Source of the DNA: an uncultured Alphaproteobacteria bacterium
GTDB taxonomy: Bacteria > Pseudomonadota > Alphaproteobacteria > HIMB59
Direction of reading: 5' to 3'
Assembly: GCA_902616855.1 (NCBI GenBank)
Contig: CACMUL010000009.1
Span: 1 to 41,644 of the forward strand
DNA length: 41,644 nt
Made by a program: the position numbers and the translations under genes. The notes beneath the pieces are model-generated. The model had not been told where the DNA came from. It made no database searches and was given only the letters and a program-made list of their open reading frames with translations. Shown here one piece after another: positions 1-41,644 of the stretch (positions are counted from its first letter, which is position 1; the number at the start of each line of letters is the position of its first letter).

Positions 1-368
1 AAATAATACCCACCCCTTTCATACAAAATACAATGCCTAAAAATATCTGACTCCATTACTCCAAATTTAACATTTTTATAAACATGATGAATTTCATGAG
101 AGGACCAGTATTTTTCCATGTATTCATCTCTTGCTGTTTTATCAAATAGTATGAAACTTAAGTCTTTATTGACATCTCTAAATTTTAAAATTTCCTGATA
201 ATGTGTTTTTCCAAAAAATTTATTTTCCCAAGTTTGATAAACAAATGGTGGTATAAGTTGACTGTGTGTTTCATTTGAGATTTGATCTTTCAACTCTTTT
301 AAAGGATATTCTGTTATTCTTTTTATGTGATAATCGAAAAATTTTTCTATCTTTTTTAAACTATTCAT
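1..368 (-). CDS. GT32-type glycosyltransferase, N-terminal part (runs off the left edge)
   Basis: An open frame of 122 codons starts at ATG (366-368) and continues past base 1 without a stop. The translation has the layout of the sugar-binding glycosyltransferase family with a DXD motif (Gly_transf_sug, Och1/GT32-like): an N-terminal IPPFVYQTWE strand near residues 39-48, then MESDIFRHCILYERGGYYF at the truncated end. In this family that block is followed at once by the metal-binding DXD, which lies outside the window. The likely role is transfer of a sugar in LPS or other surface glycan synthesis in the cytoplasm. The start codon lies only 5 nt after the 3' CCA of the tRNA-Ser gene, so a normal ribosome-binding site would have to lie inside the tRNA. 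An in-frame TTG about 25 codons later is a weaker alternative start. Confidence 0.75.
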   Translation of the reverse strand, partial: MNSLKKIEKFFDYHIKRITEYPLKELKDQISNETHSQLIPPFVYQTWENKFFGKTHYQEILKFRDVNKDLSFILFDKTARDEYMEKYWSSHEIHHVYKNVKFGVMESDIFRHCILYERGGYY

Positions 369-373
369 AACTT

Positions 374-463
374 TGGCGGAGAGAGTGGGATTCGAACCCA
401 CGATAGAGTTGCCCCTATACACGCGTTCCAGGCGTGCGCCTTAAACCACTCGGCCATCTCTCC
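374..463 (-). tRNA. tRNA-Ser (anticodon GGA), with encoded CCA
   Basis: Reading the minus strand, 463 to 374 folds as a class II tRNA. The acceptor stem GGAGAGA pairs with TCTCTCC (378-384), the discriminator is G and CCA is encoded (374-376). The anticodon stem CACGC/GCGTG holds the loop CTGGAAC, giving anticodon GGA, which reads UCC and UCU serine codons. A long variable arm and a GTTCGAATC T-loop are present, as expected for tRNA-Ser. It sits 5 nt after the lepA stop and 5 nt before the next start codon on the same strand, so it is probably cut out of a longer transcript by RNase P and 3' processing. Confidence 0.96.
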
Positions 464-468
464 GATAT

Positions 469-2268
469 TTAATCATTATCTCCTATTTTTAGCGCCTCAA
501 AAAAAGCAGTCTGCGGAATTTCGACATTACCAAATTGTTTCATTCTTTTCTTTCCCTTTTTTTGTTTTTCAAGAAGTTTTTTCTTTCTACTCACATCTCC
601 GCCATAAAGTTTAGCAGTCACATCTTTTCTAAAAGCTTTAATGGTTTCTCTGGCTATAATTTTTCCATAAATTGCAGCCTGAATTGGTATTTGAAAGTTT
701 TGTCTTGGAATTAAATCTTTTAGCTTATTACAAATCCTTCTACCAATCGTTTCAGCTCTTGTTTTATGAACTATATTTGAAAATGCATCAACAGTTTCTG
801 AATTGATAAGAATATTTAGTTTTACTAAATCTCCTTCAAAATAATCGTAGACCTGATAATCAAAACTAGCATAACCTTTTGAATAAGATTTTAATTTGTC
901 ATAAAAATCTATAACGATTTCATTCAAAGGTAGTTCCATTTCTAAGATAGCTCTGTTGTTTTGTATATTTAAGTTTTTTTGTTTACCTCTTTTTTCAATA
1001 CAAAGTGTTATTACCGTGCCCAAATAATCCTGTGGCACTATTATAGTAGATTTAACCCATGGTTCTAAAATTTTATCTATTTCAGCTGGATCAGGTAGTT
1101 CAGAGGGATTTCTTATTACAATTTCGTTTTTATTTCTGTCAATTACTTTATATACAACTCCTGGAGCAGTAGTAATTAAATCTAAATCAAATTCTCTTCT
1201 AAGTCTTTCTGTTGTAACCTCTAGGTGAAGTAAACCTAAAAAACCACACCTAAAACCATAACCTAAAGCAGCACTAGTTTCATTTTCATATGTAAAACTT
1301 GAGTCATTTAAAGCAAGTTTTTCAAAACTCTCTTTAAGTCTCTCATAATCTGATGTATCAACTGGATATATCCCACAAAACACGACTGGTAATGAGGGCT
1401 TGAAACCTGGAAGTGGTTTTATTTTTTGATCATTTAATTCCGCTATTGTGTCACCGACCTTACAGTCAGCAACTGACTTTATACTAGCATTAATGAAACC
1501 TATTTCTCCTGGACCTAATTCATCACAATAATTTATTTCAGGTGTGAAATATCCAATTCTATCGATATTATATTGTTGATTATTAGATAAAAACTTAACC
1601 TTCATACCTTTTTTCATAACTCCATCAAGAACTCTAACCAGAACTGTTACTCCTAAATAATTATCGTACCAACTGTCCACTAAGAGAGCCTTGAGATTTT
1701 TTTCATTTGTATTTGGAGAGGGTAGTTTTTCTACAATCTGATCTAATAAATCTTCAACTCCAAGTCCAGTTTTTGCAGAAACGAGACGAGCTTCTGAAGT
1801 ATCTATTCCTATTGTTTGTTCAATGTCTTCTTTTACTCTTTCTGGTTCGGATGCAGGTAAATCTGCTTTGTTGAGAACTGGAAGTATCTCATGATTTACA
1901 TCTATTGCTTGATAAGCATTTGCGAGAGTTTGTGCCTCAACACCCTGTGTGCTGTCAACAACTAAAACTGAGCCTTCACAAGCTGATAGTGATCTTGAAA
2001 CTTCATAGGAAAAATCAACGTGTCCAGGTGTATCAAGAATATTAAGTTGATATTCATCGCCCTTTTTATTTTTATAGTTTAATCTTACTGTTTGAGCTTT
2101 TATAGTGATCCCCCTTTCTCTTTCAATCTCCATTGAGTCCAAGACTTGGTCTTTTTTGGTCCTGTCATCCATCCCTCCACAAATTTCAATTATTCTGTCC
2201 GCGAGAGTGGATTTACCATGATCAATATGAGCTATTATCGAAAAATTTCTAATTTTAGAAATTTCCAT
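469..2268 (-). CDS. lepA: Elongation factor 4 (LepA), ribosomal back-translocase GTPase
   Basis: LepA is a translational GTPase that binds the ribosome like EF-G and promotes back-translocation or helps ribosome biogenesis. The 599 residues match the usual length (about 597-602). The P-loop AHIDHGKST lies at residues 13-21 (LepA has AHIDHGKS where EF-Tu/EF-G have GHVDHGKT), followed by the switch region [13 protein letters not shown] and the NKADLP base-recognition motif near residue 132. The C-terminal end contains the LepA-specific [22 protein letters not shown]-type basic block. The ATG overlaps the pheT stop by one base (TAATG), so the two are probably translationally coupled. The gene is the last protein gene of the infC-to-lepA run, and a tRNA-Ser follows 5 nt after its stop. 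Confidence 0.97.
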
Positions 2269-4661
2269 TAGCCTCTAATTTTTGCTTTGAATTTATTTGT
2301 TACTTTTTCTAAAATATTTTTATGTAATTGTTCTAAATCTTTTTCTTCAAGAGTTTTTTCTTTAGATTGAATAGTAACTCTAAATGTTACACTTTTACTA
2401 TCATCTCCTAAGTCTTTTGCTGCATATAAATCAAAAAATTCTACATTTTTGATTAAGTTTTTATCTAAACCTTTGACATATCTCTGAACTTCATAAAGAT
2501 TTTGCTCCTTTTCGAATAAAAAAGAAAAGTCTTTTTCACTGAACTGAAATTGGGAGTCTAGGATATTTATACTGTTAGCTCTACTAATTGAGTCAATTGG
2601 AAGGTTTTCAAAAAATAATTCAATTGCATAACAATTTTTAAGTTTAGAAAATTCCTCCATAATTAGTGGGTGGACTTTTCCATATCTAGCTATTAATTTT
2701 TTTCCCATAAATAGTTCTGCAGACTGACCTGGGTGATATGTATTTGAAGTTGATCTTGATATGTTAAATTGTTTTATGTCAAAATTTAACGAACTTATCA
2801 ATATCGAGGTTAATTCTGTTAGAGAGTAAAAATTAAATTCTTCAGACTTGTAAATAGAGTTTGTATTTTCTTCAGTTGAAATAAGCAATGATAGAATATT
2901 TTCTTGGGATTGAGGTGAATTATAAATAGGTCCAATTTCAAATAATTGAATATTTTTAAAACCTTTTTTAAAATTTAATTCTGCACTTTCTAAATGGTTA
3001 AATATCATAGAATTCCTCATATAAGATTGATCATCACTGATTGCATTTGAAATTTTTAAGGATTTATCTCCTTTTAGGATTTCTTGGGCTCTAATTGAGT
3101 GAAAAGAAAAAGTTATAACTTCAGAAATTCCATTAGATATAAGGGTTTTTTTAAGTTTTTTTATTGATTTATATTTCTTATTTGTTGATGAATTATCAAT
3201 CTTATCAATCTCATCGATTGATACAGTGGGCACACTTTGTTTAATATTTTCATATCCATAAATTCTTATGATTTCTTCAACTATATCGATTTTGTTTTTA
3301 ACATCATTCCTCCATGATGGTACTAAGACTTCACATTCCTTTTCATTGCTTTTATTAATTTGAAATTTAAGATCTTTTAATATTTTGATTTGTTTTTGTG
3401 GATCCAGTTCTAAACCAATAGTCTTATTAAAATAATCAAATTTATAATTTATTTTATGCTCAATATTATCTAATTTTCCAGCTTCAATATTTTTACTTAC
3501 TAAGCCCCCACATATTTTATTTATTAAATATGATGCATATTCCAAACCTTCAATGACCATATTTTTATCTAATCCTCTTTCAAAACGATACCTGGCATCT
3601 GAATTTATTCCAAGAATTCTACCAGTTTGTGCAACACTATTCGGATTAAAAAGAGCAACCTCAAGAAATACATTTTTAGTATCATCTGTGCATCCGCTGT
3701 AGTCTCCTCCTATAATCCCTGCTATAGCGAGTGCATTATCTTCATCGGCTATCACGGTTGTGTTTTTATCTAAAGTGTATTCTTTATTATCTAAAGCAAG
3801 AATTCTTTCATTTGCATTTGCAAGCCTCATATTAAGTTTTTTTCCAATTTTATCTGCATCAAAAACGTGTAAAGGTCTTCCTAAATCAATAGTAATATAA
3901 TTTGTTATATCAACTAAAGCGTTTATAGGTCTTAATCCAAGGCTGATAAGTTTTTTTTGTAACCATTCTGGAGATTTAGAATTATTTACATTTTTAAAAT
4001 ATCTACTTACTACATATTCACAGCTATTATCATCATTGTTAATATTCCAAATGATTGGGCTTGCAAATTCTAACTGATTTATTTTTTTAAAATTCAAAGG
4101 CTTTAGTTTACCTACACCTTTAGCTGAAAGATCTCTAGCAACACCTCTAACACCAAGGCAATCTCCTCTATTAGGTGTAATACCTATCTCGAAAATAGGA
4201 TCATTTAACTTCAAAGCTTCAACTGCTGAGGTGCCATTTTGAAAATCATCTAATAACTCAATAATTCCCTCATGATCATCACTTAAGTTAAGCTCCCTCT
4301 CAGACAAAAGCATACCCTCAGATATTTCACCTCTAATTTTTCCTTTTTTTAAATTTATCTGTGTTCCTGGAATATACATGCCATCTTTAGCAAATATTCC
4401 TTTTAATCCCTTCTTTACATTATTTGCTCCGCAGATTACCTGATAGGTATTTGTTCCATCATCAACTTTACAGATATTTAATCTATCTGCATTGGGATGT
4501 TTTCTAAAATCTTTTATGGTTGCCACAACAAACTTTGAGTATTCTGAATAGTCAATCAAGCTCTCAAGTTCAAGACCTAAATTTGTAAGAGCTTCACCAA
4601 TTTCATTTGCATTTTTATCTGTCTCTAAATGATCACACAACCAACTATAACTAAACTTCAC
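2268..4661 (-). CDS. pheT: Phenylalanyl-tRNA synthetase beta subunit
   Basis: This is the beta chain of the heterotetrameric PheRS, which charges tRNA-Phe; it carries tRNA-binding and editing domains. The 797 residues are a full-length bacterial PheT. An EMAP/OB-fold tRNA-binding domain spans roughly residues 40-150 ([22 protein letters not shown]), followed by the B3/B4 editing region ([17 protein letters not shown]), the B5 region and a C-terminal FDX-ACB domain ([28 protein letters not shown]). Translation starts at GTG (4659-4661), and this GTG overlaps the pheS TAG stop by one base. A GGAGAT ribosome-binding site precedes it inside pheS. Coupling to pheS would keep the two subunits in equal amounts. 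Confidence 0.97.
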
Positions 4662-5710
4662 TAAAAATCTCCTATGGTAAAGCCATTGCTAGCTATCCAA
4701 TTTAAGTTTCCACTAAAAAATGATCTAATATCTGTAAGCCCATACTTTAACATTGTGATCCTGTCTAAGCCCACTCCAAATGCAAAACCTTGATAGATAT
4801 TCGTATCCACATTGCAGTTCTCTAGAACTATTGGGTTGACCATTCCACATCCAAGAATCTCAAGCCAACGATCACCTTGACCTAATTGAATTTTGTTATT
4901 CACAATCTCATAAGCAATATCCATTTCAGCAGAAGGTTCAGTAAAAGGAAAGTAACTAGGTCGAAATCTTACTTTTAAATTCTGTACATTAAAAAATTGT
5001 TTACAGAATTCAATTAGAGTGCCCTTCAAATCTCCCATATTTGCATTCTCATTAACAAACAAACCCTCAACTTGATGAAACATTGGAGAATGTGTTGAGT
5101 CAGAGTCGCACCTATATGTTCTCCCAGGAGCAATTATTTTAACTGGGGGTTTTTGATTTAATAACGTTCTAATTTGAACTGGGCTAGTGTGTGTACGTAA
5201 AACGTAGGGTTTACCTTCCTTATCCTTGTCATCTATATAAAAAGTATCCTGCATTTCGCGTGCAGGATGATTTTCAGGAATATTTAATGCTGAAAAATTG
5301 AAAAAATCTGTCTCAATGTCAGGGCCTTCGGCAACAGAGTAACCCATTGATCCAAAAATAGTGATAACCTCATCGAAAGTTTTTGATATTGGATGAGCCA
5401 TCGAGGCTATAGAATTTGGTGGAGGGAAACTTATATCTAAATATTCATTTTTTAATTTAGAGTTTATTTCTTCAATTTTTAAATCGTTAAATTTATTTTT
5501 GATAAGATTTTCAACTTCAATTCTTAGTAAATTTAATTTTGAACCTGATGATTTTTTTTCTTCTAAAGAAAGATCCTTAAGACTTTTCAATAACTCAGTT
5601 ATTTTTCCCTTTTTTCCTAAGTAAGCTACTTTAACGTTTTGTAGTTCTTGTTGGCTAGAGCTTTGCTCTATTTCTTTCGTAACTTCATTTAGGACTTTTT
5701 TAATGTCCAT
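4661..5710 (-). CDS. pheS: Phenylalanyl-tRNA synthetase alpha subunit
   Basis: This is the catalytic class II aminoacyl-tRNA synthetase chain that partners PheT. The 349 residues begin with an alpha-helical, coiled-coil-like arm (about residues 1-85) that contacts tRNA-Phe. The catalytic core follows, with HPISKTFDEV, the motif 2 region THTSPVQIRTL and FRPSYFPFTEPSAE, the EILGCGMVNP block, and motif 3 FGVGLDRITMLKYG near the C-terminus. It starts at ATG 7 nt after the rplT stop and overlaps pheT by one base, so it is inside the infC-rpmI-rplT-pheS-pheT-lepA operon. Nothing appears truncated. Confidence 0.98.
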   Translation of the reverse strand: MDIKKVLNEVTKEIEQSSSQQELQNVKVAYLGKKGKITELLKSLKDLSLEEKKSSGSKLNLLRIEVENLIKNKFNDLKIEEINSKLKNEYLDISFPPPNSIASMAHPISKTFDEVITIFGSMGYSVAEGPDIETDFFNFSALNIPENHPAREMQDTFYIDDKDKEGKPYVLRTHTSPVQIRTLLNQKPPVKIIAPGRTYRCDSDSTHSPMFHQVEGLFVNENANMGDLKGTLIEFCKQFFNVQNLKVRFRPSYFPFTEPSAEMDIAYEIVNNKIQLGQGDRWLEILGCGMVNPIVLENCNVDTNIYQGFAFGVGLDRITMLKYGLTDIRSFFSGNLNWIASNGFTIGDF

Positions 5711-5717
5711 TTTTAAT

Positions 5718-6077
5718 CTAGTTGGCTAAATTAGCCTTGGCTTTCTCAACAATTGATTTAAAAGCAGCGGGTTCATGAAATGCAATTTCAGAAAGAATTT
5801 TTCTATTGATTTCAATCTTAGCTTTTTTTAATCCATCAATAAATTTTGCATAAGTCAGACCATGTTCTCTAACACCAGCATTAATTCTTTGGATCCACAA
5901 TCCTCTAAAATCTCTTTTCTTATTTCTTCTATCACGATATGCGTATTGGAGAGCTTTATCCATACTTTGTGTTGCTACTCTATAAACATTTTTTCTTCTT
6001 CCACGATGACCTTTTGTAAATTCAAAAACTTTTTTATGTTTAGCTCTTGCTGTAACACCTCTTTTAACTCTTGGCAT
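5718..6077 (-). CDS. rplT: 50S ribosomal protein L20
   Basis: L20 binds 23S rRNA early in 50S assembly and in many bacteria also represses its own operon. The 119 residues are the standard length. The N-terminal tail is strongly basic ([15 protein letters not shown]), followed by [14 protein letters not shown] and the [19 protein letters not shown] block that defines the family. It lies 16 nt after rpmI and 7 nt before pheS. The rpmI-rplT-pheST order is widely conserved. L20 autoregulation is known in Escherichia and Bacillus. The short structured gap upstream of rpmI would be the place to look for its target here, but that is inference. Confidence 0.98.
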
Positions 6078-6093
6078 AATATCTCTCCTTTAC

Positions 6094-6294
6094 CTATTTA
6101 GAATATGGCATCATTGAGTCAATTATTATTGATGCAGATTTTGATAAAACCCTAGTACCTTTAGAATTTCTGATAAAAGAGTTTGTTCTTTTGGACATGC
6201 CATGGCGTTTACCAACGTTTCCGACAACTAGTTTTCCTGATGAGGATTTTTTAAAGCGTTTTTTGACGCTACTTTTTGTTTTAAGTTTGGGCAT
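6094..6294 (-). CDS. rpmI: 50S ribosomal protein L35
   Basis: This small basic protein of the large ribosomal subunit is 66 residues long, as is typical. The family signature [20 protein letters not shown] opens the protein, followed by [12 protein letters not shown] good ribosome-binding site (AAGGAG on the minus strand, near 6300-6305) precedes the ATG. This is one of the clearer Shine-Dalgarno sequences in the window. It is co-transcribed with infC upstream and rplT downstream. Confidence 0.97.
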
Positions 6295-6385
6295 TTAATC
6301 TCCTTTTGAGTAATTATTAAGGTCTTAAGGCATACCCTTTTAAAAGCCCCTTCGACCAACTGAGGTCAATTTGATATCATATAAT
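6295..6385 (-). other. infC-rpmI intergenic leader, possibly structured
   Basis: This 91-nt gap is the longest inside the infC-to-lepA operon. On the plus strand it holds a GACC(6354-6357)/GGTC(6364-6367) inverted repeat. It also has two AAGG copies (about 6319-6322 and 6327-6330) that could each pair with either of two CCTT copies (about 6336-6339 and 6349-6352), giving alternative pairings. The rpmI ribosome-binding site sits at its downstream end. L20 controls translation of this operon through leader RNA in other bacteria, so an autoregulatory element is plausible. I have not been able to fold it, and no T-rich terminator is visible. Confidence 0.3.
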
Positions 6386-6931
6386 TTATTTAGGTGCAAC
6401 TACGAGGAAAGCTTGTCTTCCCTCGATTTTAGGTTCCATTTCAACTCTAATAAGTTCTCCCAAATCAGTTTTTACTCTTTTAAGCATATCAATACCTAAA
6501 TTAGAGTGTTCCATCTCTCTACCCTTAAATCTCAAGCTGAATTTCACTCTGTTTCCCTCTTTTAAAAATTTCTGAGCATTTCTGATTTTAACTTGGTAAT
6601 CATGCTCTCCTGTGCCGGGTCTAATTTTAAGCTCTTTAGTTTCTATTACTTTTTGTTTCTTTTTTGCTTCATTTTTTTTCTTCTGTTCTTGATACTTAAA
6701 TTTTCCATAGTCTACTATTTTACAAACCGGAGGATTATTATTTGGAGCTATCTCTACTAAATCCATACCTCTACCTTTAGCAATGTCTAAGGCTTCATTT
6801 TTTTTCATAACTCCTAATTGCTCCCCATCATCAAGAATAACTCTAACATCCGCCGCAGAAATAAAGTTATTTATCTTGTGGAGGTCTTTTTTGCCACGAA
6901 AATTATTATTTCTTTGGTAAGGTTTATTCAA
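6386..6931 (-). CDS. infC: Translation initiation factor IF-3
   Basis: IF-3 binds the 30S subunit, blocks premature 50S joining and checks the start codon. The N-terminal domain has the family pattern VRVILDDGEQLGVMKKNEAL and ARGMDLVEIAP-like text (KGRGMDLVEIAPN, PPVCKIVDYGKFKYQ). The C-terminal domain has ELKIRPGTGEHDYQVK, VKFSLRFKGREMEH and EGRQAFLVVAPK. The start is not ATG: the open frame can begin at TTG (6929-6931) or at the immediately preceding in-frame ATT (6932-6934). No clear Shine-Dalgarno is visible for either. IF-3 genes in enterobacteria begin with AUU and regulate themselves through that rare codon, so an unusual start fits the family. The first conserved residues lie about 20 residues in, so the exact start does not affect the core protein. 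Confidence 0.96.
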   Translation of the reverse strand: MNKPYQRNNNFRGKKDLHKINNFISAADVRVILDDGEQLGVMKKNEALDIAKGRGMDLVEIAPNNNPPVCKIVDYGKFKYQEQKKKNEAKKKQKVIETKELKIRPGTGEHDYQVKIRNAQKFLKEGNRVKFSLRFKGREMEHSNLGIDMLKRVKTDLGELIRVEMEPKIEGRQAFLVVAPK

Positions 6932-7002
6932 AATATTATATGTAATAGGAAAGAAAGTTGATTTGCAATTATAAATGTCCTAGTGATTGCTTTAATAAAA
7001 TC

Positions 7003-7032
7003 ATCTTAGGATTATTAGCAAAGATAGGTCAA
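7003..7032 (-). promoter_or_regulatory. Candidate promoter for the infC operon
   Basis: On the minus strand, TTGACC (complement of 7027-7032; five of six match to the sigma-70 -35 box) is followed after 18 nt by TAAGAT (complement of 7003-7008; four of six match to the -10 box). It would give a leader of about 60-70 nt before infC. The match is moderate and in AT-rich DNA such hits arise by chance, but it lies in the only non-coding stretch upstream of the operon. Confidence 0.35.
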
Positions 7033-7045
7033 TTGTAAATATAAA

Positions 7046-7954
7046 TTATTTTAATATTTGTTTAATTTTATTGATAATAGTGTTGACACTAATATTTTTT
7101 ACGTTAGATGCTGTAATTTTATGTAAATTATTCCCTAGCGGGTAACATGATCGTGAAATTTCGTTATCATTTGCTAACCAAATTACGTTTTTATTTGTAA
7201 GACCTGCAATATGGGCTGGCCCTGTATCATTTGTAAGGATTAACTCAGACGACATGCATAATTGATAGAAATCCTCAATCTTTGATTCATTGATTTTATT
7301 TTTAGAGTCTGGACACAATTTAATTATTTCATTAATTGTATTTATATCCAAATCAGATCCTGTCAAATAAATTTCATAGTTTCTGCTAACTAAATACTTT
7401 GCTACTTCAGCATATTTATCTGAAGGCCATTTTTTATATTCTCCAGATTTTGAGGTCCCTGGAATAAAAATTACTTTTTTTGATTGTTTTGTATTACCTT
7501 TAAGCATCCAACTTAAATCAGGCTTTAAGTAGGTATTTATTTCCAAATATTTTAATTGTTCTTGATGATTTTTAGTAATGTGTTGAACACCAAGTTTTTT
7601 TTGCTTGTATTTGTAATCCGAAAATTTTCTTGCAGATAAGATTTTACATTTAGTAAATATCTTAATGAATAAATTATAAATTTCTGTTCTTGTTGAGTTT
7701 TGTAAATCAATTAATAAATCTATTTTTTTTTCTTTAACTTTTTTCAAAATATTTTTTACTGAAGGGAAAATTGATATCCTATTATCAACTAAAATTTCAT
7801 TCACATAAGGTAGGTTTTTAAAAATTTGTTTATAGTTAGACTGTGTAAGTAAGTATATGTTCGAGTTTGGATAATTTTCTCTTAGTGTTTTAATAGCTCC
7901 AAATGATAAGACTAAATCACCAAGTGAACCGTGTTTAATTACTAGAATATTCAT
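7046..7954 (-). CDS. GT9-family glycosyltransferase (ADP-heptose:LPS heptosyltransferase-like)
   Basis: This 302-residue protein resembles the WaaC/WaaF/WaaQ heptosyltransferases that add heptose to the LPS inner core on the cytoplasmic face of the inner membrane. The N-terminal Rossmann start is MNILVIKHGSLGDLVL, with Asp13 in the position of the proposed catalytic acid of WaaC. The C-terminal nucleotide-sugar half shows KVIFIPGTSKSGEYKKWP and the family signature LTNDTGPAHIAG near residues 240-252. It is somewhat shorter than typical enzymes (320-350 residues). It overlaps the upstream GT4 gene by 4 nt (ATGA), so the pair is co-translated. The acceptor and whether the donor is ADP-heptose cannot be decided from sequence alone. 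Confidence 0.85.
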   Translation of the reverse strand: MNILVIKHGSLGDLVLSFGAIKTLRENYPNSNIYLLTQSNYKQIFKNLPYVNEILVDNRISIFPSVKNILKKVKEKKIDLLIDLQNSTRTEIYNLFIKIFTKCKILSARKFSDYKYKQKKLGVQHITKNHQEQLKYLEINTYLKPDLSWMLKGNTKQSKKVIFIPGTSKSGEYKKWPSDKYAEVAKYLVSRNYEIYLTGSDLDINTINEIIKLCPDSKNKINESKIEDFYQLCMSSELILTNDTGPAHIAGLTNKNVIWLANDNEISRSCYPLGNNLHKITASNVKNISVNTIINKIKQILK

Positions 7955-9045
7955 GAATTAATTAAATGATTATAAATGTCCAAAGTTTTTCTACACATGA
8001 GATCAGATGAATAATTTTTTTCTACATAAGATCTTCCTTTTTTTGATATTTCTTTGTAATTTTTTAAAGCATATTTAAAAGTTTTTTGGAATGATTTAAA
8101 AGAGTTAACATCAAATAACAAATTTTTATTAAAATTGAAAAGTTGCTCTTTAGTGCCACCTTGATTAGGAGCTATAACAACTTTAGATACAGATAATGCC
8201 TCAGAAACAGTTCTACCAAACCCTTCGGGTCTCTTAGAGATATTTACAACCAAGTACGCTCCTTGATACAGTTTTTTTACATCTAATGTGGGTTTATGAA
8301 TTATAATTTTTTTTGATATACTTAATTTGTTAATTAGTAATTGTATTTTTTTTTCTTCTTTACTTTTATTTAAAGATACAATGTGAATATTGAATGTGTC
8401 TTTGTGCTTTTGCTGCAATAATGAGAAGTAATTTAGTAATAATTCATGCCCTTTCCAACTTGAAATCCTTGAGGGTATAAAAATATTTTTACTCGTAAGT
8501 TTTTTTCTCGATGGTGAAAAGTAATTTGTATCTACACCTCTTGGAATAACATGTAGTTTAGTTTTATCATTAAGTTTATGCTCATATGTTTTTTTGACAA
8601 AATTTGAGTTAAAAATAATAGCATCACCTTTCAATAAAAAACTGTTATACCAATCTTTTAAAAATGACTTAGACTCATATCTGTTGTGAACACTTGTAAC
8701 AACTTTTATATTCAAATTTTTAATATATTTAATAAGAAAAAAAGCCGGTGCTCTTGAAGAGATATGTACTAAGTTTATTCTTTTTTGTTTAATTAAATAC
8801 TTTATTTGGATTTTGATTTTGTTTTGATCAAAAATGTTTTTAAATTTGTAATTATTTAATTTTATTATTTTTAAACCTTTAACATTAAAATTTTTATTGC
8901 TATTTTCACATAAAATATAGTTGTCAATTTTTTTTTTATTGAGATATTTTGCAATATCTCTCACACCAGTCTCAATACCTCCAATGCCCATGGATGGAAT
9001 TATTTGTAAACAAGTTATTTTTTTTGTATTTTTAATTTGTGTCAA
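7951..9045 (-). CDS. GT4-family glycosyltransferase
   Basis: This 364-residue GT-B fold enzyme probably transfers a sugar in LPS core or surface glycan synthesis. The N-terminal half shows QIIPSMGIGGIETGVRDIAKYL, a typical acceptor-domain glycine-rich loop. The C-terminal half has the GT4 pattern: NIFIPSRISSWKGHELLL, a middle strand, then the retaining-GT signature RPEGFGRTVSEALSVSKVVIAPNQGG, whose two acidic positions contact the donor. The best start is TTG (9043-9045). No ATG is available upstream of the conserved first strand. The start overlaps, head to head by 7 nt, the GTG start of the divergent hydrolase gene. It is coupled by 4 nt to the GT9 gene downstream. Confidence 0.85.
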   Translation of the reverse strand: MTQIKNTKKITCLQIIPSMGIGGIETGVRDIAKYLNKKKIDNYILCENSNKNFNVKGLKIIKLNNYKFKNIFDQNKIKIQIKYLIKQKRINLVHISSRAPAFFLIKYIKNLNIKVVTSVHNRYESKSFLKDWYNSFLLKGDAIIFNSNFVKKTYEHKLNDKTKLHVIPRGVDTNYFSPSRKKLTSKNIFIPSRISSWKGHELLLNYFSLLQQKHKDTFNIHIVSLNKSKEEKKIQLLINKLSISKKIIIHKPTLDVKKLYQGAYLVVNISKRPEGFGRTVSEALSVSKVVIAPNQGGTKEQLFNFNKNLLFDVNSFKSFQKTFKYALKNYKEISKKGRSYVEKNYSSDLMCRKTLDIYNHLINS

Positions 9046-9764
9046 AACTAAACTTTTATAAAAAAGGTGATGTTAAAATATCTTATAGATATTACAAAAG
9101 AAGTAAAAAAACACTGATCTTTTTACATGGCTTATTATCAGACATGAGTGGTAAAAAGTCCAATTTTTTAAATAATTATTGCAAAAAAAATAAAATTTCA
9201 TATTTGTGTTTTGACTTTCAAGGCCATGGTAGATCTAGTGGTGAATTTACTAACTTTGGTATTAGTGATTGGTATAATGATTTAGACAATATTATAAAAT
9301 ATCTAAAAATTAAAAATTTTATTCTGGTTGGCAGTAGTATGGGTGGATGGGTTGCTATCATATATGCTTTGATACATCCAAGAAAAGTTACAAAACTTAT
9401 AGGCATTGCTCCCGCACCAGATTTTACTACAAAGTTAATATGGAAAAATTTTAATACTCATCAAAAAAATAAAATTAAAAATAATAAAATTGTTAAACAA
9501 AAGGTTAGTTCTGATTTTAATTATTATTACTCTCCAGCACTTTTTAAAAGAAGTAAAAAATTTCTAATTGAAAATATTGAGGGTAATTTTTTAGGAGAAA
9601 CTATTTTCCTTCATGGGGGCCAAGATAAAGCTGTTCCATATGGATATAATGACAGTTTCAATTTTTGTAAAAAATTTAAAAACTTTAAGAATATTTTAAT
9701 TAAACATGCAGATCATAGCCTGTCTGACAAAGAGAGTTTAATAACACTATCTAAATTTATTTAA
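9039..9764 (+). CDS. Alpha/beta hydrolase (ABHD10-like)
   Basis: This is a 241-residue serine hydrolase. The oxyanion-hole motif is FLHGLLSDM (residues 28-36), and FDFQGHGRSSG follows. The nucleophile elbow GSSMGG places Ser100 as catalytic. GGQDKAVP supplies the likely Asp and the C-terminal HADHSLS the likely His. The HGxxSDM and FDxxGHGxS pattern is like ABHD10-type thioesterases and esterases, but the substrate is unknown. No signal peptide is seen, so it is probably cytoplasmic. The GTG start at 9039 is the only reasonable one and has no clear ribosome-binding site. The 3' end shares the TTAA tetranucleotide with the stop of gltB. Confidence 0.85.
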   Translation: MSKLNFYKKGDVKISYRYYKRSKKTLIFLHGLLSDMSGKKSNFLNNYCKKNKISYLCFDFQGHGRSSGEFTNFGISDWYNDLDNIIKYLKIKNFILVGSSMGGWVAIIYALIHPRKVTKLIGIAPAPDFTTKLIWKNFNTHQKNKIKNNKIVKQKVSSDFNYYYSPALFKRSKKFLIENIEGNFLGETIFLHGGQDKAVPYGYNDSFNFCKKFKNFKNILIKHADHSLSDKESLITLSKFI

Positions 9765-12700
9765 GCTATTTTTGATTTTTTTGTAACTGGAAATTCTAGT
9801 TTATCAATCACTTCATCAGGAACAACGTGAGCAAATTTTTTGATCTCAGAGTCATAATTTTCAATAATAAACTCAGCTCTTTTTGATTTAGTCTCTTTAT
9901 AAAAATCATTTAAAAGATCTAGAAGGTGGTTTTTCCATTCTTTGTTATCAACTTCATAAAGTCCAATAGTTTCCATGTTCATCAAATCAGAAATATTCTT
10001 TTGTTCAGAGTAAATAAAAGCAGATCCACCAGTCATCCCAGCACCAAAGTTATCGCCAACATCTCCTAAAATTATTGCAGACCCACCTGTCATATACTCA
10101 CAACCATTGGCACCACATCCCTCTACAATTGCTAATGCACCGGAATTTCTGACACAAAATCTGTCACCTGCTTGACCAGAAGCATATAACCTTCCATCAG
10201 TCGCTCCATAAAGAGTGACATTTCCAATAATTACATTTTCATGACTAGGTTGAGTAAATGAATTTCTTGGCTGAACGATAATTTTTCCTCCAGAGAGACC
10301 TTTGCCAACATAATCATTAGCATCGCCAAACACTTTTAAAGTAAGACCTTTGACGGCAAATGCTCCCAAGGACTGACCAGCTGAACCTCTAAGTTTTAAA
10401 GTAACATGATCCTCAGATAAGGTATTCATTCCATATTTTCTTGTGATGATGGATGAAATTTTAGTTCCTATTGTTCTTAATGTATTTTGTATATTATATG
10501 TAAGTTCAATTTTTTGACCTGAGTTAATAAAGTCTTTTCCGTCTTTTTCAAACTGATCGTCAAGTGTTTTTGGTACTTCATTTCGTTTTTTTGGTGAATG
10601 GTAATCATAGATTTTGCCATCATCAATCTTTGTTAATATTGGATTTAAGTCGAGATTATCTAAATCACTGGATCCATAATGAATTTGAGATAATAATTCT
10701 GTTTTACCAATAATATCCCTTAAAGATTTGTAACCTAAAGAGGCAAGAATTTCTCTGACTTCTTCGGCAATAAATGAAAACAAATTGACAACTTTTTCAG
10801 GAGTGCCACCAAATTTTTCACGAAGTTTTTCATCTTGGGTACAGACACCAACTGGACACGTATTTGAGTGACATTGTCTAACCATAATACAACCCATTGC
10901 TACCAACGATGCTGTACCAATTCCATATTCCTCAGCTCCTAATATTGCAGCAATAACAATATCTTTTCCTGTTTTAATACCTCCATCTGTTCTCAGAAGA
11001 ACTTTGTCTCTTAGACCATTCAAAGCTAAAATTTGGTGAACCTCACTTATTCCCAACTCCCATGGAAGGCCAACATACTTAATACTCGACTGAGGGCTTG
11101 CCCCTGTTCCACCAGAGTGTCCTGAAACTAAAATTACATCAGCTTTAGCTTTTGCGACTCCAGCAGCAACAGTTCCAATTCCTGATTGAGCAACTAGTTT
11201 TACACAAACTTTTGCTATTGGATTGATTTGTTTTAAATCGTAAATAAGTTGAGCAAGATCCTCTATAGAATAAATATCATGATGTGGAGGGGGACTAATA
11301 AGCGTTACACCTTTTGTACTATGTCTTAATTTAGCAATTAAATCAGTAACCTTAAATCCAGGTAGTTGACCGCCTTCTCCTGGCTTAGCACCTTGAGCTA
11401 TTTTAATTTCTAATTCTGAGCAGTTATTCAAATATTCTGCGGTCACACCAAATCTTCCGCTTGCAACTTGTTTGATCGCTGAGCTTGGATTATCACCATT
11501 TTTTAATTTGGAATATCTTCTTGCATCCTCTCCTCCTTCTCCACTATCTGACTTTGAACCTATTCTGTTCATTGCTATAGCTAAAGTTTCATGAGCCTCA
11601 GGGCTAAGAGCACCAAGTGAAATTCCAGGAGATACAAAGCTTTTTCTTATTTCAGAAATGCTCTCTACGTTGTCCAGATTTAAAGAATTGCTACTTTCAT
11701 TAAATTGAAGTAAATCCCTTATTTGAATTGGTTTGGAGCTATAAATTCTTGAGGTATATTTTTTATAAAGATTATATGAGTCTCTAGTTACAGCTTCTTG
11801 AAGCATATGTATAGAGACACCCTCATAAGCGTGTGCCTCACTATTAGCTCTAAATCTATATTCACCACCAATGTCTAAAATTACATTATCAGATTTAAAT
11901 GATACCTCATGCTGTCGTCTTACTCTTTTTTCTAATCCATCTAATCCAATACCAGAAATTCTAGAGGACATTCCTGGAAAAAAACTTTCTACCATGCTTC
12001 TGCTTAAACCAATTATTTCAAAATTTCTTCCACCACGATATGAACTGATTACTGAAATTCCCATTTTACTGATAATTTTTCTTAATCCTTTCTCTATGGA
12101 TTTTTTAAAGTTTTTAATTAGTTGAGGGTAATCAGTATTCTGATAAATATTTTTTTTATACCTATTTGCAATAAGTTTTTCTACTAGTGAAGCATTAACA
12201 GTAGTAGCACCAACACCAATAAGTACTGCAAAGTAGTGTACATCAAGACACTCTTTTGAAGAGACATTTAAAGAAGTAAAAGTCCTTAAATTATTTTTTA
12301 TTAGATAACTATGAACAGCACTAGTGGCAAGTATCATTGGTAAAGCAATTCTGTCTTTATTAATATTATTATCAGTTATAATCAGATGTTGAGAACCAGA
12401 TCTTACTGCCTGTTCTGCTTCAGAGCATATTCTTTGAATTTCATTTAAAAAACTAGTATCTTCATTCAATTTATAAGTGCAGTCAATTTCAGTTGTAAAG
12501 TTTGATAAATGACTTTTTAGTGTTTCCAGTTCATTATCCAGTAATAAAGGACTTTCTAAGAGTACCAAATTACATTGTTCAGATTCTTCTTCTACAATGT
12601 TTCCGAGGTTTCCAAGCCTAGTTTTTAAACTCATTACAACTTGTTCCCTAAGGCTATCAATTGGAGGGTTCGTTACTTGAGCAAAATTTTGTTTAAAAAA

Positions 12701-14275
12701 ACTGTGAAGACCTCTGTATCTTTCAGTGAGTACGCTTAGTGGTGCGTCGTCTCCCATTGATCCAACAGCCTCTTGACCTGTTTTAACCATAGGGTCTAAA
12801 ATTAAATCAAGAGTTTCTAATGTTAAATTAAATGATTTAGCAATTTGAAAAACATTTTCTTCATCCTTTGTTGATGGTTCAAAAATTTTTTCATTAGATA
12901 ATATGTTATCTAACTTTATAGTTTTTTGATTCCAATCTGAGTAATTATTACGTTGACTGAGTAAATCTTTTAATTCAAAGCTCTCATAAAACTTACTCTC
13001 TTTATAATTAACTGCAATTAATTCACCGGGCCCAACTCTTCCTTTTTTTATAATATTTTTTTCATCTATATTAATCATTCCAACTTCAGATCCTGAAATT
13101 AGTAAATCATCATCTGTAAGTATGTATCGTAGGGGCCTTAACCCATTTCTGTCCATACCAGAAATTATCCAGTCTCCAAAATTTCCGCAAACAGCAGCTG
13201 GTCCGTCCCATGGTTCAATGACAGCGTTACAATAAGCATACATAGCCTTTAATCGATCAGATAAATCAGATCGATTAGACCAAGACTCAGGAATTATCAT
13301 TGATTTAGCCATCGGCATGTCCCTATCAGTTTGAACAAAAAGTTCGAAAGCGGCATCAAGCGAAGCGGAGTCAGAGGCGTCTGGGTCGAGTATCGGTTTC
13401 AAGTCATTAATTCTCTCGTTAAAAAAGGGGTGAGTAATTCTTGGTTCATGTGCGCTCATCCAATTTATATTTCCCTTCAGAGTATTGATTTCACCATTAT
13501 GAGCTAAAACTCGAAATGGTTGCGCCAAGGACCACGTAGGAAATGTGTTGGTAGAATATCTTTGATGGTAAATGGCAAATTTGGATGTAAATACATTATC
13601 AAGCAAATCTGGATAAAACTCCGATAACTGTTCAGCTAAAAACATACCTTTGTAAACAATTGTTTGTGTAGATAAAGAGCAAACATAAAAATCGTTAATA
13701 CTCTGTGCTTTAATTTTGTTCTCTATCCTTTTCCTTGTTAGATAAAGTTTCTTTTCGATATCAGGTGTTTTTTCTTTAGGTGAGAAAATTATTTGTTCTA
13801 TTTCTGGTTTAGTATAGTTAGCTTTTTCACCAATGATCTCTGTATTAACAGGAACCTGTCTCCATCCAAACAGATTCATTCCAGATTTTATTATTTCATA
13901 TTCAACGATAGCTCTACATTTTTCTTGAGCTCCAAAATCTCTTTTAGGCAGAAAAATCATGCCTACACCTAACACAGTGTCTTTAGTTGTTCTGTGGCCC
14001 ATTTTTAAAACTTGTTTGCTGAAGAAAGAATTTGAAACCTCCAACATAATACCAGCACCATCTCCAGTTTTGCCATCAGCATCAACCGCGCCTCTATGGA
14101 ATACTGCTTTAAGTGCCTCAACTCCTTTTTCTACTATGTCTCTTCTTGACTCACCGTTTATTGAGGCAACTAAACCTACACCACAATTATCATGTTCATA
14201 TTTTTCATCATAAACGTGATTATCTTTTAGTTTTTGTCTATTTATTTTAAAAATTTCTAATGGATTGTTTTTCAT
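9761..14275 (-). CDS. gltB: Glutamate synthase (NADPH) large subunit
   Basis: GltB makes two glutamates from glutamine and 2-oxoglutarate, passing ammonia through an internal tunnel, and works with GltD. The 1504 residues are close to the bacterial norm. A 30-residue propeptide precedes Cys31 (HDNCGVG), the N-terminal nucleophile of the class II glutaminase domain after processing. The central and FMN-binding synthase domains follow, with SPPPHHDIYSIEDLAQLIYD, KPGEGGQLPG and LRTDGGIKTG. A 3Fe-4S cluster motif is formed by CIMVRQCHSNTCPVGVC. The C-terminal beta-helix repeats contain GGSAIILGDVGDNFGAGMTGG. It overlaps gltD by 4 nt (ATGA). This is the main ammonia-assimilation route together with glutamine synthetase, which is not in this window. 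Confidence 0.98.
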   Translation of the reverse strand: MKNNPLEIFKINRQKLKDNHVYDEKYEHDNCGVGLVASINGESRRDIVEKGVEALKAVFHRGAVDADGKTGDGAGIMLEVSNSFFSKQVLKMGHRTTKDTVLGVGMIFLPKRDFGAQEKCRAIVEYEIIKSGMNLFGWRQVPVNTEIIGEKANYTKPEIEQIIFSPKEKTPDIEKKLYLTRKRIENKIKAQSINDFYVCSLSTQTIVYKGMFLAEQLSEFYPDLLDNVFTSKFAIYHQRYSTNTFPTWSLAQPFRVLAHNGEINTLKGNINWMSAHEPRITHPFFNERINDLKPILDPDASDSASLDAAFELFVQTDRDMPMAKSMIIPESWSNRSDLSDRLKAMYAYCNAVIEPWDGPAAVCGNFGDWIISGMDRNGLRPLRYILTDDDLLISGSEVGMINIDEKNIIKKGRVGPGELIAVNYKESKFYESFELKDLLSQRNNYSDWNQKTIKLDNILSNEKIFEPSTKDEENVFQIAKSFNLTLETLDLILDPMVKTGQEAVGSMGDDAPLSVLTERYRGLHSFFKQNFAQVTNPPIDSLREQVVMSLKTRLGNLGNIVEEESEQCNLVLLESPLLLDNELETLKSHLSNFTTEIDCTYKLNEDTSFLNEIQRICSEAEQAVRSGSQHLIITDNNINKDRIALPMILATSAVHSYLIKNNLRTFTSLNVSSKECLDVHYFAVLIGVGATTVNASLVEKLIANRYKKNIYQNTDYPQLIKNFKKSIEKGLRKIISKMGISVISSYRGGRNFEIIGLSRSMVESFFPGMSSRISGIGLDGLEKRVRRQHEVSFKSDNVILDIGGEYRFRANSEAHAYEGVSIHMLQEAVTRDSYNLYKKYTSRIYSSKPIQIRDLLQFNESSNSLNLDNVESISEIRKSFVSPGISLGALSPEAHETLAIAMNRIGSKSDSGEGGEDARRYSKLKNGDNPSSAIKQVASGRFGVTAEYLNNCSELEIKIAQGAKPGEGGQLPGFKVTDLIAKLRHSTKGVTLISPPPHHDIYSIEDLAQLIYDLKQINPIAKVCVKLVAQSGIGTVAAGVAKAKADVILVSGHSGGTGASPQSSIKYVGLPWELGISEVHQILALNGLRDKVLLRTDGGIKTGKDIVIAAILGAEEYGIGTASLVAMGCIMVRQCHSNTCPVGVCTQDEKLREKFGGTPEKVVNLFSFIAEEVREILASLGYKSLRDIIGKTELLSQIHYGSSDLDNLDLNPILTKIDDGKIYDYHSPKKRNEVPKTLDDQFEKDGKDFINSGQKIELTYNIQNTLRTIGTKISSIITRKYGMNTLSEDHVTLKLRGSAGQSLGAFAVKGLTLKVFGDANDYVGKGLSGGKIIVQPRNSFTQPSHENVIIGNVTLYGATDGRLYASGQAGDRFCVRNSGALAIVEGCGANGCEYMTGGSAIILGDVGDNFGAGMTGGSAFIYSEQKNISDLMNMETIGLYEVDNKEWKNHLLDLLNDFYKETKSKRAEFIIENYDSEIKKFAHVVPDEVIDKLEFPVTKKSKIA

Positions 14276-15684
14276 GATGCTTTTTTAATTTTCGAACTCT
14301 GTAAGAAATTATGAATTGATTTTGCAACTTCTCGGCCATCATGTATCGCCCAAACAACAAGAGAGGCACCCCTAACAATATCACCTGCAGCAAAAATCTT
14401 TGGGTTGCTAGTTTGAAACTTTTTAAAATCAACTTTAACTGTTTTCCAGCTAGTTAATTCAATATTTGTTTTGAAATTATGATTTAAATCTTCAGGCTCA
14501 AAACCAAGAGCTTGAATAATTAAGTCACTTTTTATTTGTTTTTCAACACCAGTATCAATTGGTTTTCTTCTTCCACTCTCATCCACCTCACCTAATGTAG
14601 CCACTTTGTATGTCATACTTGTTGCAGTAGCATTATCGCTAATAATTTTAGATGGAACAGATAACCAATTAAATTTGATACCCTCTTGCTCTGCATTTAA
14701 AACTTCTCTTGCTGATCCAGGCATATTTTCTTTGTTTCTTCTGTAAAGACAAGTAACCTCTTTTGCTTGCTGTCTAATGGCTGTTCTAACACAATCCATT
14801 GCAGTATCACCTCCACCAATAACAACTACATGTTTATCTTTTGCTGTGAGATATTTATTTTTTGAGGGAGAGTCACCTAAACCGGTTCTGTTACTCTCAA
14901 TTAAAAAATCCAAAGCAGGAATGCTATTATTGACTGTTGAAGTGTCAATATCTAATTGTCTTGCTTTGTATACACCAGTTGCAATTAATATTGCATCATA
15001 ATCTTTTTCCAAATCTTGAAAGGAAATATTTTTTCCTACTTCTGTGTTTAAATTAAATACAACTCCACTATCAGTAAGCCACTCTGTTCTTCTCTCAACA
15101 ATTTTTTTGTCTAATTTAAAGTTAGGTATGCCATAAATCATCAAGCCACCAGCTCGGTCATTTTTTTCATAGACGTCTACTTTATATCCATTTTGAATTA
15201 AATAGGCTGATGCAGCCATTCCTGCAGGGCCAGATCCTATTATTGCAACTTTCTGCTTGTATTGGTTTTGTGATGATAGGTTTTTAACCCATCCTTTTTC
15301 CCATGCTATTTCTGTAAGGTATTTTTCTAAATTACCAATTGTAATGGCTCCAAAGCCTGCCTGTTCGACAACACAATTACCCTCACACAAACGATCTTGG
15401 GGACAAACTCTTCCACATACCTCTGGAAATGCATTTGTAGACGCAGATACTTGATAAGCTTCCTCCAATCGGCCTTCTGCAATGTATCGTAGCCAATCTG
15501 GTATATTATTGTTTAAAGGGCAATGTATTTGACAATATGGGATTCCGCATTGAGAGCATCTTGATGATTGTTCAATAGAGTCATTTTTATCAAACTGACT
15601 ATAAATCTCCTGAAAATCCTTTATTCTTTTTTCAGGTTCGGTTTTAGAAGGATTCTTAGATTTTTTTTTATGAAACTCTAACAT
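14272..15684 (-). CDS. gltD: Glutamate synthase (NADPH) small subunit
   Basis: GltD takes electrons from NADPH through FAD and passes them via iron-sulfur clusters to GltB. The 470 residues are typical. The N-terminal domain carries the 4Fe-4S cysteines (CSQCGIPYCQIHCPL near residues 43-57 and CGRVCPQDRLCEGNCV near 90-105). It is followed by the FAD-binding GSGPAGMAAS and the NADPH-binding VVVIGGGDTAMDC. The C-terminal AAGDIVRGASLVVWAIHDGR closes the FAD site. The ATG start is 4 codons ahead of a lysine-rich stretch. It leads the gltD-gltB operon, and a 94-nt region separates it from the divergent uppP, so promoters for both must lie there. Confidence 0.97.
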   Translation of the reverse strand: MLEFHKKKSKNPSKTEPEKRIKDFQEIYSQFDKNDSIEQSSRCSQCGIPYCQIHCPLNNNIPDWLRYIAEGRLEEAYQVSASTNAFPEVCGRVCPQDRLCEGNCVVEQAGFGAITIGNLEKYLTEIAWEKGWVKNLSSQNQYKQKVAIIGSGPAGMAASAYLIQNGYKVDVYEKNDRAGGLMIYGIPNFKLDKKIVERRTEWLTDSGVVFNLNTEVGKNISFQDLEKDYDAILIATGVYKARQLDIDTSTVNNSIPALDFLIESNRTGLGDSPSKNKYLTAKDKHVVVIGGGDTAMDCVRTAIRQQAKEVTCLYRRNKENMPGSAREVLNAEQEGIKFNWLSVPSKIISDNATATSMTYKVATLGEVDESGRRKPIDTGVEKQIKSDLIIQALGFEPEDLNHNFKTNIELTSWKTVKVDFKKFQTSNPKIFAAGDIVRGASLVVWAIHDGREVAKSIHNFLQSSKIKKAS

Positions 15685-15719
15685 GATAATAAAATATTAC
15701 TTTATTCACCTATAAATAA

Positions 15720-15782
15720 ATGGACTTTATTAATACAGAGGTTAATGAGCTAAGTAAACTTATAAATGATAATAAATTATGA
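15720..15782 (+). CDS. Possible 20-codon leader ORF overlapping uppP
   Basis: An ATG at 15720 opens a 20-codon frame (MDFINTEVNELSKLINDNKL) that ends in TGA at 15780-15782, overlapping the uppP ATG by 4 nt (ATGA). This is the same coupling arrangement used by several real gene pairs in the window. No good ribosome-binding site precedes it and such a short frame can occur by chance. It could be a translated leader coupled to uppP, a remnant of a lost upstream gene, or nothing. Confidence 0.25.
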   Translation: MDFINTEVNELSKLINDNKL

Positions 15783-16534
15783 CTAATAGTAGTATTTTTT
15801 ATTTTTTTTATGGTTTAATACAAGGAATTACTGAATTTATCCCCATTAGTTCCAGTGGACATCTTAATATTTTAGAAATCTTCTTTAAAAGCTTAGAATC
15901 CAGAAATTTTCTATACGAAACATCAGCACACTTTGCCTCTTTATTGGCTTTATTATTATATTTATTCGCAAACAAACATTTTTCAAAATTAAATATCAAA
16001 ACTTACTGGAAAATATTAATCTATGCGACCATACCTGCAATTCTTGTCGGTTTTACACTCAAATTATACGATGTAAATTACATTAGTTTAGAACTAATTG
16101 GATACACTTCAATTATTGGAGCAGTATTGCTCTATGTATCAGACAAATCAAAAAAATTTAAGTTAAAAATCAAAAATAAAAATGCCAAATTTATTTTAGC
16201 TGGATTTTTTCAATGTCTAGCTTTTTTACCAGGGTTCAGTAGAGCAGGAAGTTGTATAATTGCATTCAGACTATTTGGGGAAGATAGAAAAAATTCATCT
16301 ATTTATAGTTTATATATGGGTATACCAATAATTTGTTTATCTTTTTTTTCCAATATTAAAGAATTTGAAAATTTTATAGTTGATAAAAATCTATCTTTAA
16401 TTTTTATTACTACATTTTTTGCAGCATATTTTACAATATCTGTATTTATAAAAATGATAAATAAAATTGGGTTTACACCTTTTGTGATTTATAGAATTTT
16501 ATTAGGTTTAATTTTATTAATTTATTTATCTTAA
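15779..16534 (+). CDS. uppP: Undecaprenyl-diphosphatase (BacA family)
   Basis: UppP dephosphorylates undecaprenyl diphosphate to recycle the lipid carrier for peptidoglycan and LPS O-chain synthesis, in the inner membrane. The 251 residues form multiple hydrophobic segments. The first catalytic block is GLIQGITEFIPISSSGHL (Glu19 matches the key Glu21 of E. coli BacA, while the first acidic position is Gln15 here). The second is LPGFSRAGSCI, where the family has PGTSRSGAT; it keeps the key Arg. The protein is slightly short for the family (about 265). It starts at ATG 15779, overlapped by a possible 20-codon ORF, and its TAA stop abuts the stop of the convergent SDR gene. Confidence 0.93.
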   Translation: MTNSSIFYFFYGLIQGITEFIPISSSGHLNILEIFFKSLESRNFLYETSAHFASLLALLLYLFANKHFSKLNIKTYWKILIYATIPAILVGFTLKLYDVNYISLELIGYTSIIGAVLLYVSDKSKKFKLKIKNKNAKFILAGFFQCLAFLPGFSRAGSCIIAFRLFGEDRKNSSIYSLYMGIPIICLSFFSNIKEFENFIVDKNLSLIFITTFFAAYFTISVFIKMINKIGFTPFVIYRILLGLILLIYLS

Positions 16535-17464
16535 TTAAACTTTATCAATAAACTTTTTTAAATATTCTGAGGTGACAACCTTCATATCTGATAAATCTTG
16601 TTTCAATATTTCAGTTACTATTTTTTGACTTCCATCTGAAATACTGTCATGAGAAAGAGTCACATACTGATCATATGTAAATAAAGGTTTTGGTAGTTTT
16701 TCTAATACTTTACCTTGAACAATTGCCAAAAAAGAGGGTATGTAAAAAAATCTTTCCTTTTTTTTCAAAGAAAAAAATATATGGCTCAAAATTTCTTTGA
16801 ATGTAAATATTTCATTACCTACTGCAGCAATATTAGAGTTTTTATGCTTTTCGAAATTATTTAATAAATTGAAAATTAAAAGAGATAAGTCATTGACATA
16901 AATTGGCTGAAATTTAGTCATTCCATTTTTTATTAATGGTAAGAATGGTAAGATTTTAGCCATCTTACCAAATAAGTTAAAGAAATTATCTTCTTCACCG
17001 TATACAGTGCTTGGCCTAACTATTATATGGTTAGTATTGTTGTTTTCTATAAATTCCTCACCCATTTTTTTGCTAATTAGATAGTTTGATTTTGTTTGAA
17101 AAGTAGACCCTAAGCCAGAAACATGAAGAAAAGGTTTTTTATATAATTCACAATAATTAGCAATTTTTTTTGGCAGTAAATAATGAACAAGTTCAAATGA
17201 TAAGTTATTTTTTTCAAATAAAATACCAATTAAATTAATAACTAAATCTGAATTTGCAATTAAGCTTTTTATTTTGTCTAAGTTGTGAATATCAAATTCT
17301 GTTACTTCTATCTGCCCAATGTCTCCTGAAAGAATATTTCTTTTTACTCTACCAGCATTTCTTACAGGGCATATTAATTTGTCACCATTTTGTAATAGTC
17401 TTTTCGTTACACTTCTTCCTATAAAACCTGTGGATCCAAATACTAAAATATTTTTGTTTTTCAT
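16535..17464 (-). CDS. NAD(P)-binding atypical SDR, NDUFA9-like
   Basis: This 309-residue protein belongs to the atypical short-chain dehydrogenases related to the complex I accessory subunit NDUFA9. The N-terminal nucleotide-binding motif is ILVFGSTGFIGRSV, followed by VINLIGILFE, which is typical of this subgroup. A YLISK motif stands in the Tyr-x3-Lys position, and RPSTVYGEEDNFFNLF follows. In alphaproteobacteria this protein is often annotated as complex I NDUFA9 family, with no proven enzymatic activity. The ATG at 17462-17464 is chosen because the dinucleotide fold begins right after it. An in-frame extension to 17536 would run into the divergent rnd gene and adds nothing conserved. Confidence 0.85.
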   Translation of the reverse strand: MKNKNILVFGSTGFIGRSVTKRLLQNGDKLICPVRNAGRVKRNILSGDIGQIEVTEFDIHNLDKIKSLIANSDLVINLIGILFEKNNLSFELVHYLLPKKIANYCELYKKPFLHVSGLGSTFQTKSNYLISKKMGEEFIENNNTNHIIVRPSTVYGEEDNFFNLFGKMAKILPFLPLIKNGMTKFQPIYVNDLSLLIFNLLNNFEKHKNSNIAAVGNEIFTFKEILSHIFFSLKKKERFFYIPSFLAIVQGKVLEKLPKPLFTYDQYVTLSHDSISDGSQKIVTEILKQDLSDMKVVTSEYLKKFIDKV

Positions 17465-17499
17465 TGTGATATCTATCTTATATAAATATATGATCCAAG

Positions 17500-18132
17500 A
17501 TGTCAAACTATCAATTATTTCAAAATGATCTACCAAACAAAGTTTTGAGATCTTTTAAAGGTGATATATCTATTGACACTGAAACGCTCGGATTAAACAT
17601 TAAAAGAGATAGGTTGTGTCTTATTCAGTTAAGGAATGAAACAGATAAAAAAGTTTATTTAATTAAATTTGATGAAGACTTATCACCAAAATTATCAAAG
17701 AATATCAAATTACTTCTTGAAAATAATAGTCTCACCAAAATATTTCATTTTGGAAGATTTGACATGGCAGTTTTGAAAGAGAATTTAAAAATAAATGTCA
17801 AAAATATTTTTTGTACGAAAGTTGCATCAAAATTAACTCGAACATATTCTTCAAAGCATGGTCTAAAAGATCTGGTTGATGAAATATTAGATATACAATT
17901 AGATAAGACAGAACAATCATCTGATTGGAGTAGGAAAAAACTTACAAAAAAACAAATTGAATATGCTATGAACGATGTTTTATATTTATCTGAAATAAAA
18001 AACTCTCTTAATGATAAATTGTATAATCAAAAAAGATTAAAATTATTCAAATCAATAATGAAATTTATGGAAATAAGAGTTGATTTAGATTTACAAGGAT
18101 GGGAAGGAATAGATATTTTTGCTCACAAATAA
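17500..18132 (+). CDS. Ribonuclease D-like 3'-5' exonuclease (single domain)
   Basis: This is a DEDDy-family exonuclease that trims RNA 3' ends. The 210 residues hold only the catalytic domain: ISIDTETLGL (Asp26, Glu28), LCLIQLR, FHFGRFDMAVL with the third Asp, and YAMNDVLYL with the Tyr-x3-Asp of the DEDDy subgroup. The C-terminal HRDC domains of E. coli RNase D are absent, as in many short alphaproteobacterial homologs. It starts at ATG 17500, 35 nt from the divergent SDR start, and precedes kdsD by 4 nt. RNase D just upstream of the kdsD-lpt genes is a common alphaproteobacterial order. Confidence 0.9.
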   Translation: MSNYQLFQNDLPNKVLRSFKGDISIDTETLGLNIKRDRLCLIQLRNETDKKVYLIKFDEDLSPKLSKNIKLLLENNSLTKIFHFGRFDMAVLKENLKINVKNIFCTKVASKLTRTYSSKHGLKDLVDEILDIQLDKTEQSSDWSRKKLTKKQIEYAMNDVLYLSEIKNSLNDKLYNQKRLKLFKSIMKFMEIRVDLDLQGWEGIDIFAHK

Positions 18133-18136
18133 AAAA

Positions 18137-19084
18137 ATGAATAATTTAAAAATTAAAAAAGTAGGACAAGATGTAATAAAGTTAGAATCCATTGCCTTAG
18201 CTAAGTTAGCAAGAAGTTTAGGAAAAGATTTTGTAAAAGCAGTTGAACTAATCTCTCAACAACAAGGTAAGGTCATAATTTCTGGTGTAGGTAAAAGTGG
18301 AAATATTGCAGGAAAGATTGCTGCATCTTTTACATCTACAGGGATACCAGCCATATATTTAAATCCTGTCGATGCTAGCCATGGAGATATGGGAATAGTA
18401 GAAAAAAATGATGTATTAATTATTTTATCTAATTCTGGAGAAACTCATGAACTATCAGATTTAATTAATTTTAGTAAGAAAAAAAAAATTAAAATTATTT
18501 CGATAACTTCTACTAGTAAAAGTCTGTTATCTAAAAATTCGGACATAAATTTGATCTTACCGTCTCATAAAGAAGCTGATAAACTGCAGATAATCCCAAC
18601 AACTTCAACAACAATGTCATTAGCTCTTGGTGATGCTCTTTGTTGTTCTGTATTAAGTCTTAGGAAATTTGATAAAAAATCATTTAGTGAACTTCACCCA
18701 GGTGGTAAAATTGGAAAAAAATTAAAAACGCTTAGTGAAATTATGGATACTGACATTCCTATCATAAGTACTCAATCATCAATAATTGATGCTGTTCTTA
18801 TAATGACTGAAAAAAAATATGGCTGTGTTGTTGTTTTAGAAAAAAATAAAAAAATAAAAGGTATTATCACAGATGGTGATTTGAGACGATCAATATCTAA
18901 AGTAAATATAAATGAAAAAGCTACAATGATAATGAAAAATAAACCAATTATTGCCTCTAGTGATTTGTTAATTTCATCAGCTATAGTTCTTATGAATAAA
19001 TACTCAATTACAAGTCTTATAATTGCCAAACAAAATAAACCAGTTGGTATAGTTAATATAAAAAAATGTTTAGAAAATGATTGA
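18137..19084 (+). CDS. kdsD: Arabinose-5-phosphate isomerase (KpsF/GutQ family)
   Basis: This enzyme converts ribulose 5-phosphate to arabinose 5-phosphate, the first step to Kdo for LPS. The 315 residues contain an N-terminal SIS sugar-isomerase domain (VIISGVGKSGNIAGKIAASF, LNPVDASHGDMGI, ILSNSGETHEL) and a C-terminal pair of CBS domains (MDTDIPIISTQSSIIDAVLIM, KGIITDGDLRRSI). ATG 18137 is preferred over an upstream TTG that would overlap rnd. It overlaps lptC by 8 nt. Its place next to lptCAB makes a role in LPS synthesis, rather than capsule, most likely. Confidence 0.95.
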   Translation: MNNLKIKKVGQDVIKLESIALAKLARSLGKDFVKAVELISQQQGKVIISGVGKSGNIAGKIAASFTSTGIPAIYLNPVDASHGDMGIVEKNDVLIILSNSGETHELSDLINFSKKKKIKIISITSTSKSLLSKNSDINLILPSHKEADKLQIIPTTSTTMSLALGDALCCSVLSLRKFDKKSFSELHPGGKIGKKLKTLSEIMDTDIPIISTQSSIIDAVLIMTEKKYGCVVVLEKNKKIKGIITDGDLRRSISKVNINEKATMIMKNKPIIASSDLLISSAIVLMNKYSITSLIIAKQNKPVGIVNIKKCLEND

Positions 19085-19505
19085 GTTTATAAGTAAAAAA
19101 ATTATTAACATATTAATAATTTTTGCTTTGGTTCTACAAGTGATTATTTACCTCTATAATCAAAGACCATTAATAACAAACTTTAGTAAAAAACAAATTA
19201 CTGTTGAAAATTTTTCAACTATAGCTCTTAGTAATTCTGGGATAACAAAAATTGGATCTGAAAAATTGAATAAAATTGATGAAGACAATATTTATTTAGA
19301 GGGTAAGTCTTTCTTAGAGAATAAAGAATATAAAATTTATGGTAATAATATAAACATTAGTCTATCAGAAGAAATTTCTTCAAGTAATGAGGCAGTAGAA
19401 GTAGTAAATTCAATGGGCATATTAAGTGCACAAGGATTTAAAAGTATAGAAAATGAGGGTAAGATTATCTTCAAAGGAAAGGTAAAATTAATTTTAAATG
19501 ATTAA
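19077..19505 (+). CDS. lptC: LPS export protein LptC
   Basis: LptC is the bitopic inner-membrane protein that receives LPS from LptB2FG and passes it to LptA. The 142 residues have one N-terminal transmembrane segment (about residues 9-27, IINILIIFALVLQVIIYLY). A beta-jellyroll region follows, with the periodic pattern of the family (IYLEGKSFLENKEYKIYGNN, AEVVNSMGILSAQGF-like text). It is shorter than E. coli LptC (191). Identity of the sequence alone is weak, and the call rests on size, topology and position between kdsD and lptA. Both borders overlap neighbours by 8 nt. Confidence 0.85.
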   Translation: MIEFISKKIINILIIFALVLQVIIYLYNQRPLITNFSKKQITVENFSTIALSNSGITKIGSEKLNKIDEDNIYLEGKSFLENKEYKIYGNNINISLSEEISSSNEAVEVVNSMGILSAQGFKSIENEGKIIFKGKVKLILND

Positions 19506-19959
19506 ATTATTTTATATGTTGATTTATTTATTCATTCTCTCAAACGCGAATTCTGAAAGTTATGTTAAGGCTGGAGAAAGTTTAGTTTGGGACTCAGATA
19601 ATAAAAACTATATTGCTAATGGAGATGTTATATTTAAAAATGAAAAATTTATTGCATATGCTGACAAAATGGTTGCAAATTATATTGAGGAAAACAATAG
19701 TGAAATTTTTACAATCATAGAACTTTTCGATAATGTAATAATTGAGTTTAAAAATGAAACCTTTAAAGGTAATTATGCAATTTACACACGTAATGATAAT
19801 ATAATAAAACTTACTGGTAACGTATCTATTGAGTCTCCGACTAGATTATTGACTGGATATGAGTTAATTGCTGACATTAACAACAATAAGAGAATACTCA
19901 ATTCAGCAAATGATGAGTCGCTTGTAGAGGTTTTATTAGACAATAATGCAGACAATTAA
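19498..19959 (+). CDS. lptA: LPS transport periplasmic protein LptA
   Basis: LptA forms the periplasmic bridge that carries LPS from LptC to LptD. The 153 residues begin with a hydrophobic signal peptide (about residues 1-18, ending near SNANS). An OstA-type jellyroll follows: LVWDSDNKNYIANGDVIFKN, FIAYADKMVANY, VIIEFKNETFKGNYAIYTR and NIIKLTGNVSIES, the repeated strand pattern of the family. The C-terminal end is short. It overlaps lptC by 8 nt and lptB by 14 nt, so all three transport components are co-translated. Confidence 0.9.
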   Translation: MIKLFYMLIYLFILSNANSESYVKAGESLVWDSDNKNYIANGDVIFKNEKFIAYADKMVANYIEENNSEIFTIIELFDNVIIEFKNETFKGNYAIYTRNDNIIKLTGNVSIESPTRLLTGYELIADINNNKRILNSANDESLVEVLLDNNADN

Positions 19960-20662
19960 ATTAATTGAAGTAAGTAAAAGTTTTAAGTCAAAAAAAGCCC
20001 TAAATAAAGTAAGTATTGAATTTAAAAATAATATAGTAAGTGGTTTATTAGGTCCAAACGGAAGTGGTAAAACAACCTTATTTAATATTATTGCTGGTTT
20101 TTTATCTCCAGATATTGGAGAAGTTTTATTCGATAATCAAAATCTCAACAAAAAAAGTTTAAGCATTAGATCAAAGCTGGGAATTTCTTATTTACCTCAA
20201 GAGGCTTCTATTTTTAGAGATTTAAATGTTTATGATAACATATTTTCAATAGCTGAATTGTTTCATGATAAGAGTTATTCGATCAAATTAACAAAAAATT
20301 TAATAAATCAATTTTCCTTAAATCAATTTAGTAAAACAAAGGGTAAATTATTATCTGGTGGGGAGAGAAGAAGAACAGAAATTGCCAGAGCCCTAGCTAG
20401 TAATCCAAAATTCCTTTTGCTTGATGAGCCGTTTGCTGGTATCGACCCAATAGCGATTGAAGAAGTTAAATCTACTATCTCATTATTAAAAAAAATGAAT
20501 ATAGGAATTATAATAACAGATCATAATGTTAAAGAGGCACTAAGTATTGTTGATTTTGGGTACATAATTTATAATGGCGAAATAATAAAATCTGGAAGCC
20601 CAAAGGAAATTACAACTGATAAATTTGTAAAAAAAATATATTTGGGTAAAAATTACAATTAA
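19946..20662 (+). CDS. lptB: LPS export ABC transporter ATP-binding protein LptB
   Basis: LptB is the ATPase that powers LPS extraction by LptF/LptG. The 238 residues are complete: Walker A GPNGSGKTT (near residue 36), Q-loop LPQEASIFRDLNVYDNI, the ABC signature LSGGERRRTEIARALA, Walker B FLLLDEPFAGIDP and switch His in ITDHNVKEAL. The pattern LSGGERRR and DHNV is characteristic of LptB. In many proteobacteria lptB is followed by rpoN, hpf and ptsN, but here aroA follows after only 4 nt. Confidence 0.97.
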   Translation: MQTIKLIEVSKSFKSKKALNKVSIEFKNNIVSGLLGPNGSGKTTLFNIIAGFLSPDIGEVLFDNQNLNKKSLSIRSKLGISYLPQEASIFRDLNVYDNIFSIAELFHDKSYSIKLTKNLINQFSLNQFSKTKGKLLSGGERRRTEIARALASNPKFLLLDEPFAGIDPIAIEEVKSTISLLKKMNIGIIITDHNVKEALSIVDFGYIIYNGEIIKSGSPKEITTDKFVKKIYLGKNYN

Positions 20663-20666
20663 TCTT

Positions 20667-21965
20667 ATGCCTTTAAGTCATTTAAGTAAAATTAAAGGTA
20701 CGTATTATCCTCCTGGTGATAAATCAATAAGTCATAGAATTTTAATATTGGCTGGTCAGGCGGTAGGTAAATCAAAAATTTCTAATTTATTAGAGGGAGA
20801 AGATGTAATAAATACATTAAATGCAATGAAATTATTTGGGGTACAAATCATTAAAAAAGAAAAAGATCACTTTGTTTTTGGCATACCACCTGGAGGATTG
20901 ATACAACCAAATAAAACTATTAATTTTGGAAACTCAGGCACAGGTATTAGATTAATTTTAGGATTAATATCATCAAATAACATTAAAGCATATTTAACTG
21001 GAGATAAATCTTTATGTAAAAGGCCTATGAAAAGAGTAACGGAACACTTGTCTAGAATTGGGGCAAAATTTGAAATGAAAAAAGATACGTTCCCTCCAAT
21101 AAAATTAAAGGGCACAGGAAAAGCTGTGCCTTTGAGTTTTAATATACTCATCCCATCAGCTCAAATTAAAAGCGCCATTATGCTTTCTGCGTTAAACACA
21201 AATGGGGTAATAAAAATTAAAGAGTTTAAATCTACAAGAGATCACACAGAAAATATGCTCAAATCTATGGGTTATAACATAAAAGTGAAGGAGGTGAGTA
21301 AATATAGGTTTATAGAAATGAAAAACAATAAAGAACTAAATACTATTCGTTATACTGTACCTGGCGATCCCTCTTCAGCCGCTTTCTTTATTACTGCTGC
21401 CTGTATGAAGCCAGGTTCAAAATTAATTGTTAAAAATATTCTTTTTAACAAAACTAGAATAGGATTTATCAAAACTTTAAAATCTATGGGTGGAAATATT
21501 AAAATTATTAGAAAAAAAAGAGTTCACAACGAATTGATAGCAGATCTAAAAATCCAACAAAATAAAATTTTAAATTCTATTACTTTAATGCCAGATGAAG
21601 TGCCTCTTCAAATAGATGAAATACCTATATTATCTATTGCGGCATCTTTTGCAGATGGCTTGACAATTTTTAAAGGTTTAAGAGAATTAACGGTAAAAGA
21701 AAGCAATAGATTATTGCTTATAAACGAGAACTTAAAAAGAATAGGTGTAAATTCAAAAATCAAAAATTATGATTTATATATATATGGTAACCAAGAGTTG
21801 AAAAAAGGTGGTGCTATTATTAAACATGAATATGACCATAGAATATTAATGTCCTTTTATATTGCCAACATAATATGTAAAAAAAACAATATAATTAATA
21901 ATAAATCCTGTGTAAAAACAAGCTATCCAACGTTTTTTAAACATACATCAGAGTTTATCAATTAA
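20667..21965 (+). CDS. aroA: 3-phosphoshikimate 1-carboxyvinyltransferase (EPSP synthase)
   Basis: AroA joins phosphoenolpyruvate to shikimate 3-phosphate, the sixth step of chorismate synthesis. The 432 residues match the family. PPGDKSISHRILILAGQA holds the shikimate- and PEP-binding Lys/Ser/Arg. It is followed by NSGTGIRLILGL, GDKSLCKRPMKR, SAQIKSAIMLSALN, DPSSAAFFITAA and the C-terminal EYDHRILMSF. The NSGTGIRL version, instead of NAGTAMRP, places it with class II-type enzymes common in alphaproteobacteria. It lies 4 nt after lptB and 68 nt before rpsA. Confidence 0.97.
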   Translation: MPLSHLSKIKGTYYPPGDKSISHRILILAGQAVGKSKISNLLEGEDVINTLNAMKLFGVQIIKKEKDHFVFGIPPGGLIQPNKTINFGNSGTGIRLILGLISSNNIKAYLTGDKSLCKRPMKRVTEHLSRIGAKFEMKKDTFPPIKLKGTGKAVPLSFNILIPSAQIKSAIMLSALNTNGVIKIKEFKSTRDHTENMLKSMGYNIKVKEVSKYRFIEMKNNKELNTIRYTVPGDPSSAAFFITAACMKPGSKLIVKNILFNKTRIGFIKTLKSMGGNIKIIRKKRVHNELIADLKIQQNKILNSITLMPDEVPLQIDEIPILSIAASFADGLTIFKGLRELTVKESNRLLLINENLKRIGVNSKIKNYDLYIYGNQELKKGGAIIKHEYDHRILMSFYIANIICKKNNIINNKSCVKTSYPTFFKHTSEFIN

Positions 21966-21971
21966 TTTTTC

Positions 21972-21999
21972 TTGAAAAACAATAATAAAGCTTTAAAAG
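21972..21999 (+). promoter_or_regulatory. Candidate rpsA promoter
   Basis: TTGAAA (21972-21977, five of six match to the -35 box) is followed after 16 nt by TAAAAG (21994-21999, four of six to the -10 box). This lies in the 68-nt gap between aroA and rpsA, the longest gap in the 17500-29362 run, and would allow extra transcription of ribosomal protein S1 beyond read-through. The match is modest and by eye only. Confidence 0.3.
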
Positions 22000-22014
22000 A
22001 ACCTAACTTATTTT

Positions 22015-22044
22015 GAAAGGTAAAAAATGAATAATGATATCTAA
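22015..22044 (+). promoter_or_regulatory. rpsA translation start region with nested five-codon ORF
   Basis: A purine-rich GAAAGG (22015-22020) lies 6 nt before an ATG at 22027 that opens only five codons (MNNDI, stop TAA 22042-22044). The S1 start ATG (22034-22036) is nested in this mini-ORF in another frame, 13 nt from GAAAGG, which is far for a Shine-Dalgarno. The arrangement could throttle S1 synthesis or allow re-initiation. It may also be that S1 mRNA simply does not use this Shine-Dalgarno. Confidence 0.45.
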
Positions 22045-23731
22045 CGACGAGTACGACAAACTACTAGACCAACAATTTGAAAACAAAAATAATATTTCTG
22101 CAAATAAAATAATTTCTGGAACAATTTTGAAAGTTAATGATCAACATATAACCGTTGACATTGGATACAAAAGTGAGGGCCAAATCCCAAAAGAAGAATT
22201 TCTAAATACTGGATCATCGGACGATCTAAAAACTGGACAAGTGATTGATGTTTTTGTTGAAAAGTTAGAGGATAGAGAAGGCAACGTAAAAGTCTCACAT
22301 GAAAAAGCTATTAAAATGAAATCGTGGGATAAACTTCAAAAACTCTATGACAAAAAGGAGAGAGTAAAAGGTTTTATTGTTGGTAAAGCTAAAGCTGGTC
22401 TCTATGTAAAAATTATGGGCACAAATGCATTTTTACCTTTGAGTCAAATTGACGTTCGTCCTGTTAGAGATATAAGTCATTTGATAAAGACTGAAGAAAC
22501 TTTTGAAATCTTAAAAATGGATTATTCAAAAGGAAACATTGTTGTTTCAAGAAAAGCTATACTTGAAGAAAAACAAAAAGAAATAAAAAACCAAATTCTT
22601 GAAAAGTCTAAAAATAATTCTGTGGTAACAGGAAAAGTGAAAACTTTTACAGACTATGGTGCATTCGTTGACCTAGGAGGTATTGATGGCTTAGTTCATT
22701 TAAGTGATATCTCGTGGAGTAGAATTGGTCACCCTTCAGATGTACTTGAAGTTGGTAAAAAATATGAATTTAAAATCCTAAAAGTTTCAGATGGTTCGGA
22801 TAAAATCAGCTTGGGGTATAAGCAGTTAAAAGATGATCCATGGGAAAATATTGAAGAAAAAATATCACTAAATGAAATTTATGATGGAAAGATTACACAT
22901 ATAACTGATTACGGTGCTTTTGTTCAACTCTCAGAAAAAGATTTGGAGGGTTTAGTTCACTCAAATGATATAAGTTGGACCAAAAAGAATATACATCCAA
23001 ATAAAATCCTTGAGGTTGGTTTCAATATAAGAGTTAAAATTTTAGAAATAGATAAAGAAAAGAAAAGGATAAGTCTTGGTATCAAACAAACAGAACCAAA
23101 TCCATGGGAAAATATTTTAAATGAGTATAAAAAAGATCAAATAATTAATACTGAAATAAAAAACATAACTGAGTTTGGAATATTTGCAAAACTAAATGAA
23201 AACATAGATGGATTAATACATAAAAATGACTTATCATGGACTGACTCTAATGGTGACAGAACATTAAAAAAATATCAAAAAAGTCAAAGCATTCAGGTTA
23301 AAATCTTAGAAATTGATCCTGATAAAGAGAAAATAAGCTTTGGCATAAAACAACTAACTGCTGATCCTTTCAATGAGTTCTTCAAAAATAAATCAAAGGG
23401 AGATATTGTATCTGCAAAAATTACCAAAATTAATAATAACGGAATTGATGTTGAAGTTGCTGACTTTATTGAGACAACTATCAGAAGAAAAGAACTTTCA
23501 AAAAATAAAGAAGAACAAAATATTTCTAGATATAATGAAGGACAAAAAATTGATGCTAAAATTAGTTCTATTGATCTTACCAATCGAAAATTCGCTCTTT
23601 CAATAAGACAATTAGAAATAGATGAAGAACAAAGTTTGTTAGAAAAATATGGATCTAAATCCTCTGGTTCAGTTTTGGGGGATATATTAGGTAAGGCTTT
23701 GGATGAGGACAAGGACTCCAAAGAGGAATAA
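22034..23731 (+). CDS. rpsA: 30S ribosomal protein S1
   Basis: S1 recruits mRNA to the 30S subunit. The 565 residues hold six S1/OB repeats: NKIISGTILKVNDQHITVDIG; RVKGFIVGKAKAGLYVKIMG; VVTGKVKTFTDYGAFVDLGG; IYDGKITHITDYGAFVQLSE; IINTEIKNITEFGIFAKLNE; DIVSAKITKINNNGIDVEVA. They are followed by an acidic tail (DEDKDSKEE). Repeats 3-5 carry the best RNA-binding pattern (GxFV/A, HxxDxSW). Start ATG 22034 is the first in this frame after a stop. The last 29 nt overlap the ihfB start. In most alphaproteobacteria cmk sits between aroA and rpsA, and here it is missing. Confidence 0.97.
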   Translation: MISNDEYDKLLDQQFENKNNISANKIISGTILKVNDQHITVDIGYKSEGQIPKEEFLNTGSSDDLKTGQVIDVFVEKLEDREGNVKVSHEKAIKMKSWDKLQKLYDKKERVKGFIVGKAKAGLYVKIMGTNAFLPLSQIDVRPVRDISHLIKTEETFEILKMDYSKGNIVVSRKAILEEKQKEIKNQILEKSKNNSVVTGKVKTFTDYGAFVDLGGIDGLVHLSDISWSRIGHPSDVLEVGKKYEFKILKVSDGSDKISLGYKQLKDDPWENIEEKISLNEIYDGKITHITDYGAFVQLSEKDLEGLVHSNDISWTKKNIHPNKILEVGFNIRVKILEIDKEKKRISLGIKQTEPNPWENILNEYKKDQIINTEIKNITEFGIFAKLNENIDGLIHKNDLSWTDSNGDRTLKKYQKSQSIQVKILEIDPDKEKISFGIKQLTADPFNEFFKNKSKGDIVSAKITKINNNGIDVEVADFIETTIRRKELSKNKEEQNISRYNEGQKIDAKISSIDLTNRKFALSIRQLEIDEEQSLLEKYGSKSSGSVLGDILGKALDEDKDSKEE

Positions 23732-24008
23732 GTCTGATATATTAAAGGCTTATTTGCAATCACAAACCGATTTAACCCCTAATATTAACAAAGCTTTATT
23801 TAATAGGTTTTTTGATATACTAGAGAAAAATATTTCCAATCACGTTACTGTTGAATTAAGAAACTTTGGCGTTTTTAAGTCAAGATTTATGGATAGTAGG
23901 TTTGGCTCAGACCCCAGAAATAAAAAAAAAATTTATATACCTTCTAAATGGAAGGTTAAATTTAAAGTTAGTGAGAATATAAATAAAAAGTTAAATGAAA
24001 AAACTTAA
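23703..24008 (+). CDS. ihfB: Integration host factor beta-like DNA-binding protein (HU/IHF family)
   Basis: This 101-residue protein bends DNA as part of the HU/IHF family. The helical base (NKSDILKAYLQSQ, ALFNRFFDILEKNI) and the beta saddle (VTVELRNFGVFKSRF) are clear. The flexible arm is unusual: DSRFGSDPRNKKKIYIPSKW stands where IHF has a PRTGRNPKTG-type turn, although the intercalating proline after Asp is kept. The position right after rpsA is the standard place for ihfB, which decides the name. ATG 23703 overlaps rpsA by 29 nt, and the overlap codes a basic N-terminal extension (MRTRTPKR). It overlaps pyrF by 14 nt. Confidence 0.88.
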   Translation: MRTRTPKRNKSDILKAYLQSQTDLTPNINKALFNRFFDILEKNISNHVTVELRNFGVFKSRFMDSRFGSDPRNKKKIYIPSKWKVKFKVSENINKKLNEKT

Positions 24009-24702
24009 ATCTTTTGTAGCTCTAGATCTCAAATCAAATACTCAAAATATTAGTATTGTTAAAAAACTATACCGCCATGTTTATGGTTTTAAAGTAGGGT
24101 ATAGATCTTTTTATAATAACCGTTCAAACGATCTAATATCAGAAATTAAAAAGTGGAAATGTAAATTATTCCTTGATTTAAAACTTCATGACATACCAAA
24201 TACAGTTAGCAGCGCAATAGACTCTTTATCGAACATTAACCCTGATTTTCTTACCTTGCATATATCAGGAGGTAACGAGATGATTAAGGCTGCATTAAGC
24301 TCTATTAAGAAAAATAAACTTAAAACTAAAATCTTAGGGGTAACATTATTGACGAGCTTAGATGGAAAAGATAGTAGGAAAATTTATAAAGAGAGGAATA
24401 CAAAAAAACTTGTAATAAAATTTGCTGAAATCGCAAATAATGTAAACATTCACGGCCTAATTTGTTCAGGAGGTGACCTGAAAGTTTTGGGAAAATTTAA
24501 TAAATTAATAAAAATAGTACCTGGTGTTAAAATGTTTGCTAGAAATGATGATCAAAAAAGAGTTGCTTTTGCTCATAATGCTTTACAAGATGGTGCAAGC
24601 TTTGTTGTATTAGGCAGAGAACTAATAGAAAGTAAAAAACCTTTAGATTTGTTAAAAAAATATGGCGAACAACATAAAAATAAAAATTTGTGGACAAAAT
24701 AA
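23995..24702 (+). CDS. pyrF: Orotidine 5'-phosphate decarboxylase
   Basis: PyrF makes UMP from OMP, the last step of de novo pyrimidine synthesis. The 235 residues form the expected TIM barrel: FVALDLKS at the first strand, FKVGYRSF with the second Lys, and the catalytic Asp-x-Lys-x-x-Asp array in LFLDLKLHDIPNTV. GVTLLTSLDG, LICSGG, IVPGVK and the phosphate-binding DGASFVVLGRELIES follow. The start overlaps ihfB by 14 nt and the end overlaps trpF by 41 nt. Presence in this cluster matches other alphaproteobacteria. Confidence 0.96.
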   Translation: MKKLKSFVALDLKSNTQNISIVKKLYRHVYGFKVGYRSFYNNRSNDLISEIKKWKCKLFLDLKLHDIPNTVSSAIDSLSNINPDFLTLHISGGNEMIKAALSSIKKNKLKTKILGVTLLTSLDGKDSRKIYKERNTKKLVIKFAEIANNVNIHGLICSGGDLKVLGKFNKLIKIVPGVKMFARNDDQKRVAFAHNALQDGASFVVLGRELIESKKPLDLLKKYGEQHKNKNLWTK

Positions 24703-25288
24703 TCCAGCTATTATTAATTACTGTCTTGATTTAAATATTTCTTATCAGGGATTAATTTTTTATGAAAAGAGTCCAAGGTTTATTAATATGGACACACTAT
24801 CTCTCGTTAACCAATATTTTAAATCATATAAAGATAAATTTGTGGGTGTTTTTGTTAATCCTTCAATTGATGAAATTAAAAACAAATTAGAAGTTTTTGA
24901 TTTTGATACAATTCAACTTCATGGGAGCGAAGATCAAAAATTTATAAAAGAAGTTAAAAGTAATTTTAAGAAAAAAATATATAAATCAATATCACCAGAA
25001 GATTTTAAAACAACTGAGTTGGTTGATGTAGATCAATTCCTTATCGAAGCGAAACCCTCTTTAAATCAGATGCCTGGAGGAAACAACAAAGCTTGGGACT
25101 GGTCTGATTTTGAAAATATTAAAAAACTTCCTTATATTTTATCAGGAGGTCTAAATGTCACTAATATCAAAAAGGCAATTAACTTAACAGGCACGGATTT
25201 TGTTGATATAAATTCTGGAGTAGAGGAGCAACCAGGTGAAAAAAGCCTTACTTTGATAGATGGTATTATTTCATCAATTTATAATTAA
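24662..25288 (+). CDS. trpF: Phosphoribosylanthranilate isomerase
   Basis: TrpF catalyses the Amadori rearrangement in tryptophan synthesis. The 208 residues have the catalytic Cys10 in IKIKICGQN and the usual [12 protein letters not shown] after it. [20 protein letters not shown], the catalytic Asp in the WDWSDF region, [10 protein letters not shown] and [14 protein letters not shown] follow. The ATG at 24662 lies inside pyrF. No later start could keep the first beta strand and the catalytic Cys, whose codon (24689-24691) itself lies inside the overlap. It overlaps trpB by one base (TAATG). Confidence 0.96.
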
Positions 25289-26493
25289 TGAAAACATATA
25301 AACAACCTAGCACTGTTGGAAGATTTGGTGAGTTTGGTGGCATGTATGTTTCAGAAACATTAATGCCCCTATTAATAAATTTAGATAAATCTTACAAAAA
25401 AATTCAAAAGGATAAAAAATTTAAAAAAGAGCTAAATGATCTTTTTAAAAACTATGTGGGTAGGCCCTCCTCTTTGCACTACGCTAAAAATTTATCTAAA
25501 TATATTAATGGACCAAAAGTATATTTTAAAAGAGATGAGCTAAATCATACAGGAGCCCATAAAATTAATAATTGCCTTGGTCAAATACTCCTTGCAAAAA
25601 AAATGGGCAAAACAAGAATTATTGCTGAAACTGGTGCTGGACAGCATGGAGTTGCAACAGCAACTGTTTGTGCTCTTTTTGGTCTACCTTGTTATATTTA
25701 CATGGGATCTAAAGATATCGAAAGACAAAAGCCTAATGTTTTTAGAATGAAGCTTCTGGGAGCCACGATTATTCCTGTTGAGTCTGGCAGTAAATCTTTA
25801 AAAGATGCGATGAATGAAGCTTTAAGAGATTGGATTAAAAATGTTAGAGATACGTTTTATATTATCGGTTCTACCGCAGGTCCTCATCCCTATCCTAAAA
25901 TGGTAAGAGATTTTCAATCTGTAATTGGAAAAGAAGCAAGAGAACAAATATTAAAAGTAGAGAAAAAACTACCAGATTATTTGATAGCTTGCGTTGGAGG
26001 TGGATCAAATGCAATGGGTTTATTTTATCCATTTTTGAATGACAAAAAGGTAAAAATCATTGGAGTTGAGGCGGCTGGAAGAGGCGCTAAAACAGAAGAA
26101 ACAGCTGCTACAATGACCTCTGGAACCCCCGGTATTTTACATGGTAGTTATAGTTATGTCTTGCAAGATAGTGATGGACAAATAAAAGAGGCTCATTCAA
26201 TTTCTGCAGGTCTTGATTACCCTGGTGTAGGCCCTGAACACTCTTACTTAAAAGATATTAAAAGAGTTAAGTACTTTGGTATAACTGATAAAGAAGCTCT
26301 TGAAGCATTTCAAACATGTTCAAAACTAGAGGGAATTATTCCTGCTCTAGAGCCCTCCCATGCCCTAGCCTACTTAATTAAAGCATTTAAAAACAAACAT
26401 AAAAACAAAATTATAATTTTAAATTTGTGTGGACGAGGTGATAAAGATTTATTTACTGCGGCTAAAGCAATAGGATTTGATGCTGATGAATAA
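25288..26493 (+). CDS. trpB: Tryptophan synthase beta chain
   Basis: TrpB condenses indole with serine using pyridoxal phosphate, in an alpha2-beta2 complex with TrpA. The 401 residues are typical. Key blocks are [16 protein letters not shown] at the N-terminus, [19 protein letters not shown] with the PLP Lys, [32 protein letters not shown] for the phosphate, and [11 protein letters not shown] near the end. It starts one base into the trpF stop and shares its last 8 bases with trpA. The trpF-trpB-trpA set lacks trpC/D/E/G here, which must lie elsewhere, as is usual in this class. Confidence 0.98.
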
Positions 26494-27262
26494 TCTAGAC
26501 TCTCTTCCTAAGAAAAAAATACTCTCCTTATTTATGACATGTGGGTTTCCTACACTAAATCAAAGTAAAAAGGTTTTTAATGAAATGTTATCTCATCAAC
26601 CAGATATTATTGAGTTTGGGCTTCCCTTTTCTGATCCGATGGCAGATGGCCCTATTATCCAAGAGGCAAATAAACTTGCACTTAGATCAAAATTATCGAC
26701 ACAACAATCACTTAATTTAATTAAAGAATTAAGTAAATCTAAAAATAATACTTCATTTGTTATTATGTGTTATTTAAATACTGTTCGTAAATTTGGATTA
26801 AATAAATTCATCAAAAATATTAAAAGTATTGTTGATGGTATAATAATTGTTGATTTGCCTTTTGAAGAAGAAGATGCAATCAAAAAGTCGTTGTCTAAAA
26901 ATAACATCCACTTGATTAAGTTAATCTCTCCAATGACAGATAAGAAAAGATCTAAAAAACTTTTAAAAAATTCAAAAGGATTCATCTATTATATATCAGC
27001 AACTGGAATCACTGGTTCAAATAAATTAGATTACAAAGAAATAAATAAAAATGTTAAATCTATAAAAAAAATGTCTTCTGTTCCTGTTTTAGTTGGATTT
27101 GGGATCAAGTCTAAAAAAGATGTCATTGATATATCCAAAAAAACAAATGCGGATGGTGTTATAATTGGCTCAGCTCTTATTCAAAAATATTTTGATCTAA
27201 AAATGGATTTTGATAAGTACATTAAAAACCTTAAAAAATTTATTAAAGAGGTTAAGGTTTAA
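26486..27262 (+). CDS. trpA: Tryptophan synthase alpha chain
   Basis: TrpA cleaves indole-3-glycerol phosphate and channels indole to TrpB. With the ATG at 26486 it has 258 residues. ATG 26480 and TTG 26477 are alternatives two or three codons upstream, but AGGA at 26472-26475 spaces best with 26486. The catalytic Glu is in [11 protein letters not shown] and the catalytic Asp in [13 protein letters not shown]. The phosphate-binding loops [10 protein letters not shown] and [12 protein letters not shown] are present. The N-terminal MTCGFPTL replaces the usual LTAGDP, a mild divergence. It overlaps trpB and ends 2 nt before accD. Confidence 0.96.
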
Positions 27263-27264
27263 AA

Positions 27265-28110
27265 ATGAACTGGCTCACAGATTATGTAAAACCTAAATTA
27301 AGCTCCCTTGTTAATAGAAAAGAGCCTCCATCTGATTTATGGACTAAGTGTGGATGTGCTGAAAGAACCTTGTATGTAAGTGATTTAAAAGAAAATCTAA
27401 ATGTTTGTTCATATTGTGACTTTCATATGGGGATGGATGTAAATAGTAGATTAAAAAATTTATTTGATAACGAAAATTATGAATTAATCGAGGTACCTTT
27501 TGAAAATAATGATCCTCTAAAATTTAAAGATCTTAAAAAATACACAGACAGGATGAAAGCTGCACAAAAGAAAACTGATCAAAAAGATGCCGCCATTTTA
27601 GCTAAAGGTGAAATTGGAAGCACAAAAGTTGTAGTTTTTATTTTAGATTTTAATTTTATGGGTGGTTCAATGGGTCAATTTGTTGGTGAAGCATTTAAAA
27701 TTGGTTGTCAAAACGCTGTTGATTTGAATTGTCCATTTATATCTGTTGCTTCTTCAGGAGGTGCAAGGATGCAAGAAGGTATTGTAAGTTTAATGCAACT
27801 ACCTAAAACAGTTGCAGCTGTAAATATGCTAGATCAACATAAAATTCCTTACGTGAGTGTTCTAACTCACCCTACCACTGGAGGTGTGAGTGCTTCGTTT
27901 GCGATGCTTGGAGATATTATCATTGCTGAAAAAGGAAGTATGATTGGTTTTGCTGGAAAAAGAGTTATCGAAGAGACGATCAAAGAACAATTACCTGAGG
28001 ATTTTCAAACAGCAGAATATCTTCTTGAACACGGAATGGTTGACATGGTTGTCCATCGAAAAGAATTAAGCCAAACACTTTCAAAACTTTTATCATTCGT
28101 AAAAAAATAA
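27265..28110 (+). CDS. accD: Acetyl-CoA carboxylase carboxyltransferase subunit beta
   Basis: AccD, with AccA, transfers the carboxyl group from carboxybiotin to acetyl-CoA to give malonyl-CoA. The 281 residues show an N-terminal zinc-finger region and a crotonase-like core (FMGGSMGQFVGEAF, SVASSGGARMQEGIVSLMQ, LTHPTTGGVSASFAM, GSMIGFAGKRVIEET). The finger reads Cys29-Gly-Cys31 then Cys48 and Cys51. The usual pattern is Cys-x2-Cys-x15-Cys-x2-Cys, so the second cysteine is shifted one residue toward the N-terminus and the normal position is Ala32. It starts 2 nt after trpA and precedes folC by 4 nt, the normal alphaproteobacterial order. Confidence 0.97.
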   Translation: MNWLTDYVKPKLSSLVNRKEPPSDLWTKCGCAERTLYVSDLKENLNVCSYCDFHMGMDVNSRLKNLFDNENYELIEVPFENNDPLKFKDLKKYTDRMKAAQKKTDQKDAAILAKGEIGSTKVVVFILDFNFMGGSMGQFVGEAFKIGCQNAVDLNCPFISVASSGGARMQEGIVSLMQLPKTVAAVNMLDQHKIPYVSVLTHPTTGGVSASFAMLGDIIIAEKGSMIGFAGKRVIEETIKEQLPEDFQTAEYLLEHGMVDMVVHRKELSQTLSKLLSFVKK

Positions 28111-28114
28111 ATTC

Positions 28115-29362
28115 TTGAAAGATCCCATTTTTCAAAGGCTACTAAATCTACATCCAAAATTTTCAGATTTATCTTTAGGGAGAATTAAAAAACTTTTAAA
28201 GAAAATAAATTTTGATGAAAATTTACTGCCAAAAGTCATTCATATAGCTGGTACTAATGGTAAAGGTTCAACAGCTGCCATTTTAAAATCAATTCTCAAT
28301 CATCATAATTATTCAACACACGTATACTCCACACCTCACCTAGTAAGATTTAATGAAAGAATTCAATTAAGGTCAAAAGAAATTTCCAATCAAAAATTAT
28401 TAGAATATTTGAAGTATTGCGAAGATAAAAATGAAGGAAATTTGATAACATTTTTTGAAATTACTACTGCAGTGGCGTTTAAAGCATTTCAAGATCATAA
28501 AGCTGATTATCTAATATTAGAAGTTGGGCTTGGAGGAAGGTTTGATGCTACAAATATTTTAAAAAAATCAAAGTATGCAGCTATTACTCCAATTTCTTTA
28601 GATCATCAAGATTATCTAGGAAATTCATTGGATCAAATTGCTTTTGAGAAATTAGGAATATTAAATCCAAAAAGTACGATTTTTATTAATCAACAGAAAA
28701 AAAATGTTATGAAATATATTAAGTCACAATTAAAAAAAAGAAAATTAATTGCAAATCTATTTAATATTCATTGGAAAATAAAATCTAATTTTTATTTATC
28801 GAATGATATAAGAGTTAATTTATCAAAATTAAGTTTATTAGGATCACATCAATTAATTAATGCTGGATTAGCAATACATTTAGCGAGGAATATATTGAAA
28901 GAAAAATTTGTAATAGAAAAAACAGAAAAAGCGTTGATGAATTGTGAGTGGCCAGGGAGATTGCAGCAAATTAAGAGCGGACTTTTAAATAAAAAAATAA
29001 AGAAATTTAAGAATATTTACTTAGATGGCTTTCACAATATCGATGGCATGAAAGCATTAATTAAATCATTAACAAAAAATAGGAAAATACTCATATGCTC
29101 TTTTTTAAATAATAAAAAATATATTCAGATGCTTTCTAACTTATCAAATCATTTTAATAAAATAATTGTTGTCAAAATGAACGAGGAAAACTCTATTACT
29201 GAGGATCTGCTGCCCAAATACCTTAAACTCTATTTTGCAAATTCCTTAACAGATTCATTTAAAATGATTAATAAACTCTCATCAAATCAGACCACAATTT
29301 ATTTTGGAGGATCATTATATTTTATTGGTGAAGTGATAAAATTAAATCGTTTAAAAAATTAG
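28115..29362 (+). CDS. folC: Dihydrofolate synthase / folylpolyglutamate synthase
   Basis: FolC attaches glutamate to dihydropteroate and extends the glutamate tail of folates, using ATP. The 415 residues contain the Mur-ligase P-loop HIAGTNGKGSTAAILKS, then STPHLVRFNERIQ, LEVGLGGRFDATN, ISLDHQDYLGNS and WPGRLQQI, with the C-terminal domain after it. The start is TTG (28115-28117), 4 nt after the accD stop, because no ATG precedes the conserved FQRLLNLHPKF region. It is the last gene of the long plus-strand run and is followed by a hairpin terminator about 110 nt downstream. Confidence 0.95.
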   Translation: MKDPIFQRLLNLHPKFSDLSLGRIKKLLKKINFDENLLPKVIHIAGTNGKGSTAAILKSILNHHNYSTHVYSTPHLVRFNERIQLRSKEISNQKLLEYLKYCEDKNEGNLITFFEITTAVAFKAFQDHKADYLILEVGLGGRFDATNILKKSKYAAITPISLDHQDYLGNSLDQIAFEKLGILNPKSTIFINQQKKNVMKYIKSQLKKRKLIANLFNIHWKIKSNFYLSNDIRVNLSKLSLLGSHQLINAGLAIHLARNILKEKFVIEKTEKALMNCEWPGRLQQIKSGLLNKKIKKFKNIYLDGFHNIDGMKALIKSLTKNRKILICSFLNNKKYIQMLSNLSNHFNKIIVVKMNEENSITEDLLPKYLKLYFANSLTDSFKMINKLSSNQTTIYFGGSLYFIGEVIKLNRLKN

Positions 29363-29475
29363 ATTTTCTCCCTATATAGTGCCAAATAACAAAAATATCC
29401 CCATTTATAGAGATATATTGATTGATCTAAAATTTTCTCAGAAAAGTAGGAACTAATAACTAACCTTAATCCTCC

Positions 29476-29526
29476 AGAACCATTCTTGTGGATTTCTTCA
29501 AGAATGGTTCTACTCAATCTTTTTTT
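29476..29526 (+). terminator. Rho-independent terminator after folC
   Basis: A perfect 13-bp inverted repeat (29476-29488 and 29499-29511, arm AGAACCATTCTTG) with a 10-nt loop is followed on the plus strand by an eight-T run at 29519-29526. It closes the plus-strand run. The minus side lacks a T-tract after the hairpin, so it is best oriented for folC, but the hairpin also touches the TAG stop of the minus-strand DCC gene and could serve both. It is the only clear intrinsic terminator found at a convergent gene junction in the window. Confidence 0.75.
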
Positions 29527-29848
29527 TGTTTTTCAAATAAAGTAGTAAAGCTAATCCCTCGTATGCAATTTTCCATAATTGTCTAAATAATGGTAGCTTC
29601 AACAATAAAGACAGGTATCTCCATCTTGGAATTGTATCCCATAAAACTAAAAAGGACTCTGATCCAGAAAAAATTTTTCCATCATGATATACATGCATTC
29701 TTCTAAATAAATCTTTTTTGGAGAGATGATTTATATGCTCATCTTTATTTTTTGAAATATCAACATAATTTATATTACAGGTTTTCTTTTTATAGTGACT
29801 TATCTCTGCATTACAAATATTACATGAACCATTAAAGTATACTTTCAT
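29510..29848 (-). CDS. DCC-family (DUF393) thiol-disulfide oxidoreductase-like protein
   Basis: This 112-residue protein is of the DUF393 group, named for a DCC motif. The N-terminal reads MKVYFNGSCNICNAEI, where the family has DGxCxxC, so Cys9 and Cys12 form the expected CxxC while the leading Asp is Asn. The later LFRRMHVYHDGKIFSGSESFLVLWDTIPRWRYL is typical of the family. A thioredoxin-like redox role is presumed but has not been shown for most members. It lies 5 nt after the GST gene, so they are likely co-transcribed. Confidence 0.85.
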   Translation of the reverse strand: MKVYFNGSCNICNAEISHYKKKTCNINYVDISKNKDEHINHLSKKDLFRRMHVYHDGKIFSGSESFLVLWDTIPRWRYLSLLLKLPLFRQLWKIAYEGLALLLYLKNKKKIE

Positions 29849-29853
29849 TTTGA

Positions 29854-30468
29854 TTATGCGGGTGGTGGTTTTGAGCCATCTTTAAATAGATCATATCCAT
29901 TTAAGACAGCAGGTCTAAGTGATATTTGATTATACCAACGCAATAGATTGATATATTTATTCAGACCTATATCATGAATTGGATGTCTAGCGATCCAGGG
30001 AAATGTTGCGATATCTGCAATTGAATATTCATTTGCCAAATATTCATTTATAGACAAGTGATCATCTAAATTTTTGTATATAGTTTCTGCAATTTTAAAA
30101 TATCTATCTTCACCAAAATCACTTTTACCGCGATTATAATGATGAAATTGATGATGCTGACCTAACATAGGGCCTATATAACCCATTTGAGCCATCAACC
30201 ACTGTGTTGTTAAACTTTGATTTGAGCCATAAAATTCTCCTGATAAATTTGCCAAGTAAATTAAGATAGCACCAGACTCAAATATGGTCTTTTTATTATG
30301 TCTTAAAACAGGAATTTTTGAAAATGGAGAAATTTTTTTAAACTCCTCGTTGAATTGTTCGCCCTTATTTAAATTAATTAAAGTCAAATCATAACTCTCA
30401 TTAATCTCCTCTAACATTATTGAAATTTTTCTTGCATTTGGAGTTGAGTCTGCAAATAACTCAAACAT
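29854..30468 (-). CDS. Glutathione S-transferase (nu-class-like)
   Basis: This is a cytosolic GST of 204 residues. The thioredoxin-fold domain opens with MFELFADSTPNARKISIMLEE, and its Thr9-Pro-Asn11 is the signature of nu-class bacterial GSTs such as YfcG and GstB, which bind GSH through Thr and Asn. ISPFSKIPVL with the cis-Pro and FESGAILIYLA for the GSH gamma-glutamyl group follow. The all-helical C-terminal domain has WLMAQMGYIGPMLGQ. It could act as a disulfide-bond oxidoreductase on GSSG rather than a conjugating enzyme. It sits between a DCC redox protein and a membrane protein. Confidence 0.92.
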   Translation of the reverse strand: MFELFADSTPNARKISIMLEEINESYDLTLINLNKGEQFNEEFKKISPFSKIPVLRHNKKTIFESGAILIYLANLSGEFYGSNQSLTTQWLMAQMGYIGPMLGQHHQFHHYNRGKSDFGEDRYFKIAETIYKNLDDHLSINEYLANEYSIADIATFPWIARHPIHDIGLNKYINLLRWYNQISLRPAVLNGYDLFKDGSKPPPA

Positions 30469-30804
30469 TCAAATTAAACTCATAATATATTTATGAACAA
30501 AATATCCTATTACGAGTAAAGTCAATCCAATCAAATAAATTAACCAAAAATTCATATTGAGATTTTTTGCAAAGAAAAAAGGTAAAAAAAATAAGTATGA
30601 GACAGGTACCCCAATAAGAATGCTTTTTGCAAATATTACAGTATTTTCAGTATTTTTATGCTCTAAGAAAGAGAAGGCTATGGCTATTATACTGGCTATT
30701 GGAAGAGCGATAATAAATCCAGATAGCTCAGGTTTTTTACCGGAAAGCCAGCTTGCAAATGCAATCACAAGAGCAGCAAATAAAACTTTTAAAGCAAAAA
30801 TCAT
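30469..30804 (-). CDS. Small membrane protein, DUF3147-like
   Basis: This 111-residue integral membrane protein of unknown function has four hydrophobic segments (about residues 2-20, 27-47, 60-80 and 87-107). ELSGFIIALPIASIIAI and EHKNTENTVIFAKSILIGV resemble the DUF3147/GlpM-like small membrane proteins that have a conserved ALP and a short acidic-polar loop. The match is by appearance. It directly abuts the GST gene, with no base between, so co-expression is likely. No enzymatic motif is visible. Confidence 0.7.
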   Translation of the reverse strand: MIFALKVLFAALVIAFASWLSGKKPELSGFIIALPIASIIAIAFSFLEHKNTENTVIFAKSILIGVPVSYLFFLPFFFAKNLNMNFWLIYLIGLTLLVIGYFVHKYIMSLI

Positions 30805-30834
30805 AATTATCTATTTTATACTAATTAATAATAA

Positions 30835-31668
30835 TTAAAGATTATTTTCAGGTATTAAGAAAGTTGTTGATGCCCAATCACTATGCCAGATTGGCTCATT
30901 TTTATCTGGGTCTGCTTTTAATGGATAAATCACAACTGAATCTAAAAGGTATTCCCTTCCTTGCTCAATATCATAAGTGAATTTTCCTTTATCATCCGTT
31001 ATGGTATTTACAATTGATAAGTTTGTATTTTTATATTTCGAAAAAATTGTAACAAGATTTTTTTTTAGTGGTTTTTTTTTGTAATATAAAGTTCCACTCA
31101 TTTGCTTTAGATTCAATGCTTTGTAAGGATTTTGGTCTAAAACAAATTCAAATAGAAGTCCTGTTTTTTTATCCTTCCCCTCACTGCCATTTAGTGTAAT
31201 AAGAGATTTTGCATAACGACGATAACTCTCAATAAAATTACTTTCGGGAAATCCTTTCTCAAAATGAGTATTGATTAGTTGCTGGTAACCTTTTTCATTT
31301 ACAAAATCCTCGAATTTTTGAAACTTTTTATAATCAACATATTTATCTTTAGTTTCATGATAAATAATTAATAAATTGTCTAAATTAGTCGTTATATTTA
31401 TTGCAGGCACATCACCTAGTATGCCCTTTATTTTTTCTTTTTTATTTTTGTATCCAGATAATATTTTAAATGTTTTAAAATCTTGTGGATTATACATTAA
31501 AACCATACCTTGAAATTCTTGTCCTACCCTCAAGTGAGCATTTATTAAGTCATCATTAAGTTGATATTGCTTAGGCTCGATCCAAAATTCATGAGCGTTT
31601 GCTCTAATAGAATAAGCAATAAGGAGCAAAAAAATATAAAGAATTTTTAGGTGAATTTTGGTAAACAT
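30835..31668 (-). CDS. DUF4198-containing secreted protein (possible metal-uptake component)
   Basis: This 277-residue protein has an N-terminal signal peptide (about residues 1-25, ending at RANA) followed at once by HEFWIEPKQY, the opening of the DUF4198 family. An Ig-like C-terminal region (SGTLYYKKKPLKKNLVTIF, TDDKGKFTYDIEQGREYLL) fits the periplasmic carrier-like fold of this group. DUF4198 proteins are often found with nickel/cobalt transporters, and here the divergent neighbour is a HupE/UreJ-type protein with the start codon only 6 nt away. The function as a nickel or cobalt binding partner is inference. The His after the cleavage site could be a metal ligand. Confidence 0.75.
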   Translation of the reverse strand: MFTKIHLKILYIFLLLIAYSIRANAHEFWIEPKQYQLNDDLINAHLRVGQEFQGMVLMYNPQDFKTFKILSGYKNKKEKIKGILGDVPAINITTNLDNLLIIYHETKDKYVDYKKFQKFEDFVNEKGYQQLINTHFEKGFPESNFIESYRRYAKSLITLNGSEGKDKKTGLLFEFVLDQNPYKALNLKQMSGTLYYKKKPLKKNLVTIFSKYKNTNLSIVNTITDDKGKFTYDIEQGREYLLDSVVIYPLKADPDKNEPIWHSDWASTTFLIPENNL

Positions 31669-31674
31669 GACCGA

Positions 31675-32778
31675 ATGATTAAGTACTTATTTTTTCTAAT
31701 TTTAATATTAAGCTCTCCTCTGCATTCACACGAAATTAAACCCGCGGTGATGGATATTACCATTATTGAAGGAAATGCATCAATCGAATTTAAATTAAAT
31801 GCAGAAACTGTTCTGTCTGAAATTGATGCCTCTTTATATCAGGATACCAACGACTCACCCCAGTCTCAAAAATATGATGCGTTACGAGCCCTTTCCACTG
31901 AAGAAGTAGAGATAATGGTCATAGAAAATGAAAATAAATTTACAGATAAGATTAAAATCAATATTGGAGATGAAACTATTCCGCTTTCTTTAAGAAATGT
32001 AGAAACTTTTCAAGAAATAAACGATGAATTTCCCAGAGAAACAGCTTTAAGCATAGGTTTTGAAATAAAAGATGAGTCTTTTACCATTCAATTTGAAAAG
32101 GAATTGGGTCCCGTGGTAATTAGACATTTTGAGGATTTATCAAAAAAATCTGTTTTATTTACAACTTATTTACAGCCTGCTGAGAGATCATCATTCATAT
32201 CCCAACAGACACAGTCTTCAGCTTTAAGCACAACAATTGAATATTTAGTTTTAGGGATAGAGCATATTGTTCCTAAGGGACTTGACCATATCTTATTTAT
32301 AATAGGTATCTTTTTTTACGCCATCAAATTTAAACCTTTATTACTTCAAGTCACAATGTTTACAGTTGCGCATTCAATCACACTTATTCTAGCTAGTTTT
32401 AATTTAATTATTATTCCTGCTACTATTGTTGAGCCGTTAATAGCATTATCTATAAGCTATGTTGCAATTGAGAATATTTTTCAAAGACGTTCAACTTTAC
32501 TTCGGTATTTAATAATTTTTATTTTTGGATTAATTCATGGTTTAGGTTTTGCATTTGTGCTGGGAGATATTGGGTTAAATACTAGCCAACTTGTTTTAAG
32601 TTTAATCTCATTTAACATTGGTGTAGAAATAGCACAGATAGCAATTATTATCTTAGCATCAATTATCTTTATAATACCTTCACGTCAAAGTTGGTATAGA
32701 GCATTTTTGCAAATTCCTATTTCGATTGTAATTTCAATGATTGGTTTATATTGGTTTATTGAAAGAGTATTCTTTTAA
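31675..32778 (+). CDS. HupE/UreJ family membrane protein
   Basis: This 367-residue protein has an N-terminal signal peptide, an extracytoplasmic domain (to about residue 180) and a C-terminal HupE/UreJ_2 membrane domain. The latter has the metal-transport motifs IEHIVPKGLDHILF, TVAHSITLIL, PLIALSISYVAIEN and FGLIHGLGFAF, and about six or seven membrane segments. ATG 31675 is preferred over a GTG at 31651 that would put charged residues in front of the signal peptide and overlap the divergent DUF4198 gene. HupE proteins are thought to import nickel or cobalt. No hydrogenase or urease gene is in the window, so the metal is unknown. Its stop shares TTAA with the convergent histidine phosphatase. 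Confidence 0.85.
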   Translation: MIKYLFFLILILSSPLHSHEIKPAVMDITIIEGNASIEFKLNAETVLSEIDASLYQDTNDSPQSQKYDALRALSTEEVEIMVIENENKFTDKIKINIGDETIPLSLRNVETFQEINDEFPRETALSIGFEIKDESFTIQFEKELGPVVIRHFEDLSKKSVLFTTYLQPAERSSFISQQTQSSALSTTIEYLVLGIEHIVPKGLDHILFIIGIFFYAIKFKPLLLQVTMFTVAHSITLILASFNLIIIPATIVEPLIALSISYVAIENIFQRRSTLLRYLIIFIFGLIHGLGFAFVLGDIGLNTSQLVLSLISFNIGVEIAQIAIIILASIIFIIPSRQSWYRAFLQIPISIVISMIGLYWFIERVFF

Positions 32779-33332
32779 AAATTTATTTTAATAGAGCCAA
32801 GAATTGATAGAGATTTATCGGTTATCACCATTTCTCCTGATCTTGGATAATAGTCAAGAAAGCCTCCTACAATTACATAATGGGTTACCAAAATTAAATT
32901 ACCTTGACTGTCGTCCCAATTTTTTATGAATTGATGTAATTCAGACATTTGTTTTGAATGGTTTTTTTGATAATCAGCTGCAAATGTTGAATTTAAGGCA
33001 CTTAAACTCTCAAAATTTCCAAAAGCCAGACGAGCAGTTTCTTTGCAGCGACACCATTCGCTGGAATAAACAGAGTCTATTGGAATAGAATATTTAGAAA
33101 ATAATTTGCCCATTTGTTTAGATTGATTAATTCCTTGTTCATTTAAATTTCTTTGTGTTGAACAATCGTATAATTCAAAATTATTGGGATCACCGCCTCC
33201 AGGAGCGTACGCATGACGAATAAAAACTACTTTACCGCCCTCTTTTAATAATTCCCAACTTGTTGTTTCATCAGATAAGGAACTAAATGTAAAAAATATA
33301 GAAATTAAGAAAATTAAATTAATAATTTTCAT
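32775..33332 (-). CDS. Secreted histidine phosphatase family protein
   Basis: This 185-residue protein has an N-terminal signal peptide (about residues 1-20) and the phosphoglycerate mutase/acid phosphatase fold. The catalytic RHA motif is in VVFIRHAYAPGGGDPNNF (His40), followed by CSTQRNLNEQGINQSKQMG, VYSSEWCRCKETARLAFG and the second His in LVTHYVIVGGF. It is probably a periplasmic phosphomonoesterase. The substrate is not predictable. It overlaps the upstream cyclotransferase gene by 4 nt and is the last gene in that minus-strand set. Confidence 0.88.
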   Translation of the reverse strand: MKIINLIFLISIFFTFSSLSDETTSWELLKEGGKVVFIRHAYAPGGGDPNNFELYDCSTQRNLNEQGINQSKQMGKLFSKYSIPIDSVYSSEWCRCKETARLAFGNFESLSALNSTFAADYQKNHSKQMSELHQFIKNWDDSQGNLILVTHYVIVGGFLDYYPRSGEMVITDKSLSILGSIKINF

Positions 33333-33826
33333 TGTTGAGATAAGTATTGATGATATGCCTGCTTTTTTACGTCATTCCAATATTGATCTGCCTCTTCAGC
33401 TGTATATTTTCCGTAAAGTTGCATCCAAAGATCGGTTGTCACTAAAGATAAAGCTTCCTCTTTTTCTTTCCACTCATCATAGAACCAAGGGTCTAAAGAG
33501 GGCTCAACTCCTTTTTGTGAAAAATAATTGACCTCTTCATGAATTCCCCCTATGTCTATAATCATTGTTTTAGGAGAAAACTCTACATCTTCAAAAAAAC
33601 GTATACGTGCGATATCTTCTTCGGTTAATCCTTTAACCACTATACCTTCAACGCCAGAATAATTTTCACCAAAGATTATTACAGGGAAGTTTTCATTAAT
33701 GACTAAACGCAATTCACTTTTTGGTGCAAAAGCTTTAGTTATTTTTAAGTGATCAGTTTTTCCTCCTATAACCTTCTCTAATATTGCAATAGAGCGAAGA
33801 GTGCCGTAAAAAAAATAATTATTCAT
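33329..33826 (-). CDS. Gamma-glutamylcyclotransferase-like (AIG2 family) protein
   Basis: This is a 165-residue protein with the AIG2/GGCT fold. The substrate loop YFFYGTLRS lies at residues 4-12, and GVEGIVVKGLTEEDIARIRFFEDVEF supplies Glu79, in the place of the family's catalytic acid. The C-terminal helices continue with WFYDEWKEKEEAL. Such enzymes cleave gamma-glutamyl amines or peptides to 5-oxoproline. It is 7 nt downstream of pxpA, whose product acts on 5-oxoproline, so a shared route from gamma-glutamyl compounds to glutamate is a reasonable inference. Members of this fold can have other substrates. Confidence 0.8.
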   Translation of the reverse strand: MNNYFFYGTLRSIAILEKVIGGKTDHLKITKAFAPKSELRLVINENFPVIIFGENYSGVEGIVVKGLTEEDIARIRFFEDVEFSPKTMIIDIGGIHEEVNYFSQKGVEPSLDPWFYDEWKEKEEALSLVTTDLWMQLYGKYTAEEADQYWNDVKKQAYHQYLSQQ

Positions 33827-33833
33827 TTTAGTC

Positions 33834-34607
33834 TTAGAAAAATTCTGGAAGAACTGCTTTTTTTATCTTCATTTCATGAAGGAGTATGCAAATTTGTTCA
33901 GAAATTTCAACACTATTTGGCGTATCACTGTGAACACACACTGAATGAATGTTTGTTTTGAGAGTATTCCCATAACGTGAAATAATCCCTTCTTGTATAA
34001 GCATGGCTTTTACATGCTCCTTGGCGCTTCTAGGATCTGTTATCAAAGAGTCATTAATGGAACGAGGTGTTAAAGTAGCATCATCTTCATAAGTGCGATC
34101 TGCAAAAATCTCAAGGGCGGTGGGTATGTTGCAATTCATACCGATTTTAGCAAGTTCACTTAAAGCAGGTGCAAGTAATATCATTGATGGGTAATTTTTT
34201 TTTAAAACATCTACTATTTCACTAGAAAGGTCTTGGTCAACGCATGCCATATTACTCAAAGCTCCATGTAGCTTAACATGTGTTAATGGAAAATTAATAT
34301 TAGAGGCAAGATTATGCATAAACATTAACTGGTCTTTGACAATTTCTTGGATTAATTTTTTGTTCCAATTAATTTTTGTGCGCCCAAAATTATCTCTATC
34401 TAAAAAAGAAATATGCGCACCAACTGAAACACGTTTTGTTTTACAGTAATTTAGTGCTTTAAAAACAACGTCTTCTGACCCCCCATGATATAAACAGGAA
34501 AGATTAGCAGAGCTAATTTTATTTATTAACTGCGCATCAACAGTCTCGAAAAAACTGAGATCTTTTTCTGCGATATCAGAATTTAAATTAATTTTATTCA
34601 AATGCAC
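33834..34607 (-). CDS. pxpA: 5-oxoprolinase subunit A homolog (PxpA, LamB/YcsF family)
   Basis: PxpA hydrolyses 5-oxoproline to glutamate with PxpB/PxpC and ATP. The family blocks are present but altered: NLNSDIAEK for DLNCDLGEG, SCLYHGGSE for ACGFHAGD, VSVGAHISF for VGAHPSF, VKLHGALSN for VKPHGALYN, IFADRTYEDD for FADRGY, TLTPRS, and CVHSDTP for CLHGD. The glycine-rich N-terminal loop is lost. The start has no ATG: GTG at 34605-34607 is favoured, with TTG at 34608-34610 possible. It is divergent from pxpB, which begins 24 nt away. Whether this variant keeps 5-oxoprolinase activity is open. Confidence 0.85.
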   Translation of the reverse strand: MHLNKINLNSDIAEKDLSFFETVDAQLINKISSANLSCLYHGGSEDVVFKALNYCKTKRVSVGAHISFLDRDNFGRTKINWNKKLIQEIVKDQLMFMHNLASNINFPLTHVKLHGALSNMACVDQDLSSEIVDVLKKNYPSMILLAPALSELAKIGMNCNIPTALEIFADRTYEDDATLTPRSINDSLITDPRSAKEHVKAMLIQEGIISRYGNTLKTNIHSVCVHSDTPNSVEISEQICILLHEMKIKKAVLPEFF

Positions 34608-34630
34608 CAAAGTTACATTATGATATTAGC

Positions 34631-35350
34631 GTGTATTTCAAAGGAATAAATTCTTATGGGGATCGGGGTTTAGTCTTAGATTTTGGGAATGAAACCTCAA
34701 AATCTATATCACAGGAGGTAAATGAGACATTTTTAAATATTTCAAACCTTAATCTTCAATCACTAAACATTATTCCTTCCTTCAATAAAATAGTTGTAAT
34801 TTTTGAAAATTCAAAAATTAGAGATCAAAACAAAGACAAAATTAGTATGAAAATGAAAGATACAAACTCTCAAACTAACAAAAAAGTCACTAAAACATGG
34901 GAAATACCGGCATGTTATAATGAAGATTTTGCTTTAGATATAAAGATCATCCAAAAACTACACCAGATTACAAAAGAAGAAGTTATCAATCTTCATTCAT
35001 CAGTTCGTTACTATACATACTATATAGGCTTCATGCCGGGATTTCCATATTTAGGGGATGTTCCCTCCCAATTAATTACACCGCGGTTAGCTACTCCAAG
35101 GGTAAAAATTCCTGCTAGATCCATTGGCATAGCAAAAAACCATACCTGTATATATCCAAAAGTTTCACCTGGAGGTTGGAATATAATTGGACAAATACCA
35201 TTTGATATTTTTGATTTACAAAGTTCTTACCCTTCCCTTTTTCTTCCAGGTGATGAAGTAAAATTTTACTCCGTATCACTTTCAGAGTTTCAAAAAATTA
35301 GAAAATATAATTTTTCATTAAATGAATTGATCAAGGAATACTCGTCATGA
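34631..35350 (+). CDS. pxpB: 5-oxoprolinase subunit B (PxpB, KipI family)
   Basis: This 239-residue protein is the KipI-like half of the PxpBC complex that phosphorylates or activates 5-oxoproline for PxpA. After a beta-rich N-terminal domain (YGDRGLVLDFGNE), the cyclophilin-like C-terminal half shows the family pattern: GFMPGFPYLGDVP, TPRLATPRVKIPARSIGIA, TCIYPKVSPGGWNIIGQIP and LFLPGDEVKF. It starts at GTG 34631. It overlaps pxpC by 4 nt (ATGA). The N-terminal domain is longer in linkers than in E. coli (an inserted lysine-rich stretch near residues 70-90). Confidence 0.93.
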   Translation: MYFKGINSYGDRGLVLDFGNETSKSISQEVNETFLNISNLNLQSLNIIPSFNKIVVIFENSKIRDQNKDKISMKMKDTNSQTNKKVTKTWEIPACYNEDFALDIKIIQKLHQITKEEVINLHSSVRYYTYYIGFMPGFPYLGDVPSQLITPRLATPRVKIPARSIGIAKNHTCIYPKVSPGGWNIIGQIPFDIFDLQSSYPSLFLPGDEVKFYSVSLSEFQKIRKYNFSLNELIKEYSS

Positions 35351-36225
35351 ACTCAATCATAATCACTCGTGCAGGGACTCATTCAACGATTCAAGACTTT
35401 GGAAGATTTCAATATCAGCACTTAGGAGTTTCACCAAGTGGAGCAATGGACCAAAGAATTATTACAGAACTACAAAAAATTATACCCAATCATCAAAATC
35501 AATTTCTAGAATTTGCATATGTGGGACCATCAATAAAAGTAAAAGAAGGATCAGTTAAGATTTGTATTGGCGGTAATTGTAATATGAGTATTCAGAAAAA
35601 TAACAACAGCCAGCTTGAGTGCCAGCCCTATAAAAGTATTAATTTATTTGAGGGCGATGAATTGATTATTCACAATACAATAGACTCAGTATATGGATAC
35701 ATAGCTTTTGAGCATGGACTTGGGTTAGAGCCTTGTCTTAATAGCTACTCTACTGACACAAAAGCAGGAATAGGTTCTATTAATCGAACTCTTAATAACG
35801 AAGATATATTTCACATTAGCAAAGATGTAAGCTCTTGGGATCTTATCTCTATACCAAAACCTGATTTAGAAAAGGTAACCAATTTCAAAGTTTATCCCGG
35901 TCCTCAACTTCAATATTTCTCAGACAATACTCTACAATCTTTTATTAGCGGTGTTTTTACAATAACTAATCAAAGTGATCGAATGGGTATCAGGCTCAAA
36001 GGTGAGAGTCTCATTAGTTCTAAGTCTCATGATATTTTGTCTGAAGGAATATTACCTGGGTCTATTCAAGTGCCAAGTGATGGGCAACCCATTGTATTAA
36101 TGCGGGACATTCCTTGTACTGGCGGGTATCCAAAAATTGCAATTTTAAATGAAATGGATATTTCAAGAATCTCTCAGCTCCCCCCTGAAACCAAAATCAC
36201 CTTCGATTTACAAACAATCTATTAG
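35347..36225 (+). CDS. pxpC: 5-oxoprolinase subunit C (PxpC, KipA family)
   Basis: PxpC is the KipA-like partner of PxpB, homologous to biotin-dependent carboxyltransferase-type AHS2 domains. The 292 residues contain the start motif IITRAGTHSTIQDFGRFQYQ, GVSPSGAMDQ, KICIGGNCNM, YGYIAFEHGLG, VYPGPQL, SDRMGIRLKG and the conserved SEGILPGSIQVPSDGQPIVLM, with CTGGYPKIA. It is coupled to pxpB by a 4-nt overlap. Together with pxpA on the other strand it completes the set for ATP-dependent 5-oxoproline hydrolysis. Confidence 0.94.
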   Translation: MNSIIITRAGTHSTIQDFGRFQYQHLGVSPSGAMDQRIITELQKIIPNHQNQFLEFAYVGPSIKVKEGSVKICIGGNCNMSIQKNNNSQLECQPYKSINLFEGDELIIHNTIDSVYGYIAFEHGLGLEPCLNSYSTDTKAGIGSINRTLNNEDIFHISKDVSSWDLISIPKPDLEKVTNFKVYPGPQLQYFSDNTLQSFISGVFTITNQSDRMGIRLKGESLISSKSHDILSEGILPGSIQVPSDGQPIVLMRDIPCTGGYPKIAILNEMDISRISQLPPETKITFDLQTIY

Positions 36226-36249
36226 CACAGATTTTATGTATAATTAAAA

Positions 36250-36987
36250 GTGAAAATCTCAAGTGTTCAAGATCTAATACCAATATCGAAAAATTCGAAT
36301 AGCTCCATGTTATCAAGACATGATGCACTGGAAAAATTCAATTCTTTTAATCCTGCTCTCTATGCAAAAACAAGAAACTTTTTGAATGGACAAATTTCAA
36401 GATTATCAGCCCATATAAAATATGGAATCATCACCAACAAAGAGCTCTATCGATATATTCGAGACAAATATAATTTTGTTGAGAGTGAAAAGTTTATTCA
36501 AGAATTAGCATGGAGAGATTTTTGGAGAAGCTATGCCTACCATCATCCTGATCAACTATGGACAGATGTAGAAGAATATAAAACTGGATTTGAAGCTCAA
36601 GAATATCAAAATAACTTGCCTGAGGATGTTATGTCAGCAACAACACCAACACAGATTATTAATATTTTCATCGAGCAACTCACTAGCACTGGGTACCTTC
36701 ATAACCATGCACGTATGTATTTGGCTTCTTATATTATTCACTTTAGAAGAGTGAAGTGGCAAGCTGGAGCGAAGTTTTTTTTGAGTCATTTACTGGATGG
36801 AGATATTGCAAGTAATAACTTCTCTTGGCAATGGATCGCGAGCACCTTTGCAGGAAAACCCTATATATTTAATTTAGAAAATGTTCACAAATACTGTCAC
36901 AAAAGCATAGATATTATCCCTGAGAAGAATCGAGAAATAGATGGTAGCTACGAAGAAATTAGTTCGAGGCTCTTTCCCAATTTATGA
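36250..36987 (+). CDS. Stand-alone FAD-binding domain of a photolyase/cryptochrome
   Basis: The 245 residues match only the C-terminal helical FAD domain of class I photolyases. SRLSAHIKYGIIT (residues 50-62) matches the FAD-phosphate block, ELAWRDFWRSYAYHHPD the middle, and GYLHNHARMYLASYII with HLLDGDIASNNFSWQW the flavin pocket. This keeps the Asn of the LLDGDxAxNN motif next to the flavin N5 and the Trp of WQW used in electron transfer in E. coli PhrB. No alpha/beta antenna domain precedes it: the protein begins at GTG 36250, 24 nt after pxpC. The next gene, overlapping by 4 nt, looks like the missing domain, so the two probably form one split enzyme. Confidence 0.85.
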   Translation: MKISSVQDLIPISKNSNSSMLSRHDALEKFNSFNPALYAKTRNFLNGQISRLSAHIKYGIITNKELYRYIRDKYNFVESEKFIQELAWRDFWRSYAYHHPDQLWTDVEEYKTGFEAQEYQNNLPEDVMSATTPTQIINIFIEQLTSTGYLHNHARMYLASYIIHFRRVKWQAGAKFFLSHLLDGDIASNNFSWQWIASTFAGKPYIFNLENVHKYCHKSIDIIPEKNREIDGSYEEISSRLFPNL

Positions 36988-37379
36988 ACTTAATTTATTT
37001 ATATGACGAGTTCATGAGAGTGCCAGCCGGTATTGAGGGTAAACCCGTTTATATCTTTGATGATACCTTAACTGAAGGCTATGAGCTTAGTGACAAAATC
37101 ATTGAAAATAGATACTTTTTAGCCAAAGAGGCAGGGGCTGAAATCTATAGAGGTAATACATATGAGATATTGCAAGAAATTCATAACCAAAACACCATAT
37201 CCAAAATTATAACAAAATCTACTTTTAGACCTATTTACCAAAATTTATTTCAAAAATTAGTTGAAAAATATGATTTAGAGCAGTTACCCGATTACTTCTT
37301 ATTGCAGGAGAATTATCTTCATCCAGCAAAAAGATTTTTTCAATATTGGAACAAAATTAAGAAAAATTTAAAATATTAG
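36984..37379 (+). CDS. Photolyase alpha/beta (antenna-like) domain as a separate small protein
   Basis: These 131 residues resemble a shortened N-terminal Rossmann-like domain of DNA photolyases. Strand 1 is LIYLYDEFMRVP, strand 2 PVYIFDD, then the LSDKIIENRYFLAKEAG helix, strand 3 EIYRGNTYEILQEI and strand 4 ISKIITKSTFRPIYQNLF, where photolyases have the RGDPEEVL and AVYANREYEPYE blocks. The end (HPAKRFFQYWNKIKKNL) matches the VFTPFxxxWLK linker that precedes the FAD domain. The gene overlaps the FAD-domain gene by 4 nt (ATGA), and its order is inverted relative to the normal single protein. The chromophore pocket is reduced, so it may not bind an antenna cofactor. Confidence 0.7.
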   Translation: MNLIYLYDEFMRVPAGIEGKPVYIFDDTLTEGYELSDKIIENRYFLAKEAGAEIYRGNTYEILQEIHNQNTISKIITKSTFRPIYQNLFQKLVEKYDLEQLPDYFLLQENYLHPAKRFFQYWNKIKKNLKY

Positions 37380-37381
37380 TC

Positions 37382-37582
37382 ATGGCTGAGAAATGCAAAT
37401 ATTGCGAGGGAGAGTTATCAGTCATGGACAGTGTGTATATTGAGTCTGAAATTCGAACAGCGCCTAAGAAAGTTCAAAATTTAATTAAAAGTCATCATAA
37501 TCTTGTCTGTTACATGTGTTATAAAAAACTAAAAGCTATTAAAGTGATAAATACTGAAGATAAAAATAAAAAATTAAATTAA
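37382..37582 (+). CDS. Small four-cysteine (zinc-ribbon-like) protein, unknown
   Basis: These 66 residues carry CKYC (Cys5, Cys8) and CYMC (Cys43, Cys46), a CxxC-x34-CxxC layout that suggests one structural zinc. A charged, helical middle (SEIRTAPKKVQNLIKSHHN) and a lysine-rich tail surround it. I do not recognise the family. It begins 2 nt after the antenna-domain gene, so it is likely translated with the split photolyase, and its stop shares TTAA with the convergent acyl-CoA synthetase. A role as accessory subunit or nucleic-acid contact for the pair is only a guess. Confidence 0.65.
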   Translation: MAEKCKYCEGELSVMDSVYIESEIRTAPKKVQNLIKSHHNLVCYMCYKKLKAIKVINTEDKNKKLN

Positions 37583-39204
37583 AGATTTTTTACTGTTTCT
37601 CTTAACTCGTACTTTTGAATTTTACCAGTTGATGTTTTTGGTAGGACCTGAAATACAAAAGTTTTAGGCATTTTAAAACCAGCTAAGTGCTCTCTACAAA
37701 ATTTCTTTAACTCATCTTCTTCTACTGTTTGACCTTCAATTAACTCTATAAAAGCACAGGGTGTCTCACCCCATTTTTCATCAGGTCTAGCAACAACTGC
37801 TGCTAAAGATACTGCAGGGTGCTTTGTAATAATATTTTCAATTTCTACAGATGATATATTTTCACCACCACTAATAATGATATCTTTTGATCGATCTTTA
37901 ACTTGAATATATCCACTAGGGTGCATTACTGCTAAGTCGCCTGAATGAAACCATCCACTTTTCATCGACTCTTTAGTGGCTTCTTCATTTTTGTAGTAAC
38001 CCATCATGACAGTATTTCCTCGGATCATAATCTCCCCCATGGTTTTCCCATCGGAAGGGACGGGTTCGAGTGTTTCTGGGTTCATGACAGATACCATTTC
38101 TGTGTGCGGATAACGAACTCCTTGATAGGCTTTTAGCTCAGATCGCTTTTCATCTGCTAAGTTATCCCAGTCCTTATTCCAAGCACAATGAACAACATGA
38201 CCGTAAGTTTCAGTAAGACCGTATACATGCATAACCTCAAAGCCTAAAGACTCCATTTTTTGAAGAATTGAACTAGGAGGCGGTGCACCAGCAGTCATAA
38301 CATAAACCTTATTTTTCAATGCTTTTTGATCATCTGCAGGGGCATTTGCTATCATATTCAATACGATAGGAGCACCTCCAAAATGAGTCACCTCATATTC
38401 ATCGATTAATTCGAAAATTTCTTTGACAACTATATTTCGTATAAATATTACACGAGCATGGAGCATCGCCAAAGTCCATGGATACCCCCAGCCATTGCAG
38501 TGAAACATTGGCACTGTATATAAATAGGTAAGCCGGTTAGGCATATTCCATGCAGTGATACTTCCCATTGACATTAAATAGGACCCTCTGTGATGGTACA
38601 CAACACCTTTTGGGTTTCCTGTCGTTCCAGATGTATAGTTCAGCGAAATAGCCTGCCACTCATCATCAGGCCTTATCCATTCAAACCCCTCATCACCTGT
38701 TTGCAGGAAACTTTCATACTCTAATTTTCCAATTGCTGGAATATCTCCTAAACCTGCTTGCTTGTCATCAATATCAATAACGATGATCTCTCGTTTAACT
38801 TGAGCAATAGCGTCAATTGCTACATTGTGAAATTGTCGATCCACTATAAAAACTTTACAATCACTATGGTCTAGTATGTAGGCGACTGTTCTAGTGTCTA
38901 AGCGAGTATTGATTGTATTAACAACCCCTCCAGTCATAGGAACAGAATAATGCGCTTCAAATAATTCAGGTGTGTTTGCTGCCATAATAGAAACAACATC
39001 ACCTTTGCCAATTCCAACTTTGGTTAAGGCACTGGCAAATCGGGTACATCGATCGTAAACTTGTCTCCAAGAGTATTTTCTCTCTTTATATACTATGGCT
39101 TCATAGTCAGGGTATACGTCTTTTATTCGATCAAGGAAACTGATGGGAGTTAAAGGAACAAAGTTTGCATCATTTTTATGCATTCCCAGTTCAAAATTAT
39201 TCAT
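37579..39204 (-). CDS. Acyl-CoA synthetase (AMP-forming), medium-chain / DmdB-like
   Basis: This ANL-superfamily enzyme activates an acid to its CoA thioester through an acyl-adenylate. The 541 residues have the P-loop-like NYTSGTTGNPKGVVYHHRG, the acyl-binding FHCNGWGYPWTLAM, VYGLTETYGH, GWFHSGDLAVMHPSGYIQVKDRSKDIIISGGENISSVEIE and the C-terminal catalytic Lys in PKTSTGKIQKYELR. The subgroup includes marine medium-chain and methylmercaptopropionate-CoA ligases (DmdB), so both substrates are possible. It starts one base inside the fadN-like stop (TAATG), so both are co-translated, which favours a beta-oxidation role. Confidence 0.9.
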   Translation of the reverse strand: MNNFELGMHKNDANFVPLTPISFLDRIKDVYPDYEAIVYKERKYSWRQVYDRCTRFASALTKVGIGKGDVVSIMAANTPELFEAHYSVPMTGGVVNTINTRLDTRTVAYILDHSDCKVFIVDRQFHNVAIDAIAQVKREIIVIDIDDKQAGLGDIPAIGKLEYESFLQTGDEGFEWIRPDDEWQAISLNYTSGTTGNPKGVVYHHRGSYLMSMGSITAWNMPNRLTYLYTVPMFHCNGWGYPWTLAMLHARVIFIRNIVVKEIFELIDEYEVTHFGGAPIVLNMIANAPADDQKALKNKVYVMTAGAPPPSSILQKMESLGFEVMHVYGLTETYGHVVHCAWNKDWDNLADEKRSELKAYQGVRYPHTEMVSVMNPETLEPVPSDGKTMGEIMIRGNTVMMGYYKNEEATKESMKSGWFHSGDLAVMHPSGYIQVKDRSKDIIISGGENISSVEIENIITKHPAVSLAAVVARPDEKWGETPCAFIELIEGQTVEEDELKKFCREHLAGFKMPKTFVFQVLPKTSTGKIQKYELRETVKNL

Positions 39205-41543
39205 TAGTTTTTTAATCTTCTCCCCGTAGACAACATTACATGGATCCTATCCCTCGTCTTATTGGATTGTATTAAATTTATCAAAGACTGTCGCTCTAAA
39301 TTATAAAGATCTGCTTCCGACAATTCTTTTGATTTAGTTGTATCACCCCCGCTAAGTACGGTTGCTAAATGAAGACCAATATCAACATCATAGCCAAAAA
39401 TGATCTTTTTTTGCTCTAAATCCAATAAAACTTGGTGCATTTTCTCTTTTACCTCAGGTCCGCTTAGTGAGAACTTTGGCTTTTCAGGAGCTGAATATTT
39501 ACTCTTTAATAATGATACTTGATTAAAGGCCTCCACAAGAAGATTATCTCTATTCAATACAAAAATATCATCATCTAGAAAAAATTTATGCTTTTTAGCT
39601 TGCAATGGGGAATGGGCCATTAGGCCATATCCTATAATATCAAATACTTGAAGAGCTGCTTGATCATGGTCATTTACATATTTTTTGTCTTGTACCCATC
39701 TCCATAATAATTCTTTACATCCACCACCACCTGGAACAAGGCCGACACCTGTTTCTACTAAACCTAAAGTGCTATTCATATGTGCAACCATCTTAGAAGT
39801 TTGACATGCTACTTCAAAACCACCTCCAATAGCTAAACCTGCAACAGCACTAACTGTTGGTTTCGAAGCATATTTCATTTTCATACACGCGGATTGAAAA
39901 TCAGATAGGTATTTATCAATACCTTTCCAATCTTTCACGTCAGCTAAACCAATCATGGTATTTAAATCAGCACCTGCAGAAAAATTCATAGCCTCATTAT
40001 AAACTACAAGGCCTTGATAATTATCTTGCTCAAGACGGTCTACTGACTCCTCTAAAATTTTCATGGCATCTGCGTTCAAAGCATTAGCCTTGGTGTGAAA
40101 TTCACAACACAGTATCTTCTGTTCTCGTGGCTCATCATTAAATTGCCATATAGTGGCAGCAAAATTTTTAGATAAGGGGTTAGCATATTTCTTGTGATCA
40201 CCTAATCGGCGAACACCCTCTCCTCTAGAGATAAACTTCATACCTGCCTCATGATTATAGGCCCGTGAGGAAGCTGAGTCGTAAGGCTCTTGTTTTAGCT
40301 TAATCATTGTTGTCAACAGCTCAGGAACATCTTGTTTTTCATCTTGAAGTCGTTGAACAAATTTGTTGAGACCGTACTCATTTAATAATTCAAATGGCCC
40401 TTCATTCCAGTTAAATCCCATGCGAAGAGCGTCATCTATATCTGTTACCCTTGAAGAAACTTCAGGAACACAAAAAGCGCTATAATTAATGATTTTTGCT
40501 AGAACTGCAAAAGCATATCGACCATACTCACTGTCATCATCAAGGAGTGCTTTGATGCCCTCTTTTTCAACTCTTCTTGCGATTTCTAAATCTACTTTAT
40601 CAAAATCGTAATAACTCATATCTGACTTGTTCAGGGCTTTGACGTGTTCATCGCCATCAACAATTGTTGTTTGATAAAAACCCCCAGGGCCCTTATTTCC
40701 ATTAAAACCTTTTTCAAGTAACTGTTCGACTAAAGGATGAGGTTTCACCACATCCATAAAAGGATCATTTTCTTGTAATTCTTTTTTAAAGCTTGCAAGC
40801 ACATCTTTCATCAAATCAATTCCTATGAGATCATAGAGTCCAAAAACACCTGTTTTAGGAATTCCTAAAGGTCGTCCAAATAAAGCATCTGCGATTTCTA
40901 CTGGAAGGCCTCGTTCTAAAGCCTCATACATTGCCACTTGCATCGCGTACACACCAATTCGATTGCCAATAAAACCAGGAGTATCATTACAATTCACAAT
41001 TCCTTTACCTAGCTCATTTTTACAGAAATCACGAAGTCCGTCCATCTTGTCTTTATTCATGGTTGGTGTTTCAACGATCTCTAATAATCTCATAAATCGG
41101 ACAGGATTAAAAAAGTGAGTAATACAAAAGTCTGTTTTCATGCTATCAGACATCTCTTGTGTCAGAATTGAAAGAGGAATTGTCGAAGTATTAGATGAAA
41201 TAATAGAGTTAGGGCTGCGAACTTTATCGATTTGGGAGTAAAGTTTGTGTTTGATATCAATACGCTCAACAACAGCTTCGATAACCCAGTCTGCATCTTT
41301 AATCTCATTAAAATCATCTTCAAGATTACCTGGTTTGATATGATCAATTCTAGATCTTTCCACCAATAGAGGCGGATCTGACTTTTTGATAATATCAATG
41401 GCATTTTCAGAAATTTGGTTGGGTTTGTCTTTGCCTTTGAGATCAAGCAAAACTACCTGGCGGTTAGAATTAGCCAAATGGGCAGCAATACCTGAGCCCA
41501 TCGTACCAGCACCAATTACAACTATTTTTTTAAAATTGTTCAT
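39204..41543 (-). CDS. 3-hydroxyacyl-CoA dehydrogenase / enoyl-CoA hydratase (FadN type)
   Basis: This is a bifunctional beta-oxidation protein of 779 residues in the order dehydrogenase then hydratase, like Bacillus FadN and unlike FadB. The NAD-binding motif VVIGAGTMGSGIAAHLA opens it, followed by SSNTSTIPLS, the catalytic region THFFNPVRFMRLLEIVETP and NDTPGFIGNRIG. A second dehydrogenase domain ends near residue 400. The crotonase half has AMNFSAGADLNTM for the oxyanion hole and GLAIGGGFEVACQ plus LGLVETGVGLVPGGGG, which keep both catalytic Glu positions. It overlaps the acyl-CoA synthetase by one base, forming a fatty-acid use pair. Confidence 0.93.
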   Translation of the reverse strand: MNNFKKIVVIGAGTMGSGIAAHLANSNRQVVLLDLKGKDKPNQISENAIDIIKKSDPPLLVERSRIDHIKPGNLEDDFNEIKDADWVIEAVVERIDIKHKLYSQIDKVRSPNSIISSNTSTIPLSILTQEMSDSMKTDFCITHFFNPVRFMRLLEIVETPTMNKDKMDGLRDFCKNELGKGIVNCNDTPGFIGNRIGVYAMQVAMYEALERGLPVEIADALFGRPLGIPKTGVFGLYDLIGIDLMKDVLASFKKELQENDPFMDVVKPHPLVEQLLEKGFNGNKGPGGFYQTTIVDGDEHVKALNKSDMSYYDFDKVDLEIARRVEKEGIKALLDDDSEYGRYAFAVLAKIINYSAFCVPEVSSRVTDIDDALRMGFNWNEGPFELLNEYGLNKFVQRLQDEKQDVPELLTTMIKLKQEPYDSASSRAYNHEAGMKFISRGEGVRRLGDHKKYANPLSKNFAATIWQFNDEPREQKILCCEFHTKANALNADAMKILEESVDRLEQDNYQGLVVYNEAMNFSAGADLNTMIGLADVKDWKGIDKYLSDFQSACMKMKYASKPTVSAVAGLAIGGGFEVACQTSKMVAHMNSTLGLVETGVGLVPGGGGCKELLWRWVQDKKYVNDHDQAALQVFDIIGYGLMAHSPLQAKKHKFFLDDDIFVLNRDNLLVEAFNQVSLLKSKYSAPEKPKFSLSGPEVKEKMHQVLLDLEQKKIIFGYDVDIGLHLATVLSGGDTTKSKELSEADLYNLERQSLINLIQSNKTRDRIHVMLSTGRRLKN

Positions 41544-41644
41544 TTATTTAAGGGCGAGATCATAACAAATACCTGTATTAAAAAAATCGAAATGTTTAAA
41601 TATTTTTTAAAAATAAGTTAATTTTTTGATTAACTAAAGATGAA
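41544..41644 (-). promoter_or_regulatory. Upstream region of the fadN-like operon, candidate -10 box
   Basis: This 101-nt region ahead of the operon is non-coding as far as the window shows. On the minus strand a TATGAT (complement of 41559-41564) lies about 15 nt before the ATG and resembles a sigma-70 -10 box. No convincing -35 box is seen at the right distance in this T-rich stretch. No clear operator palindrome was noticed. It is cut by the window edge. Confidence 0.3.

Follow-up and report, generated by a model that had tools for sequence, protein, structure and literature searches.

A probable two-chain, FAD-first photolyase in a marine alphaproteobacterial genus, with a four-cysteine protein encoded directly behind it

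We consider it probable that the window, which is the whole 41,644-nucleotide stretch of alphaproteobacterial DNA analysed in this study, encodes a two-chain, FAD-first photolyase, and we infer that the two chains form a physical complex. The sequence-only reading of this DNA had proposed a photolyase divided at its domain border and with the two domains in inverted order, and this was confirmed by the match of the first chain to the photolyase FAD domain and by the antenna-type character of the second chain, with the FAD domain first. A two-chain enzyme was also the best reading of the gene distribution: the two genes co-occurred in the sampled genomes, they were unlinked in some of them, and fused homologues were present elsewhere. 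The surprise is not the split itself but its breadth, the pairing of the two genes without linkage, and the strictly linked and highly conserved four-cysteine protein in the host genus.

The features of the locus are given in Table 1, in which the antenna-type protein is named Z, as is its family. The ORF lengths, the stop/start overlap and the short gap behind Z agreed with the earlier description when the ORF list and the sequence were checked, and the FAD gene and the Z gene lie in different reading frames of the ORF list.

Table 1. Features of the photolyase locus and the genes directly upstream (positions in the window)
Feature	Position	Strand	Remarks
pxpB + pxpC-like genes (5-oxoprolinase subunits)	34631..36225	+	directly upstream of the FAD gene, 24-nt gap
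FAD (putative catalytic) subunit gene	36250..36987	+	245 aa, starts with GTG; photolyase FAD domain, no antenna domain
ATGA stop/start overlap of FAD gene and Z gene	36984..36987	+	4 nt
Z gene (antenna-type alpha/beta subunit)	36984..37379	+	131 aa; ATG start overlapping the FAD stop
Four-cysteine (CxxC...CxxC) protein gene	37382..37582	+	66 aa; 2 nt after the Z stop

The host belongs to a genus of marine Alphaproteobacteria with small genomes, in which the named relatives are AG single-cell genomes and one 'Pelagibacteraceae' MAG. Z was found in 41 of the 52 genus genomes (G000–G051), with 62–98% identity to the window's protein outside G000, the window's own genome. In G026 (C7:53744-54138), Z appears to be frameshifted close to its C-terminus, through a sequencing error or a late loss. 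The FAD gene was found in 29 of the 37 genus genomes compared, and the same 29 have Z. The sequence-only reading had asked whether the three genes are always neighbours in other alphaproteobacteria. Within the genus, the same 4-nt junction was present in all 29 genomes with the FAD gene (coordinates, judged by eye), and the 66-aa gene lay behind Z in 39 of the 41 genomes with Z, that is, in all 39 whose contig continues (in G010 and G027, the contig stops in or just behind Z). By eye, the 66-aa gene started 2 nt after the Z stop in 31 genomes and 3 nt after it in 8. The dN/dS ratios were estimated from codon counts with ten sequences per gene, each compared with the window, and the 66-aa protein was represented by its first 63 codons. 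The ratios of the FAD gene and Z were 0.06–0.20 wherever dS was finite; those of the 66-aa gene were at most 0.03 against four near relatives, with one replacement at a dS of 1.6–2.4 in two of them, and 0.12 against the sole far relative with finite dS. Because the same ORF order recurs across the genus and dN/dS is low, chance can be excluded as the origin of the trio.

The 245-aa ORF matched the Pfam HMM PF03441 (FAD_binding_7) at E 3.6e-24 over residues 82–214, in line with the earlier assignment from motifs, and it could be aligned to residues 228–407 of 1owl. Residues E85, W88, N152, M156 and W195, which by alignment we take to be the CPD-lesion contacts of class I enzymes, are all retained, without variation across 14 genus rows. 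Haney et al. list 13 FAD-contact positions; read by eye from the 1owl alignment, the 245-aa protein has the identical residue at nine of them and a substitution at four (I49, F82, Y149 and S188). With the genus FAD profile, FAD subunits scored 463–514 bits and the ordinary photolyases of the genus 69–83 bits; with a broader FAD profile (A5), split FAD subunits outside the genus scored 253–424 bits. By these profile scores, the FAD protein resembles FAD subunits from other phyla more closely than it does ordinary photolyases. Judged from its sequence, it is of the short-photolyase-like (SPL)/Phr4 kind, minus the Fe-S cysteines. One scan of viral contigs gave no relatives of the FAD protein, and 10 matches to it in phage records (29–32% identity) were read as ordinary photolyases and set aside. 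Two more photolyase/cryptochrome genes are present in the same genome, with open frames of 474 aa and 462 aa, the latter running into the contig edge, so the suggestion that a normal one-chain photolyase might be absent did not hold.

The 131-aa protein gave nothing over the cut-off in Pfam and nothing convincing among PDB sequences, and its weak Pfam/NCBIfam matches (DUF3567, BTH_I0359) were far below the cut-offs and were taken as chance. Among 32 aligned members of the Z family (A7), 19 matched PF00875 (DNA_photolyase) at E <= 0.1, the best at 3.8e-5, and 7 matched the universal stress protein family, the best at E 0.0023. The AlphaFold2 model of Z (pLDDT 86, pTM 0.75) showed a confident alpha/beta domain with alternating strands and helices. 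When this model was searched with Foldseek, the first match was a universal stress protein domain, and among the matches listed, 45 of 50 were photolyases or cryptochromes, with TMq up to 0.60 (Thermus photolyase 1iqr) and with no E value under 0.001. The window's Z is only 15–28% identical to Z proteins outside the genus, and, as expected, hhalign found no match between Z and the FAD family. A Z match in G014 (E 0.0096, three stops) was regarded as chance, and second Z matches in G017, G022 and G042 (E 0.0065–0.0099), whose frames resemble flavin monooxygenase by eye, were dropped. The by-eye call of an antenna-type domain was upheld by the PF00875 matches in 19 of the 32 family members, the fold match and the natural FAD-Z fusions, and the fusions settle the matter.

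The co-occurrence of the two proteins was assessed in 289 evenly drawn Alphaproteobacteria and in 146 Cyanobacteria, with thresholds of more than 300 bits for the FAD subunit and E <= 1e-6 for Z. The 300-bit line was chosen after the scores had been seen and lies in a gap from 167 to 329 bits in the Alphaproteobacteria and from 211 to 308 bits in the Cyanobacteria. The FAD subunit and Z were found in the same 9 of the 289 Alphaproteobacteria, adjacent in 9 of 9, and in the same 25 of the 146 Cyanobacteria. Both samples together gave the same 34 of 435 genomes for the two proteins and none with one alone, with profiles that came from adjacent pairs, so that a strongly diverged lone gene could escape, and whose rows include sampled genomes themselves (G000, G167, G244, G360 and G396). 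The two genes were adjacent with FAD first in 23 of the 34 genomes. In the 25 Cyanobacteria, they were within 250 nt in 14, 0.9–1.9 kb apart in 3 (G459, G476, G528), 0.48–4.9 Mb apart on one contig in 4 (0.48–1.9 Mb if circular; G505, G518, G543, G545), and on different contigs in 4 (G502, G526, G555, G581). The FAD match of G496 contains an internal stop. Fifteen Alphaproteobacteria with single frames of 381–469 aa (143–167 bits) and G480 with a frame of 451 aa (211 bits), all without a Z match, were left out of the FAD subunits. This exact co-occurrence in the sampled Alphaproteobacteria and Cyanobacteria is new here.

Named genomes were scanned with a nine-row FAD alignment, and the best 80 of 563 relatives were analysed. 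These came from Cyanobacteria, Chloroflexota, Acidobacteriota, Alphaproteobacteria including SAR116, and others, 6 being of the window's genus, and the split was seen in several phyla. Among these best 80 of 563 loci, searched with a Z profile built partly from those same loci, Z lay directly downstream of FAD in 59 (two cut by contig ends), fused FAD-Z chains were present in 3 (L135, L144 and L145, namely two Methylotenera loci and one Acidobacteria MAG), and no Z was found on either strand of the locus in 18. The order was FAD then Z in 59 of 59 adjacent pairs; 8 of these pairs have a relative frame of 0, with an intervening stop, 19 have +1 and 32 have +2, related loci not being independent. 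Z was present elsewhere in the genome for 15 of the 18 loci without an adjacent Z: it was at least 4.4 kb from FAD in 13, with contig-end distances added, and its distance was blurred by contig ends in the other two (L099 and L138). For example, Westiellopsis prolifica has FAD on a 3.48-Mb contig and Z on a 2.65-Mb contig. For 3 of the 18, Z was not found anywhere in the genome (L126, which lies at a contig end, and L140 and L147, whose FAD frames exceed 400 aa). On Deinococcus plasmids, FAD and Z are fused in strain AJ005 and D. wulumuqiensis and form two CDS with a 4-nt overlap in strain QL22; with their fused and overlapping-pair forms, these plasmids (L202, L203 and L205) are a natural series for gene fission/fusion. 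Single-chain FAD-first proteins of 379–393 aa with a WRW-type motif (L062, L064–L067 and L199–L201) were observed in the sister family and in other Alphaproteobacteria, and they are perhaps NewPHL-like.

The sequence-only reading took the antenna-first order in one chain to be general and the split to be unique, and neither view can be kept, because FAD-first and split forms are in print (Synechococcus phr4/phr5 and NewPHL). The accessible part of PMC3441193 (2012) suggests a heterodimeric photolyase encoded by two clustered genes of Synechococcus. In marine Synechococcus and Cyanobium, phr4/phr5 are adjacent ORFs with inverted domain order according to the available text of Haney et al. (2022; PMC9426592), in which a fused phr6 is also described and the phr4/phr5 product is left open between a frameshifted chain and a heterodimer. 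The same text reports that phr4/phr5 of RS9916 protect E. coli from UV-C, with a difference between light and dark that was not significant, and have little effect in E. coli after UV-B, so these results do not cleanly demonstrate light-driven repair by this type. It also states that Nostoc punctiforme shares the gene complement, and a homology search with the window's FAD protein recovered Nostoc loci in this study. According to the same text, every Phr4 and Phr6 retains four Fe-S cysteines (C169, C254, C257 and C263 in RS9916), on which the (6-4) prediction for Phr4/5 is based.

Like Phr4/Phr5, the window has a FAD domain and a photolyase domain in two adjacent ORFs in inverted order. Phr4 has four Fe-S cysteines, whereas the window's FAD protein has none of them, and the window's protein is not Phr4 in the narrow sense. 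Further differences are the extra four-cysteine gene behind the pair and the alphaproteobacterial host, in a comparison where RS9916 is known by description and not by sequence. The picocyanobacterial phr4/phr5 are spaced by seven base pairs in the available text of PMC9426592, in contrast to the 4-nt overlap of the window; this is probably a lineage trait, and the spacing varies widely in the family. SPLs (Xu et al. 2021, as described in accessible parts of PMC9649867 and PMC9178010) are CPD repair enzymes without the N-terminal alpha/beta domain. The window's FAD protein is likewise a FAD-only photolyase (FAD_binding_7, with no alpha/beta domain in the chain), but the window encodes an alpha/beta domain next door. 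The four Fe-S cysteines are kept by only some SPLs. NewPHL, or Phr7 (Emmerich et al. 2020, in the descriptions available from PMC9426592 and PMC13274461), has the FAD domain first and a small Z-domain second in one chain and, as Phr7, no Fe-S cysteines. The FAD-first order and the missing Fe-S cysteines are common to NewPHL and the window, which in contrast has two ORFs in different frames. NewPHL is described as repairing CPDs in single-stranded DNA. The account of SPLs and NewPHL given here draws on PMC9649867, PMC9178010, PMC9498864 and PMC13274461. Class I CPD photolyases (1owl, 1dnp) share most flavin-contact residues and the presumed lesion-contact residues with the window's FAD domain, but their antenna domain comes first in the same chain, and the window's FAD protein has no N-terminal antenna domain. 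A literature search by titles and abstract openings, with subscription papers and preprints outside its scope, found neither trans-encoded antenna domains beyond picocyanobacteria nor a four-cysteine partner.

The window's FAD protein has a single cysteine (C216), and the four Phr4-type Fe-S cysteines are absent. From the best 80 of 563 named loci, 71 FAD rows were examined for the motif after 9 near-duplicate or cut rows had been dropped. A C-terminal CxxC-x(3-9)-C, like C254/C257/C263 of RS9916 Phr4, was present in 47 of these 71 rows and absent from 24, and it was in none of the genus FAD rows read. The upstream Fe-S cysteine is gone in the genus too and is kept by SAR116 and some others. 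A quick tree was built from 69 rows, with SH-aLRT support only, long branches flagged, and the genome's own photolyase (L001) as the outgroup, whose placement is no test. The window was nested among FAD subunits inside a 20-row set (support 99), of which 16 rows were labelled as or drawn from Alphaproteobacteria. The Fe-S motif is absent throughout this set, and its loss therefore looks old and shared. Six single-chain FAD-first proteins that share the window's order or class (L062, L064, L065 and L199–L201) formed a separate group (support 99).

In the two-chain photolyase, the 245-aa protein would be the catalytic FAD subunit, responsible for photochemistry and DNA lesion binding, and Z would be made as a separate polypeptide, probably through translational coupling at the ATGA overlap. 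Z would dock on the FAD subunit in the way that the antenna domain does in a one-chain photolyase, with a role in light harvesting and/or stability. As far as sequence can tell, a cyclobutane dimer is a likelier substrate than a (6-4) product, given the missing Fe-S cysteines, the retained class I CPD residues and the description of SPLs as CPD enzymes. The cofG gene was found in 0 of 52 genus genomes, with 4 control genomes positive, so a home-made 8-HDF antenna is unlikely; MTHF or a lumazine/flavin would be the expected pigment.

Programmed frameshifting, as considered by Haney et al., could instead join the two ORFs into one FAD-first chain, which would fit the common adjacency with short overlaps and the fused single-chain homologues. 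We regard it as very unlikely, because the frames of the 59 adjacent pairs (best 80 of 563; loci not independent) are spread over 0, +1 and +2, Z is at least 4.4 kb away in 13 of the 18 loci without an adjacent Z in that set, and 8 of the 25 Cyanobacteria have the two genes separated by at least 0.48 Mb or carried on different contigs, all of which speaks for the family and not for the window's own junction. The three relative frames, the unlinked genes and the co-occurrence thus favour two chains over a frameshift product, and the natural fusions favour physical contact between FAD subunit and Z. The description of SPLs as CPD enzymes without an alpha/beta domain (in the accessible part of PMC9649867) also allows the FAD subunit to be a self-sufficient SPL and Z to have a different function, such as that of a nucleotide-binding stress protein, and the first Foldseek match and the 7 of 32 Z rows that match the stress protein family point that way. 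We rate this as unlikely, since FAD and Z were together in 34 of 34 genomes (435 sampled), natural fusions exist, and 45 of 50 among the Foldseek matches listed were photolyases or cryptochromes.

A blue-light sensor of the cryptochrome-like kind would leave repair to the two further photolyase/cryptochrome genes of the genome, beside which repair by this locus may be redundant. This is quite unlikely in our opinion, because the five residues presumed to contact the CPD in class I enzymes are kept and the next-door genes are those of 5-oxoprolinase and acyl-CoA synthetase, with no regulators. A single photolyase gene that broke recently and is now decaying, a possibility already raised by the sequence-only reading, would suit a small genome and the apparent frameshift in G026. 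We give it almost no credence: the pair is present in 41 of 52 genus genomes, the same split and 4-nt overlap recur in all 29 with the FAD gene, dN/dS is low at high or saturated dS, and the split is present in several phyla.

The two-chain photolyase bears on two published questions. For the choice of Haney et al. between a frameshifted chain and a heterodimer, the far-apart genes favour two chains for the family. SPLs have been proposed as antenna-less ancestors of the photolyase family, and the co-occurrence suggests that the alpha/beta domain sits in another gene; the FAD-Z pairing suggests that a trans-encoded alpha/beta domain is the rule for the SPL group. Both questions, the phr4/phr5 product and the antenna-less SPL, are now testable, and an antenna that can be supplied or withheld as its own polypeptide would make it convenient to measure what an antenna contributes.

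The four cysteines of the 66-aa protein are kept in 13 of 13 aligned sequences, and the far group among the rows aligned is only 56–65% identical. No convincing kin outside the genus was found in 150 relatives, 100 phylum genomes and the fetched loci, with plasmids, viral contigs and metagenomes outside the scope. Among the 100 phylum genomes, the window's own genome was the only match, and among the best 80 of 563 named loci, the gene was present in 6, all 6 of the window's genus. Sister-family matches in G085, G100 and G116 (E 0.0018–0.0097) lay in frames of 276–607 aa and were taken as chance, as were the weak Pfam/NCBIfam matches of the protein, which were far below the cut-offs. The family profile gave nothing under E 0.078 against PDB sequences. 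The model has three helices (mean pLDDT 79, with residues 56–66 under 50), and a fold search with it gave no match better than E 2.2. In G023, a genome without the FAD-Z pair, a 61-aa four-cysteine protein that is 33% identical to the window's was seen (L046 5864-6049), together with a 380-aa single-chain FAD-first protein (L063) on another contig.

A four-cysteine gene behind a split photolyase pair is new. Because the gene was met, in the genomes searched, only in the window's genus, it is a later arrival or was lost elsewhere. The 66-aa protein is genetically linked to the pair and probably serves the same enzyme. A three-subunit enzyme may also be imagined for the genus, in which the in-chain Fe-S cysteines were lost and the four-cysteine protein then became an obligate partner giving a metal site (structural or electron-relay) in trans, but we hold this to be rather unlikely.

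Of the genes upstream of the trio, the pxpC-like gene matched its family below the cut-offs, and a pxpA-like gene lies on the minus strand in the same upstream stretch (33834-36225). By eye, pxpB/pxpC-like neighbours were present in 8 of 8 divergent genus loci and a pxpA-like neighbour in 7 of them, the remaining stretch being too short. The pxpB/pxpC-like genes and the photolyase trio are possibly on one transcript, as a candidate only; in promoter and terminator scans around the trio, promoter-like sites were not above shuffles. The pxp genes next to the photolyase trio form a pyroglutamate-salvage cluster. At the other end of the trio, the four-cysteine gene and a convergent acyl-CoA synthetase gene overlap at their ends by 4 nt (37579-37582).
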